From the NCBI RefSeq assembly GCF_003226535.1, contig NZ_QKOB01000008.1, positions 1 through 64,000 of the forward strand: DNA of 64,000 bases, given 5' to 3'. The notes beneath the pieces are model-generated. The model had not been told where the DNA came from. It made no database searches and saw only the letters and a list, made by a program, of their open reading frames with translations. The DNA comes from Meiothermus sp. Pnk-1. GTDB lineage: Bacteria > Deinococcota > Deinococci > Deinococcales > Thermaceae. Shown here piece after piece: positions 1 through 64,000 of the stretch (position 1 is the stretch's first letter; each line of letters opens with the position of its first letter). Both the position numbers and the translations under genes were made by a program.

Positions 1-144
1 GGCCAAAGACTCAAGATCACCGGGGCCCACTGGAGCGAATCCGGAGCGAGCGCTAAGGCCCTGGTCCGCTCGCGGTTCTTCTCCCACAGCCCCGTCACAC
101 CTTTCCACGCCGTCCGACACGGCGCTTTCCCTACTGCAGCCTAG
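1..144 (+). pseudogene. C-terminal fragment of a transposase
   Basis: An open frame runs from the window edge to a TAG at 142-144, 47 codons in view. Its start reads GQRLKITGAHWSESGA, which resembles the basic 'RLK.TGA.WS..GA' tail near the end of some IS transposases (ISKra4-like, from memory). The body lies outside the window, so this may be the intact end of a real gene rather than a remnant. It ends well before the fur promoter. The family assignment is tentative. Confidence 0.4.
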
Positions 145-227
145 TTGCCTAAATCCAGGACACACCCCCTAAACGATACCCTTGCGCCCAGAGGTGACTC
201 GGTGCCTTGCAGCACCCCTGTTGCAAA

Positions 228-257
228 TTGCACAAAACCCAAAGAGCGTAGTATGCT
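228..257 (+). promoter_or_regulatory. Probable promoter of the Fur-family gene
   Basis: TTGCAC (228-233), an 18-bp spacer and TATGCT (252-257) lie about 30 bp before the start codon at 288. A GAAAGGTG ribosome binding site precedes that ATG. No clear Fur box is seen here, so autoregulation is not supported by the sequence. Confidence 0.5.
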
Positions 258-287
258 GGGTTGAGGATCAAGAAAGGTGGGTGAACC

Positions 288-728
288 ATGGCGAAAACTA
301 AAGAGCGGGAGGCGTATCGGGGGCGGCTAAAGGGGGTCGGCCTACGCCACACCCTTCCCCGTGAGCGGATTTTGGCGTATTTAGATCGTAAGAATATGCA
401 CCCCACCCCCGAGGAGCTCTACCAGGGATTGAAGAAAAAGGGCTATGCCATCGGCCTTTCCACGGTGTACTTGAACCTTCAAGTCTTGCGTGACGCGGGC
501 CTTTTGTGGGAGTTCAAAGATCAACAGGGTAACACCCGTTACGACGGCTTTACCGAGAGGCACCACCACCTCTTCTGCCTCAACTGCGGCAAAATCGAAG
601 ACGTGCTCGCCAAGGATCTACCCGAGTTCAACCCTGAGCCAATTCAAAAGGCTATCGAGTCCCGCATGGGCTGGTTTGTGGAGGATCCCCGCCTCGAGCT
701 GCGCGGATTCTGCCCGGATTGCCAGTAG
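288..728 (+). CDS. Fur-family metal/peroxide-responsive transcriptional regulator
   Basis: This 146-residue protein has the Fur layout. An N-terminal winged helix (about residues 1-85) contains 'RHTLPRERILAYL' and 'GLSTVYLNLQVL'. A C-terminal dimerisation and metal-binding domain follows, with the His-rich segment RHHHLFCLNCGK. CxxC pairs (CLNC and CPDC) should hold the structural zinc. The family represses genes with Fe, Zn, Mn or peroxide as signal, and the sequence alone does not separate Fur from PerR or Zur. A Fur-box-like site lies upstream of the VIT-family transporter at 41905 and makes an iron or manganese role plausible. The gene stands alone, with its own promoter and a strong hairpin behind it. 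Confidence 0.9.
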   Translation: MAKTKEREAYRGRLKGVGLRHTLPRERILAYLDRKNMHPTPEELYQGLKKKGYAIGLSTVYLNLQVLRDAGLLWEFKDQQGNTRYDGFTERHHHLFCLNCGKIEDVLAKDLPEFNPEPIQKAIESRMGWFVEDPRLELRGFCPDCQ

Positions 729-743
729 CTTATCCCTGAGGCT

Positions 744-767
744 GAGGGGCGGCTCAGGCCGCCCCTC
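744..767. terminator. Strong hairpin between convergent genes
   Basis: GAGGGGCGGC and GCCGCCCCTC form a perfect 10-bp stem with a TCAG loop, 15 bases after the fur stop and just before the end of the convergent gene at 774. There is no U-tract, so it may be a transcript-end stabiliser or work with Rho. Confidence 0.5.
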
Positions 768-773
768 GGGGTG

Positions 774-1205
774 TTACGGCAGGCGCGGCGGTGGAACTTT
801 GGTAGGAATCTGTACCACCAGGGCGTTGCGGAACCACAAGTCACAGTCTCCCACGCCGCGACTGCGCACCTCCACCCGGAAGGGGCTTTGCTGCCCCGAG
901 AGCAAGAAGCGTTCGCCGATAGGGCTCGAGTTGGTCCCCAGCAACCTGCGCCCGCTTCCGATCACCCGCAGGTGGGCCCGCAACCCGCTCAGGGTCTGGT
1001 TGCTGATGTTGCGTACCACCCCCTGGGCCACGATCCACCCGCCGGTCTGGGTACAACTCCAGGTCAGGACCTCGAGCTTGTATTCGGTAGGCGAGGATAA
1101 GGGGGCAGCGCTTGCGAGGGGTGAGCCCGCGCTCGTTTTGGTTGTGCCCAAACCCATTCCGGCTATCGCCGCCGATACCAGCAGGAGGTTAACCCAACGC
1201 ACCAT
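774..1205 (-). CDS. Secreted protein of unknown function, FxLYD-like
   Basis: The 143-residue product starts with a hydrophobic signal-like segment (MVRWVNLLLVSAAIAGMGLG), so export is likely. The middle reads 'GGWIVAQGVVRNISNQTLSGLRAHLRV', which is the pattern of FxLYD/DUF3426-type beta domains, where a conserved extra-cytoplasmic strand discusses 'variant with respect to its own baseline'. Two Cys (in TWSCTQ and GDCDLW) could form a disulfide. It lies 11 bp downstream of pepA in the same direction and may be cotranscribed. The function is unknown. Confidence 0.6.
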   Translation of the reverse strand: MVRWVNLLLVSAAIAGMGLGTTKTSAGSPLASAAPLSSPTEYKLEVLTWSCTQTGGWIVAQGVVRNISNQTLSGLRAHLRVIGSGRRLLGTNSSPIGERFLLSGQQSPFRVEVRSRGVGDCDLWFRNALVVQIPTKVPPPRLP

Positions 1206-1216
1206 CGTATCCTACC

Positions 1217-2692
1217 TCATTCCTCTGCAATTCCCGGAGCCACCATCTCTACCAGGGTGCGCACCCCAAACCCCGTTCCCCCTGCCGGGCCGAGGCTGTG
1301 AGGATTGGTAGTGTACGCCGGTCCGGCGATATCCAGGTGGACCAGGGGTTTTTCGGTGAACTCCGCCAGGAAGAGCCCGGCCATGATGGCCCCGCCGTGC
1401 CGGGCCCCGCTCACATTCTTGAGATCGGCGGTGGTGCTTTTGAGCAACTCGCGGTACTCTTCCTCCAGCGGCAGCGGCCAGACCTTTTCCCCGGCCCGCA
1501 GGGCGGCCTCCTGCACCTCTTTGCCCAGCCGCTCGTCGGTGGCGAATAGCCCAGCCACCCCCTGCCCCAAGGCCACCACGCAGGCCCCGGTAAGGGTGGA
1601 GAGTTCCACAATGGCCTCTGCGCCCTCCCGGTCGGCGTAGGTGAGGGCATCGGCCAGGGTGAGGCGGCCTTCGGCGTCGGTGTTCATCACCTCGATGGTT
1701 TTGCCGGAGAGGCTTTTGAGCACGTCGCTGACCCGATAAGCGTTACCCGAGACCATGTTCTCGGCGGCAGCGATGTAACCCCGTACCTCGACGTCGGGCC
1801 CGATCCGGGCGATGGCCCGCATAGCCCCCATCACCGCCGCAGCCCCGGCCATATCGGACTTCATGGTGGTCATGCTTTCGTTGGGCTTGAGCGAGTAGCC
1901 GCCGGTGTCGAAGGTGAGCCCCTTGCCCACATAGGCCAGCACCCGGGAAGGTTTACCCTGGGGCTTGTAGGTGATCTGAATAAAGCGGGGCGGGTGGGCC
2001 GACCCCTGGGCCACCCCGTAAAAGGCTCCCATCCCCTCTTGCTGGATCTGCCGCTCGTCCCAGACCGTGACCTGTAGCCCGGTCTCGCGGCCTAACTCTC
2101 GGGCTCGCTCGGCCAGCTCGGCTGGGGTTAGCACGTTGGGCGGCTCGTTCACCAGGTCGCGGGCGTAATTGACCGCCTCGGCCACGATCTCGGCGCGATC
2201 TACGGCAGGTCCGCTCGAGCGGGCTAGCCACAAGCGCAACCTTTTGACTTCAGGGTCGGATTTATACTTTTTGAACTCGTAAGCGCCCAGGATGGCCCCT
2301 TCAGCCAGGGCATAGCTGGCTTCCTTCTTGCCAAACTTCTCGGCCAAGAAGGTCTCGGTGACGGCTTCTTTGAAGCCTAGCTTGGCGACGGCCGCCACCA
2401 GCTTGGCCCCGGCCTTGCGTACCGTCTCGAGGCTCACCCCGCGTTTTTTGGCCCCCAGCCCGAAGAGCATCACGAACTCCGGCTCGCCTCCTCCCGGGGC
2501 CGACACCGGCAACAGCAAGGTTTCGCCAAAATCCCCGCGAAACTTGAGTTCCTCCATCATTTGGCTGATCTGTTCCCTTGCCGGCAGGCGCTGGCCCCCC
2601 TCGGTAAGTTCGCCTCCCCACACGCCGACTACCCGCAAACGGGCGGGAATTTCCTCGACATACCTCCGCGCGGATTTCAAACGAATTTCCAT
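1217..2692 (-). CDS. pepA: Leucyl aminopeptidase (M17 family)
   Basis: This 491-residue cytosolic aminopeptidase removes N-terminal residues from peptides using two metal ions. The C-terminal catalytic domain shows the family marks VGKGLTFDTGGYSLKP, 'MKSDMAGAAAVMGAM' and the signature NTDAEGRLTLADAL, which contain the metal-binding Asp, Glu and Lys residues. The N-terminal macro-like domain covers about residues 1-160. I chose the ATG at 2692 over an open frame reaching 2827. The extra 45 residues are not family-like, and TATATT at 2707-2702 gives a -10 box just ahead of the ATG. Confidence 0.93.
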   Translation of the reverse strand: MEIRLKSARRYVEEIPARLRVVGVWGGELTEGGQRLPAREQISQMMEELKFRGDFGETLLLPVSAPGGGEPEFVMLFGLGAKKRGVSLETVRKAGAKLVAAVAKLGFKEAVTETFLAEKFGKKEASYALAEGAILGAYEFKKYKSDPEVKRLRLWLARSSGPAVDRAEIVAEAVNYARDLVNEPPNVLTPAELAERARELGRETGLQVTVWDERQIQQEGMGAFYGVAQGSAHPPRFIQITYKPQGKPSRVLAYVGKGLTFDTGGYSLKPNESMTTMKSDMAGAAAVMGAMRAIARIGPDVEVRGYIAAAENMVSGNAYRVSDVLKSLSGKTIEVMNTDAEGRLTLADALTYADREGAEAIVELSTLTGACVVALGQGVAGLFATDERLGKEVQEAALRAGEKVWPLPLEEEYRELLKSTTADLKNVSGARHGGAIMAGLFLAEFTEKPLVHLDIAGPAYTTNPHSLGPAGGTGFGVRTLVEMVAPGIAEE

Positions 2693-2850
2693 ACGGCAGC
2701 GAATATACCACGGGGTGAGCTGAAAAAACCATGGACGTTTGCTGAGAAGAGCGAGAAAATCGCATAAAACAAAGTATGCCAGCCAGCTCCTCGGGTACAG
2801 CTTTAGGGGTCGCTGCACAAAACTCATCCCGCCGTGGCAGAATGGTCGGG

Positions 2851-3729
2851 ATGAAAACGCTTGGTGGTTCGGCCGCCCTCGAGGGCGTCATGATGAAATC
2901 CCCGGAAGCTTGGGCCCTAGCGGTGCGGCTTCCGGACGGCCAAATCCACGTGGAGCGCCACGAGGAAGTGGGGATCGCGCAAAGGTACAAGTGGGCCCGC
3001 TGGCCTTTTTTGCGGGGGATCGTGGCCCTCTTCGACTCCTTGCAGGTCTCTTACCGGGCCCTCTCGCGCAGCGCCGAGCTGGCCGGGGAGGAAGATGAGC
3101 AGCTCTCGCGGGGGGCCCTCTACACCACCATGGCCGTATCGCTGGCGGTGAGCATCGCGGTGTTTATCGTACTGCCGGGGTTTTTATCGGGTTTGCTGAT
3201 CAACGCCGCCCAGCACCCGGTGGTTTACAACCTGGTGGCTGGCGTGATCAAGGCCGCCATCTTGGTTGGTTATCTGCTTTTTATCGGCCGGATCCCGGAC
3301 ATCCAGCGCTACTTCATGTACCACGGAGCCGAGCACAAGGCCATCGCCGCTTACGAGCGGGGGCTGGAACTTACCGTGGCCAACGTGCGGGCTCAGCCCG
3401 CCTATCATCCCCGCTGCGGCACCACCTTTATCGCCTTTGTGATCCTGGCCAGCGTGGTGGTATATAGCTTTATCCCCAACCCCGACAGCCTGGCCTGGCG
3501 GCTTTTGGGCCGGGTGGTGCTCCTGCCGGTGGTGGCGGGGCTGGCTTTTGAGCTTTTGCGTTGGTCGGCCACGCACTCCGACCCCATTTCCAAATTGCTC
3601 CGGGCCATCGGCTTCCGCTTCCAGATGCTCACCGTCAAGGAGCCCACCGACGATATGATCGAGGTCTCAATCGCCAGCACCAAGGCGGCGCTCGAAAAGG
3701 CCTCTGCCCAGCCGGTTCCGGTGGCGTGA
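2851..3729 (+). CDS. DUF1385 family membrane protein (YqhQ-like)
   Basis: The protein is about 292 residues and opens with GGSAALEGVMMKSP, the typical DUF1385 start. It has three or four hydrophobic spans (near residues 85-110, 120-150 and 205-230). The conserved RYFMYHGAEHKAIAAYE and HPRCGTTFIAF segments carry His and Cys residues that look metal-binding, and AEHK is diagnostic. The family is widespread with no settled role. The start is uncertain between 2842 and 2851, and neither has a strong ribosome site. It is transcribed divergently from pepA. Confidence 0.85.
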   Translation: MKTLGGSAALEGVMMKSPEAWALAVRLPDGQIHVERHEEVGIAQRYKWARWPFLRGIVALFDSLQVSYRALSRSAELAGEEDEQLSRGALYTTMAVSLAVSIAVFIVLPGFLSGLLINAAQHPVVYNLVAGVIKAAILVGYLLFIGRIPDIQRYFMYHGAEHKAIAAYERGLELTVANVRAQPAYHPRCGTTFIAFVILASVVVYSFIPNPDSLAWRLLGRVVLLPVVAGLAFELLRWSATHSDPISKLLRAIGFRFQMLTVKEPTDDMIEVSIASTKAALEKASAQPVPVA

Positions 3730-3753
3730 GGCGGTCGGTAGCTCGATGCGGAA

Positions 3754-3931
3754 GCACGCTATACGCAATACGCGACTTACGTCGTACGCCATACGCAAAA
3801 CGCCAGACGCTAAACGCGGGGGTTTTTTGTACACCCAGAGGTAGATTCCCTATCGGGACCGGCGGAGCCGGTACACCTAGAGGTAGATTCCCTGCGTTCG
3901 ACGTACGACGTAGGACGCGCTACGCCTGACG
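3754..3931. repeat. TACG/ACGTACG-rich intergenic repeat tract
   Basis: The spacer between the DUF1385 gene and mnmA (3730-4000) has no gene. It holds many short, degenerate units such as ATACGCAATACGC, ACGTCGTACGCC and GACGTACGACGTAGGACGCG. Related short motifs recur at about 28792-28886 and 50158-50192. The tract looks like a decayed dispersed repeat; its origin is unknown. Confidence 0.6.
3829..3893. repeat. Pair of 23-bp direct repeats flanking a small hairpin
   Basis: Copies at 3829-3851 and 3871-3893 both read GTACACCYAGAGGTAGATTC followed by CCT, and differ at one base. Between and into the second copy lies the inverted repeat ACCGGC-GGA-GCCGGT (3858-3872). They sit inside the TACG-rich tract. 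Confidence 0.7.
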
Positions 3932-3986
3932 TGTGGTCAGCCCACCGGGGCATTGGAAGTGTGCTCTACTTCCTAAAGCTATCGAG

Positions 3987-3992
3987 TACACT
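3987..3992 (+). promoter_or_regulatory. -10 element of mnmA, near-leaderless
   Basis: TACACT starts 14 bp before the GTG start at 4001, so transcription would begin at or just before the start codon. No Shine-Dalgarno sequence is present and the -35 is weak. Confidence 0.5.
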
Positions 3993-4000
3993 TAACCCTT

Positions 4001-5095
4001 GTGGGCAAGGGGCGCGTGCTCGTGGCGATGTCCGGGGGAGTAGATTCCTCGGTCTCGGCGGCGTTGCTCAAGGAGCAGGGCTATGAGGTGATCGGGGCCA
4101 TGATGCGTTTCTGGCCCGACAATAAGAGGGATGACTGTTTCGAAACCTGTTGCTCGCCCGACGCTGCTTACGAAGCCAGGCGGGTGGCGGATATCGTAGG
4201 CATTCCTTTCTACCTTCTTGACTACCGCGAGGAGTTCCAGGAGAAGATTATCAACCCCTTTATCGCCGGGTATGCGTCGGGGGAGACACCCAACCCCTGT
4301 GTGCACTGCAACACCCGGGTCAAGTTTGACTCGTTGCTCAAAAAGGCCCGCATGCTGGGCTGCGATTTTGTGGCGACCGGGCATTACGTGATCCGTGAAG
4401 GGAACGCCCTCTTCCGCGGCGACCCCAAAAAGGATCAAACCTACTTTCTCTGGGGCACTCCCAAAGAGGCCATCCCGCACATGATGTTTCCGGTGGGGCA
4501 CCTGGAGAAGCCCCAGGTGCGGGCCATCGCCGAGCGCTTCGGCCTGCCGACGGCCAAGAAGCCCGAGAGCCAGAACATTTGCTTCGTGCAGGGAGACTTG
4601 AAGGAGTTCCTGAGCACTCACCTCACCGCCAAGCCGGGGCCCTTAGTAGACCTCGAGACCGGCGAGGTGATCGGCGAGCACGCGGGGGCGCAGTTCTACA
4701 CCGTGGGCCAGAAGAAGGGGTTGGGACTCTTCAAGACCCACCTCGAGCGCTACGTGGTGCGGGTGGATGTGGCTGCCAACGAGGTCATCGTGGGGCCGCG
4801 GGAGGCGTGCTTGTGGAGCGGCCTCGAGGCTCGAGAGGTCAACCTGCTGGTCGAGCCGGAGGAACTGCCCGAGACGCTCGAGGTGCAAGTGCGCTACCGC
4901 ACCAGGCCCGTGCGGGGGAAGGTTGAACGCCTTGGGGATGGACGCATGACCGTTCGCCTCGCCGAGCCGCAGTTCGCCGTGACCCCCGGGCAGAGCATGG
5001 TGCTCTACCAGGGGGATCGCCTGCTGGGGGGCGGGTTCATCCACAAGCCGCTGTATAACGGGCTCGAGGAGAAGCGCGCCCTCGTTGCTGGATAA
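4001..5095 (+). CDS. mnmA: tRNA-specific 2-thiouridylase MnmA
   Basis: The 364-residue enzyme adenylates and thiolates U34 of the Lys, Glu and Gln tRNAs. The PP-loop SGGVDSSV is at residues 11-18. The catalytic Cys pair is visible in TPNPCVHCN (about residue 101) and ESQNICFV (about residue 197). The C-terminal third is the expected beta-barrel. Length matches the family. The GTG at 4001 is placed by the -10 box at 3987 and by the family N-terminus. Sulfur carriers for it are not adjacent; the rhodanese cluster in this window is 55 kb away. Confidence 0.95.
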   Translation: MGKGRVLVAMSGGVDSSVSAALLKEQGYEVIGAMMRFWPDNKRDDCFETCCSPDAAYEARRVADIVGIPFYLLDYREEFQEKIINPFIAGYASGETPNPCVHCNTRVKFDSLLKKARMLGCDFVATGHYVIREGNALFRGDPKKDQTYFLWGTPKEAIPHMMFPVGHLEKPQVRAIAERFGLPTAKKPESQNICFVQGDLKEFLSTHLTAKPGPLVDLETGEVIGEHAGAQFYTVGQKKGLGLFKTHLERYVVRVDVAANEVIVGPREACLWSGLEAREVNLLVEPEELPETLEVQVRYRTRPVRGKVERLGDGRMTVRLAEPQFAVTPGQSMVLYQGDRLLGGGFIHKPLYNGLEEKRALVAG

Positions 5096-5151
5096 TCCAC
5101 CTACCCGATAAGGGAGGATTTTGGCCGACCTGACCCATCCAGCGGCTGCGC

Positions 5152-5180
5152 TTGACTAAATACTATATAAGTAGTTTTAT
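5152..5180 (+). promoter_or_regulatory. Promoter with embedded GntR-type operator
   Basis: TTGACT (5152-5157) is followed at a 17-bp spacing by TTTTAT (5175-5180), just before the ATG at 5187. The spacer holds the inverted repeat TACT-N5-AGTA (5161-5173). Because it sits between -35 and -10 of a gntR gene, autorepression is the simplest reading. Confidence 0.55.
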
Positions 5181-5186
5181 TAAGGC

Positions 5187-5834
5187 ATGCTACCAGAGCT
5201 TTCCCTGGACCGTACCAGCCCGATCCCGCTCTCTGAGCAAATCCGCAGCCAACTTCGCTTGCTGATCGTTGCTGGGCAGTTGAAGCCGGGCGAACTGCTC
5301 CCCACCATCAAGGAACTAGCAAGGCGGCTCAAGGTCAATCCCAACACGGTCTCGGAGGTGTATTCCAGCTTGGAGAGCCAGGGTTACCTAAGCGGCCACA
5401 AGCGTGGGGGGACTCGGGTATCACAGAATCCACCCGCGCTCGAGCCGCAGGAAGTCCTGGCATTGCAGCTATCGGCCCGGCTGGCCCGTGAAGCTTGTCG
5501 CCTCGGCTTATCTCCAGCCCAGATGGCCCGCTGGATCACAGCTCAGGTCGCGCTTCTAGTGCAGCCCCAAATAAAAGTGGCTGCACTAGGAAATACTGCG
5601 ACCCAAGCCCAGCGCTGGGCGGAGCGGGTTCAGGCCTGGCTGGGGGAGGAAGCTCAGGTGGACCCGGTAGCTTTGGGAGAGGGCCTAGACTCTGGATATT
5701 TGTTCGTCGCGGTCGAGCCGCAGATGCTCCACCCGGCGCGCTCGTTTATCCCGGCTGTAGCTCGTCCGAACCGCTGGCGCAGCCTACCCGCTTGGGCTCG
5801 AGCCTATTACGAAGGCCCCCAGGGAGCCGATTGA
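5187..5834 (+). CDS. GntR-family transcriptional regulator, YtrA-like
   Basis: The N-terminal winged helix of this 215-residue protein is clear. It contains 'PIPLSEQIRSQLRLLIVAGQLKPGELLPT' and 'LARRLKVNPNTVSEVYSSLESQGYL', both GntR hallmarks. Residues 85-215 are Ala/Leu-rich with no recognised ligand fold, longer than the short tail of typical YtrA proteins. YtrA regulators usually sit beside ABC transporter genes, but here the next gene encodes an HMGL-like enzyme 76 bp downstream. The target is unknown, though self-control is likely from the operator in its promoter. Confidence 0.85.
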   Translation: MLPELSLDRTSPIPLSEQIRSQLRLLIVAGQLKPGELLPTIKELARRLKVNPNTVSEVYSSLESQGYLSGHKRGGTRVSQNPPALEPQEVLALQLSARLAREACRLGLSPAQMARWITAQVALLVQPQIKVAALGNTATQAQRWAERVQAWLGEEAQVDPVALGEGLDSGYLFVAVEPQMLHPARSFIPAVARPNRWRSLPAWARAYYEGPQGAD

Positions 5835-5910
5835 GTGCCCTGTGCAAGGCTTATGAATCTGGGCTGAGCTACCGATAAGGCATGACCCTATAGGAAAGGA
5901 GAGCTCCGCA

Positions 5911-7215
5911 ATGAAGGAAATCAGCGACCCCCAGAGCCCCGAATACTTCCTAGAAAGCTTTCCCCGGGAGGATTTCCCTCGGTACCGCTGGGTAGAACGC
6001 CCCTCGAGTTTGCCGTTGCAGGCTTGGACTACCGAGACTACCCACCGCGACGGACAACAAGGTGGCCTACCGCTCACGCCCGAACAGGGCTTACGGATCT
6101 ACGACCTGTTGTGCCGCTTCACCAGAGGTTCGGGGGCCATCCGCCAGGCTGAGTTCTTCGTGTACCGTGCAGCCGACCGCTTTATACTCCAAGGCGCTTT
6201 GGAGCGCTACCGCTCGGGGGCGCCTATCGAGCCCACCACCTGGATCCGAGCTGCGGCCAAGGACGTGGCCCTCATCAAGAGCTTGGGCGTGCGCGAGACC
6301 GGGATGCTGGCTTCGGCCTCGGATTACCACACCTTCCACAAGTTCAAACCCGGCGGGCGTAACCAGGCTGCTAAGGTTTACCTCGAGGCTGTCCAGATGG
6401 CCCTTGACGCGGGGATTCGGCCCCGGCTCCACCTCGAGGACGCCACCCGGGCCCCCTTGGAGTTCATGCTGCCTTTAGTCGAGAACGCCTTGGAACTCGC
6501 CGAGCCTTACCGAGTGCGTCCCAAGTTCCGGGTCTGCGACACGATGGGCCTAGGCCTGCCCTATGACGACGTGGCCCTGCCCCGAAGCATCCCCCGCCTC
6601 TTCCGAGAGTTGCGCAAACTGGGGCTCGAGCCGGAGGACCTGGAGTTTCACCCCCACAACGACACCGGCCTCATCGTGGCGAACTGCTTAGCGGCGATCC
6701 GCGAGGGCTGTGCGGTGATCAACGGCACCACCCTAGGCAAGGGGGAGCGCACCGGGAACGCCCCCTTGGAGCAAGTTTTGCTGCACTTGATCGGGATGGG
6801 TTACTTTCCCGAAGACCGACCGGACTTCACCGTCCTGGGCGAACTGGCCGAACTCTACGCCGCAATGGGCGAGCCGTTACCTGCCAAGTATCCGCTTTAT
6901 GGCAGAGATGCCCACCGTACCCGCGCCGGGATCCATGCCGACGGGCTCAACAAATTTTGGTGGATGTACGCCCCTTTTGACGTGCCGAAGCTGTTGGGGA
7001 GGCCCCTCGAGGTCTCGCTCACCAAGGAGTCTGGCCTGGCGGGGTTGATCTTCCTGATCCGCCAACATCTGGGGATTGAACTCGCCAAGGATAACCCTGG
7101 CCTGCAAGCCCTCCACGCTTGGGTCATGGAGCAGTTTGAGGCCGGGCGGCAAACCGCCATCGAGTGGGAAGAGCTCGAGCCCAAGGCCAAAGAGTATCTC
7201 AGCGTCGGGGCTTAG
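5911..7215 (+). CDS. HMGL-like DRE-TIM carboligase (2-isopropylmalate/homocitrate/Re-citrate synthase family)
   Basis: This 434-residue protein belongs to the DRE-TIM metallolyases that condense acetyl-CoA with 2-oxoacids. The family-defining substrate and metal motif appears as TTHRDGQQGG (about residues 43-52). The metal-binding HxH lies in EFHPHNDTGL and the Gly-rich GTTLGKGERTGN loop follows. The DGQQ variant differs from the usual DGEQ of LeuA and, from memory, recalls Re-citrate synthase or homocitrate synthase relatives. The C-terminal regulatory LeuA dimer domain is absent. The exact 2-oxoacid is not determined. An AAGGAG site precedes the ATG. Confidence 0.75.
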   Translation: MKEISDPQSPEYFLESFPREDFPRYRWVERPSSLPLQAWTTETTHRDGQQGGLPLTPEQGLRIYDLLCRFTRGSGAIRQAEFFVYRAADRFILQGALERYRSGAPIEPTTWIRAAAKDVALIKSLGVRETGMLASASDYHTFHKFKPGGRNQAAKVYLEAVQMALDAGIRPRLHLEDATRAPLEFMLPLVENALELAEPYRVRPKFRVCDTMGLGLPYDDVALPRSIPRLFRELRKLGLEPEDLEFHPHNDTGLIVANCLAAIREGCAVINGTTLGKGERTGNAPLEQVLLHLIGMGYFPEDRPDFTVLGELAELYAAMGEPLPAKYPLYGRDAHRTRAGIHADGLNKFWWMYAPFDVPKLLGRPLEVSLTKESGLAGLIFLIRQHLGIELAKDNPGLQALHAWVMEQFEAGRQTAIEWEELEPKAKEYLSVGA

Positions 7216-7292
7216 GTTCCCGAAGGAAAGCCCCTCGCGTAACCCGGTCGGCCCCGGGGAGCTGCCGCTTGCCCCTACGGTATGCTGGAGCC

Positions 7293-7925
7293 ATGACCGA
7301 ACAGCTCGTGGCCTCCGCCGACCTCGAGGACTGGCTGAGCGAGGCCTTGCAGCAGCGCACCCGTAGTTTCCAAGACGAACTGGGGACCACTTATGCTTAC
7401 CTCGAGGGGGCCTACGGCGGGGAAACCCTGCTTTTGTGGCTGCCTGGAGGTATCTTGAGTAGGGTGTTGCCGGCCTTGTTGCCCCTAGACCTCAAGGGCC
7501 GCATGGTGCTGGCCATAGACGCCTCGCCGGGACACGCGGTCCCCTTCGCACGGGCCTTGTATTGGGTGGCTCCCCGCCGGGCCCTGGTAGTGCAGCCCGA
7601 GCATTCCGGGTTGGGCTTTCGTACCCCCGGCCAAAAGGAGATCGCTGAGGGAGAGTGGGTACCCTGGTCGGATGCACGACCGGCCCGTACCCTGCGGGTG
7701 ATGGCCCCTACCGGGGTGGAGTACCTCGAGACCCGCTGTTATCCCCCCTTTGAAGCCGATTCCCTGCACCCGAATTTTCCCGAGATCCCTGGCCCGCACC
7801 TCCTCGGGGCGGGCTGGAAGCAAGGGATACCCACCTACGGGCTTGGTTTGGTAGGCTTATCGGAGAGCTTAGGTGCCCTCCTCGGGTCCTGGGGGCTCCT
7901 TAAGGAGAGTGGATGGAAAGTCTGA
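7293..7925 (+). CDS. Hypothetical protein, near-leaderless
   Basis: The 210-residue product shows no domain I recognise. It is acidic at the N-terminus and then has alternating hydrophobic strands (TLLLWLPGGIL, RMVLAIDASPGH) like an alpha/beta protein. I chose the ATG at 7293 because TATGCT at 7281-7286 sits 12 bp ahead. The longer open frame upstream overlaps the previous gene. Its end overlaps the next small gene by 13 bp, so the two are probably translated together. Confidence 0.6.
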   Translation: MTEQLVASADLEDWLSEALQQRTRSFQDELGTTYAYLEGAYGGETLLLWLPGGILSRVLPALLPLDLKGRMVLAIDASPGHAVPFARALYWVAPRRALVVQPEHSGLGFRTPGQKEIAEGEWVPWSDARPARTLRVMAPTGVEYLETRCYPPFEADSLHPNFPEIPGPHLLGAGWKQGIPTYGLGLVGLSESLGALLGSWGLLKESGWKV

Positions 7926-8149
7926 CCAACGCCCAAGGCTACTTGCTTGCAGCCCTCTTTACCATCGGCGCGGTGCTGGTGACCGCCCTGATCTACCTGG
8001 CCATCAACCCCCGCAGCGTGGCGACCAAGAGTGAATCCGCCGATCTGCGCTATATCGGTTTCGCCCTGCTGTTGATTATCCTCTCGGCGGGGACGATTGC
8101 CTCGCTCCTGTACCTGGGTAAGCTGGGGCTAGAGATGCCCAAGCTCTAA
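7913..8149 (+). CDS. Small membrane protein with two transmembrane helices
   Basis: The 78-residue product has hydrophobic spans at about residues 10-32 and 46-68, joined by a polar loop (NPRSVATKSESADLR). It overlaps the end of the preceding hypothetical gene, with a GGAG-type site inside that gene. I do not recognise the family. Confidence 0.6.
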   Translation: MESLTNAQGYLLAALFTIGAVLVTALIYLAINPRSVATKSESADLRYIGFALLLIILSAGTIASLLYLGKLGLEMPKL

Positions 8150-8162
8150 AGACTACAGGCTT

Positions 8163-8579
8163 TTACGCCGATTTCCCGCTGGCTGGGGTTTCCAGGTATT
8201 GAAGATCGGCCTCGAGCTGGTGCTGAACATACTCGAGTACCGGCCTCCACTCGTACGGCCAGCGGCTTTTGAGGAATTCCAAGCAGGGCAGAATCTCTTT
8301 GCGGATCAGCGTGGCTTCCTGGATGCGGCGGCGCTTTCCTCCTTTGGCCGCGCTCAGGGCCAAGGCCTCGAGCCGGCGCACCCAGCAGGTACGGGCCACC
8401 CCTCCGGTGGCTTCACACAACAGCCCGGGAGTTCCAGGGCAACGTTGGGTGAGCTCGGCCTGGGCGCCGGCAAGTTCGGGGTGGCCGAGCAGGGCAGGCC
8501 CCATCGGCCCGGCAAATAAAGCGGCGAGCCGCCGGTAGCGCCGTTTACGGGAGCGACGGATCCAGGCCTCGCCTTGCAT
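8163..8579 (-). CDS. Hypothetical protein
   Basis: The 138-residue product is rich in Arg and Leu, with an N-terminal basic stretch (RRSRKRRYRRL). It has no recognised motif. It ends 14 bp from the convergent small membrane gene. Just upstream is the decayed PIG-L-like gene, so this could be its partner or part of the same decaying stretch. Codon use looks ordinary. Confidence 0.45.
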   Translation of the reverse strand: MQGEAWIRRSRKRRYRRLAALFAGPMGPALLGHPELAGAQAELTQRCPGTPGLLCEATGGVARTCWVRRLEALALSAAKGGKRRRIQEATLIRKEILPCLEFLKSRWPYEWRPVLEYVQHQLEADLQYLETPASGKSA

Positions 8580-8589
8580 AGCCTTAGGC

Positions 8590-9176
8590 TAGCTCGAGCG
8601 AGGGGGGATAAACGTCCTAGAGCCCGCCAGGACTTGAGAAGGCCAGCCGTGAAAGACGGCGGAAGCGGGGCAAAACTCCAGCGTTTGGGCAGCAGGACAA
8701 AGCCCTTCTTGGCCTCTGCAAGATGCCTTCCCCAGCAGCGGCCTGCTCGGCGACTTGCGCTTCTCGGGGTTGGACGGTAAGGCCGCACTGGGCTGAGCCT
8801 CACGACCCGCTAATAGCCGTAGGGTCTCGCCAATCCTCGAATACCCCCAGCGCCGGTGCGCACCAGCCAGCGCAGGGTGTACTTGCGCCCTGTTGCATTC
8901 AAAAGGCCCCCCCCTCATCGCGCACGTCCGAGGGGTACGGTCTATGCTGTCCCCCTTCGCTTCGAATAGGTTCTTACCAGCCTCTAGAGCATCCCGGCGC
9001 AGCACAGGGTCTCGTTGTCGGGGTGGGGGAGAGCAGAAGCACCCGGCCGGTGGCCAAGAAGGCCGGCACTTGGGGCAGGGCCGTTACCTTGGGGGTGTAG
9101 CTGAGGCCGGGAACATTAATAGGGCGAGCAGCAACAAGACCAGCAGCCCGTAGCGTGTCTTGAACCGCCTGCGCAC
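8590..9176 (-). pseudogene. Frameshifted PIG-L/LmbE-type deacetylase remnant
   Basis: A GTG at 9176 opens a frame reading RRRFKTRYGLLVLLLLALLM, a membrane anchor or signal, which soon meets a TAA. In the next frames the text continues as 'TALPQVPAFLATGRVLLLSP' and then HPDNETLCCAGML (HPDNE at 9025-9011). That matches the PIG-L zinc and catalytic start 'RVLVLSPHPDDETLG'. At least two frameshifts and several stops follow, and the remaining 350 bp are not readable in one frame. The gene begins 7 bp after the stop of the upstream hypothetical gene, so it was once probably in that operon. Confidence 0.55.
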
Positions 9177-9182
9177 GAGCCC

Positions 9183-9548
9183 CTACTGCAGGGGGTGGGC
9201 CTCGAGAACCATAGGCTTGGAAATTGGCGGATGAACGAGCTCACCCACCCGCTCATAGGCATATTGGATGCTCTGCCAGAGGGCCTCTTCGTCTTCCTCG
9301 GTAGGGTTGGCCAGGTAGATCCAGCCAGGGTAGTGAGGGTGAGGCCGAACCGCCTGGCTGTGGAAGCGGAAATCGGGATGAGGCTGCAGGCCATAGATTA
9401 TCCCACCCGACTCCACAACTTCTAGAAAAAGCGCGCCGGGTTTGTGGAGAGAGCCCCGGTAAAAGCGCTCGGTGGAACCCTCGAGCTCAACCTCCACCTC
9501 TTTCAGGCTATAGGCCAGATGCAACAGGCGCTCGTTCAGGTCGAACAT
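9183..9548 (-). CDS. Hypothetical acidic protein under a repeated GTAAA operator
   Basis: The 121-residue product has no family I recognise. It shows an alpha/beta pattern, with 'PGALFLEVVESGGIIYGLQPHPDF' and 'PHYPGWIYLANPTEEDEEALW' as distinctive parts. I chose the ATG at 9548 because AGAGGAGG lies six bases before it; a longer frame starts at 9593. The GTAAA direct repeats at 9584-9609 suggest it belongs to the two-component regulon of this window. Confidence 0.55.
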   Translation of the reverse strand: MFDLNERLLHLAYSLKEVEVELEGSTERFYRGSLHKPGALFLEVVESGGIIYGLQPHPDFRFHSQAVRPHPHYPGWIYLANPTEEDEEALWQSIQYAYERVGELVHPPISKPMVLEAHPLQ

Positions 9549-9583
9549 GGCAGCCTCCTCTGGCCCAACTCTGCGCCTGAAGG

Positions 9584-9609
9584 GTAAAAACACCGTAAAG
9601 GTTGGTAAA
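9584..9609. promoter_or_regulatory. Triple GTAAA direct repeat, putative OmpR-type operator
   Basis: GTAAA occurs at 9584-9588, 9595-9599 and 9605-9609, spaced by 11 and 10 bp, about 36 bp upstream of the start at 9548. Read on the minus strand, part of it is TTTACCAACCTTTAC, one base shorter than the 16-mer seen at 11921 and 20850. Confidence 0.55.
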
Positions 9610-9712
9610 GGATTAGCTGGCTTCAGCTCCTTGACGGCCTTCTCCGGTAACGTTCAGACCGTACCATCGACATCCTCCCTGTCGCCTTGCCACGAGGAGA
9701 GTCCAGGGGTTC

Positions 9713-10519
9713 TTATTCGCTCTTGGGTGGGTGGCTGCAACCTGATCCCTCTTTGGACTGGCCATCATTTTGAGGTTCGTGTTCGTCCTGGGCGGCCCTA
9801 CTCCTCAAAATCTTCAGCGCCGCTGCTACTTCCTCCCCACGCAGGTAAAGGATCCCCCGTATCCCATCCGGGCTTAGAGCGGTGGCTTCAAACCGCGCCC
9901 GGGGAAGAGCTTTTCCTAGGGACTGCCAGAGGGCCTCTTCGGGTAGGACGACCTCCACTGCCAGCTCCTGTCCCCTGACGATGACTGAATCCATAAGGCG
10001 AGCATTGGGGAGGCGGATCTCGCCCGAGGCTCCTCGCAACACGGCGTGGAAAAGTGTCACATCCTGCACTTCTCCCCGGTATTCTACCCCGCCATAAGCC
10101 CAGGAGCGCACACGGATATACTCTCCCACACGGAAAGCGCCGGAGAGCATGAGGACGATTCCGGAAAGCACGTTAGAGAGCGTAGCCTGAGCCGCCAGAC
10201 CCACCACCGCACCGGCTACTGCCCCCCCAGCGAGCAGGGCAGTGGGGTGATATCCCGCTGCCGAGAGGCCCAGCAGCAAGACCAACAAGTAACCCACCAC
10301 TTCCAGAAGCCGCACCCCTCCGGTCAGATGCGCCAGGCCCAGGCGTCGCAGAGCCCGGTGTCCAATGCCAGCTAGGGCGTAGACCAACATCACACCGCCT
10401 ATCACGAACGTCGCTGCCAGATAAGGGGTCACCCGCTTCAGACCCAGATCCTCTACCAGAGGAGGCAGGGTCAGGAGCAGCCCCAATCCTAGAGCTAGGT
10501 ACAGTAGATATTGCCGCAC
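9713..10519 (-). CDS. MscS-family mechanosensitive channel
   Basis: The 268-residue protein has three membrane spans in its first 110 residues. The third is the Gly/Ala-rich pore helix LAGGAVAGAVVGLAAQATLSN, followed by 'SGIVLMLSGAFRVGEYIRV', the MscS beta-domain entry. It should release solutes on hypo-osmotic shock. The C-terminus is polar and probably disordered. The GTG at 10519 has an AAAAGGAG site. It is convergent with nothing close and has about 160 bp of non-coding DNA downstream. Confidence 0.85.
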   Translation of the reverse strand: MRQYLLYLALGLGLLLTLPPLVEDLGLKRVTPYLAATFVIGGVMLVYALAGIGHRALRRLGLAHLTGGVRLLEVVGYLLVLLLGLSAAGYHPTALLAGGAVAGAVVGLAAQATLSNVLSGIVLMLSGAFRVGEYIRVRSWAYGGVEYRGEVQDVTLFHAVLRGASGEIRLPNARLMDSVIVRGQELAVEVVLPEEALWQSLGKALPRARFEATALSPDGIRGILYLRGEEVAAALKILRSRAAQDEHEPQNDGQSKEGSGCSHPPKSE

Positions 10520-10637
10520 ACAACTCCTTTTGTTCTACCTCAGCGCAGGGTAGGCATACTGTTGGAAGTCCCCTAAGTGGTATGGCCCGCCTGGGCGATA
10601 TGCTACGAGCGTTGGGGCGGCGGGGGGCACCAGAGCC

Positions 10638-10997
10638 CTAGCGGGCCAGGCTGTAGAGCAAGACCCCCAGCACCCAGAGCGTAACCCCAACAAAGATTAC
10701 GTCGCGCTGCCGAGCGAAGAGCACCGCCGAGAGGGCTACCCGTAGCACAGGGGTCAGCACCAGGAGCAACAGGCCCAGCTGGATCAGATGCTTGGGCCGG
10801 GCCTCCTCGGCCCCCTGCCAGATGCCCAGCAGCGAGCGCAAAGAGGCGGGCTCCCCCCTAAAGACCGAATAGCTTACGCTCTGGCCACCGTGAGTTGCGA
10901 GCTCTATCAGGCCCCCGGCCAGAACCACCACCCCGGCCACCAAAACCCCCGCCCGCAGCAGATACCCCAGCACTACCTCCATGGCCCGGTCGTTCAC
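10638..10997 (-). CDS. DUF1634 family membrane protein
   Basis: The 119-residue product has three hydrophobic spans (about 8-28, 65-85 and 95-115) and the DUF1634 look, including GGLIELATHGG and 'LIQLGLLLLVLTPVLRVALS'. The GTG start overlaps the TGA of the upstream TauE/SafE gene (GTGA), so coupled translation is clear. DUF1634 proteins commonly accompany TauE/SafE permeases and may be an accessory subunit; that role is inferred. A much longer open frame in this register upstream is a shadow of the permease gene. Confidence 0.8.
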   Translation of the reverse strand: MNDRAMEVVLGYLLRAGVLVAGVVVLAGGLIELATHGGQSVSYSVFRGEPASLRSLLGIWQGAEEARPKHLIQLGLLLLVLTPVLRVALSAVLFARQRDVIFVGVTLWVLGVLLYSLAR

Positions 10998-11836
10998 AGT
11001 CCACCCCGCAGGCCCTGGTAAATCATCTGTATCCCCAACAGAGAAATCACCCCCACAAAAAGCAGTCGTAGCCGCGCCGGGGCGGCTCTGGTCAGGATAC
11101 GCGCCCCCAACAGCGAGCCCAGGAGCACGCCCAACATGACCGGCATGGCCAGCAGGGGGTCGATATAGCCTCGGCTCAGGTAGACGCCTGCGCTGGCCGC
11201 GGCGGTCACCCCGATCATAAAGTTGGAGGTGGTGGTGGAGACCTTGTAGGGCAGGCCCATCACCCGGTCCATGGCCAGCACCTTTACTGCCCCCGAACCG
11301 ATGCCCAAGAGCCCCGAGAGCATCCCGGCCACCCCCATCAAGCCGAACCCCCCGAGTACGCGCTGCACTTTGTAGGGCTGGAGGCCCTGGGGGGTAGGGT
11401 AGGCACCCTCCAGCCGCAATCGCACGGCCAAGGGGTCGGAGGGCGCGGAGATGGGCTGCTCGTCTTTGTGGCGATCCTGGAAGCTCTGGTAGGCCGAGTA
11501 CAGCAGCATCAGGCCAAACACGGTAGCGATCCAGCTTTTGGGAAGGATCCCCACTAGATAAGCCCCCAACAGGGCCCCTGCGGTGGTGGCTACTTCCAGA
11601 AACATCCCGATGCGCAGGTTGGAGTACCCCTCCCGCACATAGGCCGAGGCGGCCCCACTCGAGGTCGCGATCACCGAGACCAGCGAGGCCCCCAGGGCGT
11701 AGGGCAGATCTACTTTGAAGCCCAGCACCAGCAGCGGCACCAGAATCACCCCACCCCCCAGCCCGGTGAGGGCCCCCACCCCTCCGGCCAGTAGACTGCC
11801 CAGGAACAGGAGGAGGGAGAGTTGAAGCTCGCTCAT
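10994..11836 (-). CDS. TauE/SafE family permease (sulfite/sulfonate exporter type)
   Basis: The 280-residue protein has eight hydrophobic spans in two repeated halves. Each half begins with the family's Gly-rich motif, GALTGLGGGVILVPLL near residue 22 and 'GMLSGLLGIGSGAVKVL' near residue 172. A hydrophilic loop of about 40 residues (DRHKDEQPIS onward) separates the halves. The family exports sulfite, sulfoacetate or related C1/C2 anions; the substrate here is unknown. It forms a two-gene operon with the DUF1634 partner and is divergent from zwf. A second TauE gene occurs at 62783. Confidence 0.85.
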   Translation of the reverse strand: MSELQLSLLLFLGSLLAGGVGALTGLGGGVILVPLLVLGFKVDLPYALGASLVSVIATSSGAASAYVREGYSNLRIGMFLEVATTAGALLGAYLVGILPKSWIATVFGLMLLYSAYQSFQDRHKDEQPISAPSDPLAVRLRLEGAYPTPQGLQPYKVQRVLGGFGLMGVAGMLSGLLGIGSGAVKVLAMDRVMGLPYKVSTTTSNFMIGVTAAASAGVYLSRGYIDPLLAMPVMLGVLLGSLLGARILTRAAPARLRLLFVGVISLLGIQMIYQGLRGGL

Positions 11837-11920
11837 GAGGACAGGGATATTCTAAGGGAATCGCGGTTTTACGGCACGGGTACCAAAATCGTCCGCTCAT
11901 CAAGGCATCCGATCTTCACC

Positions 11921-11950
11921 TTTACCCAACCTTTACGGTTCTGGTAATAG
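11921..11950 (+). promoter_or_regulatory. zwf promoter with GTAAA/TTTAC operator
   Basis: The 16-mer TTTACCCAACCTTTAC (11921-11936) contains two TTTAC units 11 bp apart. Its first unit also fits a -35 (TTTACC) 18 bp from the -10 TAATAG (11945-11950). The ATG follows ten bases later, so the transcript is nearly leaderless. The identical 16-mer, in reverse orientation, precedes the response-regulator gene at 20814. Confidence 0.6.
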
Positions 11951-11959
11951 CTTGTCTCT

Positions 11960-13399
11960 ATGAACACCCCCCAACAACCTTCCACCCTGGTCATCCTGGG
12001 CGCCACCGGTGATCTCACCCGCCGCCTGCTGATGCCCGCGCTCTACCGCCTGCATGCTCTGGGCCACCTCGAGGGCCTCTCCATCGTAGGGTACGCGGTA
12101 GAGGGCTGGAGCCGGGAGGAGTTCGTGGCCCACCTGGAAGAGGGCCTGCGGCAGTTCGTCCTGGGCTTCGACACCGCGCGGTGGGGGGCTCTGGCGGCGC
12201 GGATCGACTACTGCTCGGGCGACCTCAGCGCGGAAAACCTGAGCGTATTGAAAGGACGCCTGACCCCCTCAGCGGTGTTCTACCTGGCCCTGCCTCCCAA
12301 CCTCTTCGGCCTGGCCGCGGAGGGGCTGGGGCAGGCCGGGCTGAGTCGGGAAGAGGGAGGGTACCGCCGCCTGGTGGTGGAGAAACCCTTCGGGTACGAC
12401 CTCGCCTCTGCGGAAGCCCTGCACGCCCAGATCCACCACTTCTGGGCTGAGAAGCAGGTCTACCGCATCGACCACTTCCTGGGCAAGGAGACGGTACAGA
12501 ACCTGCTGGTCTTCCGCTTTGCCAACCGCTTTTTGGAGCCTATTTGGAACGCCCAGCACATCGCGCAGGTGCAGATCACCTACGCCGAAACCCTGGGGCT
12601 GGAGGGTCGCTGGCGCTACTACGATCAGGCCGGGGCCTTACGCGACATGCTGCAAAACCACCTGATGCAGCTGTTTACCCTGGTGGCTCTCGAGCCCCCC
12701 TCGATCTGGGACGCCGAGGTGCTGCGCGAGCACAAGGTGGAGGTGCTGCGCGCGGTGCGGCCCATCCCAGCGGAACAGGTGGACAGTTTCGCGGTGCGGG
12801 GGCAGTACACCGCCGGAAGCTTGAGGGGCCAGGAGGTGCCGGGGTATGTGCAGGAAGCGCACATCCCCCCCACCTCCACCACCGAGACCTTTGCCGCCCT
12901 CAAGCTTTTTGTGGACAACTGGCGCTGGCGCGGGGTGCCTTTTTACCTGCGCAGCGGCAAACGGCTTTGCGCCGACTACGCCGAGGTGGCGGTGCAGTTC
13001 CATGAGGTGCCCGCCCGGTTCTTCGGGCCCAAGGCGCCGGGGAGCAACTGGCTGGTCTTTCACATGCAGCCCCGCAAATCCCTCGAGCTCCAAGCCTGGG
13101 CCAAGATCCCGGGGCTTGCGCTCGAGGCCCAGCCGGTAGCCCTCGAGGCCCCCTACGAGCAGCCGGGCGAGGCCTCCTACTCAGCCTACGAAGGGCTTTT
13201 GTTGGATGCTTTGCAAGGCGATCAGGCCCACTTCCTGCGCTTCGATGAGGTGGAGTGGTCCTGGCGCATTCTGGAGCCGGTGCTCCAGGCCTGGAAGAGC
13301 GGTCAGCCTGAACCCTACCCTGCCGGATCGGAAGGGCCGGCGGGGATGGCCCGGCTGATGGACGAGGGCCACGTTTGGCGGCCCTTAGGAGGTGAGTGA
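11960..13399 (+). CDS. zwf: Glucose-6-phosphate 1-dehydrogenase
   Basis: This 479-residue enzyme oxidises glucose-6-phosphate to 6-phosphogluconolactone with NADP, feeding the oxidative pentose phosphate pathway. The Rossmann motif LVILGATGDLTRRLLMPAL is at residues 10-28. The active-site segment RIDHFLGKETVQNLLVFRFAN includes the catalytic His. 'VVEKPFGYD' carries the substrate-binding Lys. Length is normal. The next gene, a glucoamylase, overlaps its stop, which links glucan breakdown to glucose oxidation. Confidence 0.97.
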   Translation: MNTPQQPSTLVILGATGDLTRRLLMPALYRLHALGHLEGLSIVGYAVEGWSREEFVAHLEEGLRQFVLGFDTARWGALAARIDYCSGDLSAENLSVLKGRLTPSAVFYLALPPNLFGLAAEGLGQAGLSREEGGYRRLVVEKPFGYDLASAEALHAQIHHFWAEKQVYRIDHFLGKETVQNLLVFRFANRFLEPIWNAQHIAQVQITYAETLGLEGRWRYYDQAGALRDMLQNHLMQLFTLVALEPPSIWDAEVLREHKVEVLRAVRPIPAEQVDSFAVRGQYTAGSLRGQEVPGYVQEAHIPPTSTTETFAALKLFVDNWRWRGVPFYLRSGKRLCADYAEVAVQFHEVPARFFGPKAPGSNWLVFHMQPRKSLELQAWAKIPGLALEAQPVALEAPYEQPGEASYSAYEGLLLDALQGDQAHFLRFDEVEWSWRILEPVLQAWKSGQPEPYPAGSEGPAGMARLMDEGHVWRPLGGE

Positions 13400-15681
13400 T
13401 GGAGGCTTTTGGCGCGCCGGGCATCTCCCCTACCTGGGCCAGCAGCAGCAAGGATCTCATCGGCACAGCCCTGGGCCCCAGCCGCATCTGGTTCACCCTG
13501 GGCTATGGCATCCTCAACGAGGTGTTCTGGCCCTCCACCGGCGAGCCACAGATCCGCGATCTGGGCTTCATTGTGGCCCGGGAAGGGGCCTGGTACGAGG
13601 TCAAGCGGGTGCAGCGCTATACCCTCTCGACCCCGGCCCCCGAGGTGCCCCTGCCGCGGGTGGTGCACCGGGGCGAGGGGTACACCCTCGAGCTGGAGTT
13701 TCTGGTCGATCCCAACCGCGACGTGGTGCTGGTGCGCTACCGGCTGGAAGGGGAGGGCTTCCGGCTTTATCCGCTGCTGGCCCCTCACCTGGGCAGCAGC
13801 GGCCACGACAACACTGCCTGGGTGGAGGGCTCGGTTGTCTATGCCCAGAAAGGGAGCGTGGCGCTCGCGCTCCTGTCCGAGCCGGGATTTGCCCGGGCCA
13901 GCGCGGGTTTTGTGGGCTTTTCCGACGGCTGGCAGGACTTCCACCGGAACGGGGCCATGACCTGGAGCTTCAGCCGGGCCGCGGAGGGCAACGTGGCCCT
14001 GATGAGCGAGCTGTTAGCCCCCGAGGGGGTGCTGGCGCTGGGGTTCGCCGAGACCCCCGAGGGGGCCCAAACCCTGGCCCGCTCGAGCCTGGCCGAGGGC
14101 TACGGGGCGGTGCGGGCCCGCTACCTGGAGGGCTGGGAGGCCTGGGCTAGGGGGCTACGAATCGAGGGAGAGAGCCCTGAGCTCACCCGGATGGCCCGCA
14201 CCTCGGCCATGGTGCTGCGGGTGCACGAGGATGCGACCTACCCCGGGGCAGTGGTGGCCAGCCTCTCCACCCCCTGGGGTGCCTCCCACGACGACCCCGG
14301 CGGCTACCACCTGGTCTGGCCGCGCGACGCGGTGGAGGCCGGGCTGGCCCTTCTGGCGGCGGGCCAGGTGCAGGACGCCCGGCGGATGCTGGCCTACCTC
14401 ATGGCCACCCAGCGGCCCGATGGAAGCTGGCCGCAGAACTTCTACCCCGACGGGCGGCCCTACTGGCAGGGCCTCCAGCTCGACGAGGTGGCCCTGCCGG
14501 TGCTGCTGGCGGTGCGCTTGGCAGAAGCGGGGGGGCTTTCCGAAGGGGTCCCGGTGAGGCGGATGGTGCAAAAGGCCCTCCGCTTTATCGCTCGCAACGG
14601 CCCCTACAGCCCCCAAGATCGCTGGGAGGAGAACGCCGGGGCCAACCCCTTCACCCTGGGAGTGCAGGTGGCCGCGCTGGCGGCAGGGGCGGATTTTTTG
14701 CCGGAGCCCGACCGAAGCTACGCCCTCTCGCTGGCCGATGCCTGGAACGCCCGCATCGAGGAGTGGACCTACGTAGAGGGCACTGCGCTGGACCGGCGCT
14801 ATGGGATCCGCGGGCACTACGTGCGTCTTTCACCCCCGGGGGAGACCGCCCTGAGAGGCCGGATCGTGCTGGCCAACCGCCAGGGGGAGGCCCTGTCCGC
14901 CCGGGAGCTTTTGGGGCTGGAGTTCCTATATCTGGTGCGGCTTGGGCTGCGCTCCCCCGAGGATCCGCGCATTCGGGAGACGGTGCGGCTGGTAGAGGCC
15001 CTCCTGCGGGTGGAGCTCCCTACCGGGATCTTCTACCACCGCTACAACGAAGACGGCTACGGGGAGCACGCTGACGGGAGCCCCTTCGACGGCTGGGGGA
15101 TCGGGCGGGCCTGGCCCTTGCTGGCTGGGGAGTGGGGGCACTACGCCCTCCTGGCGGGCGAAGACCCTCTCCCTTACCTCCAGGCCATGGTCCGATCGGC
15201 GAGCCCCGGGGGGATGATCCCCGAGCAGGTCTGGGACAGCCCGCCGATCCCCGAACGGGGCCTGTTCCCCGGGCGGCCCAGCGGCAGCGCGATGCCTTTG
15301 GTCTGGGCCCACGCCGAGTACCTCAAACTTTTCTTGGCTTTGCAGCAGGGTCATCCCAGCGAGTGGCTCGAGGGGGTAGCCCAACGCTACCAAAGCCCCC
15401 GTCCTCCCCAGATCCTGCACTGGCGCCCCGACACCCCCTATCGGGCGATCCTCCCCGGACAAACCCTCTGGGTAGAGGCGGCATGGCCCTTCACTTTGCA
15501 CTTTGGTTTTGATGGCTGGCACGGGGTACAGGAACGGCAAGCCGCCGAAGTGGGTTTGGGTTGTTTTGGGGTTCAGCTCGAGCCTGCGCTGCTTCGGGGC
15601 CACCGTTCGCTCGAGTTCACCCGGCGCTTCGAGGAGGGTTGGGAAGGGCAGGACTACGAGGTGATGCTCCAAGAGGAGTGA
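13399..15681 (+). CDS. Glucoamylase / glucodextranase-type GH15 glycosidase
   Basis: The roughly 760-residue protein has an N-terminal beta-sandwich (about 1-250) and a C-terminal (alpha/alpha)6 barrel. GH15 marks include the substrate-binding 'HLVWPRDAVEAGLALLAAG' and 'LQLDEVALPVLLAVRLAE', plus 'DGWGIGRAWPLLAGEWGHY' near the end. It should release glucose from the non-reducing ends of alpha-glucans. There is no signal peptide, so it acts in the cytoplasm, perhaps on glycogen or imported dextrins. An AGGAGG site lies before the ATG at 13399. A GTG at 13396 is an alternative start. Confidence 0.9.
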   Translation: MEAFGAPGISPTWASSSKDLIGTALGPSRIWFTLGYGILNEVFWPSTGEPQIRDLGFIVAREGAWYEVKRVQRYTLSTPAPEVPLPRVVHRGEGYTLELEFLVDPNRDVVLVRYRLEGEGFRLYPLLAPHLGSSGHDNTAWVEGSVVYAQKGSVALALLSEPGFARASAGFVGFSDGWQDFHRNGAMTWSFSRAAEGNVALMSELLAPEGVLALGFAETPEGAQTLARSSLAEGYGAVRARYLEGWEAWARGLRIEGESPELTRMARTSAMVLRVHEDATYPGAVVASLSTPWGASHDDPGGYHLVWPRDAVEAGLALLAAGQVQDARRMLAYLMATQRPDGSWPQNFYPDGRPYWQGLQLDEVALPVLLAVRLAEAGGLSEGVPVRRMVQKALRFIARNGPYSPQDRWEENAGANPFTLGVQVAALAAGADFLPEPDRSYALSLADAWNARIEEWTYVEGTALDRRYGIRGHYVRLSPPGETALRGRIVLANRQGEALSARELLGLEFLYLVRLGLRSPEDPRIRETVRLVEALLRVELPTGIFYHRYNEDGYGEHADGSPFDGWGIGRAWPLLAGEWGHYALLAGEDPLPYLQAMVRSASPGGMIPEQVWDSPPIPERGLFPGRPSGSAMPLVWAHAEYLKLFLALQQGHPSEWLEGVAQRYQSPRPPQILHWRPDTPYRAILPGQTLWVEAAWPFTLHFGFDGWHGVQERQAAEVGLGCFGVQLEPALLRGHRSLEFTRRFEEGWEGQDYEVMLQEE

Positions 15682-15853
15682 GAGGCAAGTCCGGTACGCT
15701 TGAAAGGTGAAACCTACACGGCCAGTTTACCCCCGTGACCTAACAGACGTGGAGTGGGCCATACTGGAGCCCTTGATCCCGGCCCCCAAACCCGGGGGCC
15801 GTCCCGCCACGGTACCGAGGCGCGAAATCGTTAGCGCCATTCTCTACGTCCTA

Positions 15854-15874
15854 GGTCACGCGAAGCGTACCTTG
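15854..15874 (+). repeat. 21-nt palindromic insertion, copy 1
   Basis: It contains GTCACGCGAAGCGTACC, an imperfect hairpin (GGT.ACGC-GAA-GCGTACC). It falls where the transposase should read Leu-Arg-Asn and breaks the frame. An almost identical copy lies at 16062. Confidence 0.65.
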
Positions 15875-16061
15875 CAAACGGCATCAAGTGGCGGGCCATG
15901 CCCCACGACCTGCCCCACTGGTCCACGGTCTATCCCTACTTCCGCAAGTGGCAGAAGGAGGGGGTTTGGGAACGGGTAACGCCAGCCCTGGTCCGCCGGG
16001 ACCGGGAGCGAGAAGGGAGGCACGCCTCTCCCAGCGCCCGGGTTATGGACAGCCAGTCGGT

Positions 16062-16082
16062 GGTCACGCGAAGCGTATCTTG
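16062..16082 (+). repeat. 21-nt palindromic insertion, copy 2
   Basis: It contains GTCACGCGAAGCGTATC and differs from copy 1 by one base (T for C). It lies between the Val and Lys codons of the expected SQSVKT motif and adds 20 bases there. Confidence 0.65.
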
Positions 16083-16465
16083 AAGACCAGGGAAAAAGGG
16101 GGCCCCGGGGAAACGCCAGGTAGTGACGGACACTGGGGGTCGCCCTTGGTCCACCCGGCCAACGGGCATGACCGGTGGGGCGGGAAGGTGCTCTTGGAGG
16201 GGCTAGATCCTGTTTACTGGCCAAGGGTGCGGGAGGGGGAGGAGGTGCCGGAGATTCCGCGGGAGAGGGGGTTCAAGCCCTTGCCCAAGCGGTGGGTGGT
16301 GGAGCGGACGTTGGCGGGGTTGGGTAGGAACCGGCGCTTGAGCAAGGACTATGAAGAGCGGCCTGAGGTGAGCGTGGCGTTTTTTCGCCGAGCGAAGCGA
16401 GGGGTGGTCTGGGTCTACCTGGGCATGCTACGCTTGTTGGTGAAAGCGTGTATACTCGGGGCACC

Positions 16466-16672
16466 ATGCCCCGCATGACCATCGAAATTGACGAAGCTCT
16501 GCTGGAAGAGGCCCGCCGGGTGCTAGGGGTACGCACCAAGCGGGAGGCCATCGAGCGGGCCTTGCAGGAACTGGTGCGCCAGCAGCGCCGCCGGGGCATC
16601 CGGGCCCACGCCGGGCGGGTGGAGCTCGAGCTCACCCAGGAAACCCTACGCGCGCTGCGGGAGTCCCGCTAG
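16466..16672 (+). CDS. vapB: VapB-type antitoxin (ribbon-helix-helix-like)
   Basis: The 68-residue product begins [16 protein letters not shown] and continues '[20 protein letters not shown]', the common VapB/DUF2191 pattern. An N-terminal DNA-binding strand-helix-helix is followed by a toxin-binding tail. TATACT at 16451-16456 lies 15 bp before the ATG, so the transcript is near-leaderless, and this -10 lies at the edge of the broken IS. The partner vapC starts one base inside its stop codon. Confidence 0.85.
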
Positions 16673-17094
16673 TGGCCCGCATTTTGGTAGATACCCCGGC
16701 CTGGATTGAGTTTTATCATCCCAAGGGTGCCCGCCAAGTCAAGCAAGCCCTGGGTAACGCCCTGGAGGTACATGAGATCGCGGTTTTAGCGCCGATTACC
16801 GTGGAACTCCTGTCCGGCGCGAAGAGCGAAAAAGACTACGGTCTTCTCGCTACCGACCTGCAGGCCCTGCCCTGACTACCCTTGGGCAACGAAGAGGCGG
16901 GGGTGGCTGGCAAGCTGGCCTTCACACCGGCCCGTTCCGGCCAGCGGGTCCCCACGGTGGACTTGCTGATCGCCGCAGCGGCTTTGGTGCATGGCTGCGA
17001 ACTGTGGCACTTTGGCGATGCCCATTTTGCGACCATCGCGGGCCATAGCCCCCTGCAAGAACACAATCTCAAAAACGCTTTAGATATCCCATAA
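16672..17094 (+). pseudogene. vapC: VapC PIN-domain toxin with an in-frame stop
   Basis: The frame runs 140 codons from the GTG at 16672, which overlaps the vapB TAG. It has one TGA at 16873-16875 (codon 68), and both halves are in the same frame. The PIN acidic residues survive on either side: ILVDTPAWIEF and 'ITVELLSGAKS' before the stop, and 'TVDLLIAAAALVHGC' with 'HFGDAHF' after. A single TGG-to-TGA change would explain it. The toxin (an RNase) is probably inactive unless the stop is read through or the base is an error. Confidence 0.75.
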
Positions 17095-17111
17095 AGTGAC
17101 GACTCCCCGTT

Positions 17112-17137
17112 CTGCGCCGCGCCGTGGTGCGGCGCAG
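17112..17137. other. GC-rich hairpin downstream of vapC
   Basis: CTGCGCCGC and GCGGCGCAG pair as a 9-bp stem with an 8-base loop. No T-run follows. It may stabilise or end the vapBC transcript. The rest of the 17095-17320 spacer holds the htrA promoter region and no gene. Confidence 0.35.
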
Positions 17138-17320
17138 GGCTTCACCTGTCGAAGGAAGCTCATCTCCGGCAAGTTGAAGCTGGATTTGAGCCCTTTGCTA
17201 TCGGTAAATGTGGGGTGCCTGATTTTGTTTGGCCATCGCGCTTGCCTTTTTTACCGAACTTAAACCGTACCCACCTACCCTTTGGCTGTGCTTGCGGATG
17301 CAAGCCGAGGAGAAACAGCC

Positions 17321-18532
17321 ATGAAGAACACAGTGTTCAAAACCTCTAGCCTGCTGGCGGTGGCGGTGCTTTCCGGCTCGGCTTTGTGGTTCGCCCTTAG
17401 CCGAGGGCAACCCAGCACCGCCCCCAGCCCGGCCCCTAGCACGCTCCAGGGCCTTCTGCCCGACGAGCGCAACACCGTGGAGATCGCCCAGTCGGCCAGC
17501 GAGGGGGTGGTCTACATATCGGTGCGCAGCAATCCGGCTGCTAGCCTCCCGGATGGCCTCCAGCCCTTCGCCCCTTTCTTGCAGCCTCAGCCCCAGCAGG
17601 GCACCGGCTCGGGGTTCGTGCTGGATAAGCAGGGGCATATCCTGACCAACTACCACGTGGTGCAAGGGGCCAACCAGATCACGGTGCGCTTCAAGGACAG
17701 CCCCAAGACCTATCCCGCCAAGGTGCTGGGAACCGCCCAGGCCCTCGACCTGGCGGTGATCCAGGTACAGGCTCCGGCCAACCTGCTCAAGCCCCTTACC
17801 CTGGGCAACTCCGACCGGGTGCTGGTGGGTGAAAAGGCCATCGCCATCGGGAATCCCTTCGGGCTGGAATATAGCGTCTCGACCGGCATCGTCTCGGCGG
17901 TGCGGCGCAACCCAGGGGCAGTGGACGCGCTGGTACCCACCCTGATCCAAACCGACGCAGCCATCAACCCCGGCAACTCCGGCGGGCCTCTGCTCAACTC
18001 GAGCGGCGAAGTTATCGGCATCAACACCGCCATCCTCTCGCCCTCGGGGCAGTTTGGCAACCCGCAGAACGCCGGGGTAGGCTTCGCCATCCCCATCAAC
18101 CTGGCCAAGCAGTACCTGGGTCAGCTCGAGGGAGGCAAAAACATTACCGACAAAGAAATCCTGGCCTCTCGCCCGCGCCTGGGGGTCTCGGTGGTGCCCT
18201 TGGCGGCCTACAGCCCCCAGATTCTCCAAGCCAACAACCTGCCCCAAGAGGGCCTGATGATCCAAAGCGTAGAGAAGGGTTCCCCTGCGGAAAAAGCCGG
18301 CCTGAGAGCGCCCACTCGGTTCCTCCAGGTACAATCCCCGGATGGCGCCGTGCAGCAGCTGGGGCTCAACGGGGACATCATCCTGGAAGCCAACGGTAAC
18401 CCTGTCCAGGACGTAAACGATCTGCGAGGAGTGCTGGAAGCGGCGAACAACCGACCCGTTACCCTCAAAGTCTGGCGCGAGGGCCAAACCCTCAACGTCT
18501 CGGTGACGCCGCAGATCATAGCGAGCAACTGA
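17321..18532 (+). CDS. HtrA/DegP-type serine protease with PDZ domain
   Basis: The 403-residue envelope protease starts with a signal or anchor segment (about residues 8-28). Its trypsin-like domain shows the catalytic triad His in ILTNYHVVQG, Asp in 'ALDLAVIQV' and Ser in NPGNSGGPLLN. A single PDZ domain follows (about 290-395). It should degrade misfolded periplasmic proteins. I chose the ATG at 17321 because GAGGAGA precedes it; an upstream frame from 17282 is not needed. A weak TTTACC-like repeat lies at 17250, and two envelope two-component systems follow. Confidence 0.93.
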   Translation: MKNTVFKTSSLLAVAVLSGSALWFALSRGQPSTAPSPAPSTLQGLLPDERNTVEIAQSASEGVVYISVRSNPAASLPDGLQPFAPFLQPQPQQGTGSGFVLDKQGHILTNYHVVQGANQITVRFKDSPKTYPAKVLGTAQALDLAVIQVQAPANLLKPLTLGNSDRVLVGEKAIAIGNPFGLEYSVSTGIVSAVRRNPGAVDALVPTLIQTDAAINPGNSGGPLLNSSGEVIGINTAILSPSGQFGNPQNAGVGFAIPINLAKQYLGQLEGGKNITDKEILASRPRLGVSVVPLAAYSPQILQANNLPQEGLMIQSVEKGSPAEKAGLRAPTRFLQVQSPDGAVQQLGLNGDIILEANGNPVQDVNDLRGVLEAANNRPVTLKVWREGQTLNVSVTPQIIASN

Positions 18533-18547
18533 TGACCACCAACAGCT

Positions 18548-18580
18548 TGTTGACGTCCTCCCGCGGCTAAAGGCCGCGGG
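18548..18580 (-). mobile_element. Possible IS200/IS605-type right-end remnant
   Basis: Read on the minus strand, the hairpin CCCGCGGC-TTTAG-GCCGCGGG is followed by AGGACGTCAACAA. From memory this resembles the right ends of TnpB-bearing IS605-family elements. No tnpB or tnpA frame is readable in 18533-18826, so only a relic could remain. A htrA terminator is the alternative, though it lacks a T-run. Confidence 0.35.
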
Positions 18581-18826
18581 ATTTCGGCGTCGGTACAGAG
18601 ATTTCCTTTCGCCAGCGCGACCCGCATCGCCGCCATCTGGCTATTGCCAGGAAACATCGCCCCACGCCTCATTGGAGCGCTTCGTTCCACTGCCCATCGC
18701 CAAGCGGTGGCCAGGTACGCTTGCCCACCCCGCTGTCGGCCTTTATGGGGAAGCTTAGAGGGAGGTGTTGGACGAACTCACCGATGAACTCGATCTGCCC
18801 AACCGCCAGCGGCTGTGACAGCGGGC

Positions 18827-20137
18827 TCATGATGCGTCAAAGTCCGGCAGCTCCAACCGGGCCAGCAGCCCCCCCTCAGGGGCCCGCTCCAGCCTCAGGC
18901 GACCCCCGTGCTGCTCGGCGATGGCCATGACCAGGCTCAGGCCCAGCCCGGCCCCCCGCACCCCCTGGGTGCCCGCCCCGCGCTGAAAGGGCTGCAAAAG
19001 GCGCTCGAGCTGCTCGGGGGGAATGCCTGGCCCCTCGTCGGCCACCTCCACCACCGCTAGCCTCCCCTCGCGCCGGGTGCGCAGCCAGACCCGTCCGCCC
19101 ACTGGCCCGTACTTGATAGCGTTGGAGAGCAGGTTGGCGATGGCCGTGCGCAGGGTGAGGGAGTGGCCCCGGTAGGGGGTGGGCTCGAGCTGCAGCACCA
19201 CCCTCACCTGCCGCTCCTTGGCCAACCCCTCCAGCGACTCCAAGGCCTCCAGCGCCAGCAGGTCGAGCTCCACCTGTTGCCGCTCGACCGGCGACTGGGT
19301 GTGGGCCAGCAGCAGGAGGGCCTCGATGACCTGGGCCAGGTCTTCGGCGGTGCGGGCAATCTCCGCCAGGGCTTCGCGGTATTGTTCAGGGGAGCGGGGC
19401 CGCTCCAGGCTCAAGCTGGCCCTTCCCTTTAGCAGGCTCAACGGGGTGCGCAGTTCGTGAGCTGCGGCCAGGGCGAAAGCCTTCTCGCGCTCGATGGTGC
19501 GCTCGAGGCGGGCCAACATGGCGTTGAAGGTACGGGTCAGGCGGGCCATTTCGTCTTTACCGGGGCTCTCGGGAACCCGCCGCCCATAACGCCCCGAGGC
19601 GGCGATCTGGGCCGCCAGGCGGGTGACCTGATCCACCGGGCGCAGGGCGCGGTCCGCCAGCACGTAGCCGGCCCCCAGCCCCAGTAGCAGCAGCAGCGGA
19701 AGGGTGAGCAGCAACAGCCGCTGCGCGCGCCCGATGCTGCGGCTGGTCTCAAGCTCCGAACGCATGGCCTGTACCAGGCTGCCATCGGCTAAGATTTCGC
19801 CGTAGATGCGGGTATTCCCCACGGTGCTGAAACCGGGCGCTGGGGCAGGGCGTACCGGGGGAACCCCGTAGCTTTCGATCAGGGCACCTTGAGCACTGTA
19901 GACCAGCAGCACCGTAGCCCCCGGTAGGCGGGTCAGAAACAGCTCGATGGTACCCGCGGCTCGGGGCTTGTCGTGGTCAAGTTCACTCGCCGCCAAAGCC
20001 ACTGCCTCGCGCAAGGAGTCATCCAGGGTCTGCCGCAGGGTGGTACGCAGCACCAAAAACAAAACCAGGCTGCCCAGCAGCAGCAGCCCCGCAGAAATAC
20101 CCGTGTAGTAGAGGGTTAGCCGCCAGCGCAGGCTCAA
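18827..20137 (-). CDS. Sensor histidine kinase, OmpR-linked (first pair)
   Basis: The 436-residue membrane kinase has two TM helices (about 10-32 and 140-160) around an extracytoplasmic sensor loop. A HAMP linker follows, then the H-box AAAHELRTPLSLLKG with the phosphorylated His. The ATPase boxes NLLSNAIKYG, DEGPGIPPEQ and GAGLGLSLV are present. The TTG at 20137 overlaps the TGA of the response regulator, so the pair is translationally coupled. A longer open frame upstream is a shadow of the regulator gene. The signal is unknown. Confidence 0.85.
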   Translation of the reverse strand: MSLRWRLTLYYTGISAGLLLLGSLVLFLVLRTTLRQTLDDSLREAVALAASELDHDKPRAAGTIELFLTRLPGATVLLVYSAQGALIESYGVPPVRPAPAPGFSTVGNTRIYGEILADGSLVQAMRSELETSRSIGRAQRLLLLTLPLLLLLGLGAGYVLADRALRPVDQVTRLAAQIAASGRYGRRVPESPGKDEMARLTRTFNAMLARLERTIEREKAFALAAAHELRTPLSLLKGRASLSLERPRSPEQYREALAEIARTAEDLAQVIEALLLLAHTQSPVERQQVELDLLALEALESLEGLAKERQVRVVLQLEPTPYRGHSLTLRTAIANLLSNAIKYGPVGGRVWLRTRREGRLAVVEVADEGPGIPPEQLERLLQPFQRGAGTQGVRGAGLGLSLVMAIAEQHGGRLRLERAPEGGLLARLELPDFDAS

Positions 20138-20814
20138 GGGCTCTCCTCCATCCGCCCCAGCCGGTAACCCAGTCCCCGCACCGTCTCGATGAAGTCCTCC
20201 CCCAGCTTGCGCCGCAGGCTCGAGACATACACGTCCACCACCTTGGTGTCCACCTCGCTCTCCCCGGGCCAGACCCGCTCGATCAGGCTGTTGCGGCTGT
20301 AGGCCCGGCCAGGGTTCAGCCCCAGGCACTCTACCAGGGCGTACTCGCGCGGGGTGAGGGGTACTGGCTGGCCGTCCTTGAGTACCTGGTGGGCAGCCAG
20401 GTCGAGGGTATAACCCCCGGGCAGGGGAATCAGGTTGGTGGCCTCACCCCGGGCCCGCCGCACCAAGGCCCGGATGCGGGCCCGGAGTTCGCGGAAGTCG
20501 AAGGGTTTGGTCAGGTAATCGTCCCCCCCGGTGTCGAGCCCAGTGAGCTTGGAGTCCACATCCCCCCGGGCGGTAAGGAAGAGGATGGGGGTTTTGTCCC
20601 TTCGGTTGCGCAGCGCGCGGGCCAGCTCGAAGCCGGCCTGGGGGCCTTCGGGCAGCATCACGTCCAAGATCAGCAGGTCGTAGGCCTCCAGCTCAGCCAT
20701 ACCCCGCCCGATGGCGGCGTTAGGGGCGTGATCCACCATCAGCCCGTCGTCGCTCAGGCCCTCGGCGATCAGCGCGGCTAGCCGGGGGTCGTCTTCTACC
20801 AGCAGTATCCGCAT
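20134..20814 (-). CDS. OmpR-family response regulator (first pair)
   Basis: The 226-residue protein has a receiver domain with acidic pocket EDD at residues 7-9, phospho-Asp in LLILDVMLPEG, and the switch residues T and K in LTARG and TKPFD. A winged-helix DNA-binding domain follows, ending 'VVDVYVSSLRRKLG' and 'TVRGLGYRLG'. The GTAAA repeat 36 bp upstream suggests it controls its own operon, and the identical site at zwf makes that gene a predicted target. Confidence 0.93.
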   Translation of the reverse strand: MRILLVEDDPRLAALIAEGLSDDGLMVDHAPNAAIGRGMAELEAYDLLILDVMLPEGPQAGFELARALRNRRDKTPILFLTARGDVDSKLTGLDTGGDDYLTKPFDFRELRARIRALVRRARGEATNLIPLPGGYTLDLAAHQVLKDGQPVPLTPREYALVECLGLNPGRAYSRNSLIERVWPGESEVDTKVVDVYVSSLRRKLGEDFIETVRGLGYRLGRMEESP

Positions 20815-20849
20815 AGGCTTCCTCTAGCATGGCAGGCTATGCCGCGAGG

Positions 20850-20865
20850 GTAAAGGTTGGGTAAA
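20850..20865 (-). promoter_or_regulatory. GTAAA direct repeat upstream of the response-regulator gene
   Basis: GTAAA at 20850-20854 and 20861-20865 are 11 bp apart. On the minus strand the 16 bases read TTTACCCAACCTTTAC, identical to the zwf site. It lies between the end of the second kinase gene and the start codon at 20814. Confidence 0.65.
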
Positions 20866-20867
20866 AC

Positions 20868-22169
20868 TCAAACAGGCAGCCACAGGCTCAACCGAGCTCC
20901 TTCCGGCGTATTGGCTGCTTCCACCCTTCCCCCATGCCAGCGTACGATGGCCGCGACCAGAGCCAGCCCCAGCCCGCTGCCGCTGCGGCGGTGTTCCACC
21001 TGGGCCTGGTAGAACCGCTCAAACAAGTGGGGCAGGGCCTCCTCGGGGAAGCCTCCCCCGGTGTCTTCCACCTCCAAGAGCGCTTCGTACCCTTCTTTGC
21101 GCAGGGCCAAGCGCACTTCGCCCGCAGCTGTAAACTTTAGGGCATTCTCCAGCAGGTTGCGCAGGGCCAGCCCCAAAGCCAGCCGATCCCCCATCACCTC
21201 CAGCGGTTCTTCCGGCAAGAAGACCCGTAGGGCCAGGCCTCTACCCTCGAACAGCGGCCTCAAATCCTCCGCCTCCTCGACAACCAGGCGGTTGAGCACC
21301 ACCGGCTCGCGCGAAAGCCCCTGACCGGCCTCGGCCCGGGCCAGGTGCAGGAGCTTTTCCACCATGGCCAGCAACCGCTGGGCCGAGCGGTAGGCGTGCG
21401 CCAGAGCACGTTCCACTTGGGGGTCCTGGTTTTTTTCCTGGGCCTGCTCGAGCCGCCCCAGGAGCACCGTGAGCGGGGTGCGCAGTTCGTGGGCAGCATC
21501 CTGGGTAAAGCGCCGCTCGCTCTTGATGAGCTGGCCTAGGCTCTCCAGCAATGCGTTGAAGGCCTGGCTCAGGGTAAAAAGCTCGTCCTGCACCGGGGGC
21601 TGGGGCAGGGGGCGGTTCCAGATGCGGCCTTCGGCCCGCTCACGGGCGGCCTCGGTCAGGAGGCGCACCGGGCTGAGCGCCCGCCCCACCAGGAAGTAGC
21701 CTAGCCCCAAAGCCAGGAGCAAAGCTCCCGGCAGGGCCACCCAGAGCACCCGGTTGAGCGCAGCCAGGCTCGCCTCGAGCCCAGCCAAGGGCCGGCCCGC
21801 CAGCAGGGTAGCCCCTTCCACTTCGCGCCCACAAAACCGCCAATCCCCGGCGGCAAAGCAACCGAGGCGTGGACTCGGCAGGGGCTGGGGTCTTTTGCCC
21901 AACACCTCTACCAGACCCTGAGGGCCGTACAGCAGCAAGGCGAGGTCGGGCGGCAGCTGCGGCGGCAGTTCGCCCTCCTGGCTGAGGCCCAGGCGACCGT
22001 TGTCGCTATTTACCCAGGGCCCGGCCAGGATCAGCGCCGCCTGCAGGCTCTGGTCCAGCTCGCCCTGCAGGATGCGCTCCAGCCCCAGCCGCAGCCCCAC
22101 CCCGGCCAGCAGCAACACCCCCCCGACCAGCAGGGCGTAGAACAGGGTAAGCCGTAGGCGGAGGCTCAT
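20868..22169 (-). CDS. Sensor histidine kinase, OmpR-linked (second pair)
   Basis: The 433-residue kinase has TM helices at about 8-28 and 150-172, with a periplasmic loop holding two Cys (RLGCFAAGDWRFCGRE) that could pair. A HAMP region, the H-box DAAHELRTPLTVLLG, the N-box NLLENALKF and the G-boxes DTGGGFPEEA and SGLGLALV follow. The ATG at 22169 overlaps the regulator's TGA (ATGA). It ends the five-gene operon that begins with the propeller lipoprotein. Confidence 0.87.
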   Translation of the reverse strand: MSLRLRLTLFYALLVGGVLLLAGVGLRLGLERILQGELDQSLQAALILAGPWVNSDNGRLGLSQEGELPPQLPPDLALLLYGPQGLVEVLGKRPQPLPSPRLGCFAAGDWRFCGREVEGATLLAGRPLAGLEASLAALNRVLWVALPGALLLALGLGYFLVGRALSPVRLLTEAARERAEGRIWNRPLPQPPVQDELFTLSQAFNALLESLGQLIKSERRFTQDAAHELRTPLTVLLGRLEQAQEKNQDPQVERALAHAYRSAQRLLAMVEKLLHLARAEAGQGLSREPVVLNRLVVEEAEDLRPLFEGRGLALRVFLPEEPLEVMGDRLALGLALRNLLENALKFTAAGEVRLALRKEGYEALLEVEDTGGGFPEEALPHLFERFYQAQVEHRRSGSGLGLALVAAIVRWHGGRVEAANTPEGARLSLWLPV

Positions 22170-22822
22170 CCAATCAGGCGATAGCCCAGCCCACGCCGGG
22201 TCTCGATGGCCTCCGGGGCCAGCTTCTGGCGCAGGCGGGAGATGTAGGGGTCGAGGCTGCGTGGATCGATGCTGGTCTCGCCGGGCCATACGTGCTCTAA
22301 CAGCAATTCCCGGGGGTGAAACGCGTCGGGGTGGAGGGCCAGGAACTCCAGGATCAGCCACTCCTTGGCGGAGAGCTCGAGCGCCGCTCCCGCCCACCAG
22401 GCCTGCTTGGCCCGGAGGTCGAGGGAGAGCCGCCCGACCTCGAGCCGGTTGCTGGGTACACCCCGGGAGCGGCGCAGCAAGGCCCGCACCCGGGCCCGGA
22501 GCTCGCGCAGGTGGAAGGGCTTGACCAGGTAGTCGTCCGCCCCCGCCTCCAGGCCCTGTACCCGGTCGTCTAGGGCATCGCGGGCGGTGAGCATCAGCAC
22601 CGGCAGCGAGTGGCCCTGCTCACGCAGGTAGGCCAGCAGGCTGAAGCCATCCCGCCGGGGCAGACCCACGTCCAGCACCACCAGGTCATAGGGAAAGCTC
22701 TGCAAGAGCCCCAGAGCTTCCTCCCCATCCTGGGCCCAGTCCACCGCATAGGGCTCGGCCTCGAGGGTCTCCTTGACCAAAGCCCCCACCTCGGGGTCGT
22801 CCTCCACCAGCAGGATGCGCAT
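22166..22822 (-). CDS. OmpR-family response regulator (second pair)
   Basis: The 218-residue protein has a receiver with the EDD pocket, phospho-Asp in DLVVLDVGLPRRDG and the KPFH switch Lys. The C-terminal winged helix ends 'DPYISRLRQKLA' and 'TRRGLGYRLIG'. It starts 3 bp after the PAP2 gene, so it is in the same operon as envelope lipid and glycan enzymes. Either this protein or the first regulator could bind the GTAAA boxes. Confidence 0.92.
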   Translation of the reverse strand: MRILLVEDDPEVGALVKETLEAEPYAVDWAQDGEEALGLLQSFPYDLVVLDVGLPRRDGFSLLAYLREQGHSLPVLMLTARDALDDRVQGLEAGADDYLVKPFHLRELRARVRALLRRSRGVPSNRLEVGRLSLDLRAKQAWWAGAALELSAKEWLILEFLALHPDAFHPRELLLEHVWPGETSIDPRSLDPYISRLRQKLAPEAIETRRGLGYRLIG

Positions 22823-22825
22823 GGC

Positions 22826-23476
22826 CTAATCCCCTGCTTTCCAGCGGTACCAGAGCCCCACCCCCACCACCCAGAGGAAACTCAGCGCCCAACCCGCCAG
22901 CACGTCCGAAGGGTAGTGTACTTGCAGGTAGAGCCTCGAGAGGCCTACCAACAAAGCCCAGGGCAGACCCAAGCCCAAGACCCAGCGGGCCGCGCGGGGA
23001 AAGCGGGGGGCCAATAGTGTGTACAGCGCAAGCACTAGAGCCAGGCTGGCCATGGTGTGGCCGGAGGGGAAGCTGTAGTCGTGTTCGGGGGTGAGCTGCG
23101 GGAAGAGATGGGGCCGGGTGCGGGCAAAAAAGAGCTTGGAGGCCTGGTTCAACACCGCTGCCCCGCCCAGACCTAGGGCGAAAATGGGCCACCCCAGCCG
23201 ACGAAAATACGCCCAGGCCAGCACCCCTAGGGCCACCGCCCCGACTACCGGAGCGGCGGCGGATTGCGTGAAGGCCAGGGCCAGCACGTCCCAGAGGTGG
23301 CTCTGCTGGGCGTGCAAAAAGGCCAGCACCGGCCCGTCAAAGAAAAACCCCTCCCGCTCGTAGACGTCCTCGGCCAGCCCTACAAACCCCAGCAGGCTCA
23401 GGAACAAAAGGGCCAGCAGCCATAGCGGAAAGGACAACAGCAGCGACTTGAAGGTTTGGTAGAAAGATCGGGTCAT
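22826..23476 (-). CDS. PAP2-family membrane phosphatase
   Basis: The 216-residue protein has five or six TM helices and all three phosphatase motifs: KLFFARTRP, PSGHTMAS with the catalytic His, and SRLYLQVHYPSDVLAG. It probably dephosphorylates undecaprenyl pyrophosphate or a lipid phosphate at the outer face of the membrane. I chose the ATG at 23476, which has GAGGTGATG upstream, over 23497. It sits between a polysaccharide deacetylase and a two-component system. Confidence 0.9.
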   Translation of the reverse strand: MTRSFYQTFKSLLLSFPLWLLALLFLSLLGFVGLAEDVYEREGFFFDGPVLAFLHAQQSHLWDVLALAFTQSAAAPVVGAVALGVLAWAYFRRLGWPIFALGLGGAAVLNQASKLFFARTRPHLFPQLTPEHDYSFPSGHTMASLALVLALYTLLAPRFPRAARWVLGLGLPWALLVGLSRLYLQVHYPSDVLAGWALSFLWVVGVGLWYRWKAGD

Positions 23477-23483
23477 CGAGACA

Positions 23484-24212
23484 TCACCTCGACACACCTG
23501 CTGGTTCGGCCAGCAACTCGGCGACTTTGACGAAGGTAAAGCCTCGGGCCTTCAGGGCCGGAATCAGCCGCCTGAGGGCCGGAAGCGTGGCGGGGAGGCG
23601 CGGCCCACCCTGGCTGTGCAGCACGATGATGGAGCCGTTATGCACCCGGTTCAGCACGTTGCGCACGATGACCTCGGGGTCGGTCTGTCCCCCGTCCTCC
23701 CCCGCCGCGTCCCAGTGCACTACCCGCAGACCGAGCCGCTCCACCAGGGCCAGGTCTTCCGGCCCGTAGCAGCCCCCCGGAAAGCGAAAGTAGCGGTTCT
23801 GGACCCCCAAGCCCTCCAGCAAGGCCCGGGTTTTCAGCACCTCCAGGGTCTTGCGGGCCGGGGCCACCGCGGGCAGCTCGTAGCAGGGCTGGGTGAAGCC
23901 GGGGTGGGTATAGCTGTGGTTCTCCAGCTCAAAAAGGGGGTTCTGCGCCAGTGCGCGGGCCTGCTCGGGATAGGCCTCGATCCACAGGCCGCTCAGGAAG
24001 AAGGTGGCCTTGACCTGGTTTTGCTCCAACAGCCGGTAGAGCTCGGTGGGGTTGTAGCTCTTGACCTTTCCACTGTGGAGCATCCGAAGCATGCCTGGGG
24101 TCATGTCGGCGTCGAAGGTCAGGGCGATCCGGGGGGACTGGCGGGGGCCATGGAGAATGGGGGTGGCCAGGCCCAGGCCCCCGAGCAGCACCGCCAAAGC
24201 CCACATCCTCAC
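23484..24212 (-). CDS. NodB-type polysaccharide deacetylase, exported
   Basis: The roughly 242-residue protein has an N-terminal signal-like span (ALAVLLGGLGLATPIL). The NodB motifs follow in order: RIALTFDADMTPG (motif 1, catalytic and metal Asp), ENHSYTHPGF (metal His pair), FRFPGGCYG, VVHWDAAGED and IIVLHSQGG. It should remove acetyl groups from a surface glycan or peptidoglycan. The GTG at 24212 overlaps the TGA of the propeller gene; an ATG at 24206 is the alternative start. A longer open frame upstream is not coding. Confidence 0.87.
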   Translation of the reverse strand: MRMWALAVLLGGLGLATPILHGPRQSPRIALTFDADMTPGMLRMLHSGKVKSYNPTELYRLLEQNQVKATFFLSGLWIEAYPEQARALAQNPLFELENHSYTHPGFTQPCYELPAVAPARKTLEVLKTRALLEGLGVQNRYFRFPGGCYGPEDLALVERLGLRVVHWDAAGEDGGQTDPEVIVRNVLNRVHNGSIIVLHSQGGPRLPATLPALRRLIPALKARGFTFVKVAELLAEPAGVSR

Positions 24213-25374
24213 CGCATCACCCCGGTGTGCCCCAGGCTGTAGCGGCCTGGCTGGGGGTAGATGGCCAGCCCGTGCGGCCCCTTGCCCACCCGGATGCGCC
24301 GGATCAGGCCGCCTTTCTTTAGGTCGGTGTCGAAGACGTAGACCTCCCCGTGGTAGCGCCCGGAAAGCCACAGCCTCTTCCCGTCCGCCGAGACCCCCCC
24401 CATGTCCGGGCTGCCCCCGCCGGGAATCTCCCACTTCGCTACCTGCTTACGGGTGGCGAACTCGAGCACGCTCACCGAACCCTCCCCCCGGTTGGAGATG
24501 TACAGGTACCTCGCGTCGCGGCTGGGGTACAGGCCGTGGGCCCCCTTACCGGTGGGGATGAAGCCGAGCCGCCGAAACTGCTCCGCGTCGATCAGGTGCA
24601 CCCCCCCGCCATCATGTCGGCCACGTAGAACACCCCGCCGTCCGGGGAGAGCTTCACGTCCTGGGGCATCCCCCCCAGGTGCAGCCTGCCCAGCACCTTC
24701 CGGGCCGCCACATCGATCCTCAGCAGGTCCCCGCTGAACTCGCAGGCCGCCACCAGGGTGCGCCCGTCGGCGCTGTAGTCCATGTGGTTGATCCCCTTGC
24801 AGGGCACCTGCAGGCTCCCCTGGGGCTGCCAGGTGTGGGGGTCGAAGAAGTCCAGGCGGCGCTGGTACTCCGCCACCACGATGGCCGAGCGGCCATCGGG
24901 GGTGAAGTAGAGGTTATAGGGATCTTTGACCCGGATCCGCCCCCCCACCGCCCCGGTCTTCGGATCAATGGGGATGAGGGTGTCGCCCACGTCGTTGGCC
25001 ACGTAGAGGGTTTTCAGGTCGTAAGAGGGCACCACGTGCTGGGGTTCGGCGTCCATGGGGTGCTCGGCGATGACCCTGAAGGTGGCGGGGTCGATGACAT
25101 AGAGCCGGTTGGTCTTGCCGTCGGGCACATACACCCGTTCGGGAAATCCCTTCACCGCAGGCGAGAGCCTCCCCGCCCGGGTGAAGGCATAGACATCCTT
25201 GGGGTCATAGGGTGGCATCCCCGGGAGGCCCGCCTTTAGCTCGAGGCCTACGGTCGTGGGGGGTGGGCTCGAGGCCCCCTGGGCCGCTGGGCTAACCGCC
25301 GGCGGCTGTGACCGACAGGCCACCAGGGCCAGCAAGAGTAGTGCCGCCCGCCAACCAAGGTGTATTCCAGTCAT
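24209..25374 (-). pseudogene. YVTN-type beta-propeller lipoprotein, frameshifted in a G7 tract
   Basis: The first part (25374-24592) starts with a lipoprotein signal ending in LVAC and carries propeller repeats such as 'KTLYVANDVGDTLIPIDPKTG' and 'GRTLVAACEFSGDLLRID'. It stops at the sequence MMAGGCT. The second part (to 24209) begins 'HLIDAEQFRRLGF' in another frame and continues the repeats. One extra G in the run at 24601-24607 (C7 on the plus strand) would join them as MMAGGVHLID, about 388 residues. The cause could be a sequencing error, slippage or real loss. It heads the PDA-PAP2-TCS operon. Confidence 0.75.
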
Positions 25375-25411
25375 ATCAAGTGCCCTCCGGGGGGTACTCA
25401 GACCTCGAGGG

Positions 25412-25446
25412 AGCATACTCGGCTGCCTAGGTAAAGCTTTGGTAAA
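25412..25446 (-). promoter_or_regulatory. Promoter and GTAAA operator of the propeller operon
   Basis: On the minus strand TATGCT (25417-25412) is a -10 box about 38 bp before the ATG at 25374. GTAAA repeats at 25431-25435 and 25442-25446 (11-bp period, TTTACCAAAGCTTTAC on the coding strand) cover the -35 region. That is the position expected for an activating OmpR-type regulator. Confidence 0.55.
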
Positions 25447-25471
25447 AAAGCTGCCGGGTAGACCCCGGCAG
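25444..25471 (-). terminator. Rho-independent terminator of the PepSY gene
   Basis: On the minus strand CTGCCGGGG-TCTA-CCCGGCAG forms an 8-bp stem followed by CTTTTTT. It lies 17 bp past the stop at 25488. Its T-run touches the GTAAA operator of the next operon. Confidence 0.8.
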
Positions 25472-25487
25472 TGGTGAGCTTTAGAGC

Positions 25488-25898
25488 TTAACCGTTGTCA
25501 TCGTTGCTCTCACCATCGTTTTCGTCATGGCTCTCGCCGTCGTTCTCCTCCTGGCCACCCACAGCCTCCTGGTACAACACCTTGCCGCTGCCCGCGTCTA
25601 CCTTGATCTCCTGTCCGGCGAGCACCACTTCCCATACCAGGTAGCCGTTCTCCACCCCCAGCTTGACCTTGGTGGGCGCAGCGGTGGTGTTCAGCACCGC
25701 CTGGGCGGCCTTTACGGCGTCCTGCAAGGAAATCTTGGCCATGGCCTGGTACTGCTGGGCGCTCAAGTTCTCCTGCACCGGCAGGCTGCCGGCGTAGCTG
25801 GGGTGCTGGGCGCTGCTCTGCCCCGTCTTCTGGGCAAAGGCCGCCAGGCTCAAGAGGGCCGAAGCCGCCAAAAGGATTGCTTTTGCGTACTTTTTCAT
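25488..25898 (-). CDS. PepSY-domain exported protein with acidic repeat tail
   Basis: The 136-residue product has a cleavable signal (MKKYAKAILLAASALLSLAAFA). One PepSY domain (about 48-112) reads 'ISLQDAVKAAQAVLN' and 'GYLVWEVVLAGQEIKVDAGSGKVL'. The tail repeats NDGES/HDENDGES and is strongly acidic, possibly binding metal ions. PepSY domains often inhibit proteases or sit near two-component systems, which fits this block. GGAGGA precedes the ATG. Confidence 0.88.
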   Translation of the reverse strand: MKKYAKAILLAASALLSLAAFAQKTGQSSAQHPSYAGSLPVQENLSAQQYQAMAKISLQDAVKAAQAVLNTTAAPTKVKLGVENGYLVWEVVLAGQEIKVDAGSGKVLYQEAVGGQEENDGESHDENDGESNDDNG

Positions 25899-26501
25899 CT
25901 TTGTTCCTCCTTGCCAGGCTTTGGCCTGGACGAGGCTACCGTAGCTCCCCTACCTTGCGGAAAGGTTGCACTCTTTGAGGGAGAGATGAAAACCGGAGTT
26001 TACGCGGCCCCCATAACCTGAGGTGTGCTCGAGGGCCTGCGTTTTCTGTAGAGTAACCCCTATGTGTGGGGGGTGGCCAGGTTGTTGCTGTTCCTGGCCC
26101 TGCTTCGGCTTTCATACCTCACCACCGACCTCTACGGGCTTCTCTTTGGGGTTCTCCTGCTCGCAGCCCTGGTGCGATCGTGAAGATGCTCCTGGGCGAG
26201 CGCATTGACCTGGCCCCGAGATCCCCTGGGCCACAGGTGGGTCAGGCGAAGCCTAGCTTGGGGCGCCGTTGCTCTTCCCCTGAAGGAGCTGAGGGGGCTG
26301 GGGTACAGGACGCCTCGAGAGGCTTTGGGGAAATGGAAAGCATCACACGGCCGACAGGGTAGGAGTGTCGAAGTGGATCACGCAAGACGCGGTGGATCAT
26401 CCTTTGGGTAGGGTTGCTGAAGGGTACGCCCTGTCGCCAGACCAGTAGGAAGCCCCCTTGGGTCACGCTGCGCTCGGGTCGAATTGGATTAGACTCCTCT
26501 T
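25899..26501. other. 600-bp stretch without a supported gene
   Basis: No ORF here resembles a known protein. A 39-codon frame at 26064-26183 (GTG start, TAGAGT 15 bp ahead) encodes a single hydrophobic span, LLLFLALLRLSYL and onward, and could be a small membrane peptide or the stump of a lost gene. Bases 26200-26370 read in fragments such as LKELRGLGYRTPREAL, which hints at a decayed transposase or integrase but proves nothing. Confidence 0.3.
26490..26495 (+). promoter_or_regulatory. -10 element of the ygfZ-like gene
   Basis: TAGACT lies 12 bp before the ATG at 26502 and there is no Shine-Dalgarno sequence, so a leaderless transcript is likely. Confidence 0.45.
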
Positions 26502-27503
26502 ATGGGTTTGGAGCGGTTACACCGGGCCTTGGGGGCGGAGTTTCACCAGACCGAAGGGGGAGAGGTTCCTTGGAGTTACGGGGAACTAAAAGCAGAAGTG
26601 GCCGCTTTTTACCAGGGGGCGGCATTAATAGATTTCCCCGAGACGGGCCTGCTACAAGTCGGCGGCGTGGACCGCCGGGACTTTATCCATAACCAGTGTA
26701 CCTCGGATGTGCGCGGGTTGCCGCAAGGAGGCTTTCTCGAGACCCTGTTTCTCAATAGCCGGGGCCAGATCGAATTCCTGGGCTCGGTGTACCAGCGGGA
26801 CCAAACCCTCTGGATTGCGGCGGCCCGGCTCCAGGCCCTGCTCGAGCGCTTCAACCGCTACATCGTTTTCGATCAGGTCGAGCTATCCGATCTCTCCCAA
26901 GCCTATGCCCAGCTGCGCTTGCAGGGGCCCGCGGCGCTCGAGGTGGGGGGGCGACTGGGCCAGCCCCCGGCCAAGTGGAGCATGGTGGAGTATCGCGGAG
27001 TGGTCTTGGCCCGCGACGAGTGGGGCCTGAACATCCTGGTTCCCCGTGACCTGGCGGAAGAGGTGTTCAACCAGCTGTTGCAGGCCGGGGCGACCCCGGT
27101 GGGCCGGAAGGCTTACCAGGTCTGGCGGGTCGAGCAGGGGGTGGCCGACCTCCCCGAGGCCCTGGGCGAGCTTCCGCAGGAGGCGGGGCTAGAGGCCAGG
27201 GTCAGCTACAAAAAGGGTTGCTACCTGGGCCAGGAGATCATGGCCCGGCTCGAGGCCCGGGGCAACACCCGCTACCAACTGATGGGGTTGCTGGGTCAAC
27301 AGCCGCTGCCCCCCCACGCTGAGGTCCGGCGGGAAGGGAGGAAGGTGGGCCGGGTCACCACCGTGGCGGATTCCCCACGGTTGGGCTCGGTGGCTTTGGC
27401 CCTGCTGCGCAAAGAGCTGGCCGTGGGGGATCAGGTGGAGGCGGGAGGGGTATCCGCTACTGTATCGGCTTTGCCCCTGCTGACCCCGGCGCAGAGGATG
27501 TGA
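26502..27503 (+). CDS. ygfZ: YgfZ/GcvT-type folate-binding protein (Fe-S cluster assembly)
   Basis: The 333-residue protein has the GcvT-like fold, with early 'LLQVGGVDRRDFIHNQCTSDV' and the YgfZ signature KGCYLGQEIMARLEARG (about residues 235-251), whose Cys is functionally important in the family. YgfZ binds folate and helps maintain certain Fe-S enzymes. It is distinguished from the glycine cleavage T protein by that signature and shorter length. It is a single gene with a near-leaderless start. Confidence 0.88.
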   Translation: MGLERLHRALGAEFHQTEGGEVPWSYGELKAEVAAFYQGAALIDFPETGLLQVGGVDRRDFIHNQCTSDVRGLPQGGFLETLFLNSRGQIEFLGSVYQRDQTLWIAAARLQALLERFNRYIVFDQVELSDLSQAYAQLRLQGPAALEVGGRLGQPPAKWSMVEYRGVVLARDEWGLNILVPRDLAEEVFNQLLQAGATPVGRKAYQVWRVEQGVADLPEALGELPQEAGLEARVSYKKGCYLGQEIMARLEARGNTRYQLMGLLGQQPLPPHAEVRREGRKVGRVTTVADSPRLGSVALALLRKELAVGDQVEAGGVSATVSALPLLTPAQRM

Positions 27504-27545
27504 TGGGCCGATGAACCTGCCGCTTATCTGGGGTAGAGGGGTGGC

Positions 27546-27574
27546 TTGGCGGCGGTTAAAGTTTATGCTATCTT
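27546..27574 (+). promoter_or_regulatory. Promoter of cinA-thpR-recA
   Basis: TTGGCG (27546-27551), a 17-bp spacer and TATCTT (27569-27574) precede the cinA ATG at 27587. A weak GGGG site lies between. Confidence 0.45.
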
Positions 27575-27586
27575 GATGGGGTAATT

Positions 27587-28786
27587 ATGTTTTTAGCGGA
27601 AATTATTGGCGTGGGCAGCGAACTGATCTATGGAGATACCCTGGATACCAACACCTCGGATATCGCGGTGAGCCTGCTGCCATACGCGCTCGAGGTCAAG
27701 CGTACCCTGCGCGTGGCCGATGACGTACCCGAACTTGTGGCCAGTATCCGCGCAGCCTGGGACCGCTCCCGGTTGGTGGTGCTCTCGGGGGGGCTGGGTC
27801 CCACCGCCGACGACGTGACCCGCGAGGCCATTGCCGAGGCGCTGGGAGAGCCGCTCGAGCTGGATCAAGCCGTTCTCGACGCTATTGAGGCTTTTTTCAA
27901 AAGCCGGGGTCGGGTTATGGCCGAGGTGAACCGCAAGCAGGCCATGAAGATTCCCTCCGCCGCTTGGCTTGCCAACCCGCGTGGAACCGCCCCTGGCTGG
28001 TGGGTGCACAAGGACGGCAAGGACCTGGTGGCCCTCCCCGGCCCGCCCGCCGAGTGGAAGCCGATGTGGCAGGAGTTGCTGCCCAAGCTCGCGCTTCCCC
28101 CGGCCTACTACTACCAGAAAACCTTTAAGACCTTCGGCATCGGCGAATCCGACATCGCCCAGGCCCTAGGCGAGTTGTTCAGGCGGGAGGAGGGGCTGGA
28201 GGTAGGCAGCTACGCCAAGCCTTGGGGGGTCGAGGTGGTAATCCGGGGTCACAGCCCCGCGGCCCCTGCCCTGGCCGAGGCCATCCGGGAGCGGCTCAAG
28301 AACGTCTGGGGCGAGGATGACGATAGCCTACCGCAGGTGGTGCTGCGGGGGCTCGAGGCAAGAAGGGCCACCCTCGCCACCGCCGAGTCGCTGACCGGAG
28401 GGATGCTAGGGAGCCTCGTCACCGAGGTGCCCGGGGCCAGCCGGGTCTACCTGGGCGGCTTGGTTTCGTATTCGCCTTTGGCCAAGGCCCGCTTTGGCGT
28501 CCCTGGTCCCGTTCTCGAGGCTCACGGCACCGTCTCCGCGCAGACCGCCAGGGCCATGGCTGAGGCGGTGCAGGGGGCTTTGGGCTCGACCTACGCCCTG
28601 GCGACCACCGGGGTAGCGGGGCCGGAGGAGCTCGAGGGCAAACCGGTTGGAACCGTCCATATCGGCCTGGCTGGGCCGGGCGAGACCAAGGTTTTTTCCT
28701 ACCACCTGCCCGTGGTCTCCCGACAGACGTTGCGCCAGCGCGCCGCTTATACGGCGCTGGGATTACTGGTCAGGGAGCTGGGATGA
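27587..28786 (+). CDS. cinA: CinA: competence/damage-inducible protein, NMN deamidase
   Basis: This 399-residue two-domain protein has an N-terminal MoCF-like ADP-ribose pyrophosphatase domain ([15 protein letters not shown], '[18 protein letters not shown]'). The C-terminal PncC domain converts NMN to nicotinate mononucleotide ([21 protein letters not shown], 'TTGVAGPEE', '[11 protein letters not shown]'). It salvages pyridine nucleotides and is cotranscribed with recA in many Gram-positive and Deinococcus-Thermus bacteria. The order cinA-thpR-recA is kept here, with a repeat-rich 112-bp gap before thpR. Confidence 0.95.
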
Positions 28787-28791
28787 ATCTC

Positions 28792-28886
28792 GTACGTCCT
28801 ATGTCTCGAGCGGATCGCGAGAAATGCTTTGGCGATTGCGCTACGAGAACATCTTCTGACGCACGACGTGAGGCGTATGACGTAGG
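28792..28886. repeat. TACG/ACGT-type intergenic repeat between cinA and thpR
   Basis: The spacer contains CGTACGTCCTATG, GCACGACGTGAGGCGTATGACG and similar strings, like the tract at 3754-3931. No gene is supported in it. Confidence 0.45.
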
Positions 28887-28898
28887 GTGGGGGTTTGT

Positions 28899-29417
28899 AT
28901 GAGGCTTTTCTACGCTGTATTTTTACCGGAAAACGTGCGTGAAGCCCTGGCCCTAGCGCAGGAGAAGGTACGACCCTATAGGGGCTGGAAGGCCACCCGG
29001 CCCGATCAGTTGCATGTGACGTTGATGTTTTTGGGCGAGGTGGACGAAACCCGGCTTCCCCAGCTAAAGCAGGTCGGCGAGGAAGCGGCGGCGGGGGTGG
29101 CTTCCTTTACCGCTCGGCTGCGTGGCACGGGCTTTTTCCCCGAGCGGGGGTCGCCCCGGGTCTGGTTCGCTAAAGCCGAGGGCGCGGGCTTTGGGCCGCT
29201 GGCCGCTAGGCTGCGGCAGGCCCTGCCAGAGTTCGCCGGAGCCCAAAGCTTCAAGGCCCATGTCACCCTAGCCCGCCGCAAGGGGCCAGTCCCCCGCCCT
29301 AAACCCCTGGTCCTTGACCTGGCGTTCCAGGTCCATGAGGCTTGTTTGGTTCATTCGGAGTTGTCATCCTCGGGCCCTACATACCAGGTGCTCGAGCGGT
29401 TTCCTCTGGCGGGCTAG
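28899..29417 (+). CDS. thpR: RNA 2',3'-cyclic phosphodiesterase (2H superfamily, ThpR/LigT)
   Basis: The 172-residue enzyme carries the two HxTx motifs that define the family, HVTLMFLG (about residue 39) and HVTLARRK (about residue 123), in the usual two-lobed layout. It opens 2',3'-cyclic phosphates at RNA ends; ligation of 2'-5' links is a side reaction. I chose the ATG at 28899, which begins the family-like MRLFYAVFLP. It lies between cinA and recA. Confidence 0.92.
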   Translation: MRLFYAVFLPENVREALALAQEKVRPYRGWKATRPDQLHVTLMFLGEVDETRLPQLKQVGEEAAAGVASFTARLRGTGFFPERGSPRVWFAKAEGAGFGPLAARLRQALPEFAGAQSFKAHVTLARRKGPVPRPKPLVLDLAFQVHEACLVHSELSSSGPTYQVLERFPLAG

Positions 29418-29444
29418 CCCATAGCAGAGCAAGGAGCGTGCGAC

Positions 29445-30494
29445 ATGGATAAGGAGAAGCAAAAAGCCTTGGAAGGAGCTTTGAAGTCCATCGAGAAGCA
29501 ATTCGGTAAGGGCGCGGTGATGCGTTTGGGAGAGTCGCCGCGGCAACAGGTGGACGTGATCTCTACCGGGAGCCTGGGGCTGGACATGGCTTTGGGCGTC
29601 GGAGGGATCCCTCGCGGGCGCATCACCGAGATCTACGGTCCGGAGTCGGGCGGCAAGACCACCCTCTCCCTCTCCATCATCGCCGAGGCCCAGCGCAAGG
29701 GGGGGGTAGCGGCTTTTGTGGACGCCGAACACGCCCTGGATCCGACCTACGCCAAGAGCCTAGGGGTCAACATCGACGACCTTTTGGTCAGCCAGCCGGA
29801 TACCGGCGAACAAGCGCTGGAGATCGTCGAACTCTTGACCCGCTCGGGGGCCATAGATGTCATCGTCGTGGACTCGGTGGCGGCTTTGGTGCCTCAGGCC
29901 GAGATCGAGGGGCAGATGGGCGACGCATTCGTGGGCGTTCAAGCCCGGCTGATGAGCCAAGCCCTGCGCAAGCTTACCGCGGCGCTCTCCAAGAGCAACA
30001 CGGCCTGCATCTTCATCAACCAAATCCGCGAGAAGGTGGGGGTGATGTACGGTAACCCCGAGACCACCCCCGGCGGGCGGGCGCTCAAGTTTTATGCCTC
30101 GGTGCGCCTGGATGTGCGCAAACAGGGCCAGCCCATCAAAGTCGGCAACGATGCTGTAGGCAACCGGGTCAAGGTCAAGGTTACCAAAAACAAGCTGGCC
30201 CCGCCTTTCCGCGAGCACGAGATCGAGCTGTACTTTGGCAAGGGCATTGACCCCATGGCTGATCTGGTCACGGTGGCGATCGCCGCCGGGGTGATTGAGA
30301 AGTCCGGCTCGTGGCTCTCCTACGGCGAGACCCGGCTGGGTCAGGGCAAGGAGAAAGCTGCCGATCTCCTCCGCAGCGTGCCTGAGATGGCTCAGGAGAT
30401 CCGTGAGAAAGTTTTGGCGCAAGCGGGTAAAATACCGTTAGTGGTGGCGGGCGAAGAGGAATCGGAGCCCGAAGCTGCTGAAGCTGAAGCCTAA
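29445..30494 (+). CDS. recA: RecA recombinase
   Basis: The 349-residue recombinase has the Walker A motif [11 protein letters not shown] (residues 66-76), the Walker B region '[20 protein letters not shown]', the L1/L2 DNA-binding loops ('[27 protein letters not shown]') and an acidic C-terminal tail. It drives strand exchange and LexA-type self-cleavage. AAGGAG precedes the ATG by ten bases. No LexA box is visible ahead of it. It is third in the cinA operon. Confidence 0.98.
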
Positions 30495-30718
30495 CGGGCT
30501 GGAAAGCCCTGGAGCGCCCCGAGTTGATGCGGAGGTTTGGTGTGGATTATCCGAACTTTGCCCTGCCTGGCTGTGAAGCGGTTCCCGCAGCCGGGCGGGA
30601 GGTCGCGAGTTTGGAAACCCCTGTGGGAGAGGTGGCCAAATCCGGAAGTGCGGATGGACGCCAGTGGGTCCAGGTGAGATGAGATAGCCCGCTAGCGTCA
30701 CAACGAATTCGACTCGGG

Positions 30719-30738
30719 GCCTCCTACGCTTAGGAGGC
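30719..30738 (+). promoter_or_regulatory. Hairpin that hides the rny ribosome binding site
   Basis: GCCTCCTA (30719-30726) and TAGGAGGC (30731-30738) pair perfectly around a CGCT loop. The right arm contains the AGGAGG Shine-Dalgarno of rny (ATG at 30744). The structure would block initiation unless opened. The rest of the 30495-30743 spacer shows no gene. Confidence 0.55.
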
Positions 30739-30743
30739 GCCTG

Positions 30744-32507
30744 ATGAATTTAACCCTCTTAGATATCGTGCTGCTCCTGCTGGTGCTGGGGCTGGGCGGG
30801 GTCATCGTGCTGCTGATGCAGCGCATGGCGCACCTCGCCGACCAGCAGAAAGTAGAAGCGTCGGAAGCCCAGCGGATGCTCGCCGACGCCCGCCGGGAAG
30901 CCCAGGTCATGCTCGAGGCGGCTAGGTCGGAGTCCCGTGAGCTGCTGACCGCTGCCCGCTCGGAGGCCCAGGCCATACGCGAGGCCGCCCAGGCCGAGAT
31001 CGAGCGTGCCCGCCAAAACCTCGAGGCCCGCATGCAGGCCCAGCTCAAAGAGGAGCGTGAGCGCCTCGAGGCCGGGGTACAGGCCAGCATTCGGGCCGCC
31101 GAGACCACCCTCAAGCGCGACCAGGAGGCCATCGAGCGGGAGAAAGAAGCCCTACGGCGCGAGCAGGAGCGGCTCCAGGCGGAGCTAAATAGCATTCGGG
31201 CGGAGCGCGAAGAGCAAAAGCGCGAGCTCGAGCGCCTGGCCCGCCGCAGCGAGCAGCTCGACGCCCGGGCCCTCAAGCTCGACCAGCAGGAAGAGAAGCT
31301 CGAGGCTTTCGAGAAAACCCTGCATGAACGCGAGGCTGAACTCTCCAACCGCGAGAAGCTGATCGAGCAGCGGCTTCAAGAGGTAGCCGAAATGAGCCGG
31401 GAGGAAGCCCGTGACCTACTCCTATCGCGCCTGGACGCCGAGCTCGAGGAGGAGAAGGCCCACCGGGTCAAGGCCAGCTTGGAAAAAGCCCGCCTCGAGG
31501 TCAAGCGCGAGGCCCAGAAGCTTCTGGCCCAGGCTGCCCAGCGCCAGGCCTCCGAGACCGCCGCCGCCTTGGCGGTCTCGGTGGTGCCCATTCCCTCCGA
31601 CGCCATGAAAGGCCGCATCATCGGGCGAGAGGGCCGCAATATCCGCACCTTTGAGGCGCTCACCGGGGTGGACCTCATCATCGACGACACCCCCGAGGCG
31701 GTGCTGCTCTCTAGCTTCAACCCCATTCGCCGCGAGATCGCCAAGATGGCCTTGGAGCAACTGGTCCAGGACGGGCGCATCCACCCCAGCCGGATCGAGG
31801 AGGTGGTGGAGAAGGCCAAGAGCGAGATGAAGGCCTATATCTACGAGCGGGGCGAGGAAGCCGCGCTCGAGGCCGGCGTAGTGGGCCTGAAACCCGGCTT
31901 GGTGCAGCTCCTTGGCCGTTTGCACTTTCGCTCCAGCTACGGTCAGAACGTGCTCAAGCACTCGGTTCAGGTGGCCCACCTCACGGGGATTATGGCGGCC
32001 GAATTGGGGCTGGACGCCGCCATGGGCCGCCGGGCTGGACTGTTGCACGACTTGGGCAAGTCGGTGGACCGCGAGATCGAAGGAACCCACGTAGAGATCG
32101 GCGTCACCCTGGCCGCGCGCTTCGGGGAGCCCAAGGAGGTCATCGACGCCATCGCCCACCACCACGACCCCGAGAACGGGGAAACCCTCTACTCGGTACT
32201 GACTGCCGCTGCCGACGCCATCAGCGCGGCCAGGCCCGGAGCGCGGCGCGAATCCCTGGAGGAGTATATCCAGCGGCTCGAGCAGCTCGAGCGCATTGCC
32301 CTCAGCTTCCCCGGCGTGGAAAGCGCCTTCGCCGTGCAGGCTGGGCGGGAGGTGCGGGTCATCGTCAAGCCCGACAAGGTCAATGACGCCAAAGCTGTGT
32401 TGCTGGCCCGCGAGATCGCCGGGCGCATCGAGCGGGACATGAACTATCCGGGGCAAGTGCAGGTGACGGTGGTGCGGGAGAGCCGGGCGGTGGAGTACGC
32501 GAAGTAG
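30744..32507 (+). CDS. rny: Ribonuclease Y
   Basis: This 587-residue membrane-anchored endoribonuclease starts mRNA decay. It has an N-terminal TM helix (about 5-24) and a long charged coiled coil (about 30-215). The KH domain reads GRIIGREGRNIRTFEALTG, and the HD domain contains 'AGLLHDLGKSVDREIEGTH' with the metal His-Asp pair. Length and order match the family. Its Shine-Dalgarno is inside a perfect hairpin, which suggests translational control. Confidence 0.96.
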   Translation: MNLTLLDIVLLLLVLGLGGVIVLLMQRMAHLADQQKVEASEAQRMLADARREAQVMLEAARSESRELLTAARSEAQAIREAAQAEIERARQNLEARMQAQLKEERERLEAGVQASIRAAETTLKRDQEAIEREKEALRREQERLQAELNSIRAEREEQKRELERLARRSEQLDARALKLDQQEEKLEAFEKTLHEREAELSNREKLIEQRLQEVAEMSREEARDLLLSRLDAELEEEKAHRVKASLEKARLEVKREAQKLLAQAAQRQASETAAALAVSVVPIPSDAMKGRIIGREGRNIRTFEALTGVDLIIDDTPEAVLLSSFNPIRREIAKMALEQLVQDGRIHPSRIEEVVEKAKSEMKAYIYERGEEAALEAGVVGLKPGLVQLLGRLHFRSSYGQNVLKHSVQVAHLTGIMAAELGLDAAMGRRAGLLHDLGKSVDREIEGTHVEIGVTLAARFGEPKEVIDAIAHHHDPENGETLYSVLTAAADAISAARPGARRESLEEYIQRLEQLERIALSFPGVESAFAVQAGREVRVIVKPDKVNDAKAVLLAREIAGRIERDMNYPGQVQVTVVRESRAVEYAK

Positions 32508-32532
32508 CCAGCCGCGGACAATTCTCGGGAAT

Positions 32533-33129
32533 TTACGAGGAAGTCGGCCGCCTCAGCAGTTCCCGCCCTACCGCCGCATAGCTGGCCCAGCCCAGCGGAG
32601 CCCGCTCGTCGCGCACCTCTCGCACCGTCACCCCGGCCAGCACCGCCTTCTCGAAGGCGGCGTAGCGGGGGATGAAGGTCTTGAAATGGGGAATCCGGAG
32701 GTCTCGCAGGGTCTCGAGCGCCGCTTCCCCGTCCCGTGAAGGAGGAGGCGGAACCAAGGTCACCAGCACCCGGTAGGCATAGCCCTCGAGTTCGGGCAAC
32801 AGGCGCTGGAGGGTGGCCATCGCCAGAATTCCGGGCGCGGTGGGCACGATGATCAGATCGGCTTTCTCCCCGAGTTCGAAGAGGGCCTTGGCCTTGGGCT
32901 GGGCCCGGGTATCGTAGACCACATGTTCGAAGCGCTTGGGCTTGGCTTCCTCGGGGCTGCTCACAACGAACGGGAACCCCGGGCCCCGATGGGCCCAAGT
33001 CAGGGCGCCCTGGGCGGGGTCGGCGTCTACCAAGAGGGTGGGCCCCAAGTCGCTAAGAAAGGTGGCTAGGTGCACCGAGGTCGTGGTTTTGCCCACGCCC
33101 CCTTTGAGGGAGGTCACCAGAACCCGCAC
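32533..33129 (-). CDS. ParA/MinD-type ATPase
   Basis: The 198-residue protein has the deviant Walker A motif KGGVGKTTTSVHLA near the N-terminus and 'TLLVDADPAQGALTWA', then 'DLIIVPTAPGILAMATL'. It is short for a chromosomal ParA, and no ParB gene is adjacent, so plasmid-type partitioning is not supported. A role in positioning a cell component is more likely. I chose the GTG at 33129, with TATTTT 8 bp upstream. It is divergent from mreB. Confidence 0.85.
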   Translation of the reverse strand: MRVLVTSLKGGVGKTTTSVHLATFLSDLGPTLLVDADPAQGALTWAHRGPGFPFVVSSPEEAKPKRFEHVVYDTRAQPKAKALFELGEKADLIIVPTAPGILAMATLQRLLPELEGYAYRVLVTLVPPPPSRDGEAALETLRDLRIPHFKTFIPRYAAFEKAVLAGVTVREVRDERAPLGWASYAAVGRELLRRPTSS

Positions 33130-33249
33130 GGTGATTAAAAAATAGCATGGCCCCGCCGGAGTTGTTTTCCGGCGCCTGGGCGTCATATGCTACGCTTCGG
33201 CCACAGGTTGGCTCACTGCATCTCAACTTGGGCTATAGAATGGGGCGAT

Positions 33250-34287
33250 ATGTTTAGGGGCGAAGACATCGGGATTGACCTGGGCACCGCTTCCGTGCTG
33301 ATCTATGTGCGTGGCAAGGGGATTGTGTTGCGCGAACCGTCGGTGATCGCGATGGTGCAGGGCAGCAAGGAGGTCAAGGCGGTGGGCGCGGAAGCCTACC
33401 GGATGCTGGGCCGCACGCCCGGCAACATCGTGGCGGCGAGGCCGCTCAAAGATGGGGTCATCGCCGACTACACCCTCACCGAGCGGATGCTGACCCTCTT
33501 CATGCGCAAGGTGCTTTCGCCGGTCTCTTCGCGCTTTTTCAAGCCACAGGTGATGGTGGGGGTTCCCTCCGGCGTCACCGAGGTCGAGCGCCAGGCTGTA
33601 GTGCGGGCGGTGGTGGAGGCCGGGGCGCGGCGGGCTTTCCTCATCGATGAACCCCTGGCCGCAGCCATCGGGGCGGGGATCGCCATCGCTGAGCCCACCG
33701 GGAGCATGGTGGTGGATATCGGGGGAGGTTCTACCGATATCGCGGTGATCAGCTTAGGGGGAATCGTCAACGCGCAGAGCCTCAAGATCGCCGGGAACGA
33801 ATTCGACGAGGCTATCGCCAGCTTTATCCGCAACAAGTACAACCTGCTGATCGGGGAGCGCACCGCTGAGGACCTCAAGATCAAGGTGGGGGCAGCTAAG
33901 ATCCTGCCTGACGACGAGCCGGTGGTAGCCGAGGTGCGCGGGCGCGACCTGGTTTCGGGCCTTCCCAAGACCGTGGAGGTCTCGGCCCAGAACGTCACCG
34001 AGGCCCTGCAAGACCCGCTCGACAAGATCATCCAGGGGGTGAAGTCGGTGCTCGAGACCACCCCTCCCGAACTGGTCGCCGACATCATCGACCGGGGGAT
34101 CTTGCTCACCGGCGGCGGGGCTTTGTTGCGTAACCTCGACATCGTGCTCCAGGAGGCCACCGGCGTGCCGGTGGTGGTGGCGGAGAACGCGGTGGAGGCG
34201 GTGGCGGTGGGGACCGGCAAGGCGTTGGACATGCTCCACGTGCTGCAAGATGCGCTGGTTTCCTCGGATGCGGTGCTGAGAAGATAA
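33250..34287 (+). CDS. mreB: MreB rod-shape actin homologue
   Basis: The 345-residue actin-fold protein shows the ATP-binding motifs IGIDLGTASVLIY, 'VVDIGGGSTDIAVISLGG' and 'GILLTGGGALLRNLD'. It polymerises under the membrane and guides wall synthesis in rod cells. I chose the ATG at 33250 (MFRGEDIGIDLG), which gives the usual family length; the upstream extension to 33187 is unsupported. TATAGA lies at 33234. mreC and mreD are not adjacent. The lipid A-type cluster starts 23 bp downstream. Confidence 0.95.
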   Translation: MFRGEDIGIDLGTASVLIYVRGKGIVLREPSVIAMVQGSKEVKAVGAEAYRMLGRTPGNIVAARPLKDGVIADYTLTERMLTLFMRKVLSPVSSRFFKPQVMVGVPSGVTEVERQAVVRAVVEAGARRAFLIDEPLAAAIGAGIAIAEPTGSMVVDIGGGSTDIAVISLGGIVNAQSLKIAGNEFDEAIASFIRNKYNLLIGERTAEDLKIKVGAAKILPDDEPVVAEVRGRDLVSGLPKTVEVSAQNVTEALQDPLDKIIQGVKSVLETTPPELVADIIDRGILLTGGGALLRNLDIVLQEATGVPVVVAENAVEAVAVGTGKALDMLHVLQDALVSSDAVLRR

Positions 34288-34309
34288 AGCTGTCCTGCGC
34301 CGTTAGACG

Positions 34310-35308
34310 ATGCGCTTATCCCAAATCGCCGCGCACTTAGGGGGCCGCCTGGAAGGGCCGGACCTCGAGGTAACCCGTCTGGCCACGCCCGAGGGGGCCG
34401 GCCCCGGCGAGCTGGTGGTGGTGCGGGAACCCAGGTGGCTCGAGGCGGCCTTGGCCTCGGGGGCAGCACTGGTGCTGGGGGAGGGCAGCCCCCGGCCGCA
34501 GACCCCAGCCCATTCGGTTATCTTTGTTTCCCAGATGGAAAAGGCCTGGCCGCGATTGCTCGCGCTCTTCGAGCGTCCCCTGCGCTGGGCTGAGCCGGGG
34601 ATTCATCCCAGCGCCATCGTCGAGCCCGATGCCCAGGTGCACCCCACGGCGGCCATCGGGGCTTATGCCCTGATCCGTTCGGGGGCGCACATCAAGGCAG
34701 GGGCGGTGGTGGCACCCTATGCCTATGTGGGCGAAGGGGCGGAAATAGGGGAGGGAGCGGTGCTCGAGCCGCGCGTCACCCTTTACCCCCAGACCGTAGT
34801 CGGGCCAGGTTGCTGGATTGGTGCGGGGGCGGTGTTGGGGGTGGTCGGGTTCGGTTTCCAAGCCGGGGTGCGCTTACCTCATACCGGGCGGGTGGTGCTC
34901 GAGGAGGGGGTAGAACTCGGCGCAGGGAGCATCGTTCAGCGCAGCGTGGTGGGGGAGACCCGGATCGGCGCTTACAGCAAGATCGGCGAGCTGGTGCTCA
35001 TCGGCCACAACGTGCAGATCGGGCGGGAAGTGGTGATGGTGGGCGCGAGCGCGGTGGGAGGCAGCGTAAGGGTTGAGGATCGGGTGGTAATAGCGGGCCA
35101 GGTAGTTCTGGCCGACCATATTCGGGTCGGGCAGGGGGCTCGGGTCGCCGGGAGTAGCGCGGTCTCCAAGGATATTCCTCCCGGTGAGACCTGGGCTGGA
35201 GGGGTTCCGGCCCGGCCTATCCGCGAGCACTGGCGACGCTTGGCCATGCTGGATTGGTTGGTGAAGGTGGAGAAGAAGATTCGGGGGCTTATTGACAAGC
35301 CACGTTGA
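34310..35308 (+). CDS. lpxD: LpxD-type UDP-3-O-acylglucosamine N-acyltransferase
   Basis: The 332-residue protein has an N-terminal uridine-binding domain (1-100), left-handed beta-helix hexapeptide repeats (100-270) and a C-terminal helix pair. The catalytic His is visible in LVLIGHNVQIGREV. It adds the second acyl chain, amide-linked, in lipid A synthesis. It lies just upstream of lpxC and completes, with lpxA, the first three steps of the pathway. Substrate identity is inferred from the neighbours. Confidence 0.88.
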   Translation: MRLSQIAAHLGGRLEGPDLEVTRLATPEGAGPGELVVVREPRWLEAALASGAALVLGEGSPRPQTPAHSVIFVSQMEKAWPRLLALFERPLRWAEPGIHPSAIVEPDAQVHPTAAIGAYALIRSGAHIKAGAVVAPYAYVGEGAEIGEGAVLEPRVTLYPQTVVGPGCWIGAGAVLGVVGFGFQAGVRLPHTGRVVLEEGVELGAGSIVQRSVVGETRIGAYSKIGELVLIGHNVQIGREVVMVGASAVGGSVRVEDRVVIAGQVVLADHIRVGQGARVAGSSAVSKDIPPGETWAGGVPARPIREHWRRLAMLDWLVKVEKKIRGLIDKPR

Positions 35309-35317
35309 GGTCGGGCC

Positions 35318-36112
35318 ATGGTGGAAATCGAGGGGATAGGCCTACACACCGGGCAACCGGCCAAGGTTCGGTTTTTCGCCGAGGAAGGCCCGGTGCGCCT
35401 ACGGGTAGGGGGGCAGACCTTTCGTCCGCTCGCGAGCCGGGTCGGTGACACTACCCGCTGCACCGTGCTAGAGGCAGAAGGGGTGCGCCTGATGACGGTC
35501 GAGCACCTCCTGGCGGCTTTGTATTTGCGCGGGATTTGGGAGGGGTTGCTGATCGAAGTAGAGGGGCCGGAAGTCCCGATCCTGGATGGCAGCGCCGAGG
35601 GCTGGATAGCGGCGCTCGAACCCTTCCCGGCCCGGGGGCCAAAACCCCGCCCGATTCCCGGACCGCTCCGGCTGCAAGAAAACAAAAGCCTGGTGAGTGT
35701 TGAGCCCGCCGCAGTTTTTTCCCTCAACGTAACCATCGCGTTTCCCCATCCCAAAATCGGCTACCAAAGCTTCGCCAGCCCGCCGCGGGCGTTGATGGAG
35801 GTGAGCGATGCCCGTACCTTCGGCTTTCTCGCGGAGGTCAACGCCCTCAAGGCACAAGGCCTGATCCGGGGGGCCTCGCTGGAGAATGCGCTGGTGTTTA
35901 GCGAGTGCGCTCCGCTCAATACCCCGCGGGGCCTGGACGAGCCGGTGCGGCACAAGGCTTTGGATTTTCTAGGAGACCTCTACCTGGCCGGGGCCCCTTG
36001 GGCCGGGCGGTTCAGCGTGCACCGGGGGTCGCACCGGCTGCACGTACAGTTGGCGGCTCAGCTCGAGCGGAGGCTGGCGGGGGCCGGATCGGATCCAGGG
36101 GGCAGTAGTTGA
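35318..36112 (+). CDS. lpxC: LpxC: UDP-3-O-acyl-N-acetylglucosamine deacetylase
   Basis: The 264-residue zinc amidase catalyses the committed step of lipid A synthesis. The zinc ligands and catalytic residues are all visible: His in LMTVEHLLAALY, His and Asp in VRHKALDFLGDLY, and His in RGSHRLHVQL. It is shorter than the usual roughly 300 residues, mainly at both ends, but the active site is complete. It starts 10 bp after lpxD. Confidence 0.9.
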   Translation: MVEIEGIGLHTGQPAKVRFFAEEGPVRLRVGGQTFRPLASRVGDTTRCTVLEAEGVRLMTVEHLLAALYLRGIWEGLLIEVEGPEVPILDGSAEGWIAALEPFPARGPKPRPIPGPLRLQENKSLVSVEPAAVFSLNVTIAFPHPKIGYQSFASPPRALMEVSDARTFGFLAEVNALKAQGLIRGASLENALVFSECAPLNTPRGLDEPVRHKALDFLGDLYLAGAPWAGRFSVHRGSHRLHVQLAAQLERRLAGAGSDPGGSS

Positions 36113-36211
36113 ACAACCTTTCAGGCTGAATTAAGGGTCAACGGTGTATGATCCGGCCAGGATTGCCGGCTCGAGTCGGGCGGGCAAGGGAGCATTTAGG
36201 TAAAGGAGCTT

Positions 36212-37168
36212 ATGGAGCTGAAAGTAGGAGTCGTTGGGGTGGGGGTGATGGGCACCTACCACGCGCAGATCTATGCCGGGCTGCCGGGGGTACGGCTCGT
36301 CGGCGTGGCCGACCCCGATCCCGAGCGCCGGCGGGTGATCGAGCAGGACTTGGAAGTCCCCGCCTACCCCGAAGCCGAGGCCTTGCTGGGCAAAGTCCAG
36401 GCGGTTTCCATCGCCTCGCCTACGCTTTCGCACTATGCCCAGGTGCGGAGGTTCTTGCAGGCCGGGGTGCACGTGCTGGTGGAAAAGCCCATGACTCCCA
36501 CCCTTTCCCAGGCCAAGGAACTGGTCAACCTGGCGGCCCAGGAGGGGCGGGTGCTCCAGGTGGGGCACGTGATGCGGTTTTACAAAGCGGTGAATGAGCT
36601 GCCGCGGATGCTCAAGCAGCCCTGGATGCTCGAGGCCCGCCGCTTGGGCAACAACCGGCGCATCCGGGATATCGGGGTGATCCTCGATTTGATGATCCAT
36701 GACCTAGACCTGGTGCTCTTGCTCTTGCGCGAGCGGCCTTACCGCTACAGCGTGGTCGGCCAAGAGGTAGACGGCCTAGACGAGTATGCCAACGCCGTAT
36801 TGGACTTCCCTTCCGGGGTGCGGGCGGTGCTCACGGCCAGCCGGGTTTCTCCTAAAAGCGAACGCTCCCTTTCGCTCACCCAAGACGGAGAAGTGATCCG
36901 CTTAGAATTTGCTAGCGAGTACACCGAGATAGCCATCCACCGCTTCCCCGCCAAGTATCACGACCTGGGGGGAAATGGGCGGGTGGAGGAGCAGGTGGAA
37001 CGCATGGCCATCCAAAACGACAACCCTTTGCGCCGCCAACTAAAACACTTCGTGGACCGAATCCAGAAGGGAGCCCCGCCCTTAGTCACCCTCGAGGACG
37101 ACCTGCTGGCGTTGGAGCTGGCGATCGAACTGACCCGGTCGCTCAAGCCTGCCCCGGCCCACCATTAG
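36212..37168 (+). CDS. Gfo/Idh/MocA oxidoreductase in a lipid A cluster (GnnA-like?)
   Basis: The 318-residue NAD(P)-dependent sugar oxidoreductase has a Rossmann motif VGVVGVGVMGTYHAQIYAG and the active-site motif VLVEKPMTP. The segment 'VILDLMIHDLDLVLLLLR' holds the catalytic Asp-His region. In Acidithiobacillus and Leptospira, GnnA of this family oxidises UDP-GlcNAc at C3 to make the diamino sugar of some lipid A. The position between lpxC and fabZ-lpxA suggests the same here, but no GnnB transaminase is in this window. It has an AAAGGAG site. Confidence 0.8.
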   Translation: MELKVGVVGVGVMGTYHAQIYAGLPGVRLVGVADPDPERRRVIEQDLEVPAYPEAEALLGKVQAVSIASPTLSHYAQVRRFLQAGVHVLVEKPMTPTLSQAKELVNLAAQEGRVLQVGHVMRFYKAVNELPRMLKQPWMLEARRLGNNRRIRDIGVILDLMIHDLDLVLLLLRERPYRYSVVGQEVDGLDEYANAVLDFPSGVRAVLTASRVSPKSERSLSLTQDGEVIRLEFASEYTEIAIHRFPAKYHDLGGNGRVEEQVERMAIQNDNPLRRQLKHFVDRIQKGAPPLVTLEDDLLALELAIELTRSLKPAPAHH

Positions 37169-37211
37169 GGGAAATTCTCCCGTCCCCCAGACTTCGGTAC
37201 AATCGGCGCTG

Positions 37212-37640
37212 ATGGACATCCTCGAGATCCTCAAGTTCCTGCCTCACCGCTACCCCTTTTTGCTCATTGACCGCGTGCTGGAGGCCGACGAAAAGCATTT
37301 TAGGGTCCTCAAGAACGTGACGGTCAACGAGCCGCACTTTACCGGGCACTTCCCCGGTTACCCCATCATGCCGGGGGTGCTGATCCTGGAGAGCATGGCC
37401 CAGGCCTCCATCGCGGTGGTGGCCCGGCAGCCCGGGGTGAAACCGGGGGGGCTAGTGTTTTTGGTGGGGGTGGAGGAGGCCCGCTTCAAGAAGCCGGTCA
37501 CCCCAGGGGATGCGCTGGTCCTCGAGGGGGAGCTGCTCGCTTTTCGCCGCGGGTTGGGCAAGGTCAAAGTGCGGGCGGTGGTGGGCGAGGAAGTGCACGC
37601 CGAAGCCACCCTCACCTTCATGGTGCGGGGGGAGGCTTGA
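37212..37640 (+). CDS. fabZ: FabZ: 3-hydroxyacyl-ACP dehydratase
   Basis: The 142-residue hot-dog enzyme has the catalytic His in HFTGHFPGYPIMPGV and Glu in LILESMAQA. It competes with LpxA for 3-hydroxyacyl-ACP, and the two genes are often adjacent, as here. TACAAT at 37198 starts 14 bp before the ATG, so the fabZ-lpxA-lpxB-ABC run probably has its own near-leaderless promoter. Confidence 0.95.
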   Translation: MDILEILKFLPHRYPFLLIDRVLEADEKHFRVLKNVTVNEPHFTGHFPGYPIMPGVLILESMAQASIAVVARQPGVKPGGLVFLVGVEEARFKKPVTPGDALVLEGELLAFRRGLGKVKVRAVVGEEVHAEATLTFMVRGEA

Positions 37641-37646
37641 GCAGCC

Positions 37647-38423
37647 ATGGTCGAGGCTAAAATCCACCCCACCGCCATCGTCTCGCCTCGCGCTCAGCTC
37701 GGCCTAGGGGTAGAGATCGGCCCTTATTGCGTGGTGGAGGGGCCTTGTGTGCTGGGAGGGGGGGTTGTCCTGGAGCCGCATGTGGTCATTCGGCCTTACG
37801 TGCGCCTGGGGGAGGGGGTGCGCGTCGCTTCTTACGCGGTGCTCGGCGGAGAGCCCCAAGACCTCGGCTTCAAGGGTCAGGAGACCTGGCTCGAGGTCGG
37901 AGAGCGCACGGTGATCCGCGAGGGCGTGAGCCTGCACCGCTCCACCCGCGAGGACCGGCCCACCCGCATCGGCGCGGGCTGCTATCTGATGGCCCACAGC
38001 CACGTGGCCCACGACTGCCAGGTGGGCGATGGGGTGGTGCTGACCAACGCGGTGAACTTGGCGGGGCACGTGGAGGTGGGGGAGAGGGCCGTTTTGGGCG
38101 GGATGACTGGGGTTCATCAATTCGTGCGGATCGGGGCTTACGCCATGGTGGGTGGGGCTTCCAAGGTCAGCCAGGATATCTTGCCCTTTACCCTAGCGGA
38201 CGGTCGGCCTGCGCGGCACTACCGGCTCAACACCGTAGGGCTGCGCCGCAACGGGATCGGCGGGGAACGCTACCGGGCGCTCGAGCAGGCTTTTCGTGCC
38301 CTCCGCGAGGGGAATTTCCCCGATGGCCTCCCCCAGACCGAGGAGATCCTACGGCTGTGCGCCTTCGTCGAAGCTCCGTCCAAGCGGGGTATCGCTGCCT
38401 TCGCCCGCTGGGGCGAGGAATGA
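37647..38423 (+). CDS. lpxA: LpxA: UDP-N-acetylglucosamine acyltransferase
   Basis: The 258-residue trimeric acyltransferase consists of hexapeptide repeats. The catalytic His is in YLMAHSHVAHDCQVGDG, and 'AVNLAGHVEVGERAVLGGMTGVHQFVRIG' and the C-terminal helical domain follow as in E. coli LpxA. It transfers a 3-hydroxyacyl chain to the sugar 3-position. If the neighbouring oxidoreductase makes a 3-amino sugar, this would form an amide rather than an ester. Length is normal. Confidence 0.93.
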   Translation: MVEAKIHPTAIVSPRAQLGLGVEIGPYCVVEGPCVLGGGVVLEPHVVIRPYVRLGEGVRVASYAVLGGEPQDLGFKGQETWLEVGERTVIREGVSLHRSTREDRPTRIGAGCYLMAHSHVAHDCQVGDGVVLTNAVNLAGHVEVGERAVLGGMTGVHQFVRIGAYAMVGGASKVSQDILPFTLADGRPARHYRLNTVGLRRNGIGGERYRALEQAFRALREGNFPDGLPQTEEILRLCAFVEAPSKRGIAAFARWGEE

Positions 38424-38432
38424 GCCAAGACG

Positions 38433-39602
38433 ATGGATGAGCTTCTCCTTCTCACCAACGGCCCGGGCGAGCTTTCCACCTGGGTCCCTCCGGTGGTGCG
38501 GCGGCTGCGCGAGCGGCTGCCGAAGGCTCGGCTCGAGCTCTTCCTCATCGCCGACCAGTTCGCCAGCGGCCAGGAGCGGCAAAAAGCCCGCGAACTCCCC
38601 CTGGATGCGGTGAGCGGGCGGCGTGAGCTGCTAAAGCGGCTGGTCTCGCCTTCGCGCCGGGGGAGAGGGGCGGTCCTGATGTTGGGCGGTGCCCCCCGCG
38701 ACGCGGTGCTGCTCGCCCGCGCGACCGGCTACCCGGCCTTCTCCTATAGCTTTAGCGGTAGGGGCTGGCACCCCCGGTTGCGCCGTTTCCTTGTGGACTC
38801 CCAGCGCACCCAGGCTGAGGCCTTGCGGCGGGGGGCCGATCCCAAGCGCCTTCAGGTGGTGGGAAACTTGGTCCTGGATGCTCTTGCCGAGACTCGGTTG
38901 GCGCCCTACGCCGAGGTGGACGTGCTGCTCTTTCCCGGTAGCCGCCCCTTCGCCGCGCGCTATCTGTTGGGGTTCATGCTGCGTTCGGCCGAGCTGATGG
39001 CTCAGCAAGAGCCAGGGCTGCGTTTCGCCTGGGTGCGCAGCCGCTTGTTACCCGATGTGGTGGTGGAGGAAGCCCTGGCTGCCCAGGGATCCCGAGCTTT
39101 TGGTGGGGTGAGCGCCCGGCTGCAGGGAGGCTCTCTGGTCTCCGAAAATGGCCTCGAGGTCCGCATCGTGGATGAACCCCTACGCTACCCGGCCATGCGA
39201 GGAGCCAAGCTGGCCCTTACCATCCCTGGTACCAACACCCTCGAGATGGCCCTTTCTGGACTTCCGGCGGTGGTGCTGCTGCCCTTGCATAAACCCGAGC
39301 TGATCCCCCTCGAGGGCCTCCTGCACTGGATTGGCCTGCTCCCTGGGGGGGGCTGGCTCAAGCGGCAGGCTATCCTTCGGGCCGAGCCGCGGGTGGCCCA
39401 CTTGGCGCTGCCCAACCAGTGGCTGGGAGAACGGGTCTACCCCGAGCTGCGCGGGGTCTTTGGCCCGGAATTGGCGGCTCGGGTAGGGCTCGACTTGCTC
39501 TCTCCCCAGCGGCAAGGGTGGGTGCGCTCACGGCTACAAGCCCTCGAGGCCCGCCCTGGGGCCGACACCCTGGTGGAAGCCATTCTCAGCGAACCATCCT
39601 AG
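38433..39602 (+). CDS. LpxB-like glycosyltransferase (lipid-A-disaccharide synthase family, divergent)
   Basis: The 389-residue GT-B fold protein has LpxB-like features: NGPGELSTWVPPVVRRL at the start, LQVVGNLVLDAL in the middle and 'IPGTNTLEMALSGLPAVVLL' near the C-terminus, where the donor binds. It diverges from enterobacterial LpxB and matches the 'lipid-A-disaccharide synthase-related' group in appearance. From position it should join two acylated glucosamines. The sequence does not prove the acceptor. Confidence 0.78.
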   Translation: MDELLLLTNGPGELSTWVPPVVRRLRERLPKARLELFLIADQFASGQERQKARELPLDAVSGRRELLKRLVSPSRRGRGAVLMLGGAPRDAVLLARATGYPAFSYSFSGRGWHPRLRRFLVDSQRTQAEALRRGADPKRLQVVGNLVLDALAETRLAPYAEVDVLLFPGSRPFAARYLLGFMLRSAELMAQQEPGLRFAWVRSRLLPDVVVEEALAAQGSRAFGGVSARLQGGSLVSENGLEVRIVDEPLRYPAMRGAKLALTIPGTNTLEMALSGLPAVVLLPLHKPELIPLEGLLHWIGLLPGGGWLKRQAILRAEPRVAHLALPNQWLGERVYPELRGVFGPELAARVGLDLLSPQRQGWVRSRLQALEARPGADTLVEAILSEPS

Positions 39603-39603
39603 C

Positions 39604-41280
39604 ATGCGCTTGTGGCATCTGTTCCGCCCTTACCGCCTCTGGCTGCTGGTGGCTGTCTTGCTCGCGCTGTGGCCAGGGGTGGCACAAGTCTTCCTGGCGA
39701 CCTTGGTGCGTCCGCTGTACGACCAGATACTGGTAGGCGGGCGCTACGAACTGCTGGGGTCGTTGCTGTTGCGGGGGGGCGGACTCTTGCTGTTGGTGGG
39801 GGTGGGCGGCTATCTCTTCGAGGCCTACCTGGGCTACCTGGCGGTGCGGATTCCCGCCTCGCTGCGCGAGCGCATGGGGAAGTCCCTGCTGCGGGCCGAA
39901 CTCGCCCGACTGCCCGGCTCGGCAGCCTTGGCCGGACGCCTCCTGGCTGACCTGCGCGAACTCGAGAGTTTCATCCTCCACGCCCTGGGGACCGCTCTTC
40001 TCCAGGGGATGAGCCTTTTGGCTTTGCTGGTAGCCCTCTTTGGCCTTAACCTGTCCCTTACGCTGGGCTTGCTGCTGTTCTTGCCGCTGTTAGCCGCGCT
40101 GACCGGCTGGGTGGGCCGCTTGGTGGGCCAGGCCAGCGGGCGTACCCAAGCGCAGGCCGAGCGGGTTGCCCTCACCTTGGCGGAGGTGTTTGGCCGGCTC
40201 GAGCTGGTACGGGCTTTGGGGCTCGAGCGCTTCGCCCAAGACCGCTTAGATAAGGAGAGCCAGCGCTTCTACCGGCTCGGGTTACGCCGGGCGCTGTATA
40301 CGGCGCTGCATTTGCCCATCTCTCAGATGTTCACCGGGCTAGCCCTGGGGTTGCTGCTCGGGCTCGGCATCCGCGAGGTGGAGGCGGGGAACCTCACCCC
40401 GGGCGGGCTCACCGCTTACCTGACCCTGTTGGGTTTGGCGGTCGCCCCTTTGCAGGTGCTCCCCAAGACCGGCCTGTTGTGGGCCCAGGCCGACGCGGCG
40501 GCGGGGCGGCTGCTCGAGCTGTTTTCGCTCCCCCCCGCCCCCCCCGAAGGTCAGGAGACCGGCCCGGCGGAAGGCTATCTTCGCTTCGGGAAGGTATCTT
40601 TTGTGTACCCCGACGGCAAGGTCGCTTTGCGAGAAGTTAGCTTTAGCCTAACGCCGGGAACCCTCACCGCCCTGGTCGGCCCCAGCGGGGCGGGTAAGAG
40701 CACCCTCTTGCGGCTGGCGCTGGGGCTTTACCGGCCCGCCTCCGGGGAGGTTTTGCTCGACGGGAAGCCTCTTTCAAGCTACCGCCACGCGGCGTTGGCC
40801 CAGGCTTTGGCCTGGGTTCCGCAGGAGCCGTTGTTCTTCGGGGGGAGCTTGGCGGAAAACCTGGCCGCGCTGGCCCCGGGAATAGGCCCTGAGCAGGCCC
40901 AGGCGGCCTTGCAGGAAGTAGGGCTATGGGAGGAACTGCCCCAGGGCTTGCGCAGCGATCCCGCCGCGCTCTCGGTGGGGCAGCGGCAACGCTTAGCCAT
41001 CGCGGCGGCCCTGCTGCGCGACGCCAAAGTGCTGGTGCTGGACGAGGCCACGAGCGCCCTCGACCTCTCCGCTGAGGCCCAGGTGATGGCTGCGCTCGAG
41101 CAGGCCCGCCCGGGGCGCACCTTGCTGGTGGTGGCCCACCGGCTCGCCAGCGTTCAGCACGCCGACCGCATCCTGGTACTCAAGGACGGGCGGCTCGTGG
41201 AGGAGGGGCGGCACCAGGAACTGCTCGAGCAAGGCGGGGAGTACGCCCGGCTGTGGCAGGCTGGGGGCGTGCGCAGATAA
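39604..41280 (+). CDS. ABC exporter half-transporter (MsbA-like)
   Basis: The 558-residue protein has six TM helices (1-290) fused to an ATPase domain. That domain shows Walker A GPSGAGKSTLL, a Q-loop PQEPLFFGG, Walker B VLVLDEATSALD and the switch His in VVAHRL. The signature is LSVGQRQRLA rather than LSGGQ. It starts 1 bp after the lpxB-like gene, so flipping of the lipid A-like product is the likely job. Sequence alone would also allow a peptide or drug exporter. Confidence 0.87.
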   Translation: MRLWHLFRPYRLWLLVAVLLALWPGVAQVFLATLVRPLYDQILVGGRYELLGSLLLRGGGLLLLVGVGGYLFEAYLGYLAVRIPASLRERMGKSLLRAELARLPGSAALAGRLLADLRELESFILHALGTALLQGMSLLALLVALFGLNLSLTLGLLLFLPLLAALTGWVGRLVGQASGRTQAQAERVALTLAEVFGRLELVRALGLERFAQDRLDKESQRFYRLGLRRALYTALHLPISQMFTGLALGLLLGLGIREVEAGNLTPGGLTAYLTLLGLAVAPLQVLPKTGLLWAQADAAAGRLLELFSLPPAPPEGQETGPAEGYLRFGKVSFVYPDGKVALREVSFSLTPGTLTALVGPSGAGKSTLLRLALGLYRPASGEVLLDGKPLSSYRHAALAQALAWVPQEPLFFGGSLAENLAALAPGIGPEQAQAALQEVGLWEELPQGLRSDPAALSVGQRQRLAIAAALLRDAKVLVLDEATSALDLSAEAQVMAALEQARPGRTLLVVAHRLASVQHADRILVLKDGRLVEEGRHQELLEQGGEYARLWQAGGVRR

Positions 41281-41413
41281 AAGCCATGCGCTATTTGACG
41301 TTCGGGGCCTTGGGATGGGCGCGTAGTATGCTGGGGCTACCGATTTGGATTTGTGAACCTCGAAGCTTCGCGCCACGGAAGGCTGAGGGGGTGATATTGG
41401 CCCGCCGGTGGCG

Positions 41414-41905
41414 CTATGAGCCAGCCCCTATCCGTCCCAGCCAGACCCCGATGGCAAACACTACCCCACCCCCCACGATCACCTGGACAATGGTCCGCCC
41501 CAGCGGGCTTTTCATGTAGCGAAAGCGGATGTAGGCGATGGCGAGCAGCTCGAGCACCACTACTGTGTAGGCCAAAAGCAGGGCGGTATTCAGATTGGAG
41601 ATAAGAAACGGCAGGGTGTGAAACATCCCGCCCAGGAAGGTGGCTATGCTGGTGATTCCGCCCCGGATCAGGGGGCTGCCGCGTCCGCTGATCACCCCGT
41701 CGTCGGAGAGCGCCTCGGCCAAGCCCATGCTGATCCCTGCCCCCAGGGAGGCGGCAAACCCTACAAAAAACGCGTCATGGGGGTTCCCGGTGAGGGTAGC
41801 GGTGGCGAAGATAGGGGCTAGGGTCGAGACCGAGCCGTCCATCAGCCCTAACAGACCGGGCTGGATGATTTGCAGGATGGTCCTGTGCTCCACGGAGTGG
41901 GTCAT
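41414..41905 (-). CDS. VIT1/CCC1-family iron/manganese transporter
   Basis: The 163-residue membrane protein has five hydrophobic spans and the family start '[24 protein letters not shown]', with a conserved Asp. Vacuolar homologues move Fe2+ or Mn2+ out of the cytosol, and bacterial ones export iron. The usual N-terminal ferritin-like domain of MbfA is absent. I chose the ATG at 41905, supported by a strong promoter; an upstream frame starts at 41989. A Fur-box-like site in the promoter indicates metal control. Confidence 0.85.
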
Positions 41906-41910
41906 AGTTT

Positions 41911-41943
41911 GATAATAGTAATTATTAGCAATAAGAGTGTCAA
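41911..41943 (-). promoter_or_regulatory. VIT promoter with Fur-box-like operator
   Basis: On the minus strand TTGACA (41943-41938), a 17-bp spacer and TACTAT (41920-41915) precede the ATG at 41905, so the transcript is near-leaderless. On the plus strand 41911-41929 reads GATAATAGTAATTATTAGC, which matches 15 of 19 bases of the classical Fur box and overlaps the -10. Confidence 0.65.
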
Positions 41944-41996
41944 GCGCAACGGCCCGTTGCTGGTAAAACCCCAGCCAGGGGCTTAGCATAGGCCCT

Positions 41997-42662
41997 ATGA
42001 GGGAGTATCTGAGCAGAGCCCGGGGGGGGCGGGTTGTCCAGACCCCTTTCCTCGCGCCCGATCTTCAGGAAGAACTGCGCGGCCTTGCGCGAGGGGAGGG
42101 GCTCCAGGTGGCCGCCTTCGGCGGTTTGCCGCTGGCGGAGCGAAAGGTGATGGTGCTCTACCCCGAGGAAGTGCCCCAGGTCTCCGACCCGACGCGGGTG
42201 CTCTTTCTGCCTTGGGCGGGGGATCTGGAAAGCCTCGAGGACCGGTTGCGGGAAGTGCTCGAGCCGGGGCTGTTAGGCGACTGCGAGGAGGTGGAAGGCG
42301 GTGGCTTGGTGGTGACCCTGCCTAAAGGCTATAAAGCCCTTAGAGAGGCGGGCCTAGAGGCTCGCGCGCTTGGCCCCGATGAGCTGCCTAAAAGCCGCGA
42401 GCGGGTGCGGAGCGTGGTCGTGCCTAGCCTTCGGGTGGACGCGGTGGGGGCTAAGGGGTTCGGCGTCTCCCGCAGCTACTTCGCCCAAGGGGTGAAAGCC
42501 GGAAAGGTCAAGCTGGGGGGAAAAACCGCGGCCGGCAAGGACGAGGTCAAAGAGGGCGATACCCTGTTGGCCGAGGGGTTGGGGGTTCTCGCCGTGCGCC
42601 GGGTGCTGGGTTCGACCAAGCGGGGGAATTACAAGCTCGAGGTAGAAGTGCATAAAGGGTGA
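41997..42662 (+). CDS. S4-domain RNA-binding protein (YlmH-like)
   Basis: The 221-residue protein ends in an S4 domain ('[25 protein letters not shown]' and '[13 protein letters not shown]'). Residues 1-130 resemble the YlmH N-terminal region linked to ribosome or cell-division roles. The order matches YlmH, but ylmG or divIVA genes are not adjacent. TAGCAT at 41984 begins 13 bp before the ATG, giving a near-leaderless start. It is divergent from the VIT gene, with 91 bp between starts. Confidence 0.75.
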
Positions 42663-42694
42663 ACGCTCACCCAAGGGCGCGTATGAGGACCGCG

Positions 42695-43387
42695 CTAAAC
42701 CGGCAGGATCTCCCTTAACCACTCCCGGATATCCGCCGCGACCTGCTCCGCCTGGCTATCGAGGAGCAGGTCATGCTCGCTCTCGTACACCCTGTATTGC
42801 TTTTGCGCGCTACCCAACCGCTCGTAGAACCGTCGCACCGAAACTTCGGGGATGGTGCTGTCGTAGCGAGCTTGCAGCACGAAGGCGGGGGCTTTGACCT
42901 TAGGCAGCAAGGGGTCTACCGTCCGCTGGAGCTTGACCAGCTCGGCTACCGCGGCGGTAGGTATCCAGGGATAGTTGGGGCTCTTGGCCTTGCGCTCGGC
43001 GTCTCGCACCGAAGCGGTGCCCTTGGCGATAGGGATAGCCCAGGAGAGGTAGGGGGCGAGGTAGGCGGTTTTATTGACGAAGCCCAAGGCCGGGACCATC
43101 GCCACCAGGGCTTGCGGGGCTTCCTCCGCGGCGATCTTCGCCGCTAGCAACCCGCCCATCGAGAGCCCCACCGCCGCTTTGGGGCTGGGGAGGGCGCGGT
43201 AGGCCTCGAGCGCCACCCTATACCAGTCCTGCCAGCGCACCCCCTGGAGGTCTTCAGGGCGGGTGCCGTGGCCGGGTAGGGTGGGCTGGGCAACCTGATA
43301 CCCGGCTTGGCGCAAGGCTTGGGGCAACGGGCCGACCGTCAGGACTGGGTGCGAGGACAGGCCGTGCAGGATGAGTACACTGGGCAT
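42695..43387 (-). CDS. Alpha/beta hydrolase, carboxylesterase type
   Basis: The 230-residue hydrolase has the nucleophile elbow GLSMGGLLA (Ser near residue 95). The catalytic Asp is in LQARYDSTIP and the His in YESEHDLLLD. The oxyanion motif HGLSSHP is near the N-terminus. It resembles Est30-type thermostable carboxylesterases. No signal peptide is present, so it is cytosolic. The natural substrate is unknown. Confidence 0.88.
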   Translation of the reverse strand: MPSVLILHGLSSHPVLTVGPLPQALRQAGYQVAQPTLPGHGTRPEDLQGVRWQDWYRVALEAYRALPSPKAAVGLSMGGLLAAKIAAEEAPQALVAMVPALGFVNKTAYLAPYLSWAIPIAKGTASVRDAERKAKSPNYPWIPTAAVAELVKLQRTVDPLLPKVKAPAFVLQARYDSTIPEVSVRRFYERLGSAQKQYRVYESEHDLLLDSQAEQVAADIREWLREILPV

Positions 43388-43511
43388 ATGCTCTAACTTA
43401 CCCTACCCTTGAGCGCCTGCCCACGGGTTAGAGCCCCGCTCTTGAAGACCGACACCGCAGCGTGAGTCAGGTTTTTTTCGGTAGAATCGGGCCGTCGGAT
43501 AGCGAGGTGGA

Positions 43512-44315
43512 TTGAGGGTGTTGAAAGGAAACCTGGCCGATTTTCCGCTAGTGGGGTTGCTCCAGATGCTCTTCGCTTCGGGGCGGGGTGGGGCCTTGAT
43601 CATCGAACCGCCGCCGCTTTCCGGGAACATTTACATCTACGCTGGGCAGATCATCCATGCCCAGGCTGGAGGGCTCACCGGGAACCGCGCCTTGACCTTG
43701 CTGGCCGGGTTGCGCCGGGCCTCCTTTCGCTTCGAAGCGGAAAGCCTTCCGCCGATGGCTACCATCGAGAGCGGGAGGTTCCAGACCCAGGCACGCCTGG
43801 CCGAAGAGGTCCAGATCTGGCAAGGCTTGAGGCACCTTCCGGAGGACTGGACCCAGGGGCTGCGCATAGACCCCAAAGCGCACCAGCAGGATTTGACCCC
43901 TCAGGACCTGCTCCTCTTGCAGCAGCTTGATGGGCGGCGCATCGTGGAGGTGCTGACTTCCTTCGAGGCCGGTCCGCTCGAGGCCGCCCAGACCCTCGAG
44001 CGCCTGTTCGCGGCTGGATGGCTGAGCAGCAAACCCCAGCTTCTCATCGGGCCAGCTTTGCTGGTGGTGCTGCCCCTCTACGGGAATGAGCAGGGGGTTG
44101 CTTATGTTGACGAGGCCCTCTACCTCCAGTGGTCACGCCAGATTAAGCAAAGCTTCCTCCTGCGCGTCGGCCTGCGTAGCGGGGCAGAGGACGTAATCCT
44201 CACCCCCCGGCCCCGTCCTAACTTTCAATCGCGCCTGGGGCTTTTTGAAAAAGACCTGCGCAGATACCGCTTAGCTCGAGGAACGCAGGTTGAGGCGTGG
44301 CCCGAGCTGGAGTAG
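43512..44315 (+). CDS. DUF4388 (PatA N-terminal-like) protein
   Basis: The 267-residue protein starts 'LKGNLADFPLVGLLQMLFASGRGGALII' and continues 'IYIYAGQIIHAQAGGLTGNRAL', which is the DUF4388 pattern found in gliding and regulatory proteins. The rest (110-267) has no recognised domain. A TTG at 43512 follows a GAGGTGGA site; a GTG at 43518 is possible. It stands alone. The role is unknown; in Thermaceae it could relate to motility or signalling, which is only inference. Confidence 0.75.
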   Translation: MRVLKGNLADFPLVGLLQMLFASGRGGALIIEPPPLSGNIYIYAGQIIHAQAGGLTGNRALTLLAGLRRASFRFEAESLPPMATIESGRFQTQARLAEEVQIWQGLRHLPEDWTQGLRIDPKAHQQDLTPQDLLLLQQLDGRRIVEVLTSFEAGPLEAAQTLERLFAAGWLSSKPQLLIGPALLVVLPLYGNEQGVAYVDEALYLQWSRQIKQSFLLRVGLRSGAEDVILTPRPRPNFQSRLGLFEKDLRRYRLARGTQVEAWPELE

Positions 44316-44356
44316 GGGCTAATCCCTGAGCGAAGGGGCGCCCGATCTGACCCCGT

Positions 44357-45601
44357 TCAGACCTCGCTGTTGAGCTTACGCCCGGCGTACAGGGCCCAAG
44401 CGTAAAACCCGGAGGCCAACAGCAGCGGGGCGGCGTACCCTTGCCAGTCGGCCAGTAATCCACCCAAGACGGGCGAGAACGAGGCGATTCCCACCAGGGT
44501 GTTGGCCAGCCCGATGTAAGAACTGCGGTGTTCAGCCGGAGCGGCATTGAGCAAGTAGGTGGTGGTCCCTAGCCCTAGAGCAGCTAAATAGGCTCCCTGA
44601 AGCACGAAGACCAGTCCGTAGGCTGGAACCGGGAGCAGGAGGGCCAGGATGGGGGTCAGGGTTCCCAGCGCCCCTCCCACCAGGATCAGCGGGCGCGAGC
44701 CGTAGCGCTGGGCGAGGCGCACCCATAGCAGGTTCGAGAGCACCGAGGAGAGGGCGTAGAGGGTCAGGTAGATACCGACCTCGCTGGTCTGTCGCAGCAC
44801 CCGTACCGCATAGGCTGCGTAAAAAGGTTCGACCATCGAGGCTAAGGCCAGCATCACCCGTACCCGCAGGAAGCGCCGGAAGACGAAGTCTTTGAAGGGG
44901 AGGGTGAGGGAGATGCGCGGCTGTGGCCCCCCCGGCTCGGGCGGTTCGTTCACCAGCCCGAACAAGTACCAACCGGTGGCGAAGGCCAGCGTGCCGAAGG
45001 TGAAAAGCAGGGCATACGGGAGCGGGAAAGCCAGCCCGGTCGCGAGCAGACCGCGCACCACGAACCCGGCCAGAAAGGCGAGCAGCCCGCCCACCAGGTT
45101 GCGGATGCCGAAAAAGGCTGCCCGCCGCTCCTGGGGGATGGTTTTGGATACGGTCTCCCAGAAGGGCAGGCTGCTGAGGCCGGTGAAGAGCCCGTTGAGC
45201 GCCAGCCCCAGCAAGAAGCAGGCCAAGAGCAAGCCGGGCCGGTGGCCGAAGAGGAAGCTCGAGAGGGCGATCAAGGCCAGCCCCGAGATGCGCAGCAGGG
45301 CCACCCGGCGGTAGAGTGTTACCTTCACCGGCAGTCGGGCCACATAGGGGGCGATAAAGGCCTGGGGAACCAGCGATCCCGCGTTCAGCAGGGAAGGCAG
45401 CAAGCCGATTGCCCAGTTGGGCGCGCCCAGTTTGGCGGCGAAGCTCGAGAGTACGATGGTGGCGTTGAAGAAGGCATCTCCCAGAGCCACAAACCAGCCG
45501 TTGAGTACACCGAGCCGGTAGTTACGGTCGATGCCCTGGCCCTGGCCTATGATGCGGTCTATGCCGGTTTTGATCTTGCCGACCCTTGGCCCTTTCCACA
45601 T
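44357..45601 (-). CDS. MFS transporter
   Basis: The 414-residue protein has about twelve TM helices, with the loop motif 'PETVSKTIPQERRAAFFGIRN'-like text between TM4 and TM5 that marks the superfamily. The substrate is unknown. No start codon lies closer to TM1 than the ATG at 45601, which is inside the 5' end of the divergent gene (start 45561). Either the two genes truly overlap by about 40 bp or an unusual start codon is used. Confidence 0.8.
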   Translation of the reverse strand: MWKGPRVGKIKTGIDRIIGQGQGIDRNYRLGVLNGWFVALGDAFFNATIVLSSFAAKLGAPNWAIGLLPSLLNAGSLVPQAFIAPYVARLPVKVTLYRRVALLRISGLALIALSSFLFGHRPGLLLACFLLGLALNGLFTGLSSLPFWETVSKTIPQERRAAFFGIRNLVGGLLAFLAGFVVRGLLATGLAFPLPYALLFTFGTLAFATGWYLFGLVNEPPEPGGPQPRISLTLPFKDFVFRRFLRVRVMLALASMVEPFYAAYAVRVLRQTSEVGIYLTLYALSSVLSNLLWVRLAQRYGSRPLILVGGALGTLTPILALLLPVPAYGLVFVLQGAYLAALGLGTTTYLLNAAPAEHRSSYIGLANTLVGIASFSPVLGGLLADWQGYAAPLLLASGFYAWALYAGRKLNSEV

Positions 45602-46541
45602 CCTGCACCCACGGTACAACGCCGTTACCGTCTTGGAAATGGCCAAGGCCTACGCACCCCGGGCAGTGCTGCTGGCCTCGTACGCCCCAGCCGAACTCGA
45701 GGCCGGCCTCTGGCGCGATGCGGGCGACCTCCCTCTTTTTCACCTGCTGCCGTGGGCCGAGGGCAATGGGGTAGAGGTGATCGCGCTGGACAAGCATCCC
45801 AACCTCAAGGCACAGGCCGAGCAGTTTCGCCAGGCCTTGGCACAGTTTCCCCGCGGTCAGGAGTACTTAGCGCAGGCCGCCGAGCTCGAGCGGCGGCTGC
45901 AGGCTTTATTGACGCGGCCCCTTTTGTCCGATATGCTCTCGAGCCCCGCCTTCATCAGCGAACTGTGGAACTACCTAGACGGCTTTGTCCAGATATTCGG
46001 AGAGGGTCCTGCGACCGGTTTTCGCGCGCAGCGGATGCAAGCTGTGGCCGGGCAGATTGGCTCCAAGGGCGAGGGGCGCTGGCTGGTGATTGCCGACCTC
46101 CTCGACTACCCTTACCTGCTCCGCGAGGTCCCCGGCGCAGCCGGACCGGGTGCCCACGCCTCGAGCCCCGCCGAGGCCGACCGGGCTATCCTGGACCGGG
46201 CTTGGCGGTTAGAGGGCGATGACGACTGGGGGCTGCTGCTGCAGCAGCTTCAGGAGATAGCAGACGCGGAAGCCCAGTACCTGGCGGCGCAGATTTATCT
46301 GGCCGCAGGGCGCCCCGAAGACGCGTTGGCGCTGATGGAACCCTTGCTGCATGCTGAATTTGCCCATCCCGCCTACTTGCCTGGCTACGTGTTGGCCCGC
46401 TACGGCCAGCTGCAGGACTTGGTGGGTAATCGCCAGGCTGCTTTGCGGGCCTACCAGGCCACGCTGGCGTTGTCCTGGGTTCCTGCCGAAGCGCGGGAGA
46501 TCGCCTTGGCGGGGCAACGAAACCCGTTTAAGCTGGGGTAG
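45561..46541 (+). CDS. TPR-like protein of unknown function
   Basis: The 326-residue protein begins MPVLILPTLGPFHILHPRYN and has a globular alpha/beta N-terminal half. The C-terminal part reads 'LAAQIYLAAGRPEDALALME' and 'GQLQDLVGNRQAALRAYQATLAL', a pair of TPR-like repeats. No enzyme motif is visible. TATGAT at 45548-45553 lies 13 bp before the ATG, so the transcript is near-leaderless. It is divergent from, and overlaps, the MFS gene. Confidence 0.65.
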   Translation: MPVLILPTLGPFHILHPRYNAVTVLEMAKAYAPRAVLLASYAPAELEAGLWRDAGDLPLFHLLPWAEGNGVEVIALDKHPNLKAQAEQFRQALAQFPRGQEYLAQAAELERRLQALLTRPLLSDMLSSPAFISELWNYLDGFVQIFGEGPATGFRAQRMQAVAGQIGSKGEGRWLVIADLLDYPYLLREVPGAAGPGAHASSPAEADRAILDRAWRLEGDDDWGLLLQQLQEIADAEAQYLAAQIYLAAGRPEDALALMEPLLHAEFAHPAYLPGYVLARYGQLQDLVGNRQAALRAYQATLALSWVPAEAREIALAGQRNPFKLG

Positions 46542-46598
46542 AAGCTTATCGAGAACCCGTCACACCCAACCGGGCCGGGGTTGCCTTACACTTGGTCC

Positions 46599-47909
46599 AT
46601 GCTCAAGCGCGCTGCCCTGCGGGCTATGGCGCTGGCCTTGGCCTTGGCTTCGGTTTGGGCTTGGGCCAGTCCAGCCCAGGAGCTCTTGAACCGCGCGGCT
46701 GACTTGTTGGCGCACAACTATGCCGGTCCCTCGACAAAAGACCCCACCGCACTGGCCCAAAAGTATCTGGGCAAGCTGAACGAGGCCTGTGCTCCTCAGG
46801 GCGAGACCTGCGCGGTGGAGGTAGCCCTTCCCTTGCTGCGGGAGATGATGAGCGAGCTAGGAGACCCGCACTCGAGGCTTTGGCTGCCGGAGGAGTACGC
46901 CGGGCTGGGTCTGGTGCCTGGGGATCGGCAAGCTCGGCGAGGGCTGGGGATCCGCCACACGGTGGTGCCCGAATTGGTGGGGTTGATCGTACTCGAGGTC
47001 GAAGACGGCAGTCCGGCCAAGGCTGCGGGGTTACGGCGGGGCGACCGCATCGTGAGGGTCAATGGCCAAGAACTCAGCGGCAGCGCCGACGAGCGCCGGG
47101 CGGTGCTGGCCAAGGCCGTGGCTGATGGGGGCGAGATCGATTTGGCGGTGGCGCGGGCTCCTTTCGGTGCTCTGATCTCCTTGCGGATCACGCCGGGGAT
47201 TTTGGCTACCCCGCTTCCCGAGATGTACTGGCTCGAGGAAGGGATCGCCTGGCTGCGCATCCCCAACTTCCGCGCCGAGCGGACCGCGCAGGAAGTTCAC
47301 CGCCTGGTTCGCGAGGCACAGGACAAAGGGGCCTGGGGGCTGGTGCTGGACCTGCGGAATAACGGCGGGGGTAGCCTATTCCAGGTCATCCTCACCGCCG
47401 GGGCTTTTGTAGAGGAGCCGGGCCGTCGCTACGAGCGCCGGGATCTACTTGCCGATACGGTTGTATACCGCGGCGGTACGCTGCTGCGGCGCGACGGAGG
47501 CGGTGAGCGCCCGCTGTTGAGCCTGCCCGCCCCGGCGCGTTGGCGGGGCCCGATGGTGGTGCTGGTCAACAAAGCCTCGGCCTCGGGGGCCGAGTTTTGC
47601 GCGTTGGATTTACAAAGCGCAGGCATTCCGGTGATCGGTGAAGAGACGGCGGGCGTGGGCGATACGGTCACCAACTTCTTTTTGCTGCGGCAAGGCGGCC
47701 CTGCGTTGCAGATCACCACCTTCATCGCCCGGCGGCTAGACGGGGGCGCCTATCCCTCCAGGGTCACGCCGGACAAGGCCGTGGCCGATGACGCCAAGGC
47801 GCTGGCCGAGGGCCACGATGTGCCGCTGGAGGCTGCCCTCGGCTTTTTACGGAGCCATCGCCAGGCCACCGGGCTGGCTGCCCCGGACGCTTTGCTGCGC
47901 GCTTGGTAG
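46599..47909 (+). CDS. S41-family (C-terminal processing) peptidase with PDZ domain
   Basis: The 436-residue exported protease has a signal peptide (about 1-24), a PDZ domain (about 110-190, GLIVLEVEDGSPAKAAGLRRGDRI) and an S41 core with the nucleophile in NKASASGAEFCALDL. At the usual Lys position of CtpA-type enzymes the sequence is GEETAGVGDTV, with Val instead of Lys, so the catalytic set differs from classical Ser-Lys Ctp. TACACT at 46587 gives a near-leaderless start at 46599. Confidence 0.85.
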   Translation: MLKRAALRAMALALALASVWAWASPAQELLNRAADLLAHNYAGPSTKDPTALAQKYLGKLNEACAPQGETCAVEVALPLLREMMSELGDPHSRLWLPEEYAGLGLVPGDRQARRGLGIRHTVVPELVGLIVLEVEDGSPAKAAGLRRGDRIVRVNGQELSGSADERRAVLAKAVADGGEIDLAVARAPFGALISLRITPGILATPLPEMYWLEEGIAWLRIPNFRAERTAQEVHRLVREAQDKGAWGLVLDLRNNGGGSLFQVILTAGAFVEEPGRRYERRDLLADTVVYRGGTLLRRDGGGERPLLSLPAPARWRGPMVVLVNKASASGAEFCALDLQSAGIPVIGEETAGVGDTVTNFFLLRQGGPALQITTFIARRLDGGAYPSRVTPDKAVADDAKALAEGHDVPLEAALGFLRSHRQATGLAAPDALLRAW

Positions 47910-47933
47910 GCCAAGGGCTGCGTAAGAAGACGG

Positions 47934-48347
47934 CTACAATCCCTCTACCGGCTCTGCCTCGAGCTTGCGGATAGCCCGCCGTACCACCTCGGGAACCCGC
48001 GCGGATTGCTCTTCGTGCATCCATACCTGCACGGTTTGGGCTTTGGCCGCGAGCGCTTCCTCGGCATAGATCGCGTAGGCGGTGCGGAAGCTTTTGTTAC
48101 CTACCGCTGTCACCCGGACGTGCACCTCGACCCGCTGGCCAAGCAGGATTGGCCTCAGGTAGTCAACTTCCGAGCGGGCCACCAGGGTTTTGAACTCGGG
48201 AAGGTCCGGCTCGAGGCTGTGTAAAGCGCGGTAGTAGGCAGCCCGAGCCTCTTCCAGGTAGCTCAGATAGACTGCGTTGTTGACGTGCGCAAAGGTGTCA
48301 AGGTCGCTGTAGCGAACCCAAATGGGGATGCTCACCGGAAAGACCAC
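47934..48347 (-). CDS. Acyl-CoA thioesterase, YbgC/4HBT hot-dog family
   Basis: The 137-residue protein shows 'WVRYSDLDTFAHVNNAVYLSYLEEAR', the hot-dog signature with catalytic Asp and the HVNN loop. It should hydrolyse short or aromatic acyl-CoA esters. I chose the GTG at 48347 because TATCTT at 48359-48354 lies just upstream (near-leaderless); the longer frame begins at 48371. It is divergent from the M3 peptidase gene. Confidence 0.87.
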   Translation of the reverse strand: MVFPVSIPIWVRYSDLDTFAHVNNAVYLSYLEEARAAYYRALHSLEPDLPEFKTLVARSEVDYLRPILLGQRVEVHVRVTAVGNKSFRTAYAIYAEEALAAKAQTVQVWMHEEQSARVPEVVRRAIRKLEAEPVEGL

Positions 48348-48396
48348 CCTTACAAGATACTCCGGTTGCAAGTGCCCTTGCGGCTATACTCTAACC

Positions 48397-50151
48397 ATGC
48401 ATCATGTGGCCGAACTTCCCCAGTGGGATTTGACCCCGTTGTTTTCAGGGTTGGATGCCAAAGATTTTCAAGCTGCGTGGGACGATGTACGCCAGCGTAT
48501 CCGCGACCTCGAGGCCCTGATGGGCCGTCACGAAGTAGGCAAGCGGGCCGCCCGCCCCTCCGACAAGGCCGCCTTCCGGGAGATCATTGACGCACTGAAC
48601 GGCATTTACGAAGCGCAGACTCCCCTTGGCGCTTACCTCTACGCCCTCGTCTCTACCGAGGCCACCAACGAGGCCGCCCAGGCCAAGCTCTCTGAGTACG
48701 AGGGCCTGATGCTCCAGCTACAGCGGCTGCGCCCGCGCTGGGTGGTTTGGCTGGCCGCGCTCGAGCCCGAGATGGTCGAAGCCGGAGAGTATTCGATCCT
48801 CATCGAAGAGGCCAAGGTAGAAGCCCAGCACATGATGAGTGAAGCAGAGGAGGTCCTGGCTGCCGAGCTCTCGCTTTCGGGCGGGGCGGCTTGGGCCAAA
48901 CTGCACGGCAACTTGACCAGCCTCATCACCGCTTCGGTGAACGGGGAAGAGTTGCCCATGTCCTCGGTACGGCTCTTAGCCATGAACCCCGACCCCGCGG
49001 TGCGCAAAGCCGCCTATGAGGCGGAGCTTGCCGCCTGGAAGGCCAACGAGGTGGCGCTGGCAGCGGCCCTCAACGGCTGGAAGGGGGAACAGAGCACCCT
49101 CAACCGCAAGCGCGGCTGGGCCGACGACCTCGAGCCCACCCTGCAGCAAAACCGCATCACCCGCGGGGCCCTCTCGGCCATGCAGGCGGCGATGGTGGAG
49201 AGCTTCCCAATCTGGAGACGCTACTTCCGGGCTAAGGCCAAGGCTTTGGGTAAAGAACGGCTCGACTGGTGGGACCTTTTCGCGCCCGTCGGCGTGGCTG
49301 GCGGTAGGCGCTGGAGTTGGGAGGAGGGGCGGAGGTTCATCGTGGAGCACCTGTCCGCTTTTTCTCAGGCTGATGCCGATCTGGCGGAGCGGGCCTACGC
49401 CGAGCGTTGGATCGACGCCCTACCGCGCAAGGGCAAGGTTGGCGGGGCGTACTGCATGCCCATCGGCAAGGGGCAAAGCCGCATCCTCACCAACTACGAG
49501 GAGAGCTTCGGTGGGGTCTCCACCATGGCCCACGAGCTTGGCCACGCCTACCACAACCTCTGCTTGTCCACCCGACCAGCCCTCTTACGCCAGACGCCGA
49601 TGACCCTGGCCGAGACCGCTAGCATCATGAACGAGACCATCATTACCGAGGCGGCCTTGAGCAGCGTGTCCGAAGCCGAGCAACTCCCCATCCTGGAAGG
49701 CAACCTACAGGATACGGCTCAGGTGATAGTGGACATCCACTCCCGGTTCTTGTTCGAGCGCTCGGTGTTTGAAAAGCGCAAAGAGCGGGAGCTTTCCCCC
49801 AGCGAGTTCAAGCAGCTTATGCTCGAGGCCCAGCAGGCTACCTACGGCGACGCTCTGGCTTCCTACCACCCCTACATGTGGGCGGTGAAGGGGCACTACT
49901 ACGGCAGCGATTTCTACAACTATCCCTACGCCTTCGGCCTCCTCTTTGGGCTGGCCCTGTTCAACAAATACCGGCTCGAGGGCCCCGATTTCGTAGCCCA
50001 GTACGATGACCTCTTGGCCTCGGTAGGGACCTACTCGGCGCAGCAGCTGGCCGCCCGCTTCGGCTTCGACCTGGAGGATCCGGGTTTTTGGGCCGGGGGG
50101 CTCGAGGTGTTGGCTGCGCGGATTGCGCGCTTTGAGAAGCTGGTGGGATAG
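48397..50151 (+). CDS. pepF: M3-family oligoendopeptidase (PepF type)
   Basis: The 584-residue zinc metallopeptidase has the HExxH motif in TMAHELGHAYHNL (about residue 378) and the downstream third ligand Glu in AETASIMNETI. It is mostly helical, as the family requires, and cleaves short peptides in the cytosol. TATACT at 48385-48390 starts 12 bp before the ATG. A strong hairpin follows the gene. Confidence 0.93.
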   Translation: MHHVAELPQWDLTPLFSGLDAKDFQAAWDDVRQRIRDLEALMGRHEVGKRAARPSDKAAFREIIDALNGIYEAQTPLGAYLYALVSTEATNEAAQAKLSEYEGLMLQLQRLRPRWVVWLAALEPEMVEAGEYSILIEEAKVEAQHMMSEAEEVLAAELSLSGGAAWAKLHGNLTSLITASVNGEELPMSSVRLLAMNPDPAVRKAAYEAELAAWKANEVALAAALNGWKGEQSTLNRKRGWADDLEPTLQQNRITRGALSAMQAAMVESFPIWRRYFRAKAKALGKERLDWWDLFAPVGVAGGRRWSWEEGRRFIVEHLSAFSQADADLAERAYAERWIDALPRKGKVGGAYCMPIGKGQSRILTNYEESFGGVSTMAHELGHAYHNLCLSTRPALLRQTPMTLAETASIMNETIITEAALSSVSEAEQLPILEGNLQDTAQVIVDIHSRFLFERSVFEKRKERELSPSEFKQLMLEAQQATYGDALASYHPYMWAVKGHYYGSDFYNYPYAFGLLFGLALFNKYRLEGPDFVAQYDDLLASVGTYSAQQLAARFGFDLEDPGFWAGGLEVLAARIARFEKLVG

Positions 50152-50157
50152 AGGCTT

Positions 50158-50192
50158 TGTCGTACGTCGAACGCTGTATGCCCTACGAAGGC
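50158..50192. repeat. Short TACG/ACGT repeat downstream of pepF
   Basis: TCGTACGTCGAACGCTGTATG and CCTACGAAGG resemble the units at 3754-3931 and 28792-28886. Confidence 0.35.
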
Positions 50193-50238
50193 CCGTGGCT
50201 TGTAGCTGGTGGATCCATCCCCTAAAGGAAGAGTGGTT

Positions 50239-50265
50239 GGGGCGAGGGTTCCGATCCCTCGCCCC
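50239..50265 (+). terminator. Terminator-like hairpin after pepF
   Basis: GGGGCGAGGG and CCCTCGCCCC form a perfect 10-bp stem with a 7-base loop. The sequence after it is only mildly T-rich (CGCATATTCC). Confidence 0.6.
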
Positions 50266-50341
50266 CGCATATTCCTTCCCCGCGTCTAAAACATGATTTC
50301 AACAATTTGGCAAGCTGTACTTAAAAAATATAAAACGTGAC

Positions 50342-50371
50342 TTGACAATATATAAATATAAGCCTTACACT
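50342..50371 (+). promoter_or_regulatory. Promoter of the SHOCT-like/DUF4097 operon
   Basis: TTGACA (50342-50347), an 18-bp spacer and TACACT (50366-50371) are close to consensus. They sit in a markedly AT-rich stretch (about 50290-50365). AAGGAGGGGG precedes the ATG at 50394. Unlike most genes here it has a leader and a strong ribosome site. Confidence 0.7.
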
Positions 50372-50393
50372 TCCTGATAAGGAGGGGGTAAGG

Positions 50394-50648
50394 ATGTACG
50401 TTTCGAATAACTGGCAAGCGCTCGAGCGTCTTTCGCGGGATCGCGTCGCCACCCTGCGCGCCGAGGCGTGTTTTCGCGGCGTCAGCCGGGTGGCGTGTTT
50501 TCGCGGCGTCAGCCGGGTGGCCGAGCAACGTCAGAAGCCGCCCCGCCTGAGCCTGCGGCGGCGGATCGCCCGGCGGTTTAGAGAATGGGCCAGGAAGCTC
50601 GAGAGCGAGCCCTACTGGGGGCGGGAGGGGGAAGCCTCCTATGGATGA
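50394..50648 (+). CDS. Small basic protein with tandem repeat, first gene of the operon
   Basis: The 84-residue product is very Arg-rich and unrecognised. Residues 26-43 repeat CFRGVSRVA twice, from a perfect 27-bp tandem duplication (50466-50492 and 50493-50519). Without the duplication it would be 75 residues. Its stop overlaps the next start by 8 bp. Strong expression signals and the operon position suggest a real gene, perhaps a small regulator. Confidence 0.6.
   Translation: MYVSNNWQALERLSRDRVATLRAEACFRGVSRVACFRGVSRVAEQRQKPPRLSLRRRIARRFREWARKLESEPYWGREGEASYG
50466..50519 (+). repeat. 27-bp perfect tandem duplication in a small gene
   Basis: The unit starts GCGTGTTTTCGCGGCGTC and is repeated once with no difference. 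It is in frame and adds nine residues. Confidence 0.85.
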
Positions 50649-51408
50649 GCGTAGCCGCATCCGAGCCCTCCTCGAGGGAGGCCGGATTACCCAGGAAGAG
50701 GCCGACACCTTGCTCGAGACGCTGGATGAACTCGAGGCCGAGGAAGCCCCGACTCTTCAAAAGGAAATCAAACCGGTTGCTGTCGTTCCGGGTGAACTCC
50801 GCTGGGTCAAGGTGATTCTGCACTCCGAAGATTTAAAAGCCGGCTTCGACCCCCGCCTCGAGCAGCCCCTCATCGAGGGCCAGGTAGAAGTACAGGAGGA
50901 GGGCTCCGGTTTCCTGGTGACCCGCCAGCGGGGCCAGCGGCGGGAGCGGGGTGCTCACTTCTTCGAGAACGTGCTGCGCTACTTCGAGGGCAGCGAGGTC
51001 AAGGTGCACCTTCCGGCGGGCTGGGGGCTCGAGCTATACGTCACGTCGGGAGAGGTCGAGGTCGAGGGGATCCCCTTCGTACGGGGGAAGATCGGTTCCG
51101 GCGATGTCGAACTCGAGGACGTGCAGGGTTTGGACCTGCGGATCGCCTCGGGCAAACTCGAGGCCACCCTCAGGCTCACCCAAGGCGAGCACAAGCTGGT
51201 GATGGGCAGCGGAGACGCCGAGATTCGCTTCGTGGGTAGCTCGGTGCAGATCGCTGGGGTTTTGGGCAACGGCGAACTCGATCCGCGCGGCAACTTCAGC
51301 CAGCGGGGGCGGCTTGTCAAAGGCCTGGTCGGGCCGGGTGCGGCCAAGCTGAGCATTCAAATGGGAAGTGGCGATTTGACCCTGGAAGACCGGAGTGCTT
51401 CCGCTTAG
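50641..51408 (+). CDS. SHOCT-like hairpin plus DUF4097-type beta-repeat protein (first)
   Basis: The 255-residue protein begins with a helical hairpin, MDERSRIRALLEGGRITQEE and onward (1-35). A beta-rich, DUF4097/YvlB-like domain follows, with repeats such as GEVEVEGIPFVRGKIGSGD and 'GDAEIRFVGSSVQIAGVLGNG'. It has no signal or TM, so it is cytosolic or membrane-associated. YvlB relatives in Bacillus lie in envelope-stress operons. The paralogue at 51514 follows. Confidence 0.75.
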   Translation: MDERSRIRALLEGGRITQEEADTLLETLDELEAEEAPTLQKEIKPVAVVPGELRWVKVILHSEDLKAGFDPRLEQPLIEGQVEVQEEGSGFLVTRQRGQRRERGAHFFENVLRYFEGSEVKVHLPAGWGLELYVTSGEVEVEGIPFVRGKIGSGDVELEDVQGLDLRIASGKLEATLRLTQGEHKLVMGSGDAEIRFVGSSVQIAGVLGNGELDPRGNFSQRGRLVKGLVGPGAAKLSIQMGSGDLTLEDRSASA

Positions 51409-51513
51409 GGCAGTGGCCACGACTTCTGCGCTGGATGAGGGCGAAAGACGCTATCGGGGAGGCGGTTTGCCATCTTAATGGGCGATATCGCAAACCGCTC
51501 TAGGAGGATCAAC

Positions 51514-52272
51514 ATGGACGAACGCGAACGGATAGAAGCTTTGCGGCGCGAAGGGAAGATCAACGACGAGGAAGCCCAGATGCTCCTGGAGGCCCTCGAG
51601 GCTGCGGATCAGCTCGAGGGGGAAGTCCAGTCCAGCGCAGAGCCCAAGGGTGTGGAGTATGGATCCCTCGAGGGGCAAGCTGGGGCCGGTGGCGGTTGGG
51701 CCTACCCGAGCCAAGAGCGGCGCTGGGTCAAGGTGAACATGCTGGCGGGACAACTTGAAGTCCGTGTGGATCCCAGCCTGCAAGAGCCCCGGGTGTGGGG
51801 CAAGGCCAGCGTGCGGCAGGTCGGCCAGGACTTGGTGGTCGAGCCGCAGCCGGTGCAGGGGGACTTCCTGGGGGGGGTGCTCAAAAACTTTAGGGCCGGC
51901 GAGTTGGACGTTCGCCTCCCTCCAGGCTGGGGCCTCGAGCTGGACGGTAAAGCCGGGGATATCGAGATAGAAGGGGTGGCCTTTGTCCGAGGCCGCCTGT
52001 TGGCCGGGGACATCGAACTGCGCGAGGTCGGTGGGCTCGACCTGGATGTGAAGGCCGGGAACATCGAGGGGAGCGCCTTGCTCCGCGAGGGAAGCCACCG
52101 CCTGCGCATCGAGATGGGCAACGCCCAGGTGCGGCTCTTGCCGGGCTCGAGCCTGAAGCTCAAAGCCGGGGTGGGGCTAGGGAACCTCGAGACCCCAGGG
52201 GACCGGATCGCCGACGGCGTGGGAACCCTGGAGGCGTATGTCCGCATGGGCAACCTCGAGATCGAAGGGTAG
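51514..52272 (+). CDS. SHOCT-like hairpin plus DUF4097-type beta-repeat protein (second)
   Basis: This 252-residue paralogue of the preceding protein has the hairpin MDERERIEALRREGKINDEE, a Gly/Glu-rich linker and a beta-repeat domain. That domain reads 'KAGDIEIEGVAFVRGRLLAGDIEL', with regular GD/GN turns every 16-20 residues as in a beta-helix. AGGAGG precedes the ATG at 51514; an upstream frame from 51478 is less likely. It probably pairs with the first copy. Confidence 0.75.
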   Translation: MDERERIEALRREGKINDEEAQMLLEALEAADQLEGEVQSSAEPKGVEYGSLEGQAGAGGGWAYPSQERRWVKVNMLAGQLEVRVDPSLQEPRVWGKASVRQVGQDLVVEPQPVQGDFLGGVLKNFRAGELDVRLPPGWGLELDGKAGDIEIEGVAFVRGRLLAGDIELREVGGLDLDVKAGNIEGSALLREGSHRLRIEMGNAQVRLLPGSSLKLKAGVGLGNLETPGDRIADGVGTLEAYVRMGNLEIEG

Positions 52273-52286
52273 GCGGGGGCCTGAGT

Positions 52287-52679
52287 ATGGAAGACAAGAA
52301 GAAGATCATGGACATGGTGAAGGAGGGCAAGATCTCCATTGACCAGGCGTTAGAGCTTTTGGAGGCCCTCGAGCCGAGCGGAGAGCATCGGGGGTTCAGC
52401 TTGGCTCCCACCTCTTCTGCCCCCCAGGGCACGGCCCGCCTGCTGCGTATCCAGGTAGACGCCCAGGAGGCTAAGGTACGGGTCAACGTCCCGGTGGCGC
52501 TGGCCAAGTTCGCCCTGAGCTTCGTTCCCGAGGAGGCCAGAGAAAACCTCTCGGATCGAGGTATTGATCTTTCCAACCTGCTCGATTCCCTAGGCAGCAA
52601 CCTGCCTGAAGGCCGCCTAGTCGAGATCGAGGGCAGCGACGACGGCGAGCCGTTCAAGGTGATCGTGGAGGTGGTTTGA
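52287..52679 (+). CDS. SHOCT-like hairpin protein, short form
   Basis: The 130-residue protein has the same hairpin (MEDKKKIMDMVKEGKISIDQ), then a compact domain, 'LLRIQVDAQEAKVRVNVPVALAKFAL', and ends with 'EGSDDGEPFKVIVEVV'. This second part is a small domain often attached to SHOCT-like hairpins in place of the beta-helix. It lies 14 bp after the previous gene, so it is in the same operon. Confidence 0.7.
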   Translation: MEDKKKIMDMVKEGKISIDQALELLEALEPSGEHRGFSLAPTSSAPQGTARLLRIQVDAQEAKVRVNVPVALAKFALSFVPEEARENLSDRGIDLSNLLDSLGSNLPEGRLVEIEGSDDGEPFKVIVEVV

Positions 52680-52708
52680 GCGGGCGGGGCTACCTCTAGG
52701 GGGTCGGC

Positions 52709-53065
52709 ATGATGGCAGCTCTATTCAAACCAGGCAACTCCGGGAGCTTTTCTCGCAAGCTTCCGCCGCTGCGTCCGCGCTTTATATACCTGAGCCTCCG
52801 GACGCGAGGGTTGAAGGTTCCTATCTTTTTGGTGGTGCCGCTGAGCCTGCTCGAGCTCGCCCTGTGGACTAGCGTCTGGGTCTTAGACGGGCGGAGGCTG
52901 TTTGTCCAAAGCCGCTCAGCCGGGGCGGTTGGCTGGGAGGAGCGAACCCGGCAAGCTATCCGGGGGCTCGCCAAGAGCATCACGGCATTGCGGGGTTACG
53001 AGGGCTTTGGCCTCCTCGAGATCGAGGCCAAGGGCGGGGTCTCGCTCAAGATCGGGCTTTGGTGA
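52709..53065 (+). CDS. Single-pass membrane protein of unknown function
   Basis: The 118-residue product has one TM helix (about residues 37-58, VPIFLVVPLSLLELALWTSV) with a basic segment ahead and a soluble tail. I do not recognise the family. Operon position suggests a membrane partner of the SHOCT-like proteins. The start is either 52709 or 52712. Confidence 0.55.
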   Translation: MMAALFKPGNSGSFSRKLPPLRPRFIYLSLRTRGLKVPIFLVVPLSLLELALWTSVWVLDGRRLFVQSRSAGAVGWEERTRQAIRGLAKSITALRGYEGFGLLEIEAKGGVSLKIGLW

Positions 53066-53128
53066 AGTGTGGCGTTGGGTTAGCTCGAGGGGCGGCCTCC
53101 GGGCAACGACCCAGTTAGGACCATTCTC

Positions 53129-54358
53129 ATGAACCATCCGTTGAAGAACATAGATTTCCGCTGGCTGCTCGCCTCGAGGGTCGCGGGCAACCTCAGCCTG
53201 GGGTTTGCCGAGGTGCCCCTCATGTGGTGGGTGCTGGAGACGACCGGCCAGGCTTCGCTGGTGGCGACGGTGGCGCTGATCGGGGCCATCGGGGCGTTGA
53301 TCGCGGCCCCCCTGGGCGGGGTCTGGGCCGACCGAGGCCACAAGAGGCACCTGATCCAGTTCACCTATGCCGCGGATGCCCTAGTGCAACTGGCGATGAT
53401 CTGGGGGATCGCCAGCGGCCACCTGGAGCTGTGGGGGGTTTACGTGCTGGTGGGGTTGGCCTCGCTTTTCGGAAACCTGCGCAGCCCAGCGCTAGGGGCT
53501 TTACAACCCCTGTTGCTCGAGCCCAACCAGTACCAGCAGGGCAACGCGGTGATGAGCTTGGCCACCACGCTAGGCATGGCCGCCTCGTTCGCCTTGGCTG
53601 GGACCGCCACCGGGTTTCTCGGGGTGGCCGGAGCCTTGTGGGTCGGGCTGGGCTTGGTGGTGCTGGCGGCGTTGCTGCTCATCCCCATCCGGGAGCCCCA
53701 AGTGCTCTCGCACACCGCGCATCAACAGCCTGCCAGGGCCATGCTCGAGGGGTTGCGCTTTATTCGGCGGACTCCGGTGGTGTTTTGGATCGTTGTGATC
53801 GCCATGCTCATCAACCTGATCCTAGCCCCCTTCGGAGCGCTGGCCGCCCCTTATGCCAAGGGACTGGGGGGTGGGGCCGCCGATTACGGACTGCTCACCG
53901 CGGCCTTGATGGTAGGGCAACTCGCCGGGCTGGTGATGATGAACTTCATTCGGATGAGAAACCCCTTCCTCACCTTTTTGCTCGGCACCTGGGGGCTGGC
54001 CGGAGGGGTGGGGCTGCTCGCCGTGGCGCCCCACCTGATCGTAGCGCTGGCGCTGTTGGCTCTGTTCGGCGTGGCGGCTTCCTTCATGAACGTGCAGGCC
54101 ATGACCTTGGCCCAGCAGGCCATCCCCAAGGAGATGATGGGACGGGTGTTCGGGGTGTTGCAGGGGCTCAACATGGGGGTGCAGCCGCTGGGCTTGGCGA
54201 CCACTTCGGGCCTGCTGGCGGTAATGGGGGTGCGGTCTATTTTCGCCGCGATGGGCGCTTTGATGCTGCTGGCCTCGCTGGCCTGGTTCCAGCGCCCGGT
54301 GCGCTCGGCCCTTAAGATTGCGGGTGCTTGGCCCGAAAGGGCGTTAGGAGGTAACTGA
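53129..54358 (+). CDS. MFS transporter (EntS-like drug/siderophore exporter group)
   Basis: The 409-residue protein has twelve TM helices and the motif 'GPLGGVWADRGHKRHLI'-type loop after TM2, as in macrolide or enterobactin exporters. 'PKEMMGRVFGVLQGLNMG' appears in the second half. It shares a one-base overlap with the DUF2089 gene and sits in the SHOCT-like operon. The substrate is unknown. Confidence 0.83.
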   Translation: MNHPLKNIDFRWLLASRVAGNLSLGFAEVPLMWWVLETTGQASLVATVALIGAIGALIAAPLGGVWADRGHKRHLIQFTYAADALVQLAMIWGIASGHLELWGVYVLVGLASLFGNLRSPALGALQPLLLEPNQYQQGNAVMSLATTLGMAASFALAGTATGFLGVAGALWVGLGLVVLAALLLIPIREPQVLSHTAHQQPARAMLEGLRFIRRTPVVFWIVVIAMLINLILAPFGALAAPYAKGLGGGAADYGLLTAALMVGQLAGLVMMNFIRMRNPFLTFLLGTWGLAGGVGLLAVAPHLIVALALLALFGVAASFMNVQAMTLAQQAIPKEMMGRVFGVLQGLNMGVQPLGLATTSGLLAVMGVRSIFAAMGALMLLASLAWFQRPVRSALKIAGAWPERALGGN

Positions 54359-54762
54359 TGCGAATCTATCCCATGCCCACTTCTTGCCCCGCTTGCCGCA
54401 GCCGGTTGCGGGTGAGCAGGCTGGTCTGCTCCAACCCCGATTGCCGTAGCGAAATCAGGGGCGAGTTCGAGGTCAACGAGTTTGCCTTGTTGCCTCCCGA
54501 ACCGCTCGAGTTCCTGCGGCTTTATATCAAGAGCGGGGGTAACCTGAAAAAAGTCGAGAGCATCCTGGGGGTTTCGTACCCCACCGTACGGGCTCGCTTC
54601 AAAGATATGCTGTACGCCCTAGGCTACGAGATGCCTGACGAGCCCGAGCCCCCCCAGCCCGACCTGGCCAAGGAGCGCTCGGATATCCTCTCTGCGCTCG
54701 AGAGGGGAGAGATCACCCCTGAGGAGGCCAACCTCCGGCTACGGGCGCTCAGGCGCAGATGA
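54358..54762 (+). CDS. DUF2089 protein: zinc ribbon plus helix-turn-helix plus SHOCT-like hairpin
   Basis: The 134-residue protein starts with a zinc ribbon (CPACRSRL and CSNPDC). A helix-turn-helix region ('GNLKKVESILGVSYPTVRARF') follows, and the C-terminal helical hairpin reads KERSDILSALERGEITPEEA. That last segment matches the N-terminal hairpins of three upstream operon products. The layout points to a DNA-binding regulator whose hairpin could contact its effectors, which is inference. GGAGG precedes the ATG, which overlaps the MFS stop. Confidence 0.78.
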   Translation: MRIYPMPTSCPACRSRLRVSRLVCSNPDCRSEIRGEFEVNEFALLPPEPLEFLRLYIKSGGNLKKVESILGVSYPTVRARFKDMLYALGYEMPDEPEPPQPDLAKERSDILSALERGEITPEEANLRLRALRRR

Positions 54763-54767
54763 GGCGT

Positions 54768-56195
54768 TTAGGCCAGGGTGGGCAGCGGTTTTTCCGCCCG
54801 CCGCAGGGAGACGCTGAAGGTCGAGCCCTTGCCGAGTTCGCTCTCCACCCAGACCGCCCCCCCGTGGGCCTCTACGATGGCCTTCACGATGGAAAGCCCC
54901 AGCCCGCTGCCTCCACGTTCGCGGTCGCGGGCCTTGTCCACCCGGTAAAAGCGCTCGAAGAGGTGGGGGAGGTGCTCGGGGGGGATGCCCTCCCCGTTAT
55001 CCTCGACGCGGATCACCACCCGTTCCCGCAGGTCGCGGGCCACCAGGCGGATCTCGCTGGCCTGGGCTTTCTGGGCGTTAGAGACCATGTTGGCGAAGAC
55101 CTGGTGCAACCTTTCCACGTCTCCTAGCACCCACAGGTCCTCGGAGACCTCGAGCTGAATCCTCCCCCCCCGGGGGAAGCTCTGCCCGTACTCCTCAGCG
55201 ATTTCGGCCAGTAGGGTGTGCAGGTGCACCGGGGAAAGCTCCACCCGCCAGGTCCCGCCCGTCTTGGAAAGCTCGAGCAGATCCCCCACCAGCTTTTTCA
55301 TCCGCTCGCCCTCGCGCCTGACGATCTCCAGGCTCTCCCGCTGCTGCTCGGTAAGCGGGGTACGTCGCAGCAGGTAGCTCACGTGGCCCAGAATCGCCGT
55401 GACCGGGGTGCGCAGCTCGTGCGAAGCGTCGGCCAGGAAGCGGGTCTGGGTTTCCCAGGATTCCTCCAAGCGGGCCAACATCCCGTTCAAGGCCCGTACC
55501 AGGGCGGCCACTTCGTTGTTGCCCTCGAGCTCGGGCAGCTTGGTGGGGCGTTCGCTCATCTGTTCTGCTCGCCTAGCCACCCACTCGAGGGGCGCGAGGG
55601 TGCGGCTCATCAAGCGATAGGCCATCCACGCTCCCAGTACCAAAACGATCAGCGCGGTGGCGGTATAGATGCGGGCCAGTTGGTCCAGGGTGAAGTCTAT
55701 AGATTCGGTGGGGCGGCCCACCGTCGAGATGACGAAATCGCCCCCGCTTCCCTGGAGCAGCACCGCGTTGACCAGCAGGTTGATCCGCCCGCCCTGCTCG
55801 AGGGGCAGCGACAAGGTGGTCCAGGTCTCTCCTTTGGAGAGTAACTCCTCATACGCCCGCTTGGGCAGCACCAAGCGCTGGTTGGGTTGCAACAAGGGGC
55901 CCTTGACCACCTCAACTGCCGAGAGCAGGTCGGGCAGGGTGGGTTTGCCGCTGCGGATGAAGCCGTAGTCAATCTGCGAGTAGACGTTAGCGGGCAGGGC
56001 CAATTTGAGAATATCCACCACCTGAACCTGCTCCCCGATGAGGCGGATGACCTGCTGGGTGGAAGCCTGGATCTCGCTGCGCAGGTTGCGGTAGAGGAAG
56101 CCTTGCAGCAGCCCGTACACCACCGCGCCGATCAGGGCCAGCGAGGCCATCAGCAAGGCCACGGTGAGCAGGGTGACACGGGTGCGCAGGGTCAT
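54768..56195 (-). CDS. Sensor histidine kinase (third pair)
   Basis: The 475-residue kinase has TM helices at about 8-30 and 180-200 around a sensor loop of 150 residues. A HAMP domain, the H-box DASHELRTPVTAILG and the ATPase boxes NMVSNAQKA, EDNGEGIPPEHL and SGLGLSIV follow. It is read convergently toward the DUF2089 operon. The regulator gene lies 34 bp upstream. The signal is unknown, but the neighbours suggest envelope stress. Confidence 0.9.
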   Translation of the reverse strand: MTLRTRVTLLTVALLMASLALIGAVVYGLLQGFLYRNLRSEIQASTQQVIRLIGEQVQVVDILKLALPANVYSQIDYGFIRSGKPTLPDLLSAVEVVKGPLLQPNQRLVLPKRAYEELLSKGETWTTLSLPLEQGGRINLLVNAVLLQGSGGDFVISTVGRPTESIDFTLDQLARIYTATALIVLVLGAWMAYRLMSRTLAPLEWVARRAEQMSERPTKLPELEGNNEVAALVRALNGMLARLEESWETQTRFLADASHELRTPVTAILGHVSYLLRRTPLTEQQRESLEIVRREGERMKKLVGDLLELSKTGGTWRVELSPVHLHTLLAEIAEEYGQSFPRGGRIQLEVSEDLWVLGDVERLHQVFANMVSNAQKAQASEIRLVARDLRERVVIRVEDNGEGIPPEHLPHLFERFYRVDKARDRERGGSGLGLSIVKAIVEAHGGAVWVESELGKGSTFSVSLRRAEKPLPTLA

Positions 56196-56229
56196 GGGGC
56201 AGCTAAACGCCTAACGCAGGCAAAGGGCC

Positions 56230-56913
56230 TTAGTCCTCTCGAAGAACGTAGCCCACCCCGCGCACGGTATGGATCAGGCGGCGCTCGCCGACGCCCTCGA
56301 GCTTCTTGCGCAGGTAACCGATGTACACGTCCACCACGTTGCTGCCGCCTTGGTAACCGGGCCAGACCTTCTCCTCGATCTCGAAGCGGCTGAAAACTTT
56401 GCCCGGGCTTTTGGCGAGGAGTTCCAACAGCTCGAACTCCTTGTTGGAAAGCTCGATGCGGCGGCCTGCACGGTAGACCTCGCGGCCCTCGAGGTTGATG
56501 ATGAGGTCGGCGACCCGGATCTCCCCGGTGATGGCCGGGGTCACCCGGCGCAGGTGGGCGCGGATACGGGCCAGGAGTTCCTCGATGGAGAAGGGCTTGA
56601 CCAGGTAGTCGTCGGCTCCGGCGTCGAGGCCTTCCACCTTGTCTTCTACGCGGTCTTTGGCGGTAAGGATCAGGATCGGCACGTTAGAGGTCTTGCGGAT
56701 ACGCCGCGCCACTTCGATGCCGTCCATTACCGGCAACATTAGATCTAGGACCACCAGGTTGGGATTGGTCTCGCGAAATCGGGAAAGCCCGGTGATGCCG
56801 TCGTAGGCTACCTCGGTCCGGTAGCCCTCGGCTTGCAGCTCGAGTTCTATAAACCGAGCGATGTCTTTCTCGTCTTCGACGATGAGGATCAAGGGCTGTT
56901 CCATAGACTCCAT
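56230..56913 (-). CDS. OmpR-family response regulator (third pair)
   Basis: The 227-residue protein has a receiver with EDEKD pocket, phospho-Asp in [13 protein letters not shown] and KPFS switch. A winged helix ending '[13 protein letters not shown]' and '[12 protein letters not shown]' follows. I chose the ATG at 56913, with TACCCT at 56925-56920 ahead (near-leaderless); 56904 is an alternative. A perfect 12-bp palindrome lies at 56933-56944. Confidence 0.92.
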
Positions 56914-56932
56914 GCTAGCAGGGTAGGCGACA

Positions 56933-56944
56933 TTCTCATGAGAA
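56933..56944. promoter_or_regulatory. Perfect palindrome upstream of the response-regulator gene
   Basis: TTCTCATGAGAA is its own reverse complement and sits just upstream of the -10 TACCCT. The half TTCTCATGA also occurs at about 53123, at the start of the MFS gene. The neighbouring intergenic DNA (56986-57108) is AT-rich, with further ATTCT strings. Confidence 0.45.
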
Positions 56945-57108
56945 GTGGCCCAGAGGGTTAAGGAACCCCTCAATTTATGGGCCAAACCATTCTAATCTCA
57001 TATTCTCCGGTAGAAATCCAAGGCCGAGCTTGCCCGCGCCGGGGCTGATGAATCAAAAAACCCTTGTAATGCAAAAGTTAGATTTTACTGAATATAATCC
57101 AATGAAGA

Positions 57109-57735
57109 TTATTTGCAATACAACGCCAGCACCGCCAGGTACATGAAGATGCTCCCGGCCAGCACGAAGAGGTGCCATAGGCCATGGAAGCCGACTGCTT
57201 GAGGCCAAGGATCAGGCCACTTGGTGGCGTAATTGATCGCACCCAAGGTATACGCCAGACCTCCAGCGATCAGCCAGACCAGGGCCCAGAGGTTGAGGTC
57301 GAGCCTGGGCCAGAAAAACACCACCAACCAACCCAGACCTACGTAACTCAGCGTGTAGAGCCAGCGTGGAGCTTTGAGCACGAGCACCCGGAAGAGCACC
57401 CCGAATATCGCCAGCCCCCATACGATGCCCAGAGCCCAGGGCCTCCAGGAAGGCTCGAGCCCCTGCAGCACCACCGGGGTGTAGGTTCCTGCGATGAACA
57501 AGAATATAGCCGCGTGATCCAGGCGGCGCAGGCCCTGTAAGGCTTTCTCCGAGACCTTAAGGGCATGGTACAGAGAGGAGGAAGCGTACATCACGGTCAT
57601 GGAGACCCCGAACACCAAGGCCCCCACCCACTTGGCGGTATCTCCCTGCGAGAGCAAAAGCAAGACGATGGTACCTATCAGGGCCAACACCGCACCGGTG
57701 AGGTGAGAGTAGGTATTGAAGGGTTCCCGAACCAT
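57109..57735 (-). CDS. Hemolysin III / PAQR-type membrane protein
   Basis: The 208-residue protein has seven TM helices. The family residues are present: 'NTYSHLTGAVLALIG', SSSLYHALK, 'LDHAAIFLFIAGTYTP' and the C-terminal GFHGLWHLFVLAGS, with a His/Asp set that may bind metal. I chose the ATG at 57735, with TATAAGAT ahead. The family's role in bacteria is unsettled. It lies downstream of the CstR-like gene but has its own promoter. Confidence 0.88.
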   Translation of the reverse strand: MVREPFNTYSHLTGAVLALIGTIVLLLLSQGDTAKWVGALVFGVSMTVMYASSSLYHALKVSEKALQGLRRLDHAAIFLFIAGTYTPVVLQGLEPSWRPWALGIVWGLAIFGVLFRVLVLKAPRWLYTLSYVGLGWLVVFFWPRLDLNLWALVWLIAGGLAYTLGAINYATKWPDPWPQAVGFHGLWHLFVLAGSIFMYLAVLALYCK

Positions 57736-57793
57736 TTGCAAATCTTATAGCAAGCTTTGTTAAACTGAATGTGAAAAACGGCAAAGCTGTATT

Positions 57794-58042
57794 TCAGCGC
57801 AGGAGCCGCACGGCCTCGAGGACCGTCTTGGGGTCTTGCTGCCCGCGCGAGCGGCACTCTTCCAGGAAGTTTTCCAGCACCAGATCGCCGATCCCGTCCA
57901 GTGCGCCGCGAATTCCTGCCAGCAAGGTGAGGATCTCGGTGCAGGGGCGATCCTCCTCGACCATCTTGCTAAGCCCCCGTACTTGACCCTCCAGACGGCG
58001 CAAGCGGTTCAAAATCTTCTGTTTGTCCGCAGTTGGGGTCAT
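57794..58042 (-). CDS. CsoR-family repressor, CstR-like (persulfide-sensing type)
   Basis: The 82-residue all-helical repressor has the CsoR fold ('NRLRRLEGQVRGLSKMVEEDRPC'). The two Cys (RPCTEIL and LEECRSRG) are kept, but the copper-ligand His of CsoR is Phe or Asn here (LENFLEEC). In CstR this two-Cys arrangement senses persulfides. The operon of rhodaneses and the TATACCC-type operator at 59953 agree. Its ATG overlaps the stop of the Lgt-TlpA fusion. Confidence 0.85.
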   Translation of the reverse strand: MTPTADKQKILNRLRRLEGQVRGLSKMVEEDRPCTEILTLLAGIRGALDGIGDLVLENFLEECRSRGQQDPKTVLEAVRLLR

Positions 58043-58854
58043 GGTGGGGGTACCTCCGCTAGAAGCTCGACCAACTGGACTCGATTCAAGCCGCCCAGGT
58101 GGCGGGTTTTCACGCTCCCATCGGCCCCAATGAGCAAGGTCGTGGGCAGGCCCGAGACCTCGAGCCTTCTTTGCACCTCCCCGGCGTCCAGGTAGGCGGT
58201 GCCGATGCCGACCCCGTCGAGGTATGCGCGCACGGTGGGAGCGTCTTCGCCGGAGTTGAGGAATACGATGGGGTAGCCCTGCTTGGCGTACTCCGCCAAT
58301 AGCGGCATCTCTGCACGGCACGGTGGGCACCAGCTAGCCCAGACGTTGATCAATAGCGGCTTAGGCAGATCCTTCCAAGCTACCAGCTGTACGCTACCGT
58401 CGGGGGCTAGGCGTTCCAGCTTGAAGTCTGGGGGTAGAGCCTGGGCCGCTCGGCCGGGTACGGGCTTGAGCAGCTGAGGGATCAAGGCGATGCCCACCGC
58501 CAGGGCCCCGGCGGGTAGAAGCCGGGGGGATTCTCCCCGCAAACGCCACCAGGCGACTAGACCTGCCCCAAGAAGCCCCCACCCCCAGGCGAAGCCCCCG
58601 CTGCGCATGTCTACTAAGGTGACCAACGCCGGGAAGAGGCCACCGTGCAAAAAGGCCTGAGGATGCTCGAGGGCGTACCCTAGCCGGGCTGCCAGTACCC
58701 CAGCTAACGCCGTTTGCCAGGCGGCGGCCTCCAGCCTGGGCTGCCGTAGCCGACCCGCCAGGATCAGGAAGACCAGCAAGCCCAAGATCAGCGAGAAGCG
58801 GCTCCACTCGATGACCAGTGGCCCTAGCCGTAGCGCGTCAGGGGTAAGGTTCAT
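58039..58854 (-). CDS. Fusion of Lgt-like membrane region with TlpA-type thioredoxin domain
   Basis: The 271-residue protein has about five hydrophobic spans in residues 1-140, starting 'LGPLVIEWSRFSLILGLLVFLIL' and 'GWGLLGAGLVAWW', which resembles prolipoprotein diacylglyceryl transferase but is too short and lacks its catalytic set. Residues 150-271 form a TlpA-like thioredoxin with NVWASWCPPCRAEMPL. It probably reduces or shuttles sulfur outside the membrane. It overlaps its neighbours on both sides. Confidence 0.75.
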   Translation of the reverse strand: MNLTPDALRLGPLVIEWSRFSLILGLLVFLILAGRLRQPRLEAAAWQTALAGVLAARLGYALEHPQAFLHGGLFPALVTLVDMRSGGFAWGWGLLGAGLVAWWRLRGESPRLLPAGALAVGIALIPQLLKPVPGRAAQALPPDFKLERLAPDGSVQLVAWKDLPKPLLINVWASWCPPCRAEMPLLAEYAKQGYPIVFLNSGEDAPTVRAYLDGVGIGTAYLDAGEVQRRLEVSGLPTTLLIGADGSVKTRHLGGLNRVQLVELLAEVPPP

Positions 58855-59222
58855 CGCCTAACCGGATACCCGGCCGCCTGCCAAGCCAGCAGGCCACCCT
58901 GGACGTTGTGAATATTGCTAAAGCCCTTGCTTACCAAAATCTGACTGGCTTGGGCGGAGCGGTTCCCGCTGCGACAGATCACGTAGACCGGGAGGTTTCT
59001 GGGGATTTCGGCAGCGCGCTGGGCAAGCTGTCCCAAGGGGATCAGCTTGGCTCCTGCGACGTGCCCGGCGGCGAACTCGTAAGGCTCCCGCACATCCAGG
59101 ATGAATTTGGGAGAGCGGGCCTGGTAGAGTTGCTGTACGCTCACGTTTTGATAGCCAGCCTGGGCCATCGCGCCCACCAGCCCCAGCAGGACCAAGACGA
59201 GCGGAGAAAGCTTCAGCTTCAC
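58851..59222 (-). CDS. Secreted single-domain rhodanese
   Basis: The 123-residue protein has a signal peptide (about 1-22). One rhodanese domain follows, with DVREPYEFAAGHVAGA and the active-site loop CRSGNRS. It should accept or pass a sulfane sulfur in the periplasm. The GTG start overlaps the previous gene's TGA. It is one of five rhodanese-type products within 4 kb. Confidence 0.87.
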   Translation of the reverse strand: MKLKLSPLVLVLLGLVGAMAQAGYQNVSVQQLYQARSPKFILDVREPYEFAAGHVAGAKLIPLGQLAQRAAEIPRNLPVYVICRSGNRSAQASQILVSKGFSNIHNVQGGLLAWQAAGYPVRR

Positions 59223-59902
59223 GCTCCGACCCCTACTCCGGCAGCCTTGAGGGCGCCCTCCAGGAACACCCGCTCGGGCTGAGCCCCCAGCACCCGCTCC
59301 GTCCCCTGCCCGAGGATGACGGTGTCGGGCACCCCGGAGATACGGTACTGCTGCGAAAGCCGCGGGAACTCGTTGGCCTCGATGCCTTCGGCCACTACGT
59401 GGGGGTTGTGGAAGGCGAAGCGGAAAGCGGTGAGCACGGCGCGGGGGCAGTAGGGGCAGGTGGGGGTGACGAAGCTTTGCATCCGCACCGGCTGGGTAAT
59501 CTTTTGCAGCTCGCCCTGGCTCTTCTCGCCCAGGCCGCTCTGCCCAGTACCCAGCATGAGCAAGGTCTCGATCAGGGTGCTGAACTCGTACCCGGCAGGT
59601 AAGCCGATAAAGCGGATATTGCTGCGGCTCGAGCCCGCCTCCCGCAGCAGGATGGTGGGGGCCAGCTTCAGGCCCAGGGCCTGGGCTTCGGGGTCGGAGA
59701 GGGGCTTCTCCACCACCGCGAGGTGCTCGTTGAGGGCCGCCACTTCCTTTAAAAGACCCAGGGTCTCCTCTTGCATTCCCGGTTCGTCTTGGCCCGGCAG
59801 GATAAGGCCGCTCCCTTTGAAAACCACTAGCTCTACTGGATTTTGGATGGGGGCTAAGGCCTGGCGCACTTGGGCTTGGGTTTTCTCGTCTAAGAAGTTC
59901 AT
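59219..59902 (-). CDS. Thioredoxin-fold protein disulfide oxidoreductase (CPYC)
   Basis: The 227-residue protein resembles the two-domain PDO family of thermophiles. The second domain has the active site VTPTCPYCPRAV, and the first lacks a CxxC (it has only FKGSGLILPG). It ends 'ISGVPDTVILGQGTERVLGA', with the cis-Pro loop. It is likely cytosolic and handles disulfides or persulfides. I chose the ATG at 59902 with AAGGAG ahead. It leads the leftward sulfur operon. Confidence 0.82.
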   Translation of the reverse strand: MNFLDEKTQAQVRQALAPIQNPVELVVFKGSGLILPGQDEPGMQEETLGLLKEVAALNEHLAVVEKPLSDPEAQALGLKLAPTILLREAGSSRSNIRFIGLPAGYEFSTLIETLLMLGTGQSGLGEKSQGELQKITQPVRMQSFVTPTCPYCPRAVLTAFRFAFHNPHVVAEGIEANEFPRLSQQYRISGVPDTVILGQGTERVLGAQPERVFLEGALKAAGVGVGA

Positions 59903-59927
59903 GTAAGCTCCTTGGGTTTCCTGGGTA

Positions 59928-59979
59928 TATACCCCCCAGGGATATTTGACAGTATACCCCCTATGGGTATAACATGCAA
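59928..59979. promoter_or_regulatory. Divergent promoters and CstR/CsoR-type operators
   Basis: Operator 1 reads TATACCCCCTATGGGTATA (59953-59971), with arms TATACCC/GGGTATA and a 5-base centre. Operator 2 (59928-59945) is a weaker TATACCC...GGGATAT. Rightward, TTGACA (59946-59951) and TATAAC (59968-59973) serve the start at 59982. Leftward, TTGCAT (59979-59974) and TATACT (59956-59951) serve 59902. Operator 1 covers both -10 regions. Confidence 0.85.
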
Positions 59980-59981
59980 CC

Positions 59982-61424
59982 ATGTTGTTCAAACAGATCT
60001 ACGAGGAAGGATTGGCCCAGGCCAGCTACCTGATCGGCTGCCAGGCCAGTGGCGAGGCGGTGGTGGTAGACCCAAGGCGGGATGTCCAGGTTTATCTCGA
60101 GGAGGCCCAGAAAAACGGCCTGAAGATCGTGGCCATCACCGAGACCCACATCCATGCCGACTACCTCTCGGGAGCCCGTGAGCTGGCCAAAGCCACCGGC
60201 GCTAGGCTGTATCTCTCCGACGAGGGCGACGAGAACTGGAAGTACAGGGGCCTGGAGGGCTTCGACCACCAACCCCTCAAGGACGGTGACCAGATTCGGG
60301 TGGGCAACGTCACCCTCACCGCCGTCCACACCCCGGGCCATACCCCCGAGCACCTGGGCTTTTTGGTGCAGGACGGGGCTGCGGCCAGCGAGCCCGGCTT
60401 CTTGCTGAGTGGCGACTTCGTGTTCGTGGGGGATATCGGCCGCCCCGACCTGCTGGAAGAGGCCGCCGGCATTCTGGGCACCGCCGAGCCGGGGGCCAGG
60501 CGGATGTTCAAGAGCCTGAAGGAGAAGTTCCTCACCCTGCCCGACTACGTGCAGGTCTGGCCCGGCCACGGCGCGGGCTCGGCCTGCGGCAAGGCCTTGG
60601 GTGCGGTGCCCTCCAGCACCGTCGGTTACGAGCGGCGCTTCGCTTGGTGGGCCGACTATCTGGCCAGGGACGACGAGGCGGGTTTTGTGAAGGCCCTCCT
60701 CTCTGGCCAGCCCGAGGCCCCCAGCTACTTTGCCGAGATGAAGCGCCTCAACCGCGACGGGATGCCGATTCTGGGCGGGTTGCCCAAACCCCAGCCGCTC
60801 ACCCCGGAAGCCTTCCAGAAGAGGCTGGCCGAAGGGGCGCTGCTGGTGGATACCCGCGACAAGCTGGCCTTCGCCGGGGGGCACCTCAAGGGGGCCATCA
60901 ACATTCCCGCGGGCAATAACTTCTCCACCTGGGCGGGCTGGCTCTTGCCCTACGAGCGCGACCTCGTGCTCTTGGCCAGCCCCGAGCGGGTGGAGGAGTT
61001 GGTGAAGCAGCTCATCCGCATCGGGCTCGACCGGGTGGTGGGGTTCATTCCGGGCCTCGAGGGTTACGCCCAGGGCGAGCTCGAGACCGTTCCCCAGCTC
61101 ACCGCCGCCGAAGCCAAAGCCCTGTGGGAAAAGGGCGAGGCCGTCATCCTAGATGTGCGCGGGGCCGATGAATACATAGCCGGACACATCCCCGGCGCAC
61201 AAAACCTCCACGCCGGGCGGGTGATGAGGAGGCTGAGCCAGATCCCCAAGGACAGACCGGTGGTGGTGCATTGCCTGGGTGGGGATCGCTCCTCCACCGC
61301 CATCAGCGCCCTGCTGGCCGCCGGCTTCACCAACGTCATCAACCTCACCGGGGGGATCAGGGCCTGGCGGGAGCACGGCTTCCCCACCGAGAAGGGGGAG
61401 GCGCGCCAGGCGGTGGGGGCCTGA
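59982..61424 (+). CDS. CstB-like persulfide dioxygenase fused to two rhodanese domains
   Basis: The 480-residue protein has an ETHE1-type metallo-beta-lactamase domain (1-255) with THIHADYLSG, TPGHTPEHLG and 'SGDFVFVGDIGRPDLL' iron-binding motifs. A degenerate rhodanese (265-360, no Cys, LLASPERVEELV) and an active one (VVVHCLGGDRSS, about 430) follow. It should oxidise persulfides to sulfite or thiosulfate, as CstB does in Staphylococcus. It is near-leaderless and under the CstR-type operator. Confidence 0.9.
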   Translation: MLFKQIYEEGLAQASYLIGCQASGEAVVVDPRRDVQVYLEEAQKNGLKIVAITETHIHADYLSGARELAKATGARLYLSDEGDENWKYRGLEGFDHQPLKDGDQIRVGNVTLTAVHTPGHTPEHLGFLVQDGAAASEPGFLLSGDFVFVGDIGRPDLLEEAAGILGTAEPGARRMFKSLKEKFLTLPDYVQVWPGHGAGSACGKALGAVPSSTVGYERRFAWWADYLARDDEAGFVKALLSGQPEAPSYFAEMKRLNRDGMPILGGLPKPQPLTPEAFQKRLAEGALLVDTRDKLAFAGGHLKGAINIPAGNNFSTWAGWLLPYERDLVLLASPERVEELVKQLIRIGLDRVVGFIPGLEGYAQGELETVPQLTAAEAKALWEKGEAVILDVRGADEYIAGHIPGAQNLHAGRVMRRLSQIPKDRPVVVHCLGGDRSSTAISALLAAGFTNVINLTGGIRAWREHGFPTEKGEARQAVGA

Positions 61425-61454
61425 CCGACTCGGAGCCTCCCAAAAGGACGTACC

Positions 61455-61769
61455 ATGACCCGAAACCTCGACCCCAAGACGGCTTACCGCACCCTAGAGC
61501 GCTACCAGGTGGTGGATGTGCGTGAGCCCTACGAGTGGGCCGAGGGGGTTTTGCCGGGAGCGCTGCGGCTACCTCTCGGCACCCTCGGGACCCTAGCCCC
61601 GCTCCACCTCGAGCGCGAACGTCCGGTGCTGCTCTACTGCCGCAGCGGAAACCGCTCGCAGGAAGCCCTCAAAACCCTACAGAAGCTGGGCTACAAGAAG
61701 GTCTGGCAGCTCGAGGGCGGCCTCAAGGCCTGGCGCGAGGCGGGAATCCCCTGCGCCAGCCCGATCTAG
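61455..61769 (+). CDS. Single-domain rhodanese
   Basis: The 104-residue protein has DVREPYEWAEGVLPGA and the active-site loop YCRSGNRSQEA. It is cytosolic, without a signal. It lies between the CstB-like gene (30 bp) and a tandem rhodanese (13 bp), so it is in the same operon. It probably passes sulfane sulfur between partners. Confidence 0.9.
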   Translation: MTRNLDPKTAYRTLERYQVVDVREPYEWAEGVLPGALRLPLGTLGTLAPLHLERERPVLLYCRSGNRSQEALKTLQKLGYKKVWQLEGGLKAWREAGIPCASPI

Positions 61770-61782
61770 ACGAAGGAGAACC

Positions 61783-62445
61783 ATGTTGACCGTGCCCTAC
61801 AAAGACATCACCCCCCAACAGGCGCAGAAGCTGCTCGAGGACAAGGTCCTCTTCGTGGACGTGCGCGAGGCCGAGGAGTTTGCCGACTCCCGCATCCCCG
61901 GCGCCAAGCTGGTGCCGCTGTCGGAGTTCGCCGGGCGGGCCGCCGAGCTGAGCAAGGACCAGCCGGTGGTGCTCTACTGCCGCAGCGGGGGCCGAAGCGC
62001 GCAGGCGGCGGCCTGGCTGGCGGCCAAGGGCTACACCAAGGTGCTCAACCTCGAGGGGGGCATCCTGGCCTGGTACCGCGCCGGGCTGCCTTTGGACAGC
62101 GCCCCGGTGGAGGTAACCTACCGCGAGACCGCCTTCGCCGAGCTCACCCCGCACGAGGCCAAGGCTTGGGTGGACGCGGGGGCCTACGTGGTGGACGTGC
62201 GCGAGCCCTACGAGTATGCCATGGGGCACCTGCCGGGAGCGGTGAACATCCCCCTGGGCCGCTTTGTGTCCGAGGTCAGCAGGCTACCCAAAGACCGCAA
62301 ACTGCTCCTGGTCTGCGCCTCGGGCAACCGCTCCTCCCAGGCCGCGGCCTACCTGGCGGGCCAGGGGTTCGACAAGGAGCTCGTGGGCAACCTCGAGGGC
62401 GGCACCTACGGCTGGATGAGCGCGGGCTTCGAGGTGGAGCGTTGA
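61783..62445 (+). CDS. Tandem-domain rhodanese, both domains active
   Basis: The 220-residue protein has two rhodanese domains. The first (about 8-105) ends in VVLYCRSGGRSAQ and the second (about 115-215) in LLVCASGNRSSQA. Both keep the catalytic Cys. Having two active domains in one chain is less common than one active and one inactive. Its stop overlaps the next TTG start. Confidence 0.88.
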   Translation: MLTVPYKDITPQQAQKLLEDKVLFVDVREAEEFADSRIPGAKLVPLSEFAGRAAELSKDQPVVLYCRSGGRSAQAAAWLAAKGYTKVLNLEGGILAWYRAGLPLDSAPVEVTYRETAFAELTPHEAKAWVDAGAYVVDVREPYEYAMGHLPGAVNIPLGRFVSEVSRLPKDRKLLLVCASGNRSSQAAAYLAGQGFDKELVGNLEGGTYGWMSAGFEVER

Positions 62446-62783
62446 TTGGCTGGCTGAGAAATCTGTTCGGCGCAGGGGCTTCGGTGGGCCGCCTGAGCCC
62501 GCTCGAGGCCCACGAGAAAGCCAAAGCCGGAGCCATCATCCTGGACGTACGCACCCCATACGAGCGCCAGGAGGCTAAAATCCCTGGCTCCCAAGCCCTC
62601 CCGTTGGACAGGCTAGCCCAGGAGTGGGAAAAGCTCCCAAAGGACAAGGAGATCATCTGCCAGTGCAGAAGTGGGGCCCGGAGCGCCCAGGCGGCTCGCT
62701 TCCTGGCTGAGAAGGGCTTCAAGGTCTACAACCTGGCGGGCGGTATAGAAGCCTGGAAACGGCACAAACTTCCGGTGAAGTGA
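62442..62783 (+). CDS. Single-domain rhodanese, TTG start
   Basis: The 113-residue protein begins with a short hydrophobic and basic segment (MIGWLRNLFGAG), maybe a weak membrane contact. A rhodanese domain follows, with DVRTPYERQEAKIPGS and the loop ICQCRSGARSAQ. A TTG at 62442 overlaps the previous TGA (TTGA). The longer open frame upstream is a shadow of the tandem rhodanese. Confidence 0.82.
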   Translation: MIGWLRNLFGAGASVGRLSPLEAHEKAKAGAIILDVRTPYERQEAKIPGSQALPLDRLAQEWEKLPKDKEIICQCRSGARSAQAARFLAEKGFKVYNLAGGIEAWKRHKLPVK

Positions 62784-63574
62784 TGGCCGCTGCGGAAAGC
62801 CACATGCTCCTAGCCTGGGTCGGTGCGCTGCTGATCGGGCTTGTCCTGGGTATGCTGGGCTCGGGCGGCTCTATCCTCACCGTGCCCATCCTGGTCTACC
62901 TGGTGGGCGAGCCCGAAAAGCTGGCCGTTGCCGAATCCCTGGCCATCGTAGGGACAATCGCCTTGGTGGGATCCCTTCCCTATGCGCTCCGCGCTTTGGT
63001 GGACTGGAAAAGCGGGGTGGTGTTCGGTATACCCGGCACAATCGGTACCTACGCCGGAGCCTGGCTTTCACAGTTCGTAAGCGGAGGGGTGCAGCTAGGC
63101 TTATTCGCGGTGGTGATGCTCCTGGCGGCGTTTATAATGGCTCGCCCCAAAGGACTCCGCGCTCCCCGTACCTCGGGAGTCATCTGGAAGACCGGGCTTG
63201 GGGGAGGGGGGGTGGGGACTGTTGTTGGGCTGGTGGGGGTAGGTGGCGGTTTCCTCATCGTTCCGGCGCTGGTGTTGTTGGGGGGCTTGCCCATGCACCT
63301 GGCGGTAGGGACTAGCCTGCTCGTCATCGCGCTCAACTCGGCAGTTGGTTTTTACAAGTACCTGCACCTGCTTCCCGCGCTGGGGCTGACGGTGCACTGG
63401 GATTTGGTCTTCTTGTTCAGTGTCCTGGGGATCGCCGGGAGCTTTCTAGGAGGGCGGATCGGGGTTCGTCTCCCACAGGAGGCGCTGCGCCGGGGTTTTG
63501 CCGGATTTTTGGTGTGGATGGGGCTTTACATCTTCTGGCAGAGCCTTTCCAGGCTCCTCACGGGTTCCGGTTGA
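62783..63574 (+). CDS. TauE/SafE family permease (sulfite or thiosulfate export)
   Basis: The 263-residue permease has eight TM spans and Gly-rich family motifs in both halves (GLVLGMLGSGGSILTVPIL and 'GTVVGLVGVGGGFLIVPALVLLG'). In Staphylococcus the cst locus encodes a TauE-like protein beside the CstB gene, so export of sulfite formed by the dioxygenase is the likely job. ATG overlaps the rhodanese stop (TGATG). Confidence 0.87.
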   Translation: MAAAESHMLLAWVGALLIGLVLGMLGSGGSILTVPILVYLVGEPEKLAVAESLAIVGTIALVGSLPYALRALVDWKSGVVFGIPGTIGTYAGAWLSQFVSGGVQLGLFAVVMLLAAFIMARPKGLRAPRTSGVIWKTGLGGGGVGTVVGLVGVGGGFLIVPALVLLGGLPMHLAVGTSLLVIALNSAVGFYKYLHLLPALGLTVHWDLVFLFSVLGIAGSFLGGRIGVRLPQEALRRGFAGFLVWMGLYIFWQSLSRLLTGSG

Positions 63575-63606
63575 GAGAAGGGAGCGATACACTTGAGCCA
63601 CCCTCT

Positions 63607-64000
63607 ATGGCCAAGACCACCCAGACCCGCTGGAACCTCCAGGATATCGACCCCCGCAGCACCCCCGGCTTCGATGGAGGGAAAGCAAAGGCCTTAGCCG
63701 AACTCGAGCGTCTCTCGACCCGCTTGGGCCAACTGCAGGAGCAGCTTTACGCTGAACGCCAGCACCGGGTGCTGGTGATCTTGCAGGGGATGGATACCTC
63801 CGGCAAGGACGGCACCATCCGCCACGTGTTCAAGCACATAGATCCTCTAGGGGTAAGGGCGGTGGCCTTTAAGGCCCCTACCCCGCCTGAGTTGGAGCGC
63901 GACTACCTGTGGCGGGTGCACCCTCACGTCCCGGCCAATGGCGAGCTGGTGATCTTCAACCGCAGCCACTACGAGGACGTGCTGGTGGTGCGGGTGCATG
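63607..64000 (+). CDS. ppk2: PPK2-family polyphosphate kinase, partial at the window edge
   Basis: The first 131 codons are visible and the gene runs out of the window. It shows Walker A 'VILQGMDTSGKDGTIRHVF' with GMDTSGKDG, the substrate loop 'RDYLWRVHPHVP' and 'IFNRSHYEDVLVVRV' with the catalytic-loop Arg. PPK2 enzymes phosphorylate AMP, ADP or other nucleotides from polyphosphate. From memory this resembles the class III enzyme of Meiothermus ruber. The subclass is not provable from a fragment. TACACT lies at 63588-63593. Confidence 0.92.
   Translation, partial: MAKTTQTRWNLQDIDPRSTPGFDGGKAKALAELERLSTRLGQLQEQLYAERQHRVLVILQGMDTSGKDGTIRHVFKHIDPLGVRAVAFKAPTPPELERDYLWRVHPHVPANGELVIFNRSHYEDVLVVRVH

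Follow-up and report, generated by a model that had tools for sequence, protein, structure and literature searches.

Very small, probably mobile DNA hairpins in insertion sequences of Thermaceae

The window analysed here, a stretch of 64,000 nt from contig C8 of the 3.51 Mb genome of Meiothermus sp. Pnk-1, contains a degenerate IS5-family transposase gene (15707..16460, forward strand), relatives of which match Pfam DUF4096. Within this gene lie two 21-mers, GGTCACGCGAAGCGTACCTTG at 15854-15874 and GGTCACGCGAAGCGTATCTTG at 16062-16082, which in the preliminary description were taken for two independent landings of one active small mobile palindrome. The question raised by this locus is whether short hairpins have indeed been inserted here and, if so, what kind of element they represent. 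The sequence bears out the positions of the 21-mers and their single mismatch (C15870 versus T16078). With up to 3 mismatches, 3 matches were found in the window where none is expected by chance, and chance similarity was therefore ruled out.

Alignment with relatives that carry no inserts gave exactly 20 extra nt at each of the two sites and therefore frameshifts, as had been described. The first insert, GTCACGCGAAGCGTACCTTG, occupies 15855..15874 of the forward strand after G15854 and is followed by C15875, where empty relatives have A. The second, GTCACGCGAAGCGTATCTTG, occupies 16063..16082 of the same strand after G16062 and is followed by A16083; the corresponding site on pTP143 and pTHTHE1601 is also filled, with different stems. 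Both inserts are absent from IS5 relatives in the same genome (contig C4), in G001, which we take to be Allomeiothermus silvanus DSM 9946, and on Thermus thermophilus plasmids, where the genes are annotated as IS5 transposases. Empty relatives thus exist for both sites, and none of the annotated intact relatives carries the 21-mers, which rules out that the hairpins ordinarily belong to the IS. A single duplication within the gene was likewise ruled out, since the flanks differ and each copy has its own empty site. These empty-site comparisons support two independent landings. The third match in the window, GGTCAGGCGAAGCCTAGCTTG at 26240-26260, has both sides of one stem pair altered and retains the hairpin by this compensating change; its element, GTCAGGCGAAGCCTAGCTTG (26241..26260, forward strand), adjoins an IS3 remnant and sits 5′ of a stretch reading LGYRTPREAL, which resembles an IS3 transposase C-terminus. 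A search for an empty site of this third copy gave none.

The proposed ACGC-GAA-GCGT hairpin was reproduced by DNA folding at −4.1 kcal/mol for copy 1, the stem of which is lengthened by GGT..ACC, and at −2.8 kcal/mol for copy 2. Against shuffled sequences, these energies correspond to z = −2.0 and −1.4, respectively; because a single copy is thus only weakly unusual, the case for structure rests on the hairpin family described below. The host gene is a pseudogene for several reasons, because besides the hairpins it carries an unrelated 30-nt insertion and lacks its central part. This insertion, a different dispersed repeat of the GGCGTnnTTTCGCCGAGCGAAGCGAGG type at about 16370..16399 of the forward strand, is absent from the IS5 relatives. 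The GGCGTnnTTTCGCCGAGCGAAGCGAGGGGT repeat of ~30 nt (window 16370-16399; L019-L032; L231, pMESIL01) is present in many copies in this genome and in G001, frequently as tandem units spaced 30 bp apart and interspersed with GAGACGCTTnTTTCG units, and it includes GCGAAGC. Directly after the dead transposase follow a small antitoxin-like gene (16448-16672) and, downstream in the region 16448-16875, a PIN-domain-like gene that is interrupted by a stop at about 16873, both named by the look of their sequences.

Thermus genomes contain further exact copies of the 20-mer, mostly within transposases. A gapped search revealed that the interior of the element is a short hairpin of varying stem (CGC, CGCC, CGCCC and others) between constant GTCA and TANSTT. 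This first gapped pattern gave about 100 matches in 22 of 50 genomes, with backward-read controls at zero or near zero. A generic structure search of the retrieved loci found about 100 sites and the additional stems GCC, GCCC, GCCCC, CGGGC, GGC and GGGGC, so that at least 10 stem sequences on one frame constitute compensatory stem changes; which stem classes were sampled depended in part on the search patterns used. The GTCAGCC stem type alone accounts for more than 150 matches in 29 of 50 Thermaceae genomes (backward-read control: 0). The family frame starts with 5′-GTCA and a perfect stem that usually adds 3-5 pairs, turns in a loop of GNA or GNNA, and returns through the complementary arm to end in TAN(CTTG or GTTC)-3′, in total a non-coding element of 20-25 nt. 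More than 250 matches to the family were obtained in Thermaceae genomes, several of which are drafts, with backward-read controls near zero. The palindrome first described does appear to be a mobile repeat, but the 21-mer represents a single version of a family that is defined by structure and whose stems differ.

The stems are 4-6 bp long including the A-T pair, and 78 of the 109 sites compared have loops of 3 nt. The tail letters covary (C..G in 87/109, G..C in 17/109). When the letters of the head were permuted, 0-1 matches were obtained in the window and two plasmids, with a maximum of 4 (GTAC, pTP143), versus 3-8 for GTCA. A perfect 16-nt palindrome pattern gave no matches. The strict first pattern had 0 matches in 61 genomes from other families of the same class. 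Apart from one chance match (L133), the only matches outside Thermaceae were L121 (HRbin27) and L124 (a Bipolaricaulota MAG); these are probably mis-binned contigs or transferred IS, because the surrounding DNA closely matches Thermus loci. Virus-borne spread was set aside, as the exact family pattern is missing from IMG/VR. From these comparisons it is very probable that the 21-mers are insertions of a mobile hairpin family in Thermaceae.

For the analysis of the target, 112 filled sites were collected, and their flanks were joined by script and used to search for empty relatives, which yielded 47 distinct filled/empty target pairs in ungapped comparisons. At 45 of the 47 targets, insertion took place at an A, within the logo C-C-T-N-G-[A]-R-G (consensus CCTNG|A-R-G); the empty IS5 or IS3 target context reads CCTTGAGG. 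In filled sites, the element is followed by C in 18, A in 10, G in 10 and T in 9 pairs; in 79% of the pairs this base is not that of the empty site, whereas flanking bases differ in only 8.7%. The A of the target thus gives way to the element and a further base that is essentially random. Target duplications, for which the preliminary description had proposed a search, were not present at the filled sites. The left half of the target, CCTNG, resembles the element's own tail CCTTG, and the tail type (CTTG or GTTC) is associated with the base at target position −4 (P=0.0055); the tail was rejected as a target duplication, since only one position matches above shuffling. In G027 (C78, 16528 and 16552), two GTCAGCCCCGAAGGGGCTACCTT elements stand in direct tandem, as expected if the CCTTG tail of an element can itself serve as a target. 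A general preference for hairpin loops was discarded despite nested copies and cases in IS200 loops, given that predicted unpairedness is 0.707 at targets and 0.674 at other GAR sites (P=0.24).

Host genes were assigned by homology to known transposases, as assignment by the longest open frame was too noisy in GC-rich DNA. Transposase homology (IS3, IS5, IS256, IS630, IS481, IS4-like and IS1634) was detected in the flanks of 87 of the 112 sites versus 1 of 210 random positions, and about seven further sites were recognised by inspection at IS5 or IS200-end sites, so that about 84% lie in IS DNA. Random DNA of 720 kb contained 1 match (0 in 400 kb of G029; 1 in 320 kb of this genome). Among the 8 matches on pTP143, 6 lie outside annotated genes, 1 in a transposase and 1 in cobO, the last probably being a chance match with an atypical loop. 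Tolerance, instead of targeting, may explain why the sites are so common in IS DNA. Relative to the transposase, 50 copies are in sense and 37 in antisense orientation; since neither orientation nor codon phase is constant, translational bypass elements were set aside.

Insertions can accumulate, as in one IS3 gene of G035 with about ten inserts within 0.9 kb. Some elements are nested in the loops of others, and some lie within the end hairpin of an IS200-type element, the empty form of which is present in G029. Between the IS5 copies of pTP143 and pTthSNM1-7c, 829 nt contain 9 substitutions (1.1%); the only length differences are a hairpin of this family and another that belongs to a second family, GCTGCTTCCCCGTTAGGGGAACACCTTG. 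The existence of ~99% identical IS copies with and without hairpins, together with the occurrence of the same kind of element in many related genomes, agrees with the small mobile repeat proposed at the outset; very recent insertions are evident, and from them the repeat may be called active, as far as sequences can tell. The second Thermus hairpin family (GCTGCTTCCCC-GNNA-GGGGAACACCTTG) likewise lies between G and A, sometimes within annotated genes (L216 1478; L223 44476 and 46296; L226 43477; L227 13563). In G039, inverted hairpin pairs ~60 nt apart were observed inside IS200-end remnants (C4 34748/34810, C7 75660/75722, C15, C27, C28 and C40; L072, L074, L076 and L077), some with a nested element.

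In DNA, GNA and GNNA loops on at least 2 G-C pairs form extraordinarily stable, nuclease-resistant mini-hairpins, and GCGAAGC melts at 78°C (PMC4686876). The loops of the Thermaceae hairpins follow this rule in 90 of 109 cases (65 GNA, 25 GNNA). The rule marks one strand, because the complementary strand would bear TNC loops, and this favours, without proving, a single-stranded DNA stage; the loop preference could instead reflect RNA or selection for stability. Taken together, the data are probably best explained by tiny non-coding mobile hairpins that form a structure-defined Thermaceae family with precise ends, a strict target and exchange of the A. That they move by a single-stranded DNA intermediate is a reading towards which we lean slightly.

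Several known processes were weighed against this explanation. Template switching by host replication between CCTTG-like microhomologies, combined with palindrome correction, would need no dedicated system and would account for the CCTNG common to target and tail and for stems that are perfect despite their varied sequence; since it leaves the strict A and its exchange unexplained, and the elements are restricted within the class to Thermaceae, it is considered unlikely. Similarly, movement of a REP-type element by a RAYT or IS200/IS605 transposase (Y1, HUH), with a 5′-tagged hairpin and a guide-matched cut, is suggested by the 5′ foot and imperfect stem of REP architecture, by the inverted pairs in G039 and by the likeness of target and tail, as though a single guide served both cuts. 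Y1/HUH transposases act on single-stranded hairpins. However, no Y1_Tnp gene was found in G022 (at least 22 copies), G024 (at least 17), G045 (at least 11) or further genomes that are nearly complete. Where hairpins do occur near Y1 genes, they have been inserted into an IS end and are not flanking repeats, and Y1 chemistry would be expected to leave the target base unchanged; the odds are thus well against a REP-type origin, which we rate as quite doubtful.

An RNA intermediate with reverse transcription, reportedly suggested in 2008 by Elhai for the spread of cyanobacterial SDRs, could explain the random base at one fixed position as error-prone strand transfer. Against it stand the occurrence of RVT_1 in only 2 of 20 genomes tested, even less often than Y1 genes, and its absence from the window's own genome, the two orientations relative to host genes and the 4-nt loops, which often violate the RNA GNRA rule, and its probability is accordingly put very low. 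The palindromic shape would also suit excision footprints of a larger transposon, but interiors are essentially 3-9 nt although up to 30 nt were permitted in the search, the longest loops of true copies being about 9 nt; target duplications are absent, and nested copies exist. Searches of carrier genomes gave no longer element bounded by such ends, and footprints can be given almost no credence.

Because Y1 and reverse transcriptase genes are inconsistently present and template switching leaves the A unexplained, a trans-acting factor is postulated for the mobile hairpins. Copies would pass through a single-stranded DNA hairpin, the strand of which would be handled by this putative factor; the same factor might recognise the tail-like target (CCTNG resembling CCTTG), and a step prone to error would affect the target A. 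Neither a Y1 transposase nor a reverse transcriptase resident in the genome would be required. A new minimal type of transposition, in which a system carried by the host or by a plasmid places heat-stable mini-hairpins 5′ of an A, mutates this A and preferentially enters and inactivates IS, is conceivable and at present rather improbable.

If the interpretation as mobile hairpins is true, these elements would rank with the smallest known units of mobile DNA, and none this small was found described for the host phylum. No earlier description of this hairpin family was found in a search that covered mainly openly accessible literature, and a prior description from Thermus may exist. Thermus thermophilus is a naturally competent, genetically tractable thermophile, and the strict target, the exchanged A and the very recent insertions make the movement of tiny repeats directly testable. 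The GNA/GNNA rule in bacteria growing near 78°C, the melting point of d(GCGAAGC), would moreover link DNA biophysics to mobility, and the hairpins would account for part of IS death in Thermaceae genomes.

Among known systems, GTAG and CGTC REPs were defined in a study in which Thermus and Meiothermus are unmentioned (PMC3733652). GTAG REPs and REPINs with their RAYTs are similar in the imperfect hairpin, the dispersal and the occasional inverted pairs; in contrast, the Thermaceae hairpins start with GTCA without a terminal GTAG, have no associated RAYT/Y1 gene and lie within genes, whereas GTAG REPs lie between them. CGTC REPs share the small palindrome, the GTC foot, the A-T first pair and the failure to find a dedicated transposase. 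They comprise a CGTC tag, an 8-9-bp stem with AT at the first and second pair, a 4-5-nt loop and a CCA tail (PMC3733652), a definition from which the Thermaceae hairpins depart with stems of 4-6 bp including A-T, mostly 3-nt loops and an NSTTG/C tail. With respect to the CGTC (or TGTC/CCTC) tag, GTC is constant in the Thermaceae hairpins and the preceding base is that of the target, mostly G. RPEs are also palindromes inside coding sequences (PMC3733652), but according to their description they preserve the reading frame of genes that likely remain functional, while the Thermaceae hairpins usually break the frame of hosts that are mostly dead transposases. As single hairpins of 20-25 nt with no Y1 gene and without both end hairpins, they also differ from IS200/IS605 elements by definition.

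The nearest parallel is provided by the cyanobacterial SDRs, the likeness being one of described features rather than of compared consensus sequences. SDRs of Nostoc and relatives, reportedly described by Elhai et al. in 2008, are said to be about 21-27 nt long and to lie inside minitransposons. To our knowledge, SDRs are confined to cyanobacteria, a different phylum from that of Thermaceae, and we know of neither replacement of a target A nor concentration in transposase genes among them. SDRs are hairpins with compensatory stem changes, nest in one another and occur in other mobile elements; the Thermaceae hairpins, with their many stems on one frame, share all three features. In GCGATCGC, the target of SDR5, insertion falls after nt 3 and before nt 4, at G|A (PMC4390886), the same junction at which the Thermaceae hairpins are found.
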